A stretch of 46,052 nt of DNA. It comes from Syntrophobacteraceae bacterium. GTDB taxonomy: Bacteria; Desulfobacterota; Syntrophobacteria; Syntrophobacterales; Syntrophobacteraceae. The DNA lies in NCBI GenBank assembly GCA_031292195.1, contig JARLHP010000192.1:1-46052 (forward strand), given 5' to 3'. Position numbers and translations under genes: made by a program. Shown here in pieces: positions 1 through 46,052 of the stretch. Each line of letters opens with the position of its first letter. Positions within the stretch are counted from its first letter, which is position 1. The notes under the pieces were generated by a model. The model did no database searches and was not told the DNA's origin. It worked only from the letters and a program-made list of their open reading frames with translations.

Positions 1-20
1 ACCGATTCCGCCTGAGTCGC

Positions 21-554
21 TTAACTCAACAACATTGACCTGGGTCGGCCTATAATTACAGTTATTGGACCCGGTGCTTTAATTACGTGAGTGAATAGAT
101 CATCTTGATTGTCGCTTTCTACTTTAATACATCGTTCCTAACCATGACGTAAATTACCTCCATGGATGAAGAATCCACCCCTGCCGTACGTATTGGTTCC
201 ATAATCAGGATGAAGCGGGACCCTATAGTCTCCCCAATCGCGAGGATCCAGATATTTTCGAGCGAAGCCCGCTGGACTCACTTCTGATGGATAGATAGTG
301 TAGTAACCTGGTGGAGTAGGCCCTATTCCTGGCATGGTATAATCTGTACTGCCGTTCATACCCGAACTATACGTATAAGAACCAAGCAACTGGTCATTAT
401 TATTGTAGCAATTGAGAATTCCATTGCCGACTTTGATGTGGATTATAGGATCGTCTGGAACATGGGCACTTTTCAAGTTCTGTGGCGTCGGTGCATTCGA
501 ATAACCGACCCACGGGGGCGGAACCGTTGGCAAATTTGTCGTCGGAGCACCCAT
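21..554 (-). pseudogene. Tlde1/DUF2778-like peptidoglycan enzyme gene interrupted by an amber codon
   Basis: The reading frame resembles DUF2778 (Tlde1) L,D-transpeptidase-like proteins: a beta-rich N-terminal half, a P-P-G-Y-Y turn, then G-R-G-G-F-F-I-H-G-G. The family continues with a S-x-G-C-I catalytic motif. Here the codon in the Ser position is TAG (stop, 138-140), followed in the same frame by E-R-C-I-K-V and about 30 more codons to a TAA at 21-23. The catalytic Cys is therefore still encoded beyond the stop. The ATG at 554 is preceded by AGGAGA at a suitable distance; a TTG at 584 is also possible. The 5' kilobase is AT-richer than the rest of the window, which hints at acquisition. 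Most likely a gene killed by a single nonsense change (TCG to TAG); readthrough is a remote alternative. The family assignment rests on motif recognition only. Confidence 0.55.
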
Positions 555-584
555 AAGTCTAAATCTCCTGCTAATAGTCGCCAA

Positions 585-964
585 TAAACATCTCCCGGGG
601 AATCGTGAATCTCCGGGTTCCCTGAATCTTCAGTTGGCAGTAGAAATACCATGACCCGACATTGCCTGCCAAACGGCAATCAGAATCGGCAATAGAAACG
701 GCAAAACTAGAGGGCTTTTGGCCTTGAAATACCTTGAGTCAAAAATCGAAGCTTTCGCCAGCATTCAGAAAATCGACTTTCCGCATTATCCTTCTTGAAG
801 AGCCACAATCCACTTCCTTCTCCTGAGATCGTCCGAAACCGGGAGCGGGTTTGTTGTATGGGGCCGAGTGGTCATTTTATGTTAAACTACGGCCACTTCC
901 GGGACGCCTTTGCTGGCTTTATTTTCCGCTTCGTGAGCAAACCCCAAAGCCCCCTCCTTCACCG
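585..964. other. Intergenic stretch, no gene recognised
   Basis: About 380 bases between two minus-strand genes. The short open frames on both strands have no recognisable domains or convincing ribosome-binding sites, and no repeat or strong hairpin was noticed. Confidence 0.4.
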
Positions 965-1216
965 CTAGGCGACCGCCACCATAAGGATCAGCTCCGGCTC
1001 GACGGTGTAGAGAATATTGTAGGGGAAATGGGTTAAAACCTTCTTTCGAATTCCGCCTCCCACCAGTAGGGCGGCATACGGATTCTCGGCGATCAATCCG
1101 AGCGCCCTGCGTACCGTCGTTATAAATGTGACGCCGACTCCCGGGGCCTCGGTTTCATAATAACGAGCAGCTTCTCGAAACACTTCTTCGGCTTCCGGCA
1201 GGAATTCGAAGTTCAC
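965..1216 (-). CDS. RelE/ParE-family toxin, C-terminus shortened
   Basis: An 83-residue protein of the RelE/ParE superfamily. It starts M-N-F-E-F-L-P-E-A-E-E, has the helix with R-Y-Y-E-T-E, the I-A-E-N-P turn and the strand F-P-Y-N-I-L-Y-T-V-E. Family members usually end V-A-V-A-H-x-R-R-x-P-x-Y-W. Here a TAG follows V-A-V-A, and the next codons (R, stop, R, R, G, L, W) look like the decayed tail. About nine residues, including the usual final His/Arg region, are lost, so activity is doubtful. The start ATG overlaps the antitoxin stop by 4 bases (ATGA), the normal antitoxin-then-toxin coupling. The target (ribosome-bound mRNA or gyrase) cannot be told from sequence. Confidence 0.75.
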   Translation of the reverse strand: MNFEFLPEAEEVFREAARYYETEAPGVGVTFITTVRRALGLIAENPYAALLVGGGIRKKVLTHFPYNILYTVEPELILMVAVA

Positions 1217-1443
1217 GATATGTCGTCCATGGCGCGCCGGAACACGTCATCGGCCGGCATCCCCTGAACTCGGCCTTTCCTGAACTCATTGAGCCGGCGT
1301 TCAGCCTCTTCGAGCCACAGTCTTTCCACCTCGGACTCCGATGGTTCATCCAAGCTGAGCAGGAGCTTTGCGGCCACCTGCGCCCGTTCCTCAATGCTCA
1401 AATGGAGGGCGGCTGTGATTACTTCGTCTAATTTTGATTCCAT
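1213..1443 (-). CDS. Addiction-module antitoxin (TIGR02574-like)
   Basis: A 76-residue, acidic, helical protein of the small 'putative addiction module component' type: M-E-S-K-L-D-E-V at the start, then the L-S-I-E-E-R-A-Q-V-A-A-K-L-L-L-S-L-D signature, ending in a stretch that would wrap the toxin. It is translationally coupled (ATGA overlap) to the RelE/ParE-like toxin downstream on the same strand. Such antitoxins neutralise the partner toxin and often repress their own promoter. The pair is probably inherited as an accessory unit, and the toxin's lost tail suggests it is decaying. Confidence 0.75.
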   Translation of the reverse strand: MESKLDEVITAALHLSIEERAQVAAKLLLSLDEPSESEVERLWLEEAERRLNEFRKGRVQGMPADDVFRRAMDDIS

Positions 1444-1849
1444 GGTTCCCCCTGATTATGTTCGGCGGAAGAATTGGACGGCCGGACCCGGAAACATCCG
1501 GTTTTGAATTTACGTTGAAAGAATTCTGTTGAAATCCTCGACCCGGACATGCATTTCCAGACCGGCGCTTTTTTGATATTAACCATTTCTCCGCTCGCCA
1601 TCGCTCGATACCTGAAAAACAAATCCTGAGGCAGACTCCGATCTGGATTACGACGATTGGCAATGCGCCGTCCCCCGCCTTCCTAAACTGGTATTGCGGC
1701 AACCAACATTTCATTTTGGAGTTCTTGCACCCGGCTGGCCGAGAACTGCCCATGGAAAAAGGATTTCAAAACGACGGGCCGAATTACGAACTGCCGGCCG
1801 ACCTGCCCGCCGGCGCAGCCAGCCGGGCAGGTCGGGGCTTGGCAATCTG
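1444..1849. other. Intergenic region upstream of the toxin-antitoxin pair
   Basis: About 400 bases holding the presumed promoter of the antitoxin gene and a strong hairpin (1798-1835) just past the end of the small minus-strand gene at 1850. No coding potential was recognised. Confidence 0.4.
1798..1835. repeat. Perfect 12-bp inverted repeat (hairpin)
   Basis: CCGACCTGCCCG (1798-1809) and its exact reverse complement (1824-1835) flank a 14-base loop. It lies about 15 bases past the stop of the minus-strand gene at 1850 and could slow or end transcription, but there is no T-run on either side, so an intrinsic terminator is only a possibility. Confidence 0.55.
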
Positions 1850-2125
1850 TCAGCGGCGACACGCCGCCGCCGCCCAACGGTCGGGCCTGTTGGGGTGCAG
1901 GTGCATGTCCGGGGGAGGCGGGACTACCCCGGCGACGACGCACCGCTCGATCAGCTCCCGGGCGGCTTGCTCCAGGGTTTCCCGGGTCCCCGTCCACTTC
2001 GTGGCGGCGTTATCCAGCGTGGGGTCTTCGCCCGCGTCCATGAGAGCGCAGAGCAGTATATAGAGCGAGGTGGCTTCGACGCTGATTTTAAGGTCGAATA
2101 TGGCGCGGTCCATGTGCATATCCAT
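1850..2125 (-). CDS. Small conserved-looking protein of unknown function
   Basis: A 91-residue protein that I cannot assign to a named family. GGAG lies about 8 bases before the ATG at 2125, supporting translation. The body is helical: a segment with S-L-Y-I-L-L-C-A-L-M-D-A-G, then an A-A-R-E-L-I-E-R segment and a basic, Pro/His-rich tail. The rhythm resembles a small helix-turn-helix or winged-helix-like fold (a fixed element, then E-T-L-E-Q-A-A-R-E-L-I), but this is speculation. It begins 22 bases after the stop of the DUF3786 gene on the same strand and is probably its operon partner. No signal peptide or Cys pair is visible. Confidence 0.55.
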   Translation of the reverse strand: MDMHMDRAIFDLKISVEATSLYILLCALMDAGEDPTLDNAATKWTGTRETLEQAARELIERCVVAGVVPPPPDMHLHPNRPDRWAAAACRR

Positions 2126-2147
2126 TTTGTGTGCTCCGATCGATCAA

Positions 2148-3122
2148 TCACTTTGTGGAAAGGGACGCTGCCGCGTCCAGCAACGCGCGGACGAAGATAT
2201 TTACAAGCGCCCAGATAAGGTCCAGGGTTCTGAGGTGGGCAAAGATGGTCTCGTCGAAAAGAAGGTGGCAGGAAGGCGCGAACTCTTCGTCCCGTTCCCA
2301 GAAGATCAGAAGGAAGGGGATCCGGGGCAGTACCTGGAACCGGTAGGAGATACCCGCGGTATCGGTTCTTTCGCCCCCCAGGCGTTGCGCCGCGCCGTCC
2401 AGCAGATCGGGGCGGCCGTCGAAGGCGGCGATCAGCGAATCCATCGGAAGGGCATGGGCGGCCGTAAAAAACAGGCTTCCGCCCGGCAGGTCCTTTTCGC
2501 TTATCCATTTGTCGGCCCTGAGCTTATTGCCGGCCTGCAACAGGTAGTGAAGGACCACCAGCGCGATCTGAAAATCGCCCGAAAAATCTGGCGGGCCGCC
2601 GGCTACCTCCATCTCTTCGGTCTGTGGGCGACACAAAACGGCGGTGTTAAGGAGGGTAACGACGTAGCCGTTTCTTTCGGGGTCGAATTGGGTGAGGGTC
2701 CTGGCCGCAACTTCCCGCGGGTCGGCTTGCCTCAGAGTCTCCCATAACCGGGGTTCGACCTGCAGGCCTCCCAGTTGTTCGGCTATGCGGTCCAGTTGCC
2801 CCCCGGAATTATCCGGCTCCCCCCGGAGTTCCGCGGTGGCGGGAGGGGGTGTGTTTTCCTCGATTGCGCTCAGCTCCGCTATGATTTCCCGTGCCAGGTC
2901 GGCCTGTTCCTTCGGCACCATGATCCGCCCCCAACCTTTCTGGTGAACGAAGATATTGGAGTAGGCCGTATCCATGAACTGCCGGACGATCACGGGTATC
3001 CCTTCCTGCTCCAAAGCATCGGTAATCACGTCGGCTTCGAAGCGGTCCGCAAGGGTGTGTACATTCACGTACTCCATTTCCGGTTCAGCCAATCGCGTCC
3101 CCCTTTCCCAACAGCGTTTCAT
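2148..3122 (-). CDS. DUF2007-like plus DUF3786 protein
   Basis: A 324-residue soluble protein with two parts. Residues about 17-85 resemble DUF2007 ('putative signal transducing protein'): V-N-V-H-T-L-A-D-R-F-E-A-D-V-I and a later G-W-G-R-I-M-V-P. After a Pro/Glu linker, residues about 130-315 match DUF3786, with L-H-Y-L-L, a D-K-W-I-S-x-K-D-L-P-G-G stretch, P-R-I-P-F-L-L-I-F-W and D-E-E-F-A-P-S-C-H-L-L-F-D. DUF3786 proteins occur in anaerobes, sometimes near corrinoid or iron-sulfur enzymes; their function is not known. Start at 3122 has AAAGGG upstream; an internal ATG at 3077 is the other option. The next gene on the strand is the small protein at 1850-2125. Confidence 0.8.
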   Translation of the reverse strand: MKRCWERGTRLAEPEMEYVNVHTLADRFEADVITDALEQEGIPVIVRQFMDTAYSNIFVHQKGWGRIMVPKEQADLAREIIAELSAIEENTPPPATAELRGEPDNSGGQLDRIAEQLGGLQVEPRLWETLRQADPREVAARTLTQFDPERNGYVVTLLNTAVLCRPQTEEMEVAGGPPDFSGDFQIALVVLHYLLQAGNKLRADKWISEKDLPGGSLFFTAAHALPMDSLIAAFDGRPDLLDGAAQRLGGERTDTAGISYRFQVLPRIPFLLIFWERDEEFAPSCHLLFDETIFAHLRTLDLIWALVNIFVRALLDAAASLSTK

Positions 3123-3286
3123 TCCAAACCCTTTCTTTGCATTGTATTACTGTGGAGGCCAAAACTCAAACAGAAGCGGGTGGTTTCTTAAACATCGCCC
3201 ACCGAGGCTTCTGGCTATGAGCGGGATTTCGGTGTATATAGGCATGAAAAAGGGCGCGTTAAAGGCCAACTGCAACAGGAGACCCC

Positions 3287-4246
3287 ATGAATATTTTGGT
3301 TACAGGCGGTGCGGGATATATCGGTTCACATACCTCCAAGCTCTTGAAAAAAGCCGGACACCTCCCGGTGGTCTTCGACAATTTGTCGAACGGCTGGGCG
3401 GAGTGGGTAAAGTTCGGGCCCTTCGCTTTTGGCGATCTGCGCGACGAGGAGGCCCTCTTCCGTGCTCTGACGGGCTTTAAGATCGAAGCGGTAATTCATT
3501 TCGCCGCAAAGGCCTACGTGGAAGAATCCACCCGGTTGCCCGAGGTCTACTTCGACAACAACGTTAACGGCACCATCTCGCTTCTCAAGGCCATGAAACG
3601 GGCGGGGACAAAGGTGCTGGTCTTTTCGAGTTCCTGCGCCACCTACGGCAATGCCCAGACTCCCACAATTGGCGAAGACCATCGGCAGGCGCCCACCAAC
3701 CCCTACGGCCTGTCCAAGCTGATGTGCGAGCAGGTGATAGCCACCACCGGACCGGTGTTCGGGTTGCGCTACGCCATGCTGCGCTATTTCAACGTCATAG
3801 GAAACGATCCGGAGGGGGAGATCTTCGAGCGGCACGAACCGGAAACCCACGTGCTGCCAAACCTCATAGGGGCGGCGATGTCGGGGGGTTCCTTCAGTCT
3901 TTTTGGAACCGACCACGCCACCGCGGACGGAACGGCGGTGCGCGATTACGTGCATGTGATGGATCTGGGGCTTGCGCACATAAGGGCCATCTCGGAGCTT
4001 TCCAGGCGCGAACGGCTGGTTTCAAACGTGGGGACCGGGGCAGGGGTCTCGGTGCGTCAACTGGTGAGCAGGGTGGAAAAAGAACTTGGCGCCCGGGTCA
4101 AGGTGGAAGAAAAGCCGATCAGGCCCGGAGACCCCCCCCACCTGGTGGCCGACAATGGATATCTGCTCACCTGGTTCGACCACGACTTTAAACCGGTCGA
4201 CCAGGCGGTGCGCGAAATGGCGGCCAGCATCCGGGCCAGGAGCTGA
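3287..4246 (+). CDS. galE: UDP-glucose 4-epimerase
   Basis: A 319-residue extended short-chain dehydrogenase that interconverts UDP-glucose and UDP-galactose for sugar-nucleotide and envelope polysaccharide synthesis in the cytoplasm. The N-terminus has the NAD-binding T-G-G-A-G-Y-I-G-S-H; D-N-L-S-N-G follows; the catalytic region has S-S-S-C-A-T-Y-G and the Y-G-L-S-K (YxxxK) motif; and R-D-Y-V-H-V-x-D-L is typical of GalE. AGGAG lies about 7 bases before the ATG. It is slightly shorter than E. coli GalE (338). A related epimerase specificity (GalNAc, uronate) cannot be excluded. It is monocistronic and runs towards the transporter remnant on the opposite strand. Confidence 0.93.
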   Translation: MNILVTGGAGYIGSHTSKLLKKAGHLPVVFDNLSNGWAEWVKFGPFAFGDLRDEEALFRALTGFKIEAVIHFAAKAYVEESTRLPEVYFDNNVNGTISLLKAMKRAGTKVLVFSSSCATYGNAQTPTIGEDHRQAPTNPYGLSKLMCEQVIATTGPVFGLRYAMLRYFNVIGNDPEGEIFERHEPETHVLPNLIGAAMSGGSFSLFGTDHATADGTAVRDYVHVMDLGLAHIRAISELSRRERLVSNVGTGAGVSVRQLVSRVEKELGARVKVEEKPIRPGDPPHLVADNGYLLTWFDHDFKPVDQAVREMAASIRARS

Positions 4247-4270
4247 GGGTTTTGTGCGAAGCAATCGACC

Positions 4271-4483
4271 TCACCGGCCTTCCCCCGTTTTGTCTTGACC
4301 GGAGACGAGTTGGGCATGGTTGATGGCGGCCACCAGGGAAACCCCTCCGATCACATTGCCAAGCAGAGTCGGCGGCAGGAACCTGGCGAAATAATCGGTC
4401 CAGGAGGCAGCCCCGTCGGCGACCGTGTACAAAACTTCCACCGACCCTGCTACGATGTGTGAAAAACCGCCGATTCCGATGTG
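4271..4483 (-). pseudogene. C-terminal remnant of a formate/nitrite transporter family protein
   Basis: About 69 codons match the C-terminal end of FNT-family channels (YfdC-like): G-I-G-G-F-S-H-I-V-A-G-S-V-E, then S-W-x-D-Y-F-A-R-F-L-P-P-T-L-L-G-N and N-V-I-G-G-V-S-L-V-A-A-I-N-H-A-Q. Upstream, the same frame turns into unrelated basic sequence, so the first four transmembrane helices are gone. The fragment would hold only the last two helices and cannot form a channel. The deletion presumably also affected sequence between it and the kinase upstream. Confidence 0.75.
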
Positions 4484-4659
4484 AGCCCGACGGAACTTGC
4501 CCTGTCTCTTTTTTTCGATTCCGTCCCGGGGATCCCCATAGTGTGCGGACCTCTTCAGCGAAAGTCTTTGAAATGAAGATAATAACGGACGCTTGGCGAC
4601 GAAGCTGCCCTTGATGACTTTCAACCGCGGATGGGGCCATGGGTGGTTGCGTGGAAGAT

Positions 4660-6480
4660 TTATGGTAGTCCGGCAGCGAGGACGCTTTCCAGCCTGGCTT
4701 GTTTTAACGGCAACCGGACGGTGAAGACCGCTCCCTTTCCCGGTTCGCCGCAGCCACTGATGGCGCCCGCATGCCGCTCGACTATCTTTCGGCAGATGGC
4801 CAGGCCCATGCCGGACCCGCTGTACTCGTCCCGCTTGTGCAGTCTTTGAAAAGGCTTGAATATCAGGCCGCAATACTGCTGCTCAAAACCTATCCCATTA
4901 TCCTTTACAGCAATCTCGCAAAAATCACTCTTTATCTCACCCCAAATCTCGATGCGGGGCGCCGTGTCATTACGATACTTCAAAGAATTCGCGATCAGGT
5001 TTTGAAAAAGATGAAGCATCTGGCTTCGATCGGCTTCAATCGAGGGTAGTTCATGAATGGCGATTTCGCACCCTGTTTCCTGCAGTGTGGGTTCGAAGAT
5101 ATCGGCCGCTTCACGCGCCGTTTCCGTGAGATCTATTCTGGTGAAAGATTGCGCTCCGGAAGCGATCCGTGAAAATTCAAGCAGGCCGCGCAAAAGTTGC
5201 CGCATGCGCCCGGCCGAATTTGCCACCCGTTCCAGGTAATCTTCGGTTTTTGTCCCCAAACCGGATGCACGGTTTTTGATTGCCAGGTCGCAAAAGGTCT
5301 GAATCTTTCGAAGCGGTTCCTGCAGGTCGTGAGATGCGACGAAGGCAAATTCCTGCAACTCCGCGTTTATCGTTTCGAGCCGGGAGGCATAGACTCTAAG
5401 CTCTTTTTCGGAGCGCAACCGCTCTTTGGCCATGCGCATCGCTGCAACACCATAGGAAATGTTTCCGGCCAGCTTGGAAAGAAGATTGGCCTCCTCCTCG
5501 TCAAAAGCGTCGGCCTCCGAAGCGTAGACGGTGAACGCCCCGATGACCCTGTTTTCCACTATCAGGGGCAAAGAGACCGAAGAGGCATAGCCCCTTTTTG
5601 TGGCTTCGGTTCGCCAGGGCACAAAAGCGGGGTTGGTGAGCGCGTTTTGAGAAATCGACATCTTGCCGGTCCGAATTGAAGTGCCGCACGGTCCTCGGCC
5701 TCTTTCGTTGTCGGCCCAGGTGAGATTCGCCAGGGCCAGGTAGCCCTCATCGTATCCGGCGCAGACGATGGGGCGAACGCTCTGGCAGGCGTCGTTTTCG
5801 GCAAAGCCCACCCAGGCCATGCGGTATCCACCGGTTTCCACCATGATTTTGCAGACTTCGCTGAACAGTTCCATTTCCTCGGTCTGGCGGACCATGGCGT
5901 GGTTGCATTCACTGAGCGCCTTGAATGCCCTGTCGGCTTTCCTCAATTTTCCCTCGGCGATTTTCCGGGCGGTGATGTCACGGTTTACTTCCAGGAAACC
6001 GGTCGGCTTTCCCTCCCTGCCAATATTGACCGCCCATCTGCTGTCGACCACAATGGGTTCGCCGCTGGCCTTCCTGTGTTTGAGCTCTCCTTTCCACTCG
6101 CCTTTTTCCATGGCGGTTTTTTCGATGTCTGCGATGGCAGTGGGAAATGCGGTCTTTAGGAGTTCGTGGCTTACCTGTCCGAGAGCTTGTTCGGGGGTAA
6201 AGCCGTAGGTTTCCTCCGCCCCTCTGCTCCAAAAAGTTATCCTGGCTTCACAATCGCGGACGATAACGGCATCGTGGACCAAATCGATGGTTTCGGCCTT
6301 ATCCCTGAGTTCCTCCGTTGCCTGAACGAGTTCCTTTGTGCGCTCCCGCACCTGACGGTCGAGTTCATACCGGCTTTCCCGGAGCATTGTCTCGATGCGC
6401 CTGCGTCTGCGAATTTCTCTCACCAGCACTATAACGCCGCCCAGAGTAACGATCCATCCCAGGAACATGACAGTTGCCAT
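4660..6480 (-). CDS. PAS-GAF sensor histidine kinase, membrane-anchored
   Basis: A 606-residue kinase. Residues about 2-21 form one transmembrane helix, followed by a basic coiled segment. A PAS domain (about 58-170) ends in the PAC-like F-L-E-V-N-R-D-I-T. A GAF domain (about 200-350) follows, then a HisKA helix with the phospho-accepting His in S-H-D-L-Q-E-P-L-R, and an HATPase_c domain (N-L-I-A-N-S-L-K-Y, D-N-G-I-G-F, G-S-G-M-G-L-A-I). No response regulator is adjacent, so it is an orphan kinase. The ATG at 6480 overlaps the TGA of the upstream substrate-binding-protein gene by one base (TGATG), so the two are translationally coupled. The natural ancestor was probably a single SBP-TM-PAS-GAF kinase, now in two pieces. 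Confidence 0.88.
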   Translation of the reverse strand: MATVMFLGWIVTLGGVIVLVREIRRRRRIETMLRESRYELDRQVRERTKELVQATEELRDKAETIDLVHDAVIVRDCEARITFWSRGAEETYGFTPEQALGQVSHELLKTAFPTAIADIEKTAMEKGEWKGELKHRKASGEPIVVDSRWAVNIGREGKPTGFLEVNRDITARKIAEGKLRKADRAFKALSECNHAMVRQTEEMELFSEVCKIMVETGGYRMAWVGFAENDACQSVRPIVCAGYDEGYLALANLTWADNERGRGPCGTSIRTGKMSISQNALTNPAFVPWRTEATKRGYASSVSLPLIVENRVIGAFTVYASEADAFDEEEANLLSKLAGNISYGVAAMRMAKERLRSEKELRVYASRLETINAELQEFAFVASHDLQEPLRKIQTFCDLAIKNRASGLGTKTEDYLERVANSAGRMRQLLRGLLEFSRIASGAQSFTRIDLTETAREAADIFEPTLQETGCEIAIHELPSIEADRSQMLHLFQNLIANSLKYRNDTAPRIEIWGEIKSDFCEIAVKDNGIGFEQQYCGLIFKPFQRLHKRDEYSGSGMGLAICRKIVERHAGAISGCGEPGKGAVFTVRLPLKQARLESVLAAGLP

Positions 6481-6932
6481 CAATGCCCGTTCGTGGAGTT
6501 GCTGGCGCGTTCCAGCACTATCGCATCGACTTGGCCGGCGGCCAGCATATTGAAACCTTGAACAACCTCGCCGACGGGCTTTGTAGTGATCCGCAGGTCT
6601 TTTTTCGGCAGAAGGATCGGCAGCCCCTTTTTTTCGACCCCCACGGTCAAACCGGGCAAATCGTCCAGGGACCGGATAACGTTTGGGCTATAGCTCGTGA
6701 ATATGGCGAACTGAGAAGTGAGCAAGGGTTCGATGACCATACCGGTGGGTTTGCCCTTCTTCATGAAGTTCATGGGCGGCAGCGACTCATTGGCCAAAAA
6801 CAAAACCGGGCGATCCCGGCCCTTCGTGCCTTTTGCCTGCGCTAACGCCTGAGCCGTCACGCACCCAAAAATCGCTGTGGCGACAATCAGCGCCCCAAAC
6901 AGCCGCCGTAGCTTTGCTTCGGTTTGCCTCAT
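6480..6932 (-). CDS. Shortened periplasmic substrate-binding (SBP_bac_3-like) protein
   Basis: A secreted protein of about 150 residues. A basic start and hydrophobic core (L-F-G-A-L-I-V-A-T-A-I-F-G-C-V-T-A-Q-A-L-A-Q) form a signal peptide. Then comes the SBP family 3 opening (N-E-S-L-P-P-M-N-F, G-K-P-T-G-M) and the later lobe (S-L-D-D-L-P-G-L-T-V-G-V-E). About 60 residues that normally separate these parts are missing at G-M-V-I-E-P-L-L-T-S-Q-F, and the end after V-D-A-I-V-L-E is cut short. It is therefore probably a non-binding relic of a sensor's input domain, although the frame is open and coupled to the kinase by a TGATG junction. The start is taken at 6932; longer N-terminal frames lack a better ribosome-binding site. 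Confidence 0.6.
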   Translation of the reverse strand: MRQTEAKLRRLFGALIVATAIFGCVTAQALAQAKGTKGRDRPVLFLANESLPPMNFMKKGKPTGMVIEPLLTSQFAIFTSYSPNVIRSLDDLPGLTVGVEKKGLPILLPKKDLRITTKPVGEVVQGFNMLAAGQVDAIVLERASNSTNGH

Positions 6933-7380
6933 TTCCTGTCCATGATTCAGGTTCTGATGAAGACCCGGTTGCTTATACCATATTTTCAGCCGCGGAGGTG
7001 GGGGGCAATTCGCGCCAAAGATTAAGGAAAACGCAGGATGAGCTTGCAAATGAGCGAAATTTGCGGCAGGATAAATTCGCCTGTTGTAAATCTAAATCGC
7101 CGACCGGAACGGAGGCGTCAGAAATGATCAAAAATATTTCCTTTGAAAACAAAAATCGATTCGGCCACTTTTCAGACCTGCCCCCGCGTTGGGTGTGGCG
7201 GAACGTTTGACTGTGCGTCCATCGGTTTCCATTGGACATACGCGCCCGCTGTGAGGTAAAGGTGCAAACGGTGTTTGGTGGATTAAGCGGAAGGTGAAGG
7301 GCGGCGCATGCCAATGGGCTGTGCCGTGTCGCGGTTCCGTTGTGGTTTTTTCGTTAAATTCTATCCAAGAAGGAAGTCTG
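6933..7380. other. Divergent intergenic region upstream of ndk
   Basis: About 450 bases between the minus-strand sensor pair and plus-strand ndk. It must hold both promoters. No clear sigma-54 or sigma-70 match, repeat or coding remnant was recognised. Confidence 0.35.
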
Positions 7381-7797
7381 ATGGAGAGGACGCTGTCGAT
7401 AATCAAGCCGGACGGAGTGAGCAGAGGTTTGGCCGGAGAGGTCATAGGCCGCATGGAAAGGGCCGGCATCAGGATTTGCGCCATGAAAATGGTGCACCTG
7501 ACGCTTGAGCAGGCAAAAATGTTTTATGCGGTACACAAAGAGAGGCTGTTTTTCGATTCGGTAACCCAATTTATGACCTCGGGACCGATAATTGCCATGG
7601 TGCTCGAGGCAGAAGATGTCATAAAGAAAAACAGGGATCTGATGGGGGCCACCAACCCCAAAGACGCATTACCGGGAACTATCAGAAAAGACTTTGCGAG
7701 CGATGTGGAAAAAAATATCGTTCACGGTTCGGACGGTCCGGAAACGGCCGCCCAGGAAATAAAGTTTTTCTTTAACGATCTTGAAATCCAACGCTAG
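7381..7797 (+). CDS. ndk: Nucleoside-diphosphate kinase
   Basis: A 138-residue NDP kinase that moves the gamma-phosphate from ATP to nucleoside diphosphates through a phospho-histidine. The start [13 protein letters not shown], the G-x-T/A-N-P block (M-G-A-T-N-P-K-D-A), the P-G-T-I-R-K-D-F-A region and the active-site N-I-V-H-G-S-D are all present. Length is normal for the family. AAGGAAG precedes the ATG at 7381; the longer upstream frame is not needed. It lies 35 bases before the lytic transglycosylase gene and may be co-transcribed with it. Confidence 0.97.
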
Positions 7798-7832
7798 AAA
7801 CCGCGTCAATAACCCGCTTGGGGGGGGGAGCG

Positions 7833-9140
7833 ATGAGAGGCTGGAGTAAGAGGGTGAGACTGGAAGCTGCGACTGCGGCATTTTTGACTGTTTTTGTTTG
7901 TGGCTGCACTCCGTTGCGTACCGCTACCCCGGCACAGCAGTCCTCCGCCCCGCAGGTCCGTGAAGAGCGGCCCGTGCAGATGGCCCCCGGCCAGGCGGAA
8001 GTTCCCTATCTTCCCGCCCCGACCAGCATCGATCTGTGCGGCGATCCGGTGCCGTTGGACAGGCAGGCGGTGTATGAGCGTTTCGACAGGGAATTCACGC
8101 TGATCGTCTATAATCATGCCCAGGTGTATCTGTGGCTTAAAAGAATGCAGCGCTATTTCCCGATGATCGAAGAGCGGCTCCGGCACTACGGTTTGCCCGG
8201 TGATCTGAAGTACCTGGCCATTGCGGAGAGCGACCTGCTTCCCAATGCCTGTTCTCCCAAGGGCGCCGCCGGGCCTTGGCAGTTCATGGCCGCTACGGGT
8301 GCGGCCTACGGGCTCAAGCAATGCGGGTCGGTCGATAACAGGTTCAACTTCCAGCGGGCCACCGACAGCGCGTTTTTGTTGCTGAAAAATCTCCACGATA
8401 AATACCACAGTTGGGCGCTGGCCATGGCGGCCTACAACGCCGGCGACCGGCGGGTGCTGGATGCCATGCGGGTAGGCGGCACACACGACTACTATGACCT
8501 GTGCCTTCCCCTGGAAACCGAACGCTACGTTATGCGCATTCTGGCCATAAAGGCGGTGCTCGGCAATCCGGGCAAGTACGGTTACAGCCTGCCGACCGAG
8601 TACGGCTACAAACCATTGCAGGAGGACCAGGTCAGTGTATCGTTGTCCCGGCCGGCGGCCATTCTCTCCATAGCGGAGGCGGCGGGCACCACTTACAGCG
8701 AGATAAAGCGGCTAAACCCCATTTTCCGCTCGGATCAAATACCCGCGGGGACCTATGAGCTCAGGCTCCCGCAAGGCACACGCCAAGCGTTCGAGCGCAA
8801 CTTCAAGCCCGGCGCCTCAGGGAGCCTGGTGGCACAGAGACAGGCGGTTTCAACCTCTGCCCGGTCTGCCGGGCCAGGGGCCAGGACGGTTGCTCCGTCC
8901 AGGTCCGCGGCAGTGTCCCGGGGTGCGCATAAAGTCAAGCTTTCCAAGGCGGTATCTCACGAGCCGAAGCAAAAGAGCCGGAAGATTTCACACGGCGCCG
9001 GGGCTGCAACGGCCAGGGCGCAAGCGCACAGTAGCCGGCAGAGGATAAGGCTGGCAAAGGCAGCTCCGCCCAAGGCCAAAAAGAAGGGCAAGCAGGAAAA
9101 GGCAACTTCGCATAAAGGCAAGCGGAAGGCGGGGCATTGA
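7833..9140 (+). CDS. Lipoprotein lytic transglycosylase (SLT/GH23) with LysM-like domain
   Basis: A 435-residue MltD-like enzyme that cleaves the glycan chains of peptidoglycan. The signal sequence ends in a lipobox-like V-C-G-C. The GH23 domain (about 75-235) has the catalytic Glu in A-I-A-E-S-D-L-L-P-N-A, the G-A-A-G-P-W-Q-F-M block and A-M-A-A-Y-N-A-G. A LysM-like segment (about 275-325) follows with S-I-A-E-A-A-G-T-T-Y-S-E-I-K-R-L-N. The last 110 residues are Lys/Ala/Ser-rich and disordered, and may bind the cell wall or DNA-like polyanions. The ATG at 7833 follows a G-rich ribosome-binding site (GGGGGAG); a TTG at 7818 is less likely. Confidence 0.9.
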   Translation: MRGWSKRVRLEAATAAFLTVFVCGCTPLRTATPAQQSSAPQVREERPVQMAPGQAEVPYLPAPTSIDLCGDPVPLDRQAVYERFDREFTLIVYNHAQVYLWLKRMQRYFPMIEERLRHYGLPGDLKYLAIAESDLLPNACSPKGAAGPWQFMAATGAAYGLKQCGSVDNRFNFQRATDSAFLLLKNLHDKYHSWALAMAAYNAGDRRVLDAMRVGGTHDYYDLCLPLETERYVMRILAIKAVLGNPGKYGYSLPTEYGYKPLQEDQVSVSLSRPAAILSIAEAAGTTYSEIKRLNPIFRSDQIPAGTYELRLPQGTRQAFERNFKPGASGSLVAQRQAVSTSARSAGPGARTVAPSRSAAVSRGAHKVKLSKAVSHEPKQKSRKISHGAGAATARAQAHSSRQRIRLAKAAPPKAKKKGKQEKATSHKGKRKAGH

Positions 9141-9192
9141 AGGTCCAAGCCCACGGGGCGAACAGGAAAGGGGGCAAGAGCCTGGCCAAGCG

Positions 9193-10185
9193 ATGAAAAG
9201 AACAGGATTGCTCTACGACGAACGATTTCTGCTCCACAAGACCGGAGAGGGGCACCCCGAGATCCCCGAACGGCTTTCCGCCATCATGCAGGGTATCGAA
9301 AAAGCCGATCTTCTCTCCAAACTCATTCCCATTCCAGTGACGGCCGCCAAAATGAAATGGATAGAAAAAGTCCATTCGCCCAAGTATGTCCACAGGTTCG
9401 AGGAAGCCTGCATGCTCGATCTTGGCGAACTTGGCGACCCGGACAACCAGATATGTCCTCAGAGCTACGATACGGCCCTGCTGGCGGTGGGGGGCATTCT
9501 GAACACCATCGACATGCTGATGGAAGGCAAGCTCGACAATGCCTTCTGCGCCGTTCGCCCTCCTGGCCACCATGCGGAGATGATGGACGCATACGGTTTC
9601 TGCTTTTTCAACAACGTGGCGATCGCCGCCCGGTATCTGCAGCTTCAGTGGAATATCGGTCGCATCGGGATCATCGATTTCGACGTCCATCACGGCAATG
9701 GAACCCAACACATCTTCGATCAGGACGCCGACATTTTTTACTATTCGATTCACGAGCATCCCTCCTTTGCGTATCCGGGGACGGGCCGGGAATTCGAAAA
9801 GGGGTCGGGACCCGGATTGGGAACGACGCTCAATTCCACGGTGCTTCCCGGGCAGGGCGATGAGGAATACATGCGCAAGATTACCCTGGATCTTCTACCC
9901 GCCTTCGAACAATTCAAGCCCGAGGTGATCCTGATATCTGCCGGCTTCGACGCCCACGCGGCCGATGACATGTCCGACATCAATCTCTCCACGGAGGGTT
10001 TTTCCTGGATGATGGAAACGATCTGCCGAATGGCCGACAAGTATGCCGACGGCCGTCTTATTTCGGTACTGGAGGGTGGATATTCTCTGGAGGTGCTTCC
10101 GGAACTGCTCAAAAATCACGTGGAGATACTTCTGGGCCTCAAAGAACTCCAAACTGAGTCTGAAAGGAAATCTCATGTTCATTGA
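9193..10185 (+). CDS. Histone-deacetylase-superfamily amidohydrolase, AcuC-like
   Basis: A 330-residue zinc amidohydrolase of the class II HDAC/AcuC type that removes acyl groups from lysine side chains or small amines. Motifs: H-P-E-I-P-E-R-L near the start, R-P-P-G-H-H-A (catalytic His pair), zinc ligands in D-F-D-V-H-H-G-N-G-T, A-G-F-D-A-H and a final L-E-G-G-Y. The stop overlaps the next gene's start by 11 bases; that gene is an AcuB-like CBS-ACT protein, which recalls the acuB-acuC arrangement that controls acetyl-CoA synthetase in other bacteria. The substrate here is inferred, not shown. Confidence 0.9.
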   Translation: MKRTGLLYDERFLLHKTGEGHPEIPERLSAIMQGIEKADLLSKLIPIPVTAAKMKWIEKVHSPKYVHRFEEACMLDLGELGDPDNQICPQSYDTALLAVGGILNTIDMLMEGKLDNAFCAVRPPGHHAEMMDAYGFCFFNNVAIAARYLQLQWNIGRIGIIDFDVHHGNGTQHIFDQDADIFYYSIHEHPSFAYPGTGREFEKGSGPGLGTTLNSTVLPGQGDEEYMRKITLDLLPAFEQFKPEVILISAGFDAHAADDMSDINLSTEGFSWMMETICRMADKYADGRLISVLEGGYSLEVLPELLKNHVEILLGLKELQTESERKSHVH

Positions 10186-10849
10186 TAAATCGATGACCAA
10201 GAATGTCGTGGCGGTCGGTCCGGAAATGAGCATAGTCGCAGCTCGGGAGATCATGGTTAAAAACGGGATCAGGCACCTTCCCGTGGTTGTCGAGGATGAC
10301 AAACTGGTGGGGATCGTAACCGACCGGGATATCCGCACCGCCATGCCTTCGGCCGTGCTCTTCGATGCCGAACATGCCGCTCAGCTGGAACAACTGGCCG
10401 GAGTCAAGGTCCAAGACATCATGACCTCCGGACCTGTGACCGTCTCGCCCACCCAGACGCTGGAAGACGCGCTCCTCATGATGGAGATGCACAAGGTGGG
10501 GGCTTTTCCGGTTGTGGATGGGGAGGGCAGGCTCAAGGGAATCGTTTCGGTCCGGGACCTGATGCGTGCCTTCGTCAGCGTCCTGGGATTGCGGGACCCG
10601 GGCGTCCTCATCGGCATTGTGGTGGAGGACAAGCTGGGCCAGATGAAAAAGATCGTCGACGCCATAAGCGAGTTGGGCATCTCCTTCGGGAGCGTCCTGG
10701 TGGCCCGGACGTGGGAAGAGGGCAAGAGGGCGGTTTTTCCCTATGTTCTCACCAATAACATTGCCCGGGTAAGAAAACATCTGCGCGAAAAGGGCTTTAC
10801 ACTCTTAGATCCCATGGATTGGTACCTGGACCAGGTGCCGAAGAAGTAA
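10175..10849 (+). CDS. CBS-pair plus ACT domain protein, AcuB-like
   Basis: A 224-residue cytoplasmic protein with two CBS motifs (about 1-60 and 78-135: I-R-H-L-P-V-V-V ... L-V-G-I-V-T-D-R-D-I and V-G-A-F-P-V-V-D ... L-K-G-I-V-S-V-R-D-L) and a C-terminal ACT-like domain (about 140-205). This is the AcuB layout; CBS pairs usually sense adenine nucleotides. AAAGGAAA precedes the ATG, and the start lies inside the end of the deacetylase gene (11-base overlap), so translation is coupled. A role in adjusting the neighbouring deacetylase is a reasonable guess. An inverted repeat follows the stop. Confidence 0.88.
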   Translation: MFIDKSMTKNVVAVGPEMSIVAAREIMVKNGIRHLPVVVEDDKLVGIVTDRDIRTAMPSAVLFDAEHAAQLEQLAGVKVQDIMTSGPVTVSPTQTLEDALLMMEMHKVGAFPVVDGEGRLKGIVSVRDLMRAFVSVLGLRDPGVLIGIVVEDKLGQMKKIVDAISELGISFGSVLVARTWEEGKRAVFPYVLTNNIARVRKHLREKGFTLLDPMDWYLDQVPKK

Positions 10850-10853
10850 GGGG

Positions 10854-10887
10854 CGCCGGTTGGGGCTCAACTGGAGTTCAGCCGGCG
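10854..10887. terminator. Hairpin between convergent genes
   Basis: CGCCGGTTG (10854-10862) pairs with CAGCCGGCG (10879-10887), allowing one G-U pair, just past the CBS gene stop and before the end of the minus-strand gene at 10903. There is no T-run, so termination is possible but not demonstrated. Confidence 0.35.
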
Positions 10888-10902
10888 TCGGATAGTCTGC
10901 GG

Positions 10903-11220
10903 TTAGGCGGCCCGTCTCATTTGCTCGTGTCCATCGTGGAGGACTGGGCCGCTCAGGGCTGCAAGATCGAAATTCCTGAAGATTCGCTGCCCATCTACAT
11001 CTACAATTCGAAGCAGGTCGAATTGTTTCATGTCTGCCATAGTGACGACGTAATGCTGTCCGTACCTGCTTCTGAGCGTTTCCTCCGGAACTTCGAAAGC
11101 TATGTATTTATCGATGCCCTTTGCCCGCAGGGCTTTGACAAATTCGGGATCCTCGAAGTTGTCCGCCGTGGTTGAAAAAAGTATCGTACCGCTTCCGGTG
11201 ATGATAATCCCTGTTTTCAT
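10903..11220 (-). CDS. Small soluble protein of unknown function
   Basis: A 105-residue protein starting M-K-T-G-I-I-I-T-G-S-G-T-I-L-F-S-T-T, with D-P-E-F-V-K-A-L-R-A-K-G-I-D-K-Y-I-A-F-E-V-P in the middle and a basic tail. It has no signal peptide, transmembrane helix or Cys. GGGAAGGGAG lies about 7 bases before the ATG at 11220, a strong ribosome-binding site that fixes the start; the longer frame upstream is unlikely. I recall similar small proteins of unknown role in other Desulfobacterota, but cannot name a family. Confidence 0.65.
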   Translation of the reverse strand: MKTGIIITGSGTILFSTTADNFEDPEFVKALRAKGIDKYIAFEVPEETLRSRYGQHYVVTMADMKQFDLLRIVDVDGQRIFRNFDLAALSGPVLHDGHEQMRRAA

Positions 11221-11361
11221 GATGTACTCCCTTCCCGATGCGCCCGCAAAAAAAACATAGTCTAAGTGTTTCCCCGGGAACGCATCAACAAATATAAAGT
11301 AAGAATGAAGGAAGCCAGGGGCAATGTGGTCCGTGGTCCGGTCCAACGTGAAATTTGGTTT

Positions 11362-11388
11362 TAAGCTCGTGTGACTTCTTGCCGTTTA
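11362..11388 (+). promoter_or_regulatory. Possible sigma-28 (FliA) promoter of the chemoreceptor gene
   Basis: TAAGCTCG, 11 bases, then GCCGTTTA fits the layout TAAAGTTT-N11-GCCGATAA (four of eight in the first box, six of eight in the second). It lies about 65 bases before the chemoreceptor ATG, where a motility-class promoter would be expected. The match is partial. Confidence 0.4.
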
Positions 11389-11452
11389 TCTTAATTGAAA
11401 AATTGAACTTCCACCCTCTGTGATCGCTCTTGTGAAGTCGGAAGGAGAAGCT

Positions 11453-13444
11453 ATGTTGAAAAGTATCCTCGATGTCAAGCTCGGCGTCAGGATCGGCGGC
11501 GGATTTTCACTGCTGATTGTCCTGTTGGTGATCGTTTCATCGGCAGGCTTTGGTGGCATGTGGATGATTTTACAAGGTCAGAAGAAAGTCGAGATTGCCG
11601 AGGGGCAGGTGCGAAATATCCTGGAGGCCAGGCGGCAGGAGAAAAACTTCGTGATGCGGGGAGGTGAGGAGTGTGTGAAAAAAGTGGACGCCTGGGTGGA
11701 GAGCTTTCGGCGAACGGCGATGCAAAGTGGTAAAAGTGGCCGAAACGACGCGGAGGGCAAGTTGTCGCAAAGCGCGCTTGCCGGCATAAGCGGCTATATC
11801 TCAAGCTTCCATGGATATGTGGAGAGCGCCAAAGTAGAGAATGAAGCGCTTTCCTCCATGGCGGACAATAATAAGAAGGCGCTCTCAGATATGAAGGCGC
11901 TTGTCTCGGATCTGAGAGAGCGGATCGGCGTTTTGCTGAAAAATCCGACGGATGCGGCAAATGCTGCCGAACTCGGCGCCCAGTTGGGCAGGCTGGAGTC
12001 CGCCAATCGATTGGTAGATCTGTTGTATGAGGCCAGAGGGCTCAAAAGCGAATTTCTGGCCTCATCGAAGGAATTCGTGGCTCTAGGAAACGGGACAAGC
12101 CTGGGCCAAGCCCGGGAGCGAGTCAAAGAAGCGGGCGAGGTCGCCAAAAGCCTGCGCTCAGGCATGAATGGACCGGCCGATATCGGGCGGATGGACGATG
12201 CAATTGAGTCCATCGACCAATATTCGCGGGGCTTGTCAAAGCTGGGGCAACTGGCTCGAATCAAGGCGTCCTACGATAAAAAGATGGTCCTTTCCGCCAG
12301 GGAGGTCCAGAGTTCCTACGACAAAGCCAGGACCCATTACACTGATGAAATGAAACACAACGTCGATCTTGTGGCAACTATCATATGGGCCGGCGTTGCT
12401 TTGAGCGTGGTCGCCGGTGTTTTGCTCTCTTTTTTCCTCACCAGGGTCATTACAAAGCCACTAAGGGTCATAATCCACGGGCTGCTGGGCGAGGCCCGCC
12501 TGGTGACCGGGGCCGCCGCCCGGATTGCTTCAACCAGCCAGAACATGGCCGAGGGCGCCTCACGGCAGGCGGGGGCCATAGAGCAGACCTCCGCCTCGCT
12601 GGAGGAGATCTCCTCGGTGACAAGGCTCAACGCGGAAAATGCCAGCCATGCCAATGTGCTTATGGGAGAAATAAAAAATACGATGACCGGGGCGAGCGAG
12701 TCGATGACCCTGCTGATGGCCTCGATGGGCGAGATATCGAAGGCCAGCGAACAAACCTCCAAAATCATAAAGACAATCGATGAGATTGCCTTTCAGACAA
12801 ATCTTTTGGCGCTCAATGCCGCCGTGGAAGCGGCCAGGGCGGGGGAGGCCGGGGCCGGGTTCGCCGTAGTGGCCGATGAGGTGAGAAACTTGGCCATGCG
12901 CGCCACCGAGGCGGCCAAAAACACCGAACAACTCATCAAGACCACTGTGGTGAAGATAAATGATGGAGAGAAGATGGTTGGAATAATGGGCAATGAATTC
13001 TCGGAGGTGGTCGAGGGTTCGGTTACTATGGCCAGACTAGCCGGTGAAATTGCCGCTGCTTGCAACGAGCAGGCCCTGGGTATCGGGGAGATCTCCAATG
13101 CGGTGACCGAGATGGACACAGTCGTTTCGCAAAACGCGGCCGACGCCCAGGAGTCGGCGGCGACTTCGCAGGAGATGCATGTGCAGGCCGAAAAGATGGG
13201 GCGCTTCGTTTTAGAGCTGCAAAGGATTATCGACGGACATTTGAAACAGGGCGGCTGGAAAGCAGTGGGCCTGGAAAGGGCAGGCTCGTCTTCGACTCAG
13301 GGCAAAAAAGGCAATGCGCCAGGCAAGGTGGCGCCCGAGAAGCGTTTTGGTTCCAGCCAGGGGAAAGCGCTTTCCAATAAAGAGCGCACAGGGGCGCCCC
13401 CGGAAGAAGTTATTCCTTTCGAGGAAAACAATTTAGACTTTTAG
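11453..13444 (+). CDS. Methyl-accepting chemotaxis protein
   Basis: A 663-residue chemoreceptor. A transmembrane helix at about 15-40 is followed by a helical periplasmic region (about 40-315) with no recognised ligand domain, a second transmembrane helix (about 318-340), and a cytoplasmic signalling domain whose hairpin tip is I-A-F-Q-T-N-L-L-A-L-N-A-A-V-E-A-A-R-A-G. A canonical HAMP is not obvious after the second helix, although a V-I-T-K-P-L-R-V-I segment is HAMP-like. The tail is Lys/Ser-rich and ends in an acidic E-E-N-N-L-D-F. GAAGGAGA precedes the ATG at 11453. A sigma-28-like promoter lies upstream, and the GNAT gene starts directly after the stop. Confidence 0.93.
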   Translation: MLKSILDVKLGVRIGGGFSLLIVLLVIVSSAGFGGMWMILQGQKKVEIAEGQVRNILEARRQEKNFVMRGGEECVKKVDAWVESFRRTAMQSGKSGRNDAEGKLSQSALAGISGYISSFHGYVESAKVENEALSSMADNNKKALSDMKALVSDLRERIGVLLKNPTDAANAAELGAQLGRLESANRLVDLLYEARGLKSEFLASSKEFVALGNGTSLGQARERVKEAGEVAKSLRSGMNGPADIGRMDDAIESIDQYSRGLSKLGQLARIKASYDKKMVLSAREVQSSYDKARTHYTDEMKHNVDLVATIIWAGVALSVVAGVLLSFFLTRVITKPLRVIIHGLLGEARLVTGAAARIASTSQNMAEGASRQAGAIEQTSASLEEISSVTRLNAENASHANVLMGEIKNTMTGASESMTLLMASMGEISKASEQTSKIIKTIDEIAFQTNLLALNAAVEAARAGEAGAGFAVVADEVRNLAMRATEAAKNTEQLIKTTVVKINDGEKMVGIMGNEFSEVVEGSVTMARLAGEIAAACNEQALGIGEISNAVTEMDTVVSQNAADAQESAATSQEMHVQAEKMGRFVLELQRIIDGHLKQGGWKAVGLERAGSSSTQGKKGNAPGKVAPEKRFGSSQGKALSNKERTGAPPEEVIPFEENNLDF

Positions 13445-13445
13445 A

Positions 13446-13949
13446 GTGTGCAACACCGTGACGCCTGTTATGCTCGATGATGAACAGCAGTTTTCGCTTT
13501 GGCCTGTCAGGGCCGAATACGTGAGCGGGCTCAGCATGATTCTGTGCTCCATGGAGCCTTGGCTCACCATGGAATACACCCCTGAAGCCTTCGAGTTCTA
13601 CCTGTTGCACGCCGACCCCGCGCTTGCCCGCCATGTCGTGATGATTGCGGGAGAGGTGGCCGGCATACTGTCGCTCAGAAATCCCTGGCTTTTCGGTCCG
13701 CTCATCGAACTTCTGGCTCTCTTTGACGGGTTCAGAAACAAGGGGATCGGCGGCACGATTGTGGAGTGGGTGGGCAAACGGTACAAAGCCGAAAACCTGT
13801 GGGTAACGGTTGCCTCATTCAATCTCGCAGCGCTGAGGTTTTACAAAAGAGCGGGTTTCGAGAAAACGGCAACCCTGGAAAACCTGATAAAGCCCGGATG
13901 GAATGAAGTCCTACTGAGAAAGAGAGTGGGGCAAATCGACAAGTCTTGA
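13446..13949 (+). CDS. GNAT-family N-acetyltransferase
   Basis: A protein of up to 167 residues of the GNAT fold. The acetyl-CoA-binding motif A appears as L-F-D-G-F-R-N-K-G-I-G-G-T-I-V-E-W-V, followed by V-T-V-A-S-F-N-L-A-A-L-R-F-Y-K-R-A-G-F-E. It would transfer an acetyl group to an unknown amine. The first possible start (GTG, 13446) is one base after the chemoreceptor stop, suggesting co-transcription; a GTG at 13458 or ATG at 13470 is also possible because no strong ribosome-binding site is visible. A link to chemotaxis is not implied. A bidirectional terminator follows. Confidence 0.85.
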   Translation: MCNTVTPVMLDDEQQFSLWPVRAEYVSGLSMILCSMEPWLTMEYTPEAFEFYLLHADPALARHVVMIAGEVAGILSLRNPWLFGPLIELLALFDGFRNKGIGGTIVEWVGKRYKAENLWVTVASFNLAALRFYKRAGFEKTATLENLIKPGWNEVLLRKRVGQIDKS

Positions 13950-13960
13950 AAGGGGGAAAA

Positions 13961-13991
13961 AAAGGGCCGGTGGAACTCCGCCGGCCTTTTT
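13961..13991. terminator. Bidirectional rho-independent terminator
   Basis: An A-run, GGCCGG stem, short loop, CCGGCC stem and a T-run lie between the convergent GNAT and lipoprotein genes, serving both strands. Confidence 0.8.
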
Positions 13992-14015
13992 GTAGCGAAT
14001 ATTGAAAATCGTAGC

Positions 14016-14270
14016 TTACTTCTTCAGGTGATGCTTGAACATCGCCTCACACCTGTCGGCGGCGGCTTCCGCTCTGCGTGCAGCGTTTTCCGCTCTCATA
14101 GCGGCGGCTTCAGCGGCCTGGGCGCTGGATGCGGCTTGCGAAGAAAGTGATTCACACTTGCTTACGTATCCCTCGCAGGTCGTGGCATACTTTGCGCCAT
14201 TTGTCTGGGCACAACCGGACAGCATAAAACCAAAGGCGACTGTAAAAGCGATAGCTACTATTCTCTTCAT
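14016..14270 (-). CDS. Small Ala-rich lipoprotein (Lpp/alanine-zipper-like)
   Basis: An 84-residue lipoprotein. The signal peptide ends in L-S-G-C (lipobox), followed by a helix with regularly spaced Ala (A-A-E-A-A-A-M-R-A-E-N-A-A-R-R-A-E) typical of alanine-zipper Lpp-like proteins, and a basic H-H-L-K-K end that could sit against or link to peptidoglycan. Two Cys in C-E-G-Y-V-S-K-C may form a disulfide. GGAGGAAAG precedes the ATG. The L,D-transpeptidase gene upstream on the same strand is a suggestive neighbour, since such enzymes attach Lpp to the wall, though the two are about 320 bases apart. Confidence 0.85.
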   Translation of the reverse strand: MKRIVAIAFTVAFGFMLSGCAQTNGAKYATTCEGYVSKCESLSSQAASSAQAAEAAAMRAENAARRAEAAADRCEAMFKHHLKK

Positions 14271-14594
14271 CTTCTCTTTCCTCCTTAAAGACCATTAAAG
14301 TAATTGACGTGCAACTTTCATTGTTAAGTTCGAATCTTTGCCGCAGTCCACCTCCTCTCGAACACGTATTAAGCCCTACAAATTTGTAAGCATATGAGGC
14401 ACCTTATGCAGCCTTCCCGGATAAATGGCGACCCAGATGCTACGACACCCATTTTCCAAAATCAAGAAATTTTTCGCGGAAATGTTACCCTATATATATT
14501 GGGCGCGGATGGAAAGGTCTGTGGCCACCACTTCGCCCCAAGGCCTCCTTACCACCCGGCCGATTCTGGCGGGGCGCCGTGTAAACCGCCGGCG
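14271..14594. other. Intergenic region upstream of the lipoprotein gene
   Basis: About 320 bases between two minus-strand genes. It holds the lipoprotein promoter; on the minus strand TTGCAC and a TTTAAT/TCTTTA element about 17 bases further could serve as -35 and -10. Nothing else was recognised. Confidence 0.35.
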
Positions 14595-15542
14595 TCATTG
14601 GGTCATCTCAACCAGCTTCAGCGAGTCGTCTTTGAAGTTGTCCTTCGTAACGTCGGTTGGAACTCCATTTTGAAGGCTTATGGCCACCATCAATTTCTGC
14701 TCGTCCACCACTTTGGCAAACGGACTTTGTGAGAGTGTATCCAGTGCATATTGTGCGTAATTGGGGATCTTGTTGTAAACATCGGGAAAAGACTGAACAA
14801 ATATTCTGCCGTTTCGCTGGCCGAACTTGATCGGTTGGTAAATCAGTTCAATCTTGGTTTTGAGCGGCACCTGCGGGTAGAGGATTTTTATGCATTCGGG
14901 ATAACATCGAATGCAGCCGTGGCTGACCAGTCGACCAACTCCCCAGGGCATGGCGGTTCCGTGAACTCCGTAGTCGCCGGCCGAAAATTTCATGATGTAG
15001 TCGCCCAGAGGGTTGTCCTCACCTGGCGGCATGGATTTCATGCCGTATTTGGCCTGCAGGGAGGCGGGGACATACCAGGTGGGGTGGTCGGTTTTATAGT
15101 TTACGAAAAAATCGCCCACGGGACACTCCCAGCCTTCCACCCCGATGCCGATGGGATAGCTCTGAACGGTGGAATCGGCCTGGTTGAAAAAGTAGATCCT
15201 CATCTCCGGGATATTTACGACCAGTTGGTGGTGTTTACTGGGAGGAAGCACAAAGAAGGTGGGCACGAAAATCCTCTTGCCCTTGGGCGGTATCCAGGCG
15301 TCCATCTTGGGGTAAAGCAGTCTGACCGAATTGAAGCCCAGGCCGTTGCGCCTTGCGATGTCCAACAGCGTGTCCTTTGGCTGGATGGTGTAGATCGTCG
15401 GAGAACCGATCACGGTCAAGTCCGGAATGCGGTACGGGTATTTATGGACGGTGGCCGTGAAATCTTCGGCAAAGACTAAGGACGGCAAAAGGAGGCCGGA
15501 GACGATAAAAAATGAGGCCAACCTGGCAATTCTGGTTCTCAT
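14595..15542 (-). CDS. L,D-transpeptidase (YkuD) with LysM-like domain
   Basis: A 315-residue secreted enzyme that forms 3-3 peptidoglycan cross-links or attaches lipoproteins. A signal peptide (R-L-A-S-F-F-I-V-S-G-L-L-L-P-S-L-V-F-A) precedes a LysM-like segment (Y-T-I-Q-P-K-D-T-L-L-D-I-A-R-R-N-G). The YkuD domain carries the catalytic block Y-G-V-H-G-T and S-H-G-C-I-R-C-Y-P-E, with the active Cys in S-H-G-C. It resembles the ErfK/YcfS group. Start is taken at 15542, where AAAGAG precedes the ATG and the signal peptide follows directly; the frame extends 26 codons further upstream without support. Confidence 0.92.
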   Translation of the reverse strand: MRTRIARLASFFIVSGLLLPSLVFAEDFTATVHKYPYRIPDLTVIGSPTIYTIQPKDTLLDIARRNGLGFNSVRLLYPKMDAWIPPKGKRIFVPTFFVLPPSKHHQLVVNIPEMRIYFFNQADSTVQSYPIGIGVEGWECPVGDFFVNYKTDHPTWYVPASLQAKYGMKSMPPGEDNPLGDYIMKFSAGDYGVHGTAMPWGVGRLVSHGCIRCYPECIKILYPQVPLKTKIELIYQPIKFGQRNGRIFVQSFPDVYNKIPNYAQYALDTLSQSPFAKVVDEQKLMVAISLQNGVPTDVTKDNFKDDSLKLVEMTQ

Positions 15543-15907
15543 AAGCTCTTTCCCCAAACACGTGGTAGTCTGGCGGCCCTGTACGGGGCACGCAATCAAG
15601 GTCTTCAAATTCCAGATCACTTTTGATACCGAAATCCATTTACGTCAAGCCAAAAATGCGCCTTGATGCGCTGCGCGCCGGACCCGGGGAAAGTTTTTCA
15701 TCGTCAGTGTCGCGCCATCCCTTTCTTTTAGCCGTTGAAGTGCCTAATTTGCAAGTTCGGAGCCACGCCAGGCCCCAAAGACATTTCGCGCTCACGGACT
15801 GAAAATGCTTGATTTTCAATCGCAATTGCCCAAAGAATAAGCATCAAAGGCAGTGTGTAAAGATTTGCGGCTCAAGTTGAGAATCATTTATTTCACTGGA
15901 GGAGAAA
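15543..15907. other. Divergent intergenic region before the aldolase gene
   Basis: About 365 bases that must contain promoters for the transpeptidase and the aldolase. No coding remnant, riboswitch or clear promoter match was recognised. Confidence 0.35.
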
Positions 15908-17041
15908 ATGAACCTGAGAAATGCAGATAAGCGCCCGGAAAATGTGAAAAAGAAATTCCCGAACAGCATTGTTCCCCTGGTGAACGGGCAATCCCTGATT
16001 AAGGCCGCCAGAAAAAATAACGCCATGATCATGGCGACAAATATCCGGTGCAGACTGCCGGTGGAAGGGATAGTTCTGGCCTCCATGGCCAGCATGGCGC
16101 CGGTAATGTATGAGATCGCCAAATCCGAGCTCGGCTACACGGAGTTTACCCCCGAGAGCTTTGCGGCTTTCATCGTGGAGGAAAACGAGAGGCTGGGAAA
16201 CACCACGGTGCCTTTTGCGGTGCACGCCGATCACATCACGGTAAAAAAGCTCGAAGAGGTGGAGTCGGTTGGAAAGCTGATGGCCCTGCAGCTGCAGGCC
16301 GGGTTTACTTCCTTTGCCATCGATGCCTCACACATGGAAAATGAAAAAAACCTGGAGGCCACCTCGGTACTTGCCAAGCCGGTGGTCGAGGCGGGCTTGA
16401 ACCTGGAAGTCGAACTGGGGGAAATCGGGGCAAAGAGCGGCAACGCCGAGGGGTTCACGCAGCCTGAAGAGGCCAAGTGGTTTATAGGCGAACTCGACAA
16501 AAGAGGCATACGTCCCAACCTTCTGGCCATAAACAACGGCTCCATCCACGGCAACTATTTCGGCGCCGCCCATGAGGGGATTCAGCTCGATCTGACCCGG
16601 GCCATTTGGGAGGCGATCCGACCCTGGGATGTGGACATAGCCCAGCACGGCATCACCGGGACTTCGCTCGACAAGATTTCCTCGTTTATCCAGTATGGGA
16701 TCCGAAAGGGCAATGTTGGGACTCTGTGGCAAAATATCGCCTTCGGTATGGCTATGAATCAGAACGGCAACTGTATCACCACTGCCGATAAGGATTACGT
16801 AAAGCGGCCCTATCGCGGCATCCCGGACGAACTCTGGCAGGAAATCGTCGCCTGGGCGGCCGAGACCGACAACCGCGGCGGAAATGTCAAGAAGGCCAAC
16901 GCGCCTTTCGCTCCGCTTTTCAACGCTTTGGCGCCCGTTTACAAGACGCGCATAAGCGCTCACGCCTACGAGGAAGCGGTGCGTCTTTTCGAGGCGACTC
17001 ACTCCGCGGGCATCGCCGATAGCGTTTGGGAGTTTTTGTAG
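15908..17041 (+). CDS. Class II fructose-bisphosphate aldolase family enzyme
   Basis: A 377-residue zinc aldolase. The zinc/catalytic motif A-V-H-A-D-H sits near residue 108, followed by F-T-S-F-A-I-D-A-S-H, the E-V-E-L-G-E-I-G-A-K-S-G block and N-N-G-S-I-H-G-N-Y-F in the phosphate-binding part. It would split fructose-1,6-bisphosphate (or a related ketose bisphosphate) in glycolysis or gluconeogenesis. The length and the expanded N-terminus resemble the larger class II forms. GGAGGAGAAA precedes the ATG. The phosphatase gene converges on it 14 bases downstream. Substrate choice cannot be set by eye. Confidence 0.88.
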   Translation: MNLRNADKRPENVKKKFPNSIVPLVNGQSLIKAARKNNAMIMATNIRCRLPVEGIVLASMASMAPVMYEIAKSELGYTEFTPESFAAFIVEENERLGNTTVPFAVHADHITVKKLEEVESVGKLMALQLQAGFTSFAIDASHMENEKNLEATSVLAKPVVEAGLNLEVELGEIGAKSGNAEGFTQPEEAKWFIGELDKRGIRPNLLAINNGSIHGNYFGAAHEGIQLDLTRAIWEAIRPWDVDIAQHGITGTSLDKISSFIQYGIRKGNVGTLWQNIAFGMAMNQNGNCITTADKDYVKRPYRGIPDELWQEIVAWAAETDNRGGNVKKANAPFAPLFNALAPVYKTRISAHAYEEAVRLFEATHSAGIADSVWEFL

Positions 17042-17054
17042 ACAAACAAAGTAT

Positions 17055-17720
17055 TTAAAGCAAGTCAAGCAGTTGCGTGGGCTCCGAGATGAGTTTATCC
17101 GCCCCGCCGGCAATAAGCTCCTCGGAGTCTCGAAATCCCCAAAGGGCGCCAACGGCAAACATCCCGGCGCCCTTCGCCGTTTTCATGTCGGTGGCCGTGT
17201 CCCCCAGATAGAGAAAATCGGCCGGCTCGATCCCCAGCACCCGGGCGATCTCCAGGGCGGAGGTGGGATCGGGTTTGCGAGGCGCCGACGCACGTTCGCC
17301 CAAGACGGGTTCGAAGTGCCAGGCGGCAAGCAGTTCTGCCACCACTTTCACCGTGAAGCCATGGAGTTTGTTGGAAAGTACGGCCATCTTCAGACCGCGC
17401 GCGCTCAGCGCATCCAGAAGTTCCGGGATGCCGGGGTAGGGGCGGGTTTTAGCCTTCCAGTTACGACCGTAAATCTCCAGGAGGATTTGCAAACACCCGG
17501 ACACCTGGCGGGGGTCGTTCCTCGCGCGCTCAGGGAGGGCGCGTTTTACGAGATTTTCCATTCCGTCACCAACGAAGTATTTGTACTCGTCAAGGTTATG
17601 GGTGGGAAATCCCAAACGGTGCAGGGCGCCGTTCATCGAATCGGCCAAGTCCTGAAGGGTATCCAGGAGCGTGCCGTCAATGTCGAACAATATGGCTTTG
17701 AACTGTTTGGAGCGCAGCAA
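17055..17720 (-). CDS. gph: HAD-family hydrolase, phosphoglycolate phosphatase-like
   Basis: A 221-residue HAD phosphatase. Motif I is F-D-I-D-G-T-L-L-D-T (nucleophile Asp and acid/base Asp), motif II is V-L-S-N-K, motif III a K in P-R-K-P-D-P, and motif IV Y-L-G-D-T-A-T-D. The cap is of the helical Gph/PGP type. It probably removes phosphate from 2-phosphoglycolate, but other small phosphates are possible. The reading frame begins with TTG at 17720 and has only a weak ribosome-binding site. Confidence 0.88.
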   Translation of the reverse strand: MLRSKQFKAILFDIDGTLLDTLQDLADSMNGALHRLGFPTHNLDEYKYFVGDGMENLVKRALPERARNDPRQVSGCLQILLEIYGRNWKAKTRPYPGIPELLDALSARGLKMAVLSNKLHGFTVKVVAELLAAWHFEPVLGERASAPRKPDPTSALEIARVLGIEPADFLYLGDTATDMKTAKGAGMFAVGALWGFRDSEELIAGGADKLISEPTQLLDLL

Positions 17721-17770
17721 TACCGAGTCAAACCCCCGAGTCTGTGAAGGTCAACAGTTGGTTCAGCTTA

Positions 17771-18166
17771 TCACTGAAGATGAAGAGATTCAAGGGCGAC
17801 GTCAGCCAGCAGTTTTTCTATGGCGGCCCTGCGTTCCCGGGAGCTTTGCAGAAACATTACGCCGACTTCGAAGCAGTCCTTTTCCCGGCCGGAGCTGTAC
17901 CAGACAATGCTCACCGGCGCACAGAAGGTGGCCTGGGGGAGGCTTGCCTTGAGGGTAAACCGGATGGACTCGCCCCCCACCACTATATGGTGAGGGCCGA
18001 TTTTAAGGGACTTCAGTTGCAGCCGCGCCCCGTTCATCGAGATTTCGGTGACCCTGGTTTCAACGATTTCTTCAGGGCCGGCTGAATGGCAGGTGAGCGT
18101 TGCGGTCCAGGCGACCCTGAAGCGAGGTTCTTTTCTTCTGTTCACATTCGGCTCCCATGCGGACAT
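17771..18166 (-). CDS. PilZ-domain protein (c-di-GMP receptor)
   Basis: A 131-residue single-domain PilZ protein. It has R-R-K-E-P-R-F (RxxxR-type switch) and E-I-S-M-N-G-A-R-L (the D/N-x-S-x-x-G box, with Glu in the first place), the residues that hold cyclic di-GMP. The ATG at 18166 is chosen because GAGAGGAG lies six bases before it; an ATG at 18172 abuts that site. The gene starts 12 bases after the ankyrin-repeat gene stop, so they probably form an operon. Confidence 0.88.
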   Translation of the reverse strand: MSAWEPNVNRRKEPRFRVAWTATLTCHSAGPEEIVETRVTEISMNGARLQLKSLKIGPHHIVVGGESIRFTLKASLPQATFCAPVSIVWYSSGREKDCFEVGVMFLQSSRERRAAIEKLLADVALESLHLQ

Positions 18167-18178
18167 CCGCATCTCCTC

Positions 18179-19078
18179 TCAGGGAGCGAGTTGGAAAGAC
18201 TGCCCGGGCGCGCAGTTGCCGCGCTGAATCATTGCCGTCTTGAGGAGAGTGTAGATGCCGCCATGGTCCAGGGCAGAGGCATAAACAATCGGTTTCATAT
18301 TGTGTATGTCTTTGGTGTTCACGTTTGCCCCGGCCGAGATCAACAGGCAGGCTACATCGTAGCGGTCGTAGATGGTGGCGATCGTAAGGGCCGTCCTTCC
18401 GAACTGGTCCTGCGTTTCGAGCTTTGCGCCCATTGAAAGCAGCAGGTTTACAATCCGGGCGTTGCCCTCGCGCGTGGCGTACATAAGGGCGCTTTGTCCC
18501 TGCTCGTCCTGTTGATTGACATTGGCGTGGCGGGCGAGCAGAAATTTGACCACTTCAAAATTGCCGTTCATACAGGCGCCCATAAGCGCACTGACTCCCG
18601 CGGTCCTCAGCCTGGGAGTTTCCTCCGAGCTTTGAATATTGGGGTTGGCGCCGCGCGCAATAAGCATCTGGACTACCTCGGTATGCCCGGCCCAGGAGGC
18701 TTGCATGAGAGCTGTAATGCCGAATATGTCCAGCACATTGACCTCGGCCCCCTTGCTCAAAATCAACCGCACCATCTCCGATTCGCCGCGCAAAGAGGCA
18801 TGCATGAGAGGAGTCATTCCGGCCCTGTCCGTCGAATTGATAACGGCGCCCCTGGCAAGCGCGCGCAGAACCAGGCCTCTTTCGTTTTCGTCAACGGCCG
18901 CAAAGAGTTCCGAATCAAGCTCGTTTATCTTTTCCACCGACAGCTTGGCTTTGGGCTTCCTCGAGGCAGCCGTCTTGTGATGGGCCGTCCAGTCGTTGTT
19001 CGCTGCGAGCACGGGTGCTGAAAGGAACATCATCAAGCACAGGGAGCAAAGAAAAACCCGACATTTGCTCTCAATCAT
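18179..19078 (-). CDS. Secreted ankyrin-repeat protein
   Basis: A 299-residue protein with a signal peptide (V-F-L-C-S-L-C-L-M-M-F-L-S-A-P-V-L-A) and about six ankyrin repeats from residue 55 to 280 (for example G-M-T-P-L-M-H-A-S-L-R-G and G-I-T-A-L-M-Q-A-S-W-A-G-H). Ankyrin repeats bind partner proteins, here presumably in the periplasm. GGAGG precedes the ATG by about 8 bases. The PilZ gene follows directly. The partner is unknown. Confidence 0.9.
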   Translation of the reverse strand: MIESKCRVFLCSLCLMMFLSAPVLAANNDWTAHHKTAASRKPKAKLSVEKINELDSELFAAVDENERGLVLRALARGAVINSTDRAGMTPLMHASLRGESEMVRLILSKGAEVNVLDIFGITALMQASWAGHTEVVQMLIARGANPNIQSSEETPRLRTAGVSALMGACMNGNFEVVKFLLARHANVNQQDEQGQSALMYATREGNARIVNLLLSMGAKLETQDQFGRTALTIATIYDRYDVACLLISAGANVNTKDIHNMKPIVYASALDHGGIYTLLKTAMIQRGNCAPGQSFQLAP

Positions 19079-19516
19079 TTTTTTTCGCCTCCGATGGGTG
19101 TTCTTGGAATGAATCGCCTTAGGCCGTGGGACTTACACTATACAAGATACATGCCCGAAATAGAAAGACAAAAGGCAATGGTAACAAGGAAAAAGGCAAG
19201 AACAGGCAGTGGAAGGGTTCCTCGATGGCCAATTGCTTTTGAAATCCTGCCTTTTTGCTTTTTCTTTTTGCTTTTCAAATGTCAAAAGTCCGACTGCTTC
19301 ACAGCCCGAATGCAACGGGCAGGTGGGCTCGTTTTACCCCACCGCGAGGCCAAAGCGCTGAGACTTCTGTTCTGCACGCCCGAAGTGCACTTTCGATTTT
19401 GTAAGTGGATTTCACTATTACCGTTATTCGTGCTCTAAATTGTTTGCTCATTTTCGGAAAACAGATAAATTGACCGTGGAATAGAAAATTTTCAACCTCT
19501 ACTTCGGGAGCGCATA
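19079..19516. other. Divergent intergenic region before the hybrid kinase gene
   Basis: About 440 bases between divergent genes. No sigma-54 match with correct spacing, no coding remnant and no repeat was recognised. Confidence 0.35.
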
Positions 19517-21103
19517 GTGACGATGAGCGACCACAAGGGCTTGAAGGTACTGTTGATCGACGATGACCCGGGTATCCGCAAAGTGATGACCATAGCGCTT
19601 GAAGATCAGGGCCACGAGGTCATTTCGGCCGCGGACGGCAAGGCGGGGTTCGATTTGTTCACCAGCGAGTCTCCCGACATTGTGATCACCGATATTCGGA
19701 TGCCGGGCATGGACGGCATGGAGGTTTTAAAGAAAATCAAGAAGATGGACCCCGAAAAGGAAGTGATCGTGGCCACTGCGGCCACCGATATGAATTACGC
19801 GGTGGAGGCCCTGCGGCTCGATGCTTCGGATTTCATGCTCAAGCCCATAAGCGAGCAGGCCCTGTCCATTGCCATCAAACGGGCCCAGGAAAGATTTTCC
19901 ACCCGAAGGGAGCTGAGGGATTACACCGCTCTTATCGAGGAGCGGTGGATGGAGACAACCGAGGAACTGGCCCGGACCTTCCAGACACAAAAGCTGCTGA
20001 TCGAAAGCTCGATAGACGGAATAATTGCCGGCGACCAGTCCGGCCGGATAATCATTTTTAACAAGAGCATGGAAAAGATGCTCGGCTATTCCCGGAAGGA
20101 TATGATCGGGGAGGCGATGATCGACAGCCTGTTTTGCGCCGGTGAAGCCGACAAATTCAGGGAAGCGCTGGCATCGGGCAAACTGGGAGGCAAGGGCAGG
20201 CTCTTCCTGCACGAATGCCTGCTGGAAGGCAAGGACGGCTCGCGAATTCCCGTGCAGCTTTCGGCAGCCGAACTGGTCCATGAAGAGGAGCGGGTCGGTC
20301 TGGTCTGTTTCGTCAGAGACGAACGGGAGATCAGAAAATTGACACAGGAAGTGGCCGACCAGGCCAGGATGCTTCATCAGGACAAAATGATCTCGCTCGG
20401 CAAGCTTGCCGCCAGCGTGGTCCATGAAATCAACAACCCGCTGGCGGGCATTCTCAATTATGCCCGGCTGATGAGCAAGATACTTTCGCGCGGCGCCCTT
20501 TCCGCGGACTCCACGGAAAAGTTTCAGGGCTACCTGTCGCTCATGCAAAGTGAACTGGAGCGCTGCGCCAAGATTGTGGCCAACCTGCTGGCCTTTTCCC
20601 GAAAATCCAAACTGGAGTTCGGACCTGTGGACTTTAACGAACTCCTGTTGAACTGCATCAATTTGAGCGGGCACAAACTGAGCCTTCAAAACATACGGGT
20701 CGATACACACCTGGCCCGGGAGTTGCCCATGATTCAGGGCGATTTCAGCCAACTCCAGCAGTGCGTGATAAACCTGATTTTCAATGCCGTGGATGCCATG
20801 CCCGATGGCGGGACACTATTTTTCAGCAGCACGCTGGAAGCGGGCAAAAACCTCATTCGCATCACGGTCAAAGACTCGGGGTGCGGCATTTCCAGGCATG
20901 ACCTCCCCTACATTTTCGATCCTTTCTTTACCACCAAAACAGTGGGAAAGGGGGTGGGCCTGGGGCTTTCGACCTCCTTTGGCATTATCGACAGGCACAA
21001 AGGCACTATTCACGTTAAGAGCGAACCGGGGCAGGGGGCCGAATTCGTCATAGAGCTTCCCGTCAAGGCAGCTACTCCTCCGGTTTCAATTCAAACTTCC
21101 TGA
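19517..21103 (+). CDS. REC-PAS hybrid histidine kinase
   Basis: A 528-residue soluble kinase: an N-terminal receiver (about 10-125; acidic D15-D17, phospho-acceptor D59 in V-I-T-D-I-R-M-P-G-M-D-G, K109 in L-K-P-I), a coiled linker, a PAS domain (about 155-270), a HisKA helix with H303 in V-V-H-E-I-N-N-P-L-A-G, and HATPase_c (N-L-I-F-N-A-V-D-A-M, G-V-G-L-G-L-S-T). It has no transmembrane segment. The GTG at 19517 has GGGAG about six bases upstream; ATG 19523 is the other choice. Its 3' end overlaps the 3' end of the NtrC-type regulator on the other strand by 32 bases. The facing arrangement suggests that the kinase and the regulator belong to one signalling set. Confidence 0.92.
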   Translation: MTMSDHKGLKVLLIDDDPGIRKVMTIALEDQGHEVISAADGKAGFDLFTSESPDIVITDIRMPGMDGMEVLKKIKKMDPEKEVIVATAATDMNYAVEALRLDASDFMLKPISEQALSIAIKRAQERFSTRRELRDYTALIEERWMETTEELARTFQTQKLLIESSIDGIIAGDQSGRIIIFNKSMEKMLGYSRKDMIGEAMIDSLFCAGEADKFREALASGKLGGKGRLFLHECLLEGKDGSRIPVQLSAAELVHEEERVGLVCFVRDEREIRKLTQEVADQARMLHQDKMISLGKLAASVVHEINNPLAGILNYARLMSKILSRGALSADSTEKFQGYLSLMQSELERCAKIVANLLAFSRKSKLEFGPVDFNELLLNCINLSGHKLSLQNIRVDTHLARELPMIQGDFSQLQQCVINLIFNAVDAMPDGGTLFFSSTLEAGKNLIRITVKDSGCGISRHDLPYIFDPFFTTKTVGKGVGLGLSTSFGIIDRHKGTIHVKSEPGQGAEFVIELPVKAATPPVSIQTS

Positions 21104-22418
21104 TCTTGTGGTGCAGGGTGGCCCGGTTCATTTCCAGCACGTTTGCCGCCTTCGAGATATTCCAGCGGCAGAGTTTGAGGATGTGCTCGATATGGTTTCT
21201 TTCCACATCGCGCATGGTCACGGCCATTTCCTTTTCTTCCGGGCCCCTGAAGAGAAAGGCAAAGTCTTCCTTTTTCAGGTAAGCCCCTTTTAAGAGCACC
21301 ACGGCCCGCTCGATGCTGTTTTCCAGCTCCCGTACGTTGCCGGGCCAGTCGTAGGATTGCAGCAAAAGCATGGCGTCCTCTTTAAAGCCCTTTGCCTGCT
21401 TGTTCGTTTCGCTGCGGAATTTTTGCAGAAAATGTTCGGCCAGATTCGGTATGTCTTCTTTTCGTTTTCTAAGGGGCGGGACTTCGATTTCGATTACTTT
21501 CAGCCGGAAATAGAAGTCCTTTCGGAACTGTTCCCTGGACACTCTCTGGAAAAGGTCCTGGTGGGTGGCCGAGATCAGGCGGAAATCGACGCTGATTTCC
21601 CGGTTGCCCCCCACCCGCTGGAAAACCTTCTCCTGGAGTACGCGAAGCAGATCGACCTGCATCTTGAGGGTGATCTCTCCCACCTCGTCGAGAAACAGCG
21701 TGCCGCCTTTGGCCATCTCCAACCGGCCTATCCGGGTGCGGTTGGCCCCGGTAAAAGAGCCCGCTTCGTGGCCGAACAGCTCGCTTTCCAGCAGCGTGTC
21801 GGAAAATGCCCCGCAATTTATGGCGATGAAGGGTCCGTAGCGGCGATTGCTGCGGGCATGGATGGCCTTGGCCACCAATTCTTTGCCGCTGCCCGTTTCT
21901 CCCTGCAGCAAAATGGGCGAGTCAACCCGGGCAACCTGGTCGATAAAGGAAAACATGCGCCTCATGCACTCGGAGGAGCCAATCAGGTCATGGTAGCGCG
22001 AACCGCCGCTCAACTGGTTTCGAAGACAGATGTTTTCATCCACCAGCTTTTTCTGGTTGATGAGCTTTTCCACCATCAGTTCCAGTTGCTCGGCCTGGAA
22101 AGGTTTCATCAAAAAATCGTCGGCCCCGCTTTTCATGGCCTCTATGGCGGTTTCAATGGATGCATAAGCGGTTATCATTACCACCAGAATATGCGGATAG
22201 GCGGTCTTTACGGTTTTTAGAGCTTCCAGGCCGCTTAGGTCGGGCATCCTGATGTCCATAAAAACCAGGTCGTATTCACCGGCGCCCAGCATTTCGAGGG
22301 CCTGCCGGCCCCCGGCGGCCGCGTCCACGCTGTGTCCCGCCCGCTTCATCCAGCCCACCAGGGATTCCCGGACAATCAATTCGTCATCGACCACCAGAAT
22401 TCGAATCTTTTCGGACAT
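21072..22418 (-). CDS. NtrC-family sigma-54-dependent response regulator
   Basis: A 448-residue activator: REC (1-118; D11-D12, phospho-acceptor D55, T-A-Y-A and L-M-K-P-F), a linker, an AAA+ domain with Walker A G-E-T-G-S-G-K-E and the sigma-54 loop written G-S-F-T-G-A rather than G-A-F-T-G-A, and a Fis-type helix-turn-helix at the end (A-A-N-V-L-E-M-N-R-A-T-L-H-H-K-I). ATG 22418 is chosen because GAGGGGG precedes it; ATG 22430 overlaps the upstream kinase stop. It is co-directional with the Rossmann-PAS kinase (22427-23935), its likely partner. It could drive the sigma-54 promoter at 25639. Confidence 0.94.
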   Translation of the reverse strand: MSEKIRILVVDDELIVRESLVGWMKRAGHSVDAAAGGRQALEMLGAGEYDLVFMDIRMPDLSGLEALKTVKTAYPHILVVMITAYASIETAIEAMKSGADDFLMKPFQAEQLELMVEKLINQKKLVDENICLRNQLSGGSRYHDLIGSSECMRRMFSFIDQVARVDSPILLQGETGSGKELVAKAIHARSNRRYGPFIAINCGAFSDTLLESELFGHEAGSFTGANRTRIGRLEMAKGGTLFLDEVGEITLKMQVDLLRVLQEKVFQRVGGNREISVDFRLISATHQDLFQRVSREQFRKDFYFRLKVIEIEVPPLRKRKEDIPNLAEHFLQKFRSETNKQAKGFKEDAMLLLQSYDWPGNVRELENSIERAVVLLKGAYLKKEDFAFLFRGPEEKEMAVTMRDVERNHIEHILKLCRWNISKAANVLEMNRATLHHKIRKFELKPEE

Positions 22419-22426
22419 ATTCCCCC

Positions 22427-23935
22427 TCATTGAGTCGGGCAGGCGAGCGGAAACTTCAAAATGAAGCGCGAGCCGCTCCCCTCTTCACTTCTGACGTAAA
22501 CCGTGCCCCCGTGCTCCTTGACTATTCCGTAGACCACGGAAAGCCCCAGCCCCACCCCCTTGTCGTGGCTCTTGGTCGAAAAAAAAGGCTCGAAGATCAA
22601 CGGTATGATCTCCCGGGGAATACCCGAGCCGTTATCGATCACCTCGACCCGGATCATGGAGGCAGACCCGTCGGCCCGCGATGTCCTCAGAAGCAGTTCG
22701 CCCCCCTCGGGCATGGCGTCGGCGGCGTTAAAGATGAGATTCAAAAGGCACTGCTCTATCTGGCTGGGATCTCCGACTATTACGGGCAGGTCCGGGGCCA
22801 GTTCGGTCCTGGCCGTTATTTCCTGGGAGTCGAGGCGAAAACGCACGAAATCGAGCACTCTCGCAATGAGCCCGTTTACCTGAAACTGGCTGCGAACCCC
22901 CCTGGCCTGCCGTGAAAAATGGAGCAGGTCCCTCACTATGGTGCTGCACCGGGCGGATTCGGAGTCGATCAGCCCCAGGTAATAGATGTATCTTTGCCTG
23001 GCCTCGGCATCGGTCTTGCCCGCTTCGAGTTCCTCGCGCACCAGGCGGGCCAGCGCGTTGATCCCGGTGAGAGGGTTGTTTATCTCGTGGACCGCGCTGG
23101 CCGCCATCTGCCCTAGAGATATCATCTTCTCCTCATAGACCAGCCTCATGAGGTCCTGTTTGAGGGCCGAGACCTTCTGCTCGACCTTTTTCTCCATCTC
23201 ATCGGTTATATCCCGAAATATTTCCACAATCAGTTCTATGCGCCCGCCGGCGGTCTTGAGCGGCACTGCCGTAATTTCCTGGTAGCGGCCCAAACCCGGC
23301 CCGCCGGCCCCCTCCAAAATGGCGTGGGCCACGTCCCCGGTCTCCAGACAGCGCCCGGCCGGGCAAAAGAACCCCTCTCCGCGGCACTGCGTGGGCGAGC
23401 CCAATGCGACGTCATGGCAATATTTGCCCACCATGTCGTCTTTGCTCATGTGGGCGGCCGTAAGAAAGGCTTCGTTGGCGTCGAGCAGTTTGAAATCGGG
23501 CTGCATGACCAGCACCCAGTCGCGCAACCCCATGAAAAGGCTGTCCATGATGCCTTCGACCTGGTTGATCTGGCACTTGGCGAACTGGTTTTCTTCACTC
23601 AGGCACAGCACATCTCCGAAAATCCGGGACAGGGCGGATTCCAAAACGCGCACCCTGGCAGGCTTGTGCCTCAGAAAATCCTCCAGCAAGTCCGCCTTCC
23701 CGGTCAGCTCTATTACCAGATCGAGGTTATTGATCTCGTAGAAGTCTTCGTAATCCGTAGTGACCAAAATTTTCTTTTCCCGGGCAAGTCGCATTCCGGG
23801 AGCTTCCGGATCGGGGTCGGCCACGGCCACAATTTCGGCGCCAAGTTTGGGGAACCGCAGCGCGTCAAACATCTCCAGGAACGCCCGGCAGCGTTTGCCT
23901 CCCCCGATTATGGCAATTTTCATCGGTTTTTCCAT
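22427..23935 (-). CDS. Histidine kinase with N-terminal Rossmann domain and four-Cys PAS
   Basis: A 502-residue soluble kinase. Residues 5-110 form a Rossmann domain (K-I-A-I-I-G-G-G-K-R-C-R, E-I-V-A-V-A-D-P-D-P, L-D-L-V-I-E-L-T-G) like those of NAD(P)-binding dehydrogenases. A PAS domain (about 125-245) contains C173, C184, C191 and C196 (K-Y-C-H-D-V, T-Q-C, F-F-C-P-A-G-R-C), which could hold a metal or act as a thiol switch. HisKA H283 lies in A-V-H-E-I-N-N-P-L-T-G; HATPase_c follows. GAGG precedes the ATG at 23935. The gene runs directly into the NtrC-type regulator gene. A kinase reading pyridine-nucleotide or redox state is a reasonable inference. Confidence 0.92.
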   Translation of the reverse strand: MEKPMKIAIIGGGKRCRAFLEMFDALRFPKLGAEIVAVADPDPEAPGMRLAREKKILVTTDYEDFYEINNLDLVIELTGKADLLEDFLRHKPARVRVLESALSRIFGDVLCLSEENQFAKCQINQVEGIMDSLFMGLRDWVLVMQPDFKLLDANEAFLTAAHMSKDDMVGKYCHDVALGSPTQCRGEGFFCPAGRCLETGDVAHAILEGAGGPGLGRYQEITAVPLKTAGGRIELIVEIFRDITDEMEKKVEQKVSALKQDLMRLVYEEKMISLGQMAASAVHEINNPLTGINALARLVREELEAGKTDAEARQRYIYYLGLIDSESARCSTIVRDLLHFSRQARGVRSQFQVNGLIARVLDFVRFRLDSQEITARTELAPDLPVIVGDPSQIEQCLLNLIFNAADAMPEGGELLLRTSRADGSASMIRVEVIDNGSGIPREIIPLIFEPFFSTKSHDKGVGLGLSVVYGIVKEHGGTVYVRSEEGSGSRFILKFPLACPTQ

Positions 23936-24015
23936 TTATGACCTCGCGGTTGCACCGCCCGAACAATCGGACCGCCGGTGATCCGGCAGTGAAACAATAT
24001 TTGCGAAAATACCAC

Positions 24016-24032
24016 TGTATAAGATTTATACA
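24016..24032. promoter_or_regulatory. Operator-like palindrome, copy 1
   Basis: TGTATAAGATTTATACA, a 17-bp near-perfect palindrome about 80 bases upstream of the Rossmann kinase start. Two similar sites lie at 25272 and 25515. Copies 1 and 2 also share the flank CCAC on the left. Confidence 0.5.
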
Positions 24033-24150
24033 CAATATCGGGGGAGCGGACAACAGCGGCGGGGGGCGGGGGTATAAGACGAAGTTACGTTCAAGCGGCG
24101 CCGCCACGTCCTCGGACGCGGTTTGAACGAGAATGAAACTTTAGTACGTC

Positions 24151-24175
24151 ACCCCGGCAAGTTCTTAGCCGGGGT
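24151..24175. repeat. Short hairpin repeat, family member 1
   Basis: ACCCCGGC ... GCCGGGGT (8-bp arms) followed by CCATG and a T-run. The same layout (CATTCCGGC, TTAGCCGGAATCCATG) recurs at 37774-37798, so this appears to be a dispersed small palindromic repeat. Confidence 0.55.
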
Positions 24176-24221
24176 CCATGTCGTTTTTCTCAAATGAAGT
24201 TCATACAAGACGCGTCAAACA

Positions 24222-24305
24222 GATGGGTTTCACTGCGTTTCACCCATCCTACAGCGGCTCTCGACGCGCTGGCGTAGGATGGGTGGAGCGAAAGCGCAAC
24301 CCATC
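24222..24305. repeat. MITE/REP-like inverted repeat
   Basis: Two arms of about 31 bases (24222-24252 and 24274-24305) are near-perfect reverse complements, ending GATGGGTT and AACCCATC and each containing the CACCCATCCTAC / GTAGGATGGGTG block. The 21-base middle is GC-rich. Elements of this sort are common dispersed non-coding repeats. Confidence 0.65.
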
Positions 24306-24674
24306 GGGCAAATTTTGAACGTAACCTGGAATAATTCGAAAAATCAATGTGCGGAATCAGATTCCGGGCATTGGCGCAAAGGAGCCTCTCTTTTGATGGC
24401 CTCCTTGCCAAGTGTCCCTGCGGAATGACGCCCAAGAGGGTTCTAAAAATAAGATTCGGAAGCAAAAAGCTCTCGGGCGATATCTCTCATATCGCGAAAG
24501 AGGAGAGCCAGGTAGGGTGGGCACACTCTTTTCCGTGCACGGGATAATCTTTGGTGGGCGCATGATAAAGCTACGCCTACCATGCTCCTTCGAGACTGCC
24601 GGGCTTCGCGCGATAGAAATAGTAATATGGTCAGGAAGGGGATAGGGGCCAGCCCCCGTGGTCATCACTCATTC

Positions 24675-25052
24675 TCAGGCAGCGGAGTCTTCTGAAGAGT
24701 AGGGCTGTAGGAGGACTTCTGCCGGAATGCCCAATCCAGCAGGAAGCTTCCGGATCATACCGATGGTGAGTGGGCGCTTTCGATTCAGGATCTCCGAAAC
24801 ACGCGCCCGCCCGCCGATGAATTGCTCAAGGTCCCGGCGGGAGAGTCCGCGGCTCTCAACATAGTAGAGAATAGCTTCAATCGGATCCGGCAGTGGAATA
24901 ATGTAGGGCTTTTCTTCGAAGGCTGCGATGCTGGTGACCAGCACCTCCAGTCGGTCGCCTTCCGGAGTACCAGGCATGGAATCAAAAAGGCGCTCTACTT
25001 CTTCCATTGCCGCTCTGTAATCAGCTTCCGTTTTGATAGGCTTAATTTCCAT
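24675..25052 (-). CDS. HigA-type HTH antitoxin without its toxin
   Basis: A 125-residue protein of the YgjM/HigA2 antitoxin type: an N-terminal acidic region (R-A-A-M-E-E-V-E-R-L-F), then an Xre-like helix-turn-helix (L-S-R-R-D-L-E-Q-F-I-G-G-R-A-R-V-S-E-I-L-N-R-K) and G-L-G-I-P-A-E-V-L-L. A HigB-type toxin gene should lie upstream, but that DNA instead carries a fragment of a Uma2 gene on the other strand, so the toxin was probably lost by recombination. No good ribosome-binding site is left before the ATG. An orphan antitoxin could still neutralise a related toxin elsewhere. Confidence 0.8.
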   Translation of the reverse strand: MEIKPIKTEADYRAAMEEVERLFDSMPGTPEGDRLEVLVTSIAAFEEKPYIIPLPDPIEAILYYVESRGLSRRDLEQFIGGRARVSEILNRKRPLTIGMIRKLPAGLGIPAEVLLQPYSSEDSAA

Positions 25053-25087
25053 AGCACGGGGCCGAGGGCGCCGGGGGGAGCCGTACG

Positions 25088-25179
25088 GCGCCAGGGAGTT
25101 TTGGATTTGCCAGGAGCAGGAGAATGGGAATATGCGCTTCTTTTGTCCTCAAGGGGAATTGGAAAGAAGCGAGATTTTT
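25088..25179 (+). pseudogene. Fragment of a Uma2-family gene
   Basis: The frame reads G-A-R-E-F-W-I-C-Q-E ... M-R-F-F-C-P-Q-G-E-L-E-R-S-E, matching the C-terminal part of the intact Uma2 protein at 36888-37367. Thirty bases (25146-25175) are identical to 37301-37330. Both ends are lost, so it is a non-functional relic of a duplicated gene. Confidence 0.75.
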
Positions 25180-25271
25180 GTCGCCTGTCTTCACCTGTAC
25201 TCCCCTCCAGATCTACCAAATGACATGACATCCGCGACTCCAAAACGCGGTCCGCATCCGCGGACCACCAC

Positions 25272-25288
25272 TGTATAATATTTACACA
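25272..25288. promoter_or_regulatory. Operator-like palindrome, copy 2
   Basis: TGTATAATATTTACACA, similar to the sites at 24016 and 25515 and sharing the left flank ACCACC/ACTG context with copy 1. It includes a TATAAT that could be a -10 element. Confidence 0.4.
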
Positions 25289-25514
25289 CATAAATCCGCG
25301 CCCGGGCAACAGCAACCGGGCTATCCAGCCGGGCGGGATTGTTCTCAAATCACTTCCGCACATCCCCCCGGGGATCCCCGGAAACAACGAAAACCATTTC
25401 CCCTTCGCGTCTTCGTCTTCGCGTGAGAAAACCTTTTGCAACGGCCCGAGCCTTTCCGTGGTCCTGTCCCGTGGTCCGGACCCCATGATTGCCGAGCCTG
25501 TTCGGCGGTCTCTT

Positions 25515-25531
25515 TGTATAAAATTTATACA
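25515..25531. promoter_or_regulatory. Operator-like palindrome, copy 3
   Basis: TGTATAAAATTTATACA is a perfect 17-bp palindrome, extended by one base on each side (T...A). It lies about 110 bases upstream of the sigma-54 promoter at 25639, the right range for an activator or co-regulator site. Confidence 0.5.
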
Positions 25532-25552
25532 ACGTGTTCAAATTTAGGCAAA

Positions 25553-25583
25553 GTATCCTTGAGCAAATTGGAGGTATCCTTGA
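25553..25583. promoter_or_regulatory. Paired direct 10-mers upstream of the sigma-54 promoter
   Basis: GTATCCTTGA occurs at 25553-25562 and 25574-25583, start-to-start 21 bases, or two helical turns. Two same-face copies about 55-85 bases before the promoter could be activator sites. Confidence 0.4.
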
Positions 25584-25638
25584 CGGCGCTCCCCCCTGGA
25601 GGCCCGGACTGCCAGGAACGAGGGGAATTCCGAGAAGG

Positions 25639-25654
25639 TGGCATGTATCTTGCT
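25639..25654 (+). promoter_or_regulatory. Sigma-54 (-24/-12) promoter of the Hdr cluster
   Basis: TGGCATGTATCTTGCT matches TGGCACGnnnnTTGCW with one change, and the GG-to-GC spacing of 10 bases is exact. Transcription would start near 25666, leaving a leader of about 90 bases before the ATG at 25759. An NtrC-family activator is encoded at 21072-22418. Confidence 0.75.
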
Positions 25655-25758
25655 ATTAAGCCGGACGTACAGCGAAGCGATCGTTTTTTCGTTTCCGCTT
25701 CTTCCGGAAATATTGCCTCTTCCGGTCAAAGCGCCGTGAAGGAGGGGACCGAGATCAT

Positions 25759-25962
25759 ATGCCGCCCGGAGCTGGAAAGCCGCGTAAAAGCAAAACCGTG
25801 CCGGCGCCCGAACAGGGCGAGAAGGAGTGCGTGTGGATGAGGGCCAGGGTGGTCAATTTCAAGCTGTGCGACCGTGATTACGACTGTTCCGGGTGCCATT
25901 TCGACAAGGCGATGAAAAGCGCCTGGAAACAGGATAACGTGAATAAGGAGACCCCGGTGTGA
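25759..25962 (+). CDS. Small Cys-motif protein at the head of the Hdr operon
   Basis: A 67-residue basic protein with C-V-W-M-R-A-R-V-V and then K-L-C-D-R-D-Y-D-C-S-G-C-H-F-D-K-A-M. The C-x5-C-x2-C arrangement could bind a metal or iron-sulfur cluster. I recall the same short block in other Desulfobacterota proteins, sometimes ahead of GcvH-like domains, but cannot name a family. GAAGGAGGGG precedes the first ATG at about 11 bases; an ATG at 25837, itself preceded by GAAGGAG, would still keep the whole Cys motif. It is the first gene after the sigma-54 promoter and 46 bases before the HdrA gene. Role unknown; possibly an electron carrier or assembly factor for the Hdr complex. Confidence 0.65.
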   Translation: MPPGAGKPRKSKTVPAPEQGEKECVWMRARVVNFKLCDRDYDCSGCHFDKAMKSAWKQDNVNKETPV

Positions 25963-26008
25963 GGGGGTCATTTCCGCTAAATGGGCTCAACGGTTTCGAG
26001 GTTGTCTA

Positions 26009-29000
26009 ATGCGTCCAAGGATCGGGTTTTATATCTGCCATTGTGGAACGAACATCGCCGGCAAGGTCGTGGTAGCGGAAGTGCGCGACTCTATGGAGCA
26101 TGCCAAAAACGTGGTCGTAGCCCGCGACTACAAATTCATGTGCTCGGACCCCGGCCAGGAGATGATCCAGAAAGACATAAAAGAACTGGGTCTCAATCGG
26201 GTGGTCGTGGCGGCGTGTTCCCCCAGGCTCCACGAGAAGACCTTCCAGAACGCCTGCCGGAGGGCCGGCCTCAACCCCTATTTTTTTCAGCAGGCCTGCG
26301 TTCGGGAACATTGCTCCTGGGTTACCAAGGACCCGGCCGAGGCCACGGAGAAGGCCAAGAGTCTGGCCATGGGCGCCATCAGCCGGGTTGGTTTTCACGA
26401 GACCCTTTTTAGCCGCGAAGTGAGCGTCAACCCCGACGTACTGGTTGTAGGGGCTGGAATCGCCGGCATTCAGGCGTCTTTGGACATCGCAAAGTCGGGC
26501 TGCAAGGTTCACCTGGTGGAGCGGGACCCTTCGATTGGCGGCCACATGGTCCAGTTCGACAAGACCTTCCCCACTCTGGACTGCGCCGCGTGCATATCCA
26601 CGCCCAAGACCGTGGCGGTGGCCCAGAGCCCCAACATCAATCTGCTGTCCTACAGCGAAGTGACCGAAGTAAAGGGATTCGTTGGAAACTTCAAGGTCAA
26701 GGTGCGCCGCAAGCCTCGCTATGTCATGGAAGACAAATGCACGGGGTGCGGCATATGCGCCGAGCACTGCCCGGTTACGGTCCCCAACCGATTCGACGAA
26801 AACCTGGGCCAGCGCAAGGCCGTCTACAGGTTTTTCCCCCAGGCGGTGCCCATAACATTTGCCATCGAAAAGAAGGACACCGCGCCCTGCAGGACGACCT
26901 GCCCGGCCGGGGTAAACGTTCAGGGCTACACCCAGCTGATAGGCCAGGGCAAATATAAGGAAGCCGTCCAGCTGATCATGGAGCGGCTGCCTCTTCCCGG
27001 CGTGCTTGGCCGGGTTTGCCCCCATGCCTGTGAATCCAGCTGCCGCAGAGCTGAAGTCGAATCGCCCATCTCCATTAGAGAGCTCAAACGCTTTGCGGCG
27101 GACCGGGTTGACCTCGAAGACATCCCCCTGCCGCAAATAGAAGACAGGCCCGAGCGGGTGGCGGTTATAGGTTCGGGGCCGGCCGGGCTCACGGCGGCTT
27201 ATTATCTGAGGCTAAAAGGCTATGGCGTCACCATATTCGAGGCCCTGCCGGCGCCCGGGGGAATGCTGAGAGTCGGAATTCCCGACTACCGCCTTCCCCC
27301 CGAGGTTTTGGACCGCGAGATAAACTACATTTTGCGGTTGGGGATTGGCCTTGAAACCGGAAAGCTGCTCGGCGCCGACTTTACCCTGGAAGACCTGCGT
27401 CAAATGGGCTTTAAGGCCATTTTCGTGGGAATAGGCGCCCACAAGCCGCTCAGGATGAACATTGGCGGCGAGCAGGATTTCAGCGGAATCCTCCAGGCCA
27501 CGGACATTTTGCGGGAAACCAGCCTTGGCAACCCCCAATCTCCGGGGGATCGGGTGCTGGTCCTCGGGGGGGGCAACGTGGCCATAGATGCCGCCAGGAC
27601 CGCGCTGCGCCTTGGGAGTAAAGAGGTTACCATCGTCTACCGCAGGACCCGCGAGGAGATGCCCGCCTACCAGGAAGAAATCGAGGATGCTATCCTCGAA
27701 GGGGTAAAGATCAGCTATCTGACCGCTCCGGTTTTCGTGGAAGGCTCTGAAGGGAAAGTCACGGGACTGCGTTGCGTGAAAACAGTGCCCGGCCCGGCGG
27801 ATGAAAGCGGCCGCAGGCGGCCGATCCCGCAGGAGGGAAGCGATTTTGTCATCGCATGCGACGCGATCATTCCAGCCATCGGTCAGGAACCGGACTCGGA
27901 ATGCTGCAGCGCTTCGGGGCTGGAAGTGGGCCGGCGCGGCAGAATTGTGGCTTCGGCGCGATGCGGGCAAACCTCGGCCCCGGATGTTTTTGCCGCCGGA
28001 GACGCCGTGATGGGGCCGGCCACAGTGATAGAAGCTGTCGGCGCCGCCCGTGAAGCGGCCGAGGCGATAGACCGCTACTTGCGCGGCGAGCAGATCGAAG
28101 CGGCTGAGTCCCTGTCGGTGAGTGAAAATGGAACCAATTGGCGCGATATTCCCAAGAACGCGCAGCGTATGCCGAGGGCTTCCGTAAACCGGATAGCTCC
28201 CGAGGCCGCAAAGACTTCATTTGCCGAAGTGAGCCTGGGGTTATCGGAGGACGCCGCAATGGCCGAGGCCGCCAAATGCCTCAATTGCGGGGGCTGTTGC
28301 GAATGCATGGAATGCGTGCGGGCGTGCGAGCGTTCCGCGGTGGACCACTCCATGGTCGCCGAAGAGCTGGAGCTGCAGGTCGGGTCGATCATCCTTGCCA
28401 CGGGCTTTGACACCATGGACGCCACCCGGTTCCGATTGTACGGGTACGGCCGTTTTGACGAGGTATATACCGGGCTTGAATTTGAAAGACTAAACAACGC
28501 GGTCGGGCCCACAGGCGGGCAAATCGTGATGAAAAACGGCCAAAAGCCCAAAAGTGTGGCCATTATCCATTGCGTTGGAAGCCGGGACGTAAATCACCAC
28601 GTCTACTGTTCGCGCGTCTGCTGCATGTACGCTCTAAAGTACGGCCACCTGATCAAGGAAAAAGCGGGGCACGAGACGGAGGTCCACAATTTCTATATCG
28701 ATATGAGGTGTTTCGGGAAAGGTTATGAACAGTTCTACTGGCGCCTCCAGGAGGAGGGGATCAACTTTGTGCGGGGCAAGCCTGGACAGATCACCGAGGA
28801 AATGTCGGATTCAGGTGGGAAGCAATTGATCATAAGGGTCGAGGATACGCTGAGCGCTTGCATGGTGAAGGTTCCAGTCGATATGGTGGTGCTGTGCACC
28901 GCGATGGAAGCCCGAAGTGACACCGCGGATGTCGCACGCATCTTTGGAGTCAACCAGGGTGCAGACGGGTTTTTTCTGGAGGAACATCCCAAACTGGGGC

Positions 29001-29380
29001 CGGTTTCCACGGCTACCGACGGTATTTTTCTTGCCGGGGTCTGCCAGGGGCCCAAAGATATCCCCGACACCGTGTCCCATGCATCGGGGGCGGCCGCCCA
29101 GGCCCTGGCCCTGTCGATGCGCGGTAAAGTGGAGGTCTCCCCGGTCACCTCCTGGATCGATCCCGACATATGCATAGGGTGCCAGACCTGTATAAAACTG
29201 TGCGCTTATTCCGCGATCGAGTTCAACGGGCGCAAGGGTATCTCGGAGGTCAACGAGGCCGTCTGCAAGGGGTGTGGAAGCTGCTCCGGTTTTTGTCCGA
29301 GCGGCGCGGCACGGGTGAAGCATTTCTCCCCGAAGCAGGTGTTCGCGGAGATAGAGGGAATTCTCGACGAAGTGATTTAG
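26009..29380 (+). CDS. hdrA: HdrA-like flavoprotein with inserted NfnB/GltD-type NAD(P)H module
   Basis: A 1123-residue heterodisulfide-reductase subunit A homologue. Residues 1-140 are the HdrA N-terminal domain (C-H-C-G-T-N). The FAD domain starts V-L-V-V-G-A-G-I-A-G and has C-A-A-C-I-S-T-P-K. A ferredoxin motif (C-T-G-C-G-I-C-A-E-H-C-P, about 244-255) is followed by an insertion (about 290-720) that looks like the GltD/NfnB small subunit of glutamate synthase: C-R-T-T-C-P-A-G, V-C-P-H-A-C-E-S-S-C, FAD motif V-I-G-S-G-P-A-G and NADPH motif L-G-G-G-N-V-A-I-D-A-A-R-T. HdrA sequence then resumes and ends in two ferredoxin motifs. It can plausibly pass electrons between NAD(P)H and iron-sulfur carriers by flavin-based bifurcation. 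MvhD follows 21 bases later. Confidence 0.92.
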   Translation: MRPRIGFYICHCGTNIAGKVVVAEVRDSMEHAKNVVVARDYKFMCSDPGQEMIQKDIKELGLNRVVVAACSPRLHEKTFQNACRRAGLNPYFFQQACVREHCSWVTKDPAEATEKAKSLAMGAISRVGFHETLFSREVSVNPDVLVVGAGIAGIQASLDIAKSGCKVHLVERDPSIGGHMVQFDKTFPTLDCAACISTPKTVAVAQSPNINLLSYSEVTEVKGFVGNFKVKVRRKPRYVMEDKCTGCGICAEHCPVTVPNRFDENLGQRKAVYRFFPQAVPITFAIEKKDTAPCRTTCPAGVNVQGYTQLIGQGKYKEAVQLIMERLPLPGVLGRVCPHACESSCRRAEVESPISIRELKRFAADRVDLEDIPLPQIEDRPERVAVIGSGPAGLTAAYYLRLKGYGVTIFEALPAPGGMLRVGIPDYRLPPEVLDREINYILRLGIGLETGKLLGADFTLEDLRQMGFKAIFVGIGAHKPLRMNIGGEQDFSGILQATDILRETSLGNPQSPGDRVLVLGGGNVAIDAARTALRLGSKEVTIVYRRTREEMPAYQEEIEDAILEGVKISYLTAPVFVEGSEGKVTGLRCVKTVPGPADESGRRRPIPQEGSDFVIACDAIIPAIGQEPDSECCSASGLEVGRRGRIVASARCGQTSAPDVFAAGDAVMGPATVIEAVGAAREAAEAIDRYLRGEQIEAAESLSVSENGTNWRDIPKNAQRMPRASVNRIAPEAAKTSFAEVSLGLSEDAAMAEAAKCLNCGGCCECMECVRACERSAVDHSMVAEELELQVGSIILATGFDTMDATRFRLYGYGRFDEVYTGLEFERLNNAVGPTGGQIVMKNGQKPKSVAIIHCVGSRDVNHHVYCSRVCCMYALKYGHLIKEKAGHETEVHNFYIDMRCFGKGYEQFYWRLQEEGINFVRGKPGQITEEMSDSGGKQLIIRVEDTLSACMVKVPVDMVVLCTAMEARSDTADVARIFGVNQGADGFFLEEHPKLGPVSTATDGIFLAGVCQGPKDIPDTVSHASGAAAQALALSMRGKVEVSPVTSWIDPDICIGCQTCIKLCAYSAIEFNGRKGISEVNEAVCKGCGSCSGFCPSGAARVKHFSPKQVFAEIEGILDEVI

Positions 29381-29401
29381 TCCGTTTCATGGGAGGAACA
29401 A

Positions 29402-29824
29402 ATGGCCGACTACGAGCCTACAATCATCGCGTTTGTTTGCAACTGGTGCACATACACCGCCGCGGATCTTGCCGGGACTTCGAGGCTTGTTCAGCCTGCG
29501 AACGTGCGCATGGTGCGCATGATGTGCACGGGGATGGTCGATCCCAAATACATCATCAAGGCGCTTCTGGAGGGGGCCGACGCCGTTTTGGTGAGCGGTT
29601 GCCACCCCGGCGACTGCCATTACATCAACGGCAACCTGAAGGCCCGGCGGAGGATGAAGCTTCTTAAGGAAATCCTTCCGAAGTTCGGTTTTGACGAGCG
29701 CAGGTTGAAGATGACCTGGATCGGCGCCAGCGAAGGCATCGATTTCGCCGAGACGATAAGAAAAATGACGGCCGAGGTCAAAGTGCTCGGCCAGAACGAT
29801 TTGCGCACCCGGATGGTTTTGTAG
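29402..29824 (+). CDS. mvhD: MvhD-like iron-sulfur protein
   Basis: A 140-residue homologue of MvhD, the [2Fe-2S] subunit that links HdrA to hydrogenase or formate dehydrogenase. Cys motifs: F-V-C-N-W-C-T-Y, M-M-C-T-G-M-V-D-P and S-G-C-H-P-G-D-C-H-Y. The G-A-D-A-V-L-V-S-G-C and L-K-E-I-L lines are typical. GGGAGGAA lies before the ATG. It lies between hdrA (21-base gap) and the FrhB-like gene (30-base gap) and is clearly part of one operon. It would dock on the preceding HdrA. Confidence 0.95.
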   Translation: MADYEPTIIAFVCNWCTYTAADLAGTSRLVQPANVRMVRMMCTGMVDPKYIIKALLEGADAVLVSGCHPGDCHYINGNLKARRRMKLLKEILPKFGFDERRLKMTWIGASEGIDFAETIRKMTAEVKVLGQNDLRTRMVL

Positions 29825-29854
29825 AGAGCCGCCGGCGACCCCGGAGTATAGATT

Positions 29855-31006
29855 ATGTCCAAGATAGGGAAAATTGCCGTACGGGACCGTGATCCGGTCT
29901 CTTCGCTGCAGGATTTTTTGAAACTGCTGCTGGAAAAGGGAACTGTCGAGGCGGTGCTGGTCCAGCAGCGGCTTCCAATCAATAACTCGGTCATGCCCGC
30001 GCTGGTGACCGACGTGGAAAAGCTTGGGTGGGCCGACCCGCTTGCCCCCGCCTTTCCATTGAATGCCGCCAGAATGCTCTCCCGGCTTACCCGCAAGCCC
30101 CTTGATGCGCCGATCGCCGCCGTGATGAGGCCCTGTGAAATACGGGCTTTTATCGAACTGGTAAAGCTCAAGCAGGGCAGCGCGGAAAATGTCATCCTGA
30201 TCAGTGCGGACTGTCTCGGGGCCTATGGCAACACCGATTACGCCAAGGTCTCGGGTCTGGGGGCAGGCACGCAATCAACACTGGCTTTCCACCGGAACGT
30301 AATTTCCGGAAAAGGGACGGCGACCGAAGACGCGGACATTTCTGCCGCCTGCAAATCCTGCGAGCATCCGGTCGCCGATAACGCCGATGTCACAATCGGC
30401 CTTCTGGGAACCAACCTAGAGGAGAGCCTGATCCTTATCGCCAATACGCAAAAAGGGCGAAAGCTCCTGGACGATCTGGGCGTAAAGGAAGAAGACGAGT
30501 CGCTTGATCTCAGGCGGAAAGCCGTGGAGGGACTGCTGAGCGAGCGCGTGGCCTACCGGGACCGGATGTTCGAGCGCACCTCGGCGGCGGTCTCCGACAT
30601 GGAAAAGCTCATGAACTACCTTGGCGCCTGCGTCAACTGCTACAACTGCCGGGTGGCCTGCCCGGTTTGCTATTGCCGCGAGTGTGTCTTCACAACCGAT
30701 GTGTTCGATCATGAACCGGCGCAGTATCTGCGCTGGGCCAAACGCAAAGGCGCTCTCAAAATGCCCACCGATACCGTTTTTTACCATCTGACGCGCCTTG
30801 CCCACATGAGTGCGGCCTGCATTGGATGCGGGCAGTGTTCCAACGCCTGCCCTAACGAAGTGCCGGTAATGGAGCTTTTCCGGACCGTCGCCCATGGGGT
30901 CCAGGGGGTCTTCGGCTACTCCGCCGGCGCAAGTCTGGAAGAAGAGCCTCCCCTGTCCGTTTTTCATGAGAAGGAATTCTCCGAGGTAACCGGTGGAATC
31001 GATTAG
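29855..31006 (+). CDS. FrhB/FdhB-like iron-sulfur flavoprotein
   Basis: A 383-residue protein of the coenzyme F420 hydrogenase/dehydrogenase beta-subunit type. R-P-C-E-I-R-A-F (about 92-99) is the FrhB signature. Then come a Cys-rich stretch C259-x2-C-x2-C-x3-C with C272, C274 and C277, and a ferredoxin motif C322-I-G-C-G-Q-C-S-N-A-C-P. In related clusters such proteins carry electrons between HdrA/MvhD and a formate dehydrogenase or hydrogenase; here no catalytic dehydrogenase is in view. It also has HdrC-like ferredoxin features. It starts 30 bases after mvhD and ends 20 bases before the second hdrA. Confidence 0.85.
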   Translation: MSKIGKIAVRDRDPVSSLQDFLKLLLEKGTVEAVLVQQRLPINNSVMPALVTDVEKLGWADPLAPAFPLNAARMLSRLTRKPLDAPIAAVMRPCEIRAFIELVKLKQGSAENVILISADCLGAYGNTDYAKVSGLGAGTQSTLAFHRNVISGKGTATEDADISAACKSCEHPVADNADVTIGLLGTNLEESLILIANTQKGRKLLDDLGVKEEDESLDLRRKAVEGLLSERVAYRDRMFERTSAAVSDMEKLMNYLGACVNCYNCRVACPVCYCRECVFTTDVFDHEPAQYLRWAKRKGALKMPTDTVFYHLTRLAHMSAACIGCGQCSNACPNEVPVMELFRTVAHGVQGVFGYSAGASLEEEPPLSVFHEKEFSEVTGGID

Positions 31007-31026
31007 GCGTAAAGAGGGGTAAGCAA

Positions 31027-34000
31027 ATGGAAACAAAAACCGGTTCAGCCCTGGTGATCGGGGCCGGGATCAGTGGAATCCGGTCGGCCCTGGACCTGGC
31101 TGAAATGAATTACCGTGTTTTCCTGATAGATAAATCGCCGCACATCGGGGGCATCCTAAGCCAGTTGGATTATCAATTCCCGACCGATCACTGCGGTATG
31201 TGTAAGATGCTCCCGACCCTCGGGCGGGATGCTTCGTCCCAGTTTTGCCTGAGAAAAGGGCTGTTCCACGAAAATATCGAAGTGCTGCCCGCTACCGAAA
31301 TGACCGCGCTGGACGGAGAGCCCGGAAATTTCAAGGTAACCCTGGACTCGGCGCCCTCTTTTATCGATCCGGAAAAGTGCATCGGCTGCGGGCGCTGTTC
31401 GGCTGTTTGCCCTGTCGATGTGCCCGATAAGTTCAACGGGGGCCTCACAAAGCGAAAAGCGGTCTATCTGCCGGTCCCGCACAACATCCCCAATCGCTTT
31501 ACGATCGATATCGCCGCCTGCACGCGGTGCGGGGAATGCGAAAAGGCCTGCCCGACGGGCGCCATCGACCTGAGGACCGAGGCCAGGCGAGCCTTTAAAA
31601 TCCTGGTGGTCGATGACGAACTGGTGGTTCGTGATTCACTGAAGGAATGGCTCCTGGTGGACGGTTTCTCCGTCGACATGGCCGAGTCGGGGGCCGAAGC
31701 CATTGATCTTCTTTCCGCCAACGAATACGGCCTGGTGCTCCTGGACGTTAAAATGCCCGGCATGGACGGGGTCGAGGCCCTCCAGATCATCCGGGAAATG
31801 AAACCGGACCTGCCCGTGCTGATGATGACCGCCTATGCCACGGTGGAGACCGCCGTGCAGGCCATGAAAATCGGGGCCAACGAATACCTGATGAAGCCTT
31901 TCGATATCGAGGCCCTGAGCGCCAAGGTCATACAGCAGTATGAACGTACGGTGACCGTGAAGGGGCGGGTGATCGAGGTCGGGGCGGTCATCATGGCCGC
32001 TGGTTCGGACTTCTGCGACCCGGCTAAAGACCCGGGCGCCTTTGGATACAATTACCCGAACGTTGTGACCGGTCTGCAGTTTGAACGGGTGGTGAGCGGT
32101 TCGGGGCTTGGCCAGGGCAAGCTCATTCGCCCCTCCGACGGCAAGCCCGCCCGAAAGATAGCCTTCCTGCAGTGCGTGGGGTCGAGGGATCTCCAACAAA
32201 AGGCCGATTACTGTTCTTCGGTCTGCTGCATGTTTTCCATAAAAGAGGCGCTGCTGGCCAAGGCCAAATCCGGGGGCGAGGCCGATACGGCCATCTTCTA
32301 CATGGACATGCGAACCTTCGGAAAAGATTTCCAGCGCTACCGCGACGCAGCGGAAAAGGAATCGGGGGTTCGTTTCATAAGGAGCCGCGTCCATACGATC
32401 GAGCCGGGCGTAGACGGTTCTCTTCTGCTCCATTATGTCGACGGCCAAGGCGCGCAGCAAGAGGAAACGTTCGATATAGTGGTCCTGGCCGCGGGGCAAA
32501 GACCTGCCAAAGGCACCTGGGACCTTGCGCAGTCGGCGGGAATAGAATTAAACCCGGCCGGATTTTGCCGAACGGACGAACTCTTTCAAAGCAGGAGCAG
32601 CAGGGAAGGCGTATTTGCCGGAGGGTCGTTTTCGGGACTTAGGGACATCTCCGAATCGGTCATCCAGGCCGGGTCGGCTTCTCTTGAAGCCTCGATGCTG
32701 ATTCGCGCCAAGGGGGGAATGCCGAAAGTTTCCGGGGAAAACGGAGCGGCTCTCCAGGATGTCTCCAAGGATTTACCGAAGCTGGCCGTTGCCCTTTGCG
32801 CCTGTGGAAGCTCTCTTGGCGGAGGGGTGGACCTCGAATCGCTGGGAAAGGGCCTCTCCCGCTGGGACCCGTCGCTCCGAGTGTTTCAAATCGAGCGGGT
32901 CTGCACACTGTCCGGCAGGAAGACGCTTTTGGAAAACATGAGGGAGTCCGGCTGTAACATGATTTCTATCGGGGCGTGCATGCCGTGCCTGTATGGGAAG
33001 ATGCTCCTCGATCTGGCCAAAGAGACCGGTCTTACTCCGGGCCTCATGGATGTAGTCGATATTTACACCTCGGCCTTTCGGGGCCCCGAGAGCGATCCGG
33101 GGCAGGTATCGGCTCGAGTCGAATCCTCTTTGAAAATGTCGATCGGGAGGCTTAAAGGCGCCGACCCGGGCCCTACCCGCTCCTTTAGCATCATTCGGAA
33201 AGCCCTTGTCATCGGGGGCGGGGTCTGCGGCATGACTGCGGCGCTGGCCATAGCCGACCACGGGTTCAAGGTGGACCTGGTGGAAAAAGAAGAAGGTCTC
33301 GGGGGGCTGGTTCGCATTATCGACCGCACTATCGATGGTACTCAGACGGCCGGATTGATCGAAAAGCTGACTTCCGCAGTCCGGGCCAATTCGAATATTT
33401 CCGTTCATACCGAAGTGGAAGTCGTCGCCTCAAAGTCTTATGAAGGCCTTAGTTTCCTTACCACGATCAAAACCAAGGACGGTGGGACCAAACAGCTCGA
33501 CCATGGCGTGACTATATTGGCGACCGGCGGCAAGGAGGCCGGCACGCTGGAATACGGTTACGGCAGGAGCGACTCCGTAGTAACCCAGCACGAACTGGAA
33601 GCGCGCCTGGGTAAGGGCGGCGCGGCGGGGCTTGGGTCCGTGGCCATGATCCAGTGCGTCGGGTCGCGCGAGGAAGGCAGAAACTACTGCAGCCGCATTT
33701 GCTGCCAAACGGCGCTGAAAAACGCTTTGCGCCTCAAAAAGGAAAACCCGGAGACCGAGGTCTTCATTTTTTATCGCGACATTATGACCTATGGTTTTCT
33801 GGATGCCTATTACACCAAGGCCAGGCAGGAGGGCGTCATCTTTATCAGGTATTCGCCCGAGGCAAAGCCCGTTGTGTCCATCGAAGACGGCGGAAAGACA
33901 AGGATTATGGCCCGCGATCCGATCCTGGGCAGAGACATCGCGTTGGAGCCCGACCTGTTGGTCCTGAGCACGGGGATGGCGCCAAACGATCTGAACGGGC

Positions 34001-34446
34001 TGGGAGAATTTTTCGGCTTCGAGGTGAACGAAGACGGGTTTTTCCGGGAGGCCGAGTACAAATGGCAGCCGGTGAATTCCAGGAAGCGGGGGATATTGGG
34101 GTGCGGCCTGGCGCACTCTCCGCGCTCCATTCCCGAAGCAATAGCCATGGCGCAGGCCGCCGCCCAGCGCGCCCTGGTAATGCTCAACCGCGAAGAGGTC
34201 GAAGCCGGCAACATCGTCGCCAAGGTGCGCCACAGCATCTGTTCCCTTTGCGAAAGATGCCTTTCCGCCTGCCCTTACGGCGCGCGGAGTCGGAGCGAAG
34301 AAAAGGATAGGATCGAGATCGACGAACTCGCTTGCCAGGGATGCGGCGCCTGCGCCGCGGTCTGTCCGAACAGCGCCTCGGTTGTCCGGGGCTTTGGCGA
34401 CCGGCAGGTTATGGCCATGGTGGACGCGGCCCTGGAACTCAGTTGA
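31027..34446 (+). CDS. Double HdrA flavoprotein with inserted response-regulator receiver domain
   Basis: A 1139-residue fusion. Residues 1-190: first HdrA FAD part (V-I-G-A-G-I-S-G-I, D-H-C-G-M-C-K-M-L-P) and two ferredoxin motifs (C118-x2-C-x2-C-x3-C, C165-x2-C-x2-C-x3-C). Residues about 190-305 (31594-31941) are a complete REC domain: D196-D197, phospho-acceptor D240 (V-L-L-D-V-K-M-P-G-M-D-G), T268 and K290 (L-M-K-P-F). The HdrA fold then resumes (G-A-V-I-M-A-A-G, C-V-G-S-R-D), followed by a middle domain (about 590-715) and a second HdrA FAD domain (A-L-V-I-G-G-G-V-C-G, C-V-G-S-R-E). Two ferredoxin motifs end it. The reading frame is continuous across the REC borders. It could shuttle electrons under control of phosphorylation; an orphan kinase gene lies 830 bases downstream. 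Confidence 0.92.
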   Translation: METKTGSALVIGAGISGIRSALDLAEMNYRVFLIDKSPHIGGILSQLDYQFPTDHCGMCKMLPTLGRDASSQFCLRKGLFHENIEVLPATEMTALDGEPGNFKVTLDSAPSFIDPEKCIGCGRCSAVCPVDVPDKFNGGLTKRKAVYLPVPHNIPNRFTIDIAACTRCGECEKACPTGAIDLRTEARRAFKILVVDDELVVRDSLKEWLLVDGFSVDMAESGAEAIDLLSANEYGLVLLDVKMPGMDGVEALQIIREMKPDLPVLMMTAYATVETAVQAMKIGANEYLMKPFDIEALSAKVIQQYERTVTVKGRVIEVGAVIMAAGSDFCDPAKDPGAFGYNYPNVVTGLQFERVVSGSGLGQGKLIRPSDGKPARKIAFLQCVGSRDLQQKADYCSSVCCMFSIKEALLAKAKSGGEADTAIFYMDMRTFGKDFQRYRDAAEKESGVRFIRSRVHTIEPGVDGSLLLHYVDGQGAQQEETFDIVVLAAGQRPAKGTWDLAQSAGIELNPAGFCRTDELFQSRSSREGVFAGGSFSGLRDISESVIQAGSASLEASMLIRAKGGMPKVSGENGAALQDVSKDLPKLAVALCACGSSLGGGVDLESLGKGLSRWDPSLRVFQIERVCTLSGRKTLLENMRESGCNMISIGACMPCLYGKMLLDLAKETGLTPGLMDVVDIYTSAFRGPESDPGQVSARVESSLKMSIGRLKGADPGPTRSFSIIRKALVIGGGVCGMTAALAIADHGFKVDLVEKEEGLGGLVRIIDRTIDGTQTAGLIEKLTSAVRANSNISVHTEVEVVASKSYEGLSFLTTIKTKDGGTKQLDHGVTILATGGKEAGTLEYGYGRSDSVVTQHELEARLGKGGAAGLGSVAMIQCVGSREEGRNYCSRICCQTALKNALRLKKENPETEVFIFYRDIMTYGFLDAYYTKARQEGVIFIRYSPEAKPVVSIEDGGKTRIMARDPILGRDIALEPDLLVLSTGMAPNDLNGLGEFFGFEVNEDGFFREAEYKWQPVNSRKRGILGCGLAHSPRSIPEAIAMAQAAAQRALVMLNREEVEAGNIVAKVRHSICSLCERCLSACPYGARSRSEEKDRIEIDELACQGCGACAAVCPNSASVVRGFGDRQVMAMVDAALELS

Positions 34447-34496
34447 GAGGCCAGGCTAAGGGTTTGAAATGTAGCCTCGGCAGGTTTTAAAACTCC

Positions 34497-35172
34497 TGGG
34501 CCGATATGCTCGTCCCCTGCAGTTCCTGCTACATGAACCTGCGAAGGGCCGATGACGTGATGGCCCACGACGGCCGCGCCGGCGAGCTTGCAAACCGGGC
34601 TCTGGCCGAGGAGGGGCTCTCCTATGCGGGGGGTATCCGGGTGAGACACCTGCTGGATGTGCTGGCAAAAGACATCGGCGCCGGGCCCGTAGCGGAAAAG
34701 GTGACCCAAAGCCTCTCGGGGCTTTCCGTCGTTCCCTATTATGGATGCCAGGCCCTTCGGCCCTTCGCCGATTTCGACGACCCCGGGCGGCCCCATTCCA
34801 TGGAACCTCTCATCGGAGCCACCGGGGCCAACGTTTTCGATTGGTCCATGGGGGCCAAATGTTGCGGTGCGGGTGGATGACCAAAAAAAAGAGTTGTGCC
34901 TTGATCTGGTTGCCGATATTCTCGATGCCGCAAGAGGAGCCGACTGTATAGTTACGGTCTGCCCGATGTGCCAGATGAACCTGGAGGCCAGCCGGAAAAA
35001 GATTTCCAAAATGCGGGGAAGGGCCCTGGAAATTTCGATCCTCTACCTGCCCCAGTTGCTGGGCTTTAGCCTGCGCTTATCCCGGGGCGGTTTGCGATTG
35101 GACCTCAACCTCGCCTTGACGCGCTCCTTCAAGGGCCGCCTGGACGCCATGTCAAAACCGGCGGCCATGTAG
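34497..35172 (+). pseudogene. hdrB: hdrB-like (CCG-domain) remnant, truncated and frameshifted
   Basis: The homologous frame begins at A-D-M-L-V-P-C-S-S-C-Y-M-N-L, the end of the first CCG domain of HdrB; about 75 N-terminal residues, with the first cluster Cys and the first C-C-G, are absent, and a TAA stands just upstream. The second CCG domain is present: Y-Y-G-C-Q-A-L-R-P, then K-C-C-G-A-G. After that the frame hits TGA (34878-34880). Removing one base near 34874-34877 gives C-C-G-A-G-D-D-Q-K-K-E-L-C, then C-P-M-C-Q-M-N-L-E-A and a normal HdrB end at 35172. HdrB would reduce disulfides; the remnant probably cannot. A one-base sequencing error would explain the frameshift but not the missing start. 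Confidence 0.8.
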
Positions 35173-35273
35173 GGCAGCGCTTGCAAGTAACGGGAAACTT
35201 GGGCAACCCGCTCGAAGGTGCGGCCAGGTTTCGGTAAGGGCCCCGTCTCCAGGCTGATGGTTTTTCTACCGGA

Positions 35274-36404
35274 ATGGAGACGAGCGTGGACGCGGCGGAG
35301 CGAAAAAGGTTCGAAGAACAGATCCGGAGATGCGAGAAGAACTACCGGGAACTATTCAATAATATTCCCAACCCGGTCTTCATTCTGGACCCGGACCTGA
35401 AAATCATCGACTGCAACGACATGGTTTTCGGCGTTTACGGATACCGCAAAGAGGACGTTTTGCGGAGGCCCTTCGCCGATCTTTTCGATCCGCAGGAAAA
35501 AGTCGATCTCGCCAAAGTGATCAGGCGCACCAAAACGATGAATGAGGTGCGCCACGTCACCCGGTACGGACCGGTCATATACGTAAACATTCGGATATCC
35601 CCCTTCGAATACGCCGGTGAGGCGTCCTTCCTGGTCACCACCAGCGACGTCACCAAAAGGCTCCTGGTGGAACAGCAGCTCATCCAGGCAAGCAAGATGG
35701 CCACCCTCGGAGAGATGGCCACAGCCATAGCCCACGAACTCAATCAACCGCTCTGTGTGATGAAAACCGCCAGCACCTTCATAGTGAACAAGATCAGGAA
35801 AGGCGAGCCGATCAGGCAGGATACCCTCAAGACAATGGCCGAGGAAATAGACAGCCACGTCGACCGGGCCTCGGGGATAATCAACCATCTGCTGGACTTC
35901 GGGCGCAAATCCGGGGTCAAAAGAGAAAAGGTGAACATCAACGACTCCTTGGAGAGGTCGCTGGAGCTTTTCATGCAGCAGCTAAAGCATAGAGAGATCG
36001 TGGTGGAAGAGGATTTCCAGCCCGATCTCCCCCCGGTTCTGGCCAACAGCAACCGGCTGGAGCAGGTCTTTATCAATCTTTTGGTAAACGCCCGGGACGC
36101 CATCGAAGACAAATTCGAAAAAGTGATCCATTCCCCGGAAAAGAAAATCTTTCTAAGGACGCGTCTTTTCCAGGGGAACGTGCGGGTGGAGGTGGCGGAC
36201 ACCGGCATCGGAATCCCCAAACCCCTTCTGGAAAAAATCTTCGAACCCTTCTTCACCACCAAGCGGGTCGGCCGGGGCACGGGTCTCGGACTTTCCATAA
36301 GCTATGGAATAGTCCAGGATTACGAGGGGACCATGGAGGTCGAGACCCGGGAAAACGAAGGCTCCACCTTTATCGTCACCTTTCCGGTTTCCAGCGAAGC
36401 GTAA
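35274..36404 (+). CDS. Orphan PAS histidine kinase, candidate partner of REC-HdrA
   Basis: A 376-residue soluble kinase: one PAS domain (about 20-130; [10 protein letters not shown], then T-S-D-V-T-K-R), HisKA with H154 in [10 protein letters not shown], and HATPase_c ([27 protein letters not shown]). It has no receiver and no response-regulator gene beside it; the nearest receiver on the same strand is the one inside the HdrA fusion. The ATG at 35274 has little ribosome-binding site; GTG 35286, with GGAG about 7 bases upstream, may be the true start. The co-directional position, about 100 bases after the hdrB remnant, suggests the same transcription unit. Confidence 0.9.
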
Positions 36405-36887
36405 CGGCAAAGTAAGATGCCATGAAATGGAATTGATGCCGCGTGGAAATTGAATAATCGCGATCTGGCGAAGGAACATGGTTGGACCGTTGACTCCACT
36501 ACTGATAAGTGGCGTTATGTAAACTAGTCAACAGTGAACGGTGAACAGTGGAAGCGTGGAAGCTGGCAGCCGGCTGCCTAGTGGACCGGAGACCTCAGGA
36601 TCTCCAACATTCCGCGCTTTCATCATTCATCATTTCCCGCTACCGGCCGTGGTGAAAAAGATATATACTCTTAGTGGACGGGACTTGATATCGCCTCCCC
36701 CGGTCCCGTTCCCTAACGGCGGGACGATTGATTTTGCGGCTGGTCGTGGCGTTGTCGGGGTCCAAACAATGACAGCCGGGGATCATTTGGAATCGTTGCT
36801 GCAGGACTGATTGGTGACAGGCTCACCGGGATCGCGGCGAGGATCTCGATGTTTTTGTCACCAGGCGCTTGGGAAAGGAGACATAAG
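36405..36887. other. Intergenic region after the Hdr cluster
   Basis: About 480 bases marking the change from the Hdr cluster to the accessory region. Near 36530 there are short near-repeats (GTGAACGGTGAACAGTGG). Just before the Uma2 gene a short open frame ends E-D-L-D-V-F-V-T-R-R-L-G-K-E-T, possibly a relic of an unidentified gene. No intact gene was recognised. Confidence 0.35.
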
Positions 36888-37367
36888 ATGGAATGGCGCG
36901 AAGTGGTCGAACATCCAAGCCTCAAAGACCTGCCTTTCAAGATCGAGACCAACGAGTGGGGGAAGATTATGATGGCCCCGGCGGCCTACCCGCATGGCAA
37001 ATATCAGACAAAGATTGTGGCTTGGTTCGTAAAAAGGGGTGAAGAGGACAGAGTATCGACGGAATGCCCCGTTAAGACATCTAAAGGCACGAAGGTAGCC
37101 GATGTTGCTTGGGCAAGTGCGGAATTCGACGCAAAGTATGGCAGACAGGTGGAACTTCCCGAATCCCCGGAGATCGTCATTGAAATAGAATCCCCATCGA
37201 ACACAGCGGCAGAGCTTGAAGAAAAGCGACTTCTCTATTTCGAGAAGGGCGCCAAGGAATTCTGGCTTTGCGATGAGGATGGCAATGTGCGCTTTTTCAA
37301 TCCTCAAGGGGAATTGGAAAGAAGCGAGATGTTCGGGGAATTTCCGGGGCACATCGAGGTTTCGTAA
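36888..37367 (+). CDS. Uma2-family (DUF820) putative endonuclease
   Basis: A 159-residue protein of the Uma2/DUF820 group, a restriction-endonuclease-like fold. The core reads V-A-D-V-A-W-A-S, then E-I-V-I-E-I-E-S-P-S-N (PD-(E/D)xK-like D and E-x-E) and E-E-K-R-L-L-Y-F-E-K-G-A-K-E-F-W-L-C. The group is very common in multi-copy families in some bacteria; its biological role is not settled. GGAAAGGAG lies 7 bases before the ATG at 36888. A fragment of a sister copy is at 25088-25179. Confidence 0.85.
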   Translation: MEWREVVEHPSLKDLPFKIETNEWGKIMMAPAAYPHGKYQTKIVAWFVKRGEEDRVSTECPVKTSKGTKVADVAWASAEFDAKYGRQVELPESPEIVIEIESPSNTAAELEEKRLLYFEKGAKEFWLCDEDGNVRFFNPQGELERSEMFGEFPGHIEVS

Positions 37368-37424
37368 GAGCCGGGGACGCGGTCCGTCCTCAGGGGGTGG
37401 GATGGATATTAACGAGGCAAAACC

Positions 37425-37714
37425 ATGGAGATGAAAAACCCTATACACCCCGGCCTTCTCGCCAAGGAGTGCCTGGACGACCTTGGCTTGAGCGTTGCCG
37501 AAGCCGCCAAAGGGCTCGGCATGACCCGCCAGCAGCTCCATAACGTCATTGCGGGACGCGGCAGCGTCACGCCTGGAATGGCTATCTGCTTCGAAAAGGC
37601 TTTCGGCGGCACGGCGATACATGGCTACGGATGCAGATGAATTACGACCTTGCGCAGATGCGTAAACGCGCGTGCAATATAGCCGTTGAACGGTTAGCGC
37701 CCAAGGTTGCCTAG
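37425..37714 (+). pseudogene. higA: higA-like antitoxin gene with a one-base deletion
   Basis: The frame begins M-E-M-K-N-P-I-H-P-G-L-L-A-K-E-C-L-D, the HigA opening, and continues through the Xre helix-turn-helix (S-V-A-E-A-A-K-G-L-G-M-T-R-Q-Q-L-H-N-V-I) to A-I-H-G-Y-G-C-R and a stop at 37638-37640. One base appears lost near 37617: in the next frame the usual tail T-W-L-R-M-Q-M-N-Y-D-L-A-Q-M-R-K-R-A follows, ending with TAG at 37712-37714. The shortened 71-residue product may keep the DNA-binding part. No HigB toxin precedes it. The MITE-like element begins on the base after the stop. Confidence 0.75.
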
Positions 37715-37839
37715 TGTTGCGTCCCGTAAATCCTGGTATACATACAATATATGCGATCCTTCCGAATATCGTCATTCCGGCAGGCTTTTAGCCGGAATCC
37801 ATGTTTTTAGAAATATCAAAGAACTTAAGGGACGCAACA
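37715..37839. mobile_element. 125-bp MITE-like element
   Basis: Terminal inverted repeats TGTTGCGTCCC (37715-37725) and GGGACGCAACA (37829-37839) are exact, and three bases further inside (TAA/TTA) also match. No coding capacity. The middle holds the hairpin ATTCCGGC ... GCCGGAAT (37774-37798), which resembles the repeat at 24151. No clear target duplication could be made out. Confidence 0.55.
37774..37798. repeat. Short hairpin repeat, family member 2
   Basis: ATTCCGGC and GCCGGAAT arms (8 bp) with an A-G-G-C-T-T-T-T-A-like loop, followed by CCATG and a T-run. Same layout as 24151-24175, nested inside the MITE-like element. Confidence 0.5.
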
Positions 37840-37855
37840 ATAGCTGTGGCATATC

Positions 37856-37954
37856 CTATTTTTCAAGCGCAATGGCCCTGTAAAGCGTCCGGCACGACAC
37901 GTTGAGCGATTGAGCCACATTGTCGGGGCCTTCCCTGCCCTATCGGCTCGTGGG
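37856..37954 (-). pseudogene. Serine-recombinase C-terminal (HTH) fragment, copy 1
   Basis: On the minus strand the DNA reads G-P-D-N-V-A-Q-S-L-N-V-S-C-R-T-L-Y-R-A-I and a stop at 37856-37858, the helix-turn-helix end of resolvase/invertase proteins. The preceding part is broken by a stop. About 38 bases are identical to the second copy at 38814. Confidence 0.65.
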
Positions 37955-38130
37955 CGTGAGCGGCTCATTCAGGTCCGCCATCAATGCTTCAACGCCTGCG
38001 AAGCACTTGCCTTTTCCGGCTTCCAGCCTTCAGCTCGAAAGGCAAGCGGCCTTCCTCGGCGATGCGCACCAAGAGCAAACGAATCGCATCCGAAATGCTC
38101 AAGCCCATGCACAGCGCTACGTAAAGGGGG
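37955..38130 (-). pseudogene. RelB/DinJ antitoxin fragment, frameshifted
   Basis: The minus strand encodes C-M-G-L-S-I-S-D-A-I-R-L-L-L-V-R-I-A-E-E and then L-P-F-E-L-K, the RelB/DinJ core. The frame then ends at a stop (37989-37991); in another frame the usual tail F-A-G-V-E-A-L-M-A-D-L-N-E is seen. The N-terminus is missing and no RelE toxin follows. Confidence 0.65.
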
Positions 38131-38229
38131 GGCATACCCTTTCCTGCTTTCGTGGTCGAGGATCGGCGCGGAAGGCAAAGTTGACGCCAGTACCAAACAT
38201 TGGTTTAATGAACGTACAAGGAGGATGAA

Positions 38230-38481
38230 GATGAGCAAAAACACTTCATTCAGTATTGGCGAACATTTTAACTCGTTCATTGCAACCCTGTGAACAACGG
38301 CCGCTACAGCAGCGCAAGCGATGTCGTACGCGCCGGCTTGCGGTTGCTCGAAGAACAGGAAACGAAGCTCGCTGCGTTGCGGGCCGCACTCGATGAAGGC
38401 GAACAGAGCGGACCATCGACACCGTTTGATTTCGAGGCGTTCATCGCGCGCAAGCGCGGATTGCAGTCGCCAACAATATGA
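38230..38481 (+). pseudogene. parD: parD-like antitoxin gene with a frameshift
   Basis: AAGGAGG precedes ATG 38230. The first frame reads [20 protein letters not shown] and stops at a TGA near 38293. The next frame continues as [20 protein letters not shown] and ends F-I-A-R-K-R-G, the ParD body. One base is missing near 38290. A GTG overlapping the TGA (GTGA) could allow restart, so a split product is a weak alternative. Its stop overlaps the parE start by four bases (ATGA), preserving the original operon junction. Confidence 0.8.
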
Positions 38482-38773
38482 CGCGGCGCTACACTCTTTC
38501 TCCGCGTGCGCAGTCCCGATCTTGATGAAACCCGGGATTACACGGCGCGTCATTGGGTCATTGACCAGGCAGAAAACTTATATCCGCCAACTTTGGCTTG
38601 ATATCGAAGCCCTGGCGGCAAATCCCGCTATCGGAAGGGCTTGCCCTGAAGTAAAGGCCGGTTACTACAAATTTCTCTCCGGTTCTCACGTTCTCTTCTT
38701 CCGCTTGAGCGACGACGCCATAGATGTTGTCCGCATTCTTCATGGGTGGATGGATTTTGAGCAGCACCTTTGA
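38478..38773 (+). pseudogene. parE: parE-like toxin gene with two frameshifts
   Basis: It starts [12 protein letters not shown], shifts frame near 38516 (one extra base) to D-L-D-E-T-R-D-Y-T-A-R-H-W, shifts again near 38573 to T-Y-I-R-Q-L-W-L-D-I-E-A-L, and ends with A-G-Y-Y-K-F-L-S-G-S-H-V-L-F-F-R-L and L-H-G-W-M-D-F-E-Q-H-L. The sequence is otherwise very well conserved, so the decay is recent. The toxin cannot be made; flanking resolvase fragments suggest the module sat beside a recombinase gene. Confidence 0.82.
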
Positions 38774-38781
38774 ATGTGTAC

Positions 38782-38885
38782 GCCCGAAATGGACTGTAAA
38801 GCTTCCGGCGCGGCACGTTGAGCGATTGAGCCACATTGTCGGGGCCTTCCCCCTGCGCTATCAGCTTGCGGGCGTGGGCGACCGG
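38782..38885 (-). pseudogene. Serine-recombinase C-terminal (HTH) fragment, copy 2
   Basis: The minus strand reads A-R-K-L-I-A-Q-G-E-G-P-D-N-V-A-Q-S-L-N-V and then P-R-R-K-L-Y, the Hin/resolvase-type helix-turn-helix. It is a direct repeat of the fragment at 37856-37954, and the two copies bracket the relB fragment and the parDE pseudogenes. Confidence 0.65.
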
Positions 38886-39517
38886 TTCTTAAATAAAAGG
38901 GATCGTTGTTAATTAAAATGCATCTATGTTCAATTTGAGCAGGATGGTTTGGCACACTGGTTTGGTGGTGAGCCGCCCGTCTCTATGTGATGTGATGGAA
39001 AAACATGGAATTAAAAAAGAAGAGACGGGGTCAGCAGGGATTAATCCGGTCGGGGGCTTTGGAAAAGAAGGCTTAGAGTAAACGGCCATATTCTGGATCG
39101 TAGCGCGAGGGACTTCCATTGCGTTTTCCTGCTGTCTTCCGTTTGAGGAGCAGCGAGGCAGGGGGTAATGCCCCTGCCCGCAAATCGCCCCTGCGCTGGT
39201 GGGAGGAATCAGCAAAGCTATACGCTACCAACCGAGTGTCTAAAAGGCACACATAAGATAAATCTCGCTCGTCATGACGTTTTTTGGGGTCCCCGAGGAA
39301 CCACCGAAAAGAACATGATCGCGCAAGCCATTCTCAGCAGTAAAAGTGTCGGTTTTCTTTACATTTTCTAGATTGGCCGCTAGTAACGATTTATGGCAAA
39401 AACCCGAATACAATGTCGGCATATTTTACAAATCCACACCATGGAAGAAGATTCCAAAAGTGTGCCCCGTGACTGTTGTAGTTAAGTTTCAGTGTGTTAT
39501 CAGACCATGAATCTGCA
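38886..39517. other. Intergenic region, no gene recognised
   Basis: About 630 bases, AT-richer than the core genome. It includes a short hairpin (GCAGGGG ... CCCCTGC, about 39158-39178). Short open frames look random; no intact transposase was seen. Confidence 0.35.
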
Positions 39518-39533
39518 AGGCACGGAAATTGCT
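39518..39533 (+). promoter_or_regulatory. Sigma-54 promoter of the PEP-CTERM gene
   Basis: AGGCACGGAAATTGCT matches TGGCACGnnnnTTGCW with one change (first base) and the correct 10-base spacing. Transcription would start near 39545, about 85 bases before the ATG. PEP-CTERM genes are known to be controlled by sigma-54 with the PrsK/PrsR two-component pair in exopolysaccharide-forming bacteria. Confidence 0.7.
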
Positions 39534-39629
39534 TATTATTACAATTGGATTTATGGTGAGCGGTTGTTAAATTTGCCACTCATAAGAGAAGTGTCTCTAG
39601 GGGATACAGGGCAGAAAGGAGAAAGGGAG

Positions 39630-40214
39630 ATGAAAAAACAACTGCTGATTGCATTTATAATTTGGATTCTGGGCTTAGGGTTCGGTATCACCCATTCAGT
39701 AGCAACACCATTATTGCTCACCTACGGCGATTCAAACTTTGTCGGTATCATAAATCCAGACAATCCGGCCAACCCGGCGAATGAGGGTGCTGCTATTACA
39801 GAATTGATTGGGTTGCCTTTAAACGGCGTAGGAACGTCAGGAGGTAATACTGTTACCCGGAGTGGCATAACGTTCACACCAGCGCTTCCTACTGTGTTCA
39901 CCATACCTACCAATGCCTCCTATACGACAACGACAGTAACAGGACTTACCGGTTCTGGTTATGTCGCCGCGAAATACGACGGACCAAATGCTGGTTCTCT
40001 AGTTTGGTATGTATCTGACTTATCTCAAGGTATTCAGGTGGAATTAAATTGGAATCCATCTGATCCGACTAACTTGAACCCTAATAAATATCAACTTTCG
40101 GGCATAAATGTCTTCTCAGCCTCGAGCGTTCCCGAGCCCTCAACCTTGCTGCTCTTTGGTGCCGGATTGCTCGGACTCGGGCTTTTCGGTCTTCGGAAGA
40201 AGCAGAACGGTTAA
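39630..40214 (+). CDS. PEP-CTERM sorting-signal protein
   Basis: A 194-residue exported protein. The signal peptide (M-K-K-Q-L-L-I-A-F-I-I-W-I-L-G-L-G-F-G-I) precedes a Gly/Thr/Asn-rich beta-type body with no recognised catalytic domain. It ends V-P-E-P-S-T-L-L-L-F-G-A-G-L-L-G-L-G-L and R-K-K-Q-N-G, a textbook PEP-CTERM signal cut by exosortase EpsH/XrtA. Such proteins are part of the extracellular matrix or floc. The ATG at 39630 is chosen because GGAGAAAGGGAG precedes it and the signal peptide follows; the frame is open upstream. A terminator follows. Exosortase is not in this window. Confidence 0.9.
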   Translation: MKKQLLIAFIIWILGLGFGITHSVATPLLLTYGDSNFVGIINPDNPANPANEGAAITELIGLPLNGVGTSGGNTVTRSGITFTPALPTVFTIPTNASYTTTTVTGLTGSGYVAAKYDGPNAGSLVWYVSDLSQGIQVELNWNPSDPTNLNPNKYQLSGINVFSASSVPEPSTLLLFGAGLLGLGLFGLRKKQNG

Positions 40215-40238
40215 ACCATAATCCGATCCAGATTATAC

Positions 40239-40274
40239 AAAGGGGAGTGAGCCAAATCTCATTCCCCTTTTTTT
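40239..40274 (+). terminator. Rho-independent terminator after the PEP-CTERM gene
   Basis: AAAGGGGAGTGAG, short loop, CTCATTCCCC and a run of seven Ts. The stem has one G-U pair. It lies 25 bases after the stop. Confidence 0.85.
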
Positions 40275-40489
40275 GATAGCCGCAAAACTCCCCCGGTTCC
40301 CAACACCTTGCGCATTTCACTTGTTTTCTGAGCAGTGGCGTGGCATGACGCCTTGCAAGGGGGCCTGCATGGCCTTTGGGTGCCTCAAGGACCCCGGGGA
40401 CTGCATGATTCAATCGTAATCAATGGAAAGGTTTGGGTTGAATATGCAGGGGCAGAAAAAAAGGAAAATGGGACCCTACAACGTTAGGC

Positions 40490-40582
40490 GTGAATTTACA
40501 AACCGAAGTTGCTTATTGGAGGCAAGATATCCGTGACGGGCTGAATAGTGGCGCCCCCACGCCGTGGAACCTTGCGCGATGA
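40490..40582 (+). pseudogene. ParD-like antitoxin C-terminal fragment
   Basis: The frame reads L-Q-T-E-V-A-Y-W-R-Q-D-I-R-D-G-L-N-S-G-A and then P-T-P-W-N, the C-terminal end of ParD-family antitoxins (normally G-L-D-S-G-E-P-T-P-W). It ends in TGA at 40580-40582. The N-terminal DNA-binding half is missing. Confidence 0.55.
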
Positions 40583-40712
40583 TTTGGCGGAAGGGTTGCG
40601 AAGTTTTCCGATTGGCCGATACATCATTTTTGATCTGCCCCTGCCAGATGGCATTGAGGTTGTCCGCGTCTTGCATTCCGCGCGTGAGCTCGACCCCATT
40701 TTTCATTCCTAC
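40566..40712 (+). pseudogene. ParE-like toxin C-terminal fragment
   Basis: In a different frame from the ParD fragment: L-R-D-D-L-A-E-G-L-R-S-F-P-I-G-R-Y-I-I-F and G-I-E-V-V-R-V-L-H-S-A-R-E-L-D, the ParE C-terminal strands. The N-terminal half is lost, so a deletion fused the tails of both genes. This is a second decayed parDE in the window. Confidence 0.65.
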
Positions 40713-40854
40713 GACACACCAACGAGGTTTGACGCCCACGCGCGGCCTGGCCCTGCAAAACGCGCGACGCGATCATCCGTTAAGGTTGATTAAAGCGACT
40801 GGAGCAAAAGGCGAGTGGCGTGGGGGGTGGCAATCCCTGGTGGCCGTCCCGCCC

Positions 40855-41853
40855 TCAGTAAAAAATCGTGCGGCAGCGGTGGTAGGGCTCTTTTCGGAAA
40901 TCGTCCCTCTGTCCCAGGCCCCACAGCCAGTTATCGATCTGCGGGCTGGTAAGGGCTTTGCCCCGACGCAGGAATTCTTCCTTCAACCGCTCGACCGCCC
41001 ACAGGGTCATCGCCCTGATTTCGACTTCCTCTTCCGACCCGGCTTTAAGAAGTTCCATTGCGGCGATCCTTGCGGCCAGTTCCGGTCGGTAGGACAGGAC
41101 CCCCAGTTCGCGCAGCACCTGAGGCAGCTTGTAGTCGGCAAAAGCCGTCAACCGGTCGATGTCGTCGAACCTTCCCCAGTCTTTTCCACTGAAAGCGGCG
41201 TAGACGTCCGAGACAAAAATCTGGGCCCTCTTCCAGAAATAGACTCTTTGGCCTTCGTAGGAAGCCTCGTCGCGGAAGCTCGGGAAATGCGAGACGATTA
41301 ACCCGGCAAGTCCTGCCGCGCTCCCCGATGCGGCCTGAAAAAGGTTTGTTACGTCTCCCCCCAGTTCGGACAGGATTATGGAACCGGCTTCACGAAGGTT
41401 TTTCACCCTTTCGGGAAGCATTGGAACTTCGTTCGGGGAGTGTGGGGCCTGATGGCGGGGGCCGTGGAGCGAAAGGATTTCTGCCAGCCCGGCTTCGGAA
41501 ATGTCCGCCAGGAATCGGGGCTCTGTTATCGGGAGCCCCTGCTCCAGGGCGCGCTTTAGCGCCGCGGCCAAACCCCAGTACCCCGAGAAGGCTGCGCTTT
41601 GGTAGAGGACCGACCAGGCGGGTTGTTCCGGATCGGGCCAGAAGCAGTGGTTCAAAACGTCGAGGGTGAAAATCCACCGGACGGTCCGCTCCGTGCCGTC
41701 GAAAAAATGGCAGGGATGTTCCCAGGGCTGGAACGGATGGGCGGTGTGGCCCCACCGGGTGATGGCGGGTGCTATGCGGTCTTGATGGAATAGGACCGAG
41801 CGGCTGTGAGCGACCACTCGCTCGATGGAGGGCAGAACCTGGAGGCTGGTCAT
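40855..41853 (-). CDS. Queuosine salvage protein (Qng1/DUF2419-like)
   Basis: A 332-residue homologue of the DUF2419/Qng1 family, queuosine-nucleotide N-glycosylases that release queuine from queuosine 5'-phosphate. Family marks: P-F-Q-P-W-E-H-P, F-T-L-D-V-L-N-H-C-F-W, D-V-T-N-L-F-Q-A-A, Y-F-W-K-R-A-Q-I-F-V-S-D-V and D-D-I-D-R-L-T-A-F-A-D-Y-K-L-P-Q-V-L-R-E-L-G-V-L. Length fits. Start is taken at 41853 (M-T-S-L-Q); the frame runs 24 codons further to 41925. Bacterial members exist but are less common than eukaryotic ones. Whether the host makes queuine itself or only salvages it is not visible here. Confidence 0.85.
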   Translation of the reverse strand: MTSLQVLPSIERVVAHSRSVLFHQDRIAPAITRWGHTAHPFQPWEHPCHFFDGTERTVRWIFTLDVLNHCFWPDPEQPAWSVLYQSAAFSGYWGLAAALKRALEQGLPITEPRFLADISEAGLAEILSLHGPRHQAPHSPNEVPMLPERVKNLREAGSIILSELGGDVTNLFQAASGSAAGLAGLIVSHFPSFRDEASYEGQRVYFWKRAQIFVSDVYAAFSGKDWGRFDDIDRLTAFADYKLPQVLRELGVLSYRPELAARIAAMELLKAGSEEEVEIRAMTLWAVERLKEEFLRRGKALTSPQIDNWLWGLGQRDDFRKEPYHRCRTIFY

Positions 41854-41902
41854 CGGGAACCCCCGGAAGGAAAAACTGGGAGCGGAAAGGGCTAGGCGCC
41901 GG

Positions 41903-41942
41903 GCGGAAAGCATGGAGCGCATCATGGCCCCACGCTTTCCGC
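41903..41942. terminator. Hairpin between acp and the queuosine gene
   Basis: GCGGAAAGC (41903-41911) is an exact reverse complement of GCTTTCCGC (41934-41942); similar arms at 41882 and 41949 could lengthen the stem. It lies just past the acyl carrier protein stop. Could be an attenuator or terminator; no clear T-run. Confidence 0.35.
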
Positions 41943-41959
41943 TTCAGAGCTTTCCGCCG

Positions 41960-42205
41960 TTATGCCGCGGCCTTTTTATCCATATAATCGAAGATGTCCT
42001 GAACGGTGCGAATCTTTTCGGCTTCCTCGTCCGGGATTTCCGTATCGAAAGCTTCCTCGAGCGCCATCACCAGTTCCACCACGTCCAGGGAATCGGCGCC
42101 AAGGTCGTCGACTATATTGGCGCCCCCGGTCACCATTTCCTTGTCCACTCCCAGCTGGTTTGCGATGATATTGATTATTTTGGTCTGTTCAGCCGACATG
42201 CTCAT
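41960..42205 (-). CDS. acpP: Acyl carrier protein
   Basis: An 81-residue acidic carrier protein. The phosphopantetheine attachment Ser is in [12 protein letters not shown], and the helix-III region [11 protein letters not shown] is typical. It holds acyl chains for fatty acid or lipid synthesis. GAGGAGG lies 5 bases before the ATG, inside the end of the TetR gene; the ATG overlaps the TetR stop by four bases (ATGA). It is not in a fab operon here, so it may be a second, dedicated carrier, and the symbol is used for the family only. Confidence 0.9.
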
Positions 42206-43212
42206 TTAATCCTCCTCTGGTTATTGGTGGTCTTCGAATCCTTTTGCTTCAACCGCAAAATCCGTTCACATCCATTGCCGGCGCCGCGCTCTGCCGTGGC
42301 GGAAGCGCCTATTCTTCGGGCATCCTTTACGAACCCGTGGAACAGGACTTCCAGCACGCCGGGGATCTCATCGGAGAGCGGATAGCAGCAATCCCTGGCG
42401 AGCCATTTCTGGATCACTCCGTGCGCAAAGCCTATGGTGCCGTAGAAAACCGTCTGAAAATCAACGTCCTTCAGTATCCCCTGCTGAGTCCCCTCGTAGA
42501 TCTTTCTCTTGAGATTGGGAACGGCCCGCAACACCTTCTTGAAGTACTGGTCGGGAGAATGTTCCACAAGGTCCAGATCTTCCTGCATGATCAGCCGGTA
42601 GAGTCGCTGGTTTCGATCGAAGAAATCGAAATAAATGCGGATGTACTTGGAAATCATGGCGAGAACGTCATCTTGGGCATCGATAGCCGCAACGGCGTTC
42701 TTTTCGAGTTGTTCCAGCCTGATGCGCACCAGTTCCGAGAAAAGTTTTTCCTTCGTTTCGAAATGGCGGTAAAGGGTCCCTTTCCCGACCCCGGCTTTTT
42801 CGGCGATCTCGTCCATGGTGGCAGGATGGAAGCCCTTTTGGGAAAAGACTTCCAGCGCCGCTTCAAGGACCCTTTCCTTGGCGTCCTGCCTGGGCATGAG
42901 GGGAGTTGCTTCCTCGATCAGTATCTTCTGCGTAAGGCCGGGGTAGAAAATGGAGGCCGGTATGGACTTACTTAGCGCGATTTCCCCCATCACTTCGAGC
43001 ATGACCGAAAAACAGGCCTTGATCTGCTGAGGCCTTGCCCGAACGGTGGTGCGGAAGTGGAGCAGCCAGTGGGCCAGCTCATCGATGAGCCTTTCGGGGG
43101 GGCAGGCCGCAAACTCCAACGACAGGGCCTCCAGGAGCCCCTGCCTGTTTCCCTCGATGGCCATTTTTTTCAAAACGGCGGACAAATCTTGCCCGGACTG
43201 ATTTTTTCCCAC
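42202..43212 (-). CDS. TetR-family regulator with long N-terminal extension
   Basis: About 336 residues. The TetR helix-turn-helix is at about 110-160 ([15 protein letters not shown], then [14 protein letters not shown]), followed by a ligand-binding helical domain. Unusually, about 105 residues precede the HTH, with helices such as [12 protein letters not shown]; they could be a second helical domain. GTG 43212, preceded by AAAGGGTGG, is preferred to TTG 43227. An operator-like palindrome lies 20 bases upstream. It is translationally coupled to the acyl carrier protein gene, which suggests control of a lipid pathway. Confidence 0.85.
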
Positions 43213-43232
43213 AACCCACCCTTTCAAACGAT

Positions 43233-43246
43233 ACTGACCGGTCCGT
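43233..43246. promoter_or_regulatory. TetR-type operator
   Basis: ACTGACCGGTCCGT is a 14-bp palindrome with one mismatch, close to the ACTGACCGGTCAGT pattern bound by many TetR regulators. It sits immediately upstream of the TetR gene, as expected for self-repression. Confidence 0.55.
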
Positions 43247-43497
43247 CATAAACCATAGCGCCGCCCGAAAGTCAAGAGCCTTTTACGGTGGGGCAAATTC
43301 CCGCTTTCCTTGTCCTTCCTTGCGGCTGCGGAAAAATCGGGCCCCGAACTGCGGCCTCTGGTCAAGCCTGCATGCCTGGAAGATAGCTCTTTTGATAGAC
43401 CGCTTTGAAGATGGCGCTTTATAAAAACTCGTGTCGATGTTATGAATTGAATAAATAAATGTGGTAAAATAATAGTTTTCTGGACAGGAAAAACTGG

Positions 43498-44490
43498 ATG
43501 CCCGCGCCGCCGACCGATTCTTTTCACCGGAAGATCGATTACCTGAGGTTGTCGATAACCGACAGGTGCAATCTTCGCTGTGTCTACTGCATGCCCGAAG
43601 ACGGCGTCGCGAAGTTCGACCACTCGGAGATTTTGAGCTACGAGGAGGTCGTGAGGCTTGCCCGGATTTCGATATCCATGGGCATATCCAAGGTGCGCAT
43701 AACCGGGGGAGAGCCCCTGGTGAGAAAAGACGCCTTGAGTTTGTGTGAAAGTATAGCCAGGATGCCGGGTCTTCGCAGCCTGACGCTTACCACCAATGGC
43801 GTCCTGCTTTCCGAGCATGCCGAAGGGCTTTTCCGGGCCGGCGTCAAGCGCGTCAATATCAGTCTGGATACCCTCAAACCGGAAAAGTTTTTGCAAATCA
43901 GCAGAAGGGACCTTTTCGGCCGGGTTTGGGAAGGGATCATGGCTGCCTGGCGGGCCGGTTTTTCGCCGGTCAAGCTCAACACGGTGATCATGGCCGGGGT
44001 AAATGACGATGAGATCGAAGACCTGGCCGGGTTGACCTTCCGCTATCCGTTTCACGTACGGTTTATAGAATTTATGCCTTTTCAAGAGAGCCAGTACGAG
44101 TCCAGGTTCATTGCGGCCGGCGAGATCCTCGAGCGACTGCGCCGTATGGGGCCCCTGGAGGAGGCCTCGGGCGGTGGGGACAGCTTCGGCCCGGCGCTGC
44201 ATTACGCCTTTAAAGGGGCCATGGGCAAAATTGGGATCATCAGTCCGGTGTCCGACCATTTTTGCCCGAGCTGCAACCGGCTGAGGTTGACCGCGGACGG
44301 GAAACTGAGGACCTGCCTTTTTTCCGTCGAGGAAACGGATCTCCGCACATTGCTGCGGGGGGCCGCTTCCGACCAGGATATCGCCGCCGCGATGCGTGCG
44401 GCTATAAACAAAAAGCCTGAAAAGCACCACTTGAGCAACCCCGCTTTTCGCAAGTGCATCTCCCGGCCCATGTTTTCTATTGGAGGATGA
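43498..44490 (+). CDS. moaA: GTP 3',8-cyclase (molybdenum cofactor)
   Basis: A 330-residue radical SAM enzyme that, with MoaC, makes cyclic pyranopterin monophosphate from GTP, the first step of molybdopterin synthesis (needed by formate dehydrogenases). The N-terminal cluster is C-N-L-R-C-V-Y-C, the SAM block T-G-G-E-P-L-V-R, and the C-terminal cluster C-P-S-C-N-R-L-R-L-T and R-T-C-L-F. It ends S-I-G-G, keeping the essential Gly-Gly tail. AGGA precedes the ATG. Its end overlaps the pheA frame. Confidence 0.96.
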   Translation: MPAPPTDSFHRKIDYLRLSITDRCNLRCVYCMPEDGVAKFDHSEILSYEEVVRLARISISMGISKVRITGGEPLVRKDALSLCESIARMPGLRSLTLTTNGVLLSEHAEGLFRAGVKRVNISLDTLKPEKFLQISRRDLFGRVWEGIMAAWRAGFSPVKLNTVIMAGVNDDEIEDLAGLTFRYPFHVRFIEFMPFQESQYESRFIAAGEILERLRRMGPLEEASGGGDSFGPALHYAFKGAMGKIGIISPVSDHFCPSCNRLRLTADGKLRTCLFSVEETDLRTLLRGAASDQDIAAAMRAAINKKPEKHHLSNPAFRKCISRPMFSIGG

Positions 44491-45667
44491 TCCCGATGGA
44501 CCCCCTTACTCCTCGCCTTGGATCAGGTTGGCGGAAGTGAACAGCGATCTCGAAAAAATGAGACGGGAAATAGACCGTGTGGACTCGGAACTGGTCGTGC
44601 TTCTCAACCGGCGCATGGAACTCGCCGTGGAAGTGGGCCGTATAAAGGCTACGGCCAGCCTGCCCACCTTTCACCCGGAACGTGAGCAGCAAGTCGTGCG
44701 GCACATCTCCCAGCTTAACACGGGGCCCTTGTCCGATGAATCTCTTCGGGCCATCTATCGTGAAATTTTCGCCGCTTCGCGCCTGATGCAGTACAGGCTC
44801 CAGGTGGCTTATCCCGGTCCGGAGTGGACTACCTCCCACCTGGCGGCCATGTCGCTTTTGGGCCATTCGGCCTCCTTTCTGCCCTGCTCCTCCATGGAAG
44901 AGGTATTCGACACGTTTCTCAAGGGCAAGGCGCATCTGGCGGTGATTCCGATCGAGGCCACCCTGCAGGGGTGGGGCGGCCACGGGATCGATCTTCTCTA
45001 TACCCACGATGTGCGGGTGGTAAGTGAGTGCTACCTGGAAATATCGCACTACCTGTGCGGTGCGGTTTCCGGCCTTGACGCCGTAAAGCGTGTCTACGGG
45101 CGCACCGAGGCCTTGTCTCAGTGCCGCGGGTGGCTGGCGGAAAACCTGGGCCAGGTGGAGGGTATGGAATGTTCCTCCACCGCGCGGGCCGCCATGCTGG
45201 CGGGGGAGGACCGCGGCGGGGCCGCCATCTGCAACCTCTACGCGGCGCAGCGCTACGGCCTGGGCGTTCTAGCCGAGCGGATAGAGGACGTTCCGGGAAT
45301 CACCGCGCGGTTTCTGGCGCTGGGGCACCATGTAAATCCACCGACCGGCAACGACAAGACCTCGCTTCTCTTTTCGGTCTCCGATAAGCCGGGGGCGCTC
45401 TTAGCAGCCCTTTCCTCCCTTTCGGCCACCAACATGTCCCGCATCGAATCGCGCCCGAACAAAATCTTTCCCGGCCAGTATCTGTTTTTCGCCGATATAG
45501 ACGGTCACCGGGACCAAGGCGTTATCCGAACGGCCATGGAGAACCTGGCGCGAAATGTGACCTTTGTGAAGATCCTCGGGTCCTACCCCAAAGGGGACCC
45601 GGCGCAGCCTTTTAGAATCGAAAAGGAAAACATGCCGACTATTGCTGAAGGGCGGGGGACCAGGTGA
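44480..45667 (+). CDS. pheA: Chorismate mutase-prephenate dehydratase (P-protein)
   Basis: A 395-residue bifunctional enzyme of phenylalanine synthesis. Chorismate mutase (about 22-105; M-R-R-E-I-D-R-V-D-S-E-L, V-G-R-I-K), prephenate dehydratase (about 108-290; V-A-Y-P-G-P-E and the catalytic G-I-T-A-R-F) and an ACT regulatory domain (about 298-375; K-T-S-L-L-F-S-V, E-S-R-P) lie in order. ATG 44480 overlaps moaA by 11 bases but has little ribosome-binding site; GTG 44537, whose start overlaps the stop of a short frame (44496-44540) that follows GGAGG, is an alternative. The aroD start overlaps its stop (GTGA). Confidence 0.93.
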   Translation: MEDDPDGPPYSSPWIRLAEVNSDLEKMRREIDRVDSELVVLLNRRMELAVEVGRIKATASLPTFHPEREQQVVRHISQLNTGPLSDESLRAIYREIFAASRLMQYRLQVAYPGPEWTTSHLAAMSLLGHSASFLPCSSMEEVFDTFLKGKAHLAVIPIEATLQGWGGHGIDLLYTHDVRVVSECYLEISHYLCGAVSGLDAVKRVYGRTEALSQCRGWLAENLGQVEGMECSSTARAAMLAGEDRGGAAICNLYAAQRYGLGVLAERIEDVPGITARFLALGHHVNPPTGNDKTSLLFSVSDKPGALLAALSSLSATNMSRIESRPNKIFPGQYLFFADIDGHRDQGVIRTAMENLARNVTFVKILGSYPKGDPAQPFRIEKENMPTIAEGRGTR

Positions 45668-46052
45668 GCGGGGAGGCGGTAGAAAACCGGGAGGGCATCT
45701 GCGGGTGTCTGGGGGAGTGCTCCCTGGATAAATTTCCCCAATGGCTGAACCACCCGGAGATAGATCTGCTGGAGTGGCGAATGGATAGGTTTGCCAGCAA
45801 CCGTTCGCCGGGTGAGGTGAGACTTTTTTGCGAAGCGCTACGAGCAAAGCCCAGGCTTCCGGTCATCGCCACTAACCGGCCGGTCCGGCAGATGGGCGAC
45901 TTCCAGGGGGCCGAGGATTGCCGGCTTGCAATGCTCCAGGATGCGGCCCGGTGCGGTGCGGACTGGGTGGACCTGGAAGACGATACCAGCGCTGAGAACC
46001 TCTCCCGGTTTAAAAGCACCGGGGCAAGAGTTCTCCTGTCCTGGCACGATCC
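45664..46052 (+). CDS. aroD: Type I 3-dehydroquinate dehydratase, cut by the window end
   Basis: The first 129 codons of a type I AroD domain, which dehydrates 3-dehydroquinate by a Schiff base in the shikimate pathway. D-L-L-E-W-R-M-D-R-F (substrate-binding Glu/Arg), P-V-I-A-T-N-R-P, A-D-W-V-D-L-E and L-L-S-W-H-D (catalytic His) are visible. The GTG start overlaps the pheA stop (GTGA), so the two are coupled. The active Lys lies past the window; a fused AroE domain downstream is possible. Confidence 0.85.
   Translation, partial: MSGEAVENREGICGCLGECSLDKFPQWLNHPEIDLLEWRMDRFASNRSPGEVRLFCEALRAKPRLPVIATNRPVRQMGDFQGAEDCRLAMLQDAARCGADWVDLEDDTSAENLSRFKSTGARVLLSWHD

Follow-up and report, generated by a model that had tools for sequence, protein, structure and literature searches.

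The window, a stretch of 46,052 nucleotides from a Syntrophobacteraceae genome, encodes a type II HdrA whose chain contains a complete two-component receiver (REC) domain, and on balance I favour the reading that the activity of this HdrA is set by its built-in receiver. Judged from sequence, control of the protein by phosphorylation is likely. The gene, here called hdrA(REC), and the parts of its product are laid out as follows:

31027..34446, forward strand: hdrA(REC), a tandem (type II) HdrA with an internal receiver, 1139 aa
31060..31077, forward strand: first FAD GxGxxG motif, aa 12-17, kept in alignment A1
31363..31566, forward strand: inserted ferredoxin domain, aa 113-180 (Pfam), with eight Cys for two 4Fe-4S clusters
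31594..31932, forward strand: REC domain, aa 190-302 (Pfam, alignment, AlphaFold model), with D196, D197, D240, T268 and K290
32173..32244, forward strand: HdrA cluster Cys 383/396/400/401 of unit 1, and K406 (alignments)
32773..33171, forward strand: HdrA N-terminal-type domain opening the second unit, aa 583-715 (phmmer to 8rvu)
33190..34206, forward strand: second FAD/thioredoxin-reductase-like unit, aa 722-1060, with E858 and K898 (Pfam, alignment)
34210..34401, forward strand: C-terminal ferredoxin domain, aa 1062-1125 (Pfam, phmmer)

The original prediction of an unbroken frame at 31027-34446 was borne out by a 1139-residue translation without an internal stop. The layout it proposed, with REC between the second ferredoxin motif and the rest of the first HdrA fold and a second HdrA unit behind, is matched by Pfam, which places ferredoxin pairs at residues 113-180 and 1065-1115 and finds two FAD/pyridine-nucleotide folds; two thioredoxin-reductase-like FAD domains, the feature by which type II HdrA is recognised, are present. 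The cysteines of four ranges (C118-C175, C383-C401, C877-C893 and C1072-C1113) are invariant in 37/37 sequences, and for the inserted ferredoxin domain this applies to 8/8 Cys (alignment, n=37 sequences). The Lys/Glu pairs near flavin N5, K406/E353 and K898/E858, are conserved (alignment A3), their equivalence being assigned by motif spacing; K406 corresponds in this way to K409 of M. thermolithotrophicus HdrA, and the role of these residues is taken from the description of K409/E356 in PMC12054007.

In phmmer comparisons with the HdrA of 8rvu, residues 7-181 of hdrA(REC) match 153-317 and residues 316-505 match 327-516; further on, residues 581-754 match the N-terminal region of that protein and residues 959-1136 its C-terminal part. 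Because the flanks of residues 182-315 align to positions 317 and 327 of 8rvu, this segment replaces about nine HdrA residues, and the insertion point of REC and its linkers is the C-terminal edge of the inserted ferredoxin domain. The empty site is preserved in a REC-less tandem HdrA of the same group (L161), which reads CPTKAVDLSMEA-SERQIGVGAVILAAG where hdrA(REC) has its REC. Candidate HdrA inserts at L079, L092, L095 and L110 were set aside once their sequences had been inspected, as they are not receivers.

Pfam Response_reg matches the receiver at residues 192-301 of the protein (E=3.9e-32; model positions 1-110 of 111), and the key residues named beforehand, D196, D197, D240, T268 and K290, all stand at these positions in translation and alignment. 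The AlphaFold2 model of hdrA(REC), made with 37 sequences (mean pLDDT 85, pTM 0.85), has a full (beta-alpha)5 receiver fold at 191-309, in which helix 5 (294-309) is followed after about four residues by an HdrA strand (314-318). The model agrees with the HdrA core 8rvu_a at a target-normalised TM of 0.93, and I found no HdrA with a receiver among the PDB matches listed for it. The phosphorylation pocket (DDDTK) is intact in 33/37 non-redundant orthologues, in keeping with the conserved acidic residues that the original prediction implied, and its five residues never vary in those 33. REC is also the most conserved domain of the intact-pocket set (69% mean identity), and its dN/dS of 0.087, calculated from six congeners, is below that of every other region except the first flavin segment. 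The HdrA REC is NtrC-like, with about 47-50% identity to the NtrC receivers encoded beside the operon.

The architecture first seen in the window is conserved: it recurs, with one insertion point, in 37 non-redundant orthologues from about ten Desulfobacterota families, and each of them is one ORF, with no stop and start between the parts. These orthologues rule out a chance fusion or misassembly. A profile of the REC-HdrA junction (A2), with which distribution was searched, detects the architecture in 14/26 family genomes, 25/56 class genomes and 15/395 genomes sampled from the phylum, the last spread across nine families; the genomes compared are mostly draft metagenome assemblies. Outside Desulfobacterota, there were 0 matches at E<=1e-45 in 350 genomes of the phylum reached via a Chloroflexi locus and 0 at the same cutoff in 398 genomes of the phylum reached via Desulfotruncus, searches that had no positive control and are thus weak evidence of absence. 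Six matches in viral contigs were discarded, having only 27-43% identity over short receiver-sized stretches. In one genome (G055), the HdrA-REC gene is in two pieces (L159 and L160), broken inside REC and with overlapping query ranges; the pieces lie at two distant sites of a single-contig assembly, which may be a misassembly.

The gene belongs to an operon of conserved order, hdrL-mvhD-frhB-hdrA(REC)-hdrC-hdrB, whose other members in the window are these:

26009..29380, forward strand: hdrL, a type III HdrA with a GltD-like NAD(P)H domain, 1123 aa, the conserved first gene of the operon
29402..29824, forward strand: mvhD (FlpD), Pfam FlpD E=1.1e-51
29855..31006, forward strand: FrhB/FdhB-like iron-sulfur protein, 383 aa (Pfam, locus comparison)
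34500..35175, forward strand: hdrB remnant, aa ~73-298 only, with a frameshift near 34880 (against L021-L025)

In the window, neighbouring genes between hdrL and hdrA are separated by about 20-30 bp, which suggests a single transcript. Most orthologues have hdrC and hdrB adjoining hdrA(REC), and I was unable to find hdrCB beside it in L026, L047, L149 and L154. Compared with L021, the window lacks about 740 bp at 34447-35175, namely hdrC and the opening quarter of hdrB, and other HdrB copies in the same genome are only 33-40% identical. Unless this damage reflects an error of the draft assembly (311 contigs), the complete complex may not be made from this genome. In genome G038 the operon may perhaps be connected with fatty-acid oxidation, since downstream of hdrB at L028 come genes that, by sequence, resemble those for EtfB, EtfA, an iron-sulfur membrane oxidoreductase and an acyl-CoA ligase.

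The histidine kinase noted downstream at the outset has turned out to be a conserved partner that recurs beside REC-HdrA operons. It is listed here together with a hybrid kinase encoded further upstream in the window:

35274..36404, forward strand: PAS-HisKA-HATPase histidine kinase, 376 aa (Pfam), corresponding to the C-terminal half of the relatives' 757-aa operon kinase
19517..21103, forward strand: REC-PAS-histidine kinase hybrid, 528 aa, with a homologue by the kinase module in L130, L144, L150, L155 and L156

Within the fetched flanks, at least 20/33 intact loci encode a homologue of this kinase inside the operon or next to it; its side and the gene order vary between loci. Called at a threshold of at least 52% identity over at least 350 residues, the kinase is present in 13/14 REC-HdrA carriers versus 2/26 other relatives (Fisher p=1e-7, kinship ignored), and three genomes of genus g1 (G003, G004 and G008) have neither REC-HdrA nor the kinase. 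An intact REC is found with no kinase orthologue in G015 and in the genome of L041. The kinase is part of a module, located before or after the operon, that also holds a free REC, UspA and a REC-kinase hybrid; in G038 the contigs of module and operon share an overlap of 324 bp (97%), which probably places the module upstream of hdrL in this genome as well. At L130 and L138, a module away from the hdr operon adjoins genes that by sequence are formate-tetrahydrofolate ligase-like and FolD-like, together with a REC-PAS-kinase. Furthermore, UspA-REC-UspA proteins are encoded next to the operon at L041:12900-13950 and L150:15000-16400. In two genomes, and with moderate support, their REC is nearest to that of the HdrA encoded in the same genome, which looks as though a receiver cassette had been copied or kept alike between the two proteins; such likeness would be expected if one kinase serves both.

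The window kinase is 67% identical to residues 375-757 of the L045 kinase, and it shares with its relatives the HisKA H-box AHELNQPL and the HATPase domain (Pfam). The relatives' kinase, of about 757 aa, has two membrane helices (read from sequence), HAMP, two PAS domains, HisKA and HATPase, and between the helices lies a periplasmic CxxCH sensor that is absent from the window kinase. The CxxCH motif is found in 15/15 examined kinases that reach the sensor region and a second motif, CX4CH, in 13, which points to a covalently bound heme; Pfam Mcp40H-20_sensor matches the relatives' sensor only below cutoff. The sensor part has been lost in six genomes of the window's genus (the window and L021-L025), where the kinase starts near the second PAS.

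The orthologues that have lost the pocket are L046, L143, L147 and L152 (4/37), in which it reads AGDIT, TPDAK, DPDAH and DPDAH, respectively. They form one fully supported clade in a tree built without REC, and this clade is nested among the intact sequences when the tree is drawn with a midpoint root, so that one pocket loss is the simplest reading. Inside the clade REC is the least conserved domain (43%, other domains 53-78%), as would follow from release of a pocket-linked constraint; the model of L147 retains the whole (beta-alpha)5 fold (block pLDDT 87-96). This is a natural experiment in which the constraint on REC goes together with the pocket, yet the domain is retained. Phosphorylation is thus probably not the sole use of the domain, which probably also has a role independent of it. 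In the same four loci HdrL lacks the GltD domain, and no operon-type kinase was found in the fetched flanks; of the genomes concerned, G332 and G440 have no kinase orthologue and G040 and G104 carry one elsewhere. As the pocket was lost in a single event, its correlation with kinase linkage amounts to one data point.

A second pair of regulators is encoded divergently from the operon, and a candidate promoter lies ahead of hdrL:

22427..23935, reverse strand: HK2, a histidine kinase with a Rossmann-like N-terminus, divergent from the operon and also a neighbour in L022-L024, L029 and L031
21072..22430, reverse strand: NtrC-type sigma-54 activator (REC-AAA-Fis; Pfam)
25639..25654, forward strand: candidate sigma-54 (-24/-12) site TGGCATGTATCTTGCT, about 370 bp upstream of hdrL

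Similar -24/-12 sites lie 342-394 bp upstream of hdrL in L021, L022 and L024. The combination of an NtrC-type activator, HK2 and a -24/-12 site suggests separate transcriptional control. The N-terminal Rossmann-like stretch of HK2, IAIIGGGKRCRAFLEMF, resembles an NAD-binding domain, and HK2 is a possible NAD(H)-sensing kinase beside an NAD(P)H-linked Hdr operon.

In the mechanism that I propose, the histidine kinase would phosphorylate D240 of the HdrA REC. In many relatives this kinase appears to be a membrane protein whose periplasmic part carries c-heme-like motifs, and for that reason it probably reads redox state. The change in the shape of REC would be relayed via its last helix almost straight into the flavin-domain strand, and would alter how the neighbouring inserted ferredoxin domain passes on or receives low-potential electrons. 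The complex tuned in this way would comprise HdrL (NAD(P)H), MvhD, the FrhB-like protein and HdrA-REC, usually with HdrCB; REC would give it quick tuning, and the adjacent NtrC/sigma-54 pair would control its expression. The REC insertion adjoins the domain described as the expected electron exit and partner-docking site of HdrA (alignment to 8rvu; PMC12350162). In methanogen Hdr, electrons are expected to leave through this inserted ferredoxin-like domain, to which FmdF and MvhB bind, and a conformational change of a mobile arm has been proposed as an electron-transfer gate (PMC12350162); for type III HdrA, the proposal is that ferredoxin is kept out by an insert at the same domain (PMC12054007). 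A receiver at the edge of the ferredoxin domain and tied to a flavin strand would be well placed to change the electron step when phosphorylated. What the sequences show is the architecture, its conservation, the linkage and co-occurrence with the kinase and the pattern of loss; the phosphorylation itself, the pairing of kinase and receiver, the heme and the effect on electron flow are steps that I infer. The more specific proposal, that a membrane heme kinase senses redox beyond the cytoplasmic membrane and, through the HdrA receiver, turns on or off the low-potential branch of an NAD(P)H-linked bifurcating complex with two flavins, which would place electron bifurcation under direct post-translational two-component control, is tentative and somewhat doubtful. 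Counting against the mechanism, the free receiver and the REC-kinase hybrid of the module could be alternative targets of the kinase; moreover, G015 and the L041 genome lack the kinase, that of the window's genus is without its sensor part, and hdrC and hdrB of the window are broken.

Retention of the domain in the clade L046/L143/L147/L152 despite its dead pocket, still fully folded in the model of L147, would suit a REC that is mainly a dock or scaffold, keeping a partner (the kinase, UspA, another receiver or a second dimer subunit) next to the ferredoxin domain, with phosphorylation secondary. However, the five pocket residues are invariant in the 33 sequences outside that clade, where REC is the most conserved domain, and within it REC is the least conserved one (43% vs 53-78%); I regard such a role as conceivable but unlikely. 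It is rather improbable that REC is phosphorylated, and relevant, through another kinase (e.g. HK2), with the linked kinase serving the module receivers or NtrC. The HdrA REC is indeed NtrC-like, and HK2-NtrC is divergent to the operon in several genomes, but HK2 was not found at the loci of many carriers, and it is the linked kinase that tracks REC-HdrA across families.

The signal might also run in reverse, the redox state of HdrA changing phosphate turnover on REC and HdrA serving as a redox-reporting phosphate sink for a network of NtrC, free REC and UspA. The module does hold several other receivers and UspA, and REC is tethered beside an iron-sulfur domain; this reversal is nevertheless required by no sequence feature, the join of REC to the flavin strand suits acting on the enzyme, and I consider it distinctly improbable. 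Almost no credence is due to a neutral fusion or assembly artefact, that is, a functionless receiver captured by chance: the draft assembly of 311 contigs and the broken hdrB next door might raise the suspicion, but they are set against 37 non-redundant orthologues with one insertion point in many families and strong purifying selection on REC.

Bifurcating complexes must avoid short-circuit, and little is understood of how cells raise or lower their activity. Among known systems, type II HdrA (PMC12054007) likewise has two FAD units, inserted and C-terminal ferredoxin domains and both key K/E positions, as well as MvhD and FdhB-like neighbours. That survey, however, concerns archaea and leaves receivers and response regulators unmentioned in its main text, and hdrA(REC) differs from its type II proteins in the inserted REC and in having a type III HdrA (HdrL) as partner. 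Type III HdrA/HdrL (PMC12054007, PMC2702500), the kind of protein encoded by the first gene here, also bears a foreign domain at the HdrA ferredoxin domain, although that insert is an NAD(P)H-binding electron-transfer domain and not a signalling domain. HdrABC-MvhD of methanogens (5odc, 7bkb, 8rvu) shares the core fold, the cluster cysteines and the inserted ferredoxin domain, but it has a single HdrA unit and about nine residues at the site where hdrA(REC) has 134. Response regulators with enzymatic output domains (PMC5847659) carry REC on an enzyme and so place it under kinase control; hdrA(REC) differs from these in having REC inside the polypeptide of the enzyme itself and a flavin/iron-sulfur electron-transfer subunit as output. 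The original prediction called direct two-component control of a redox enzyme unusual, which has to be narrowed: metabolic enzymes carrying REC domains are in general already known (PMC5847659), so the novelty lies not in the principle but in the enzyme and the internal position, both of which appear new. I found no published HdrA-REC protein in literature linking HdrA, or heterodisulfide reductase, to receivers or response regulators, most subscription journals being outside the scope of that search.

A conserved receiver in a presumed bifurcating subunit, together with a probable redox-sensing kinase, provides a direct handle in the form of one aspartate and natural dead-pocket relatives. 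If control of HdrA through its receiver is true, an environmental signal would act on a core energy enzyme directly, not through gene expression, in sulfate-reducer-like bacteria, and a central energy enzyme would join those thought to be under direct two-component phosphorylation control.
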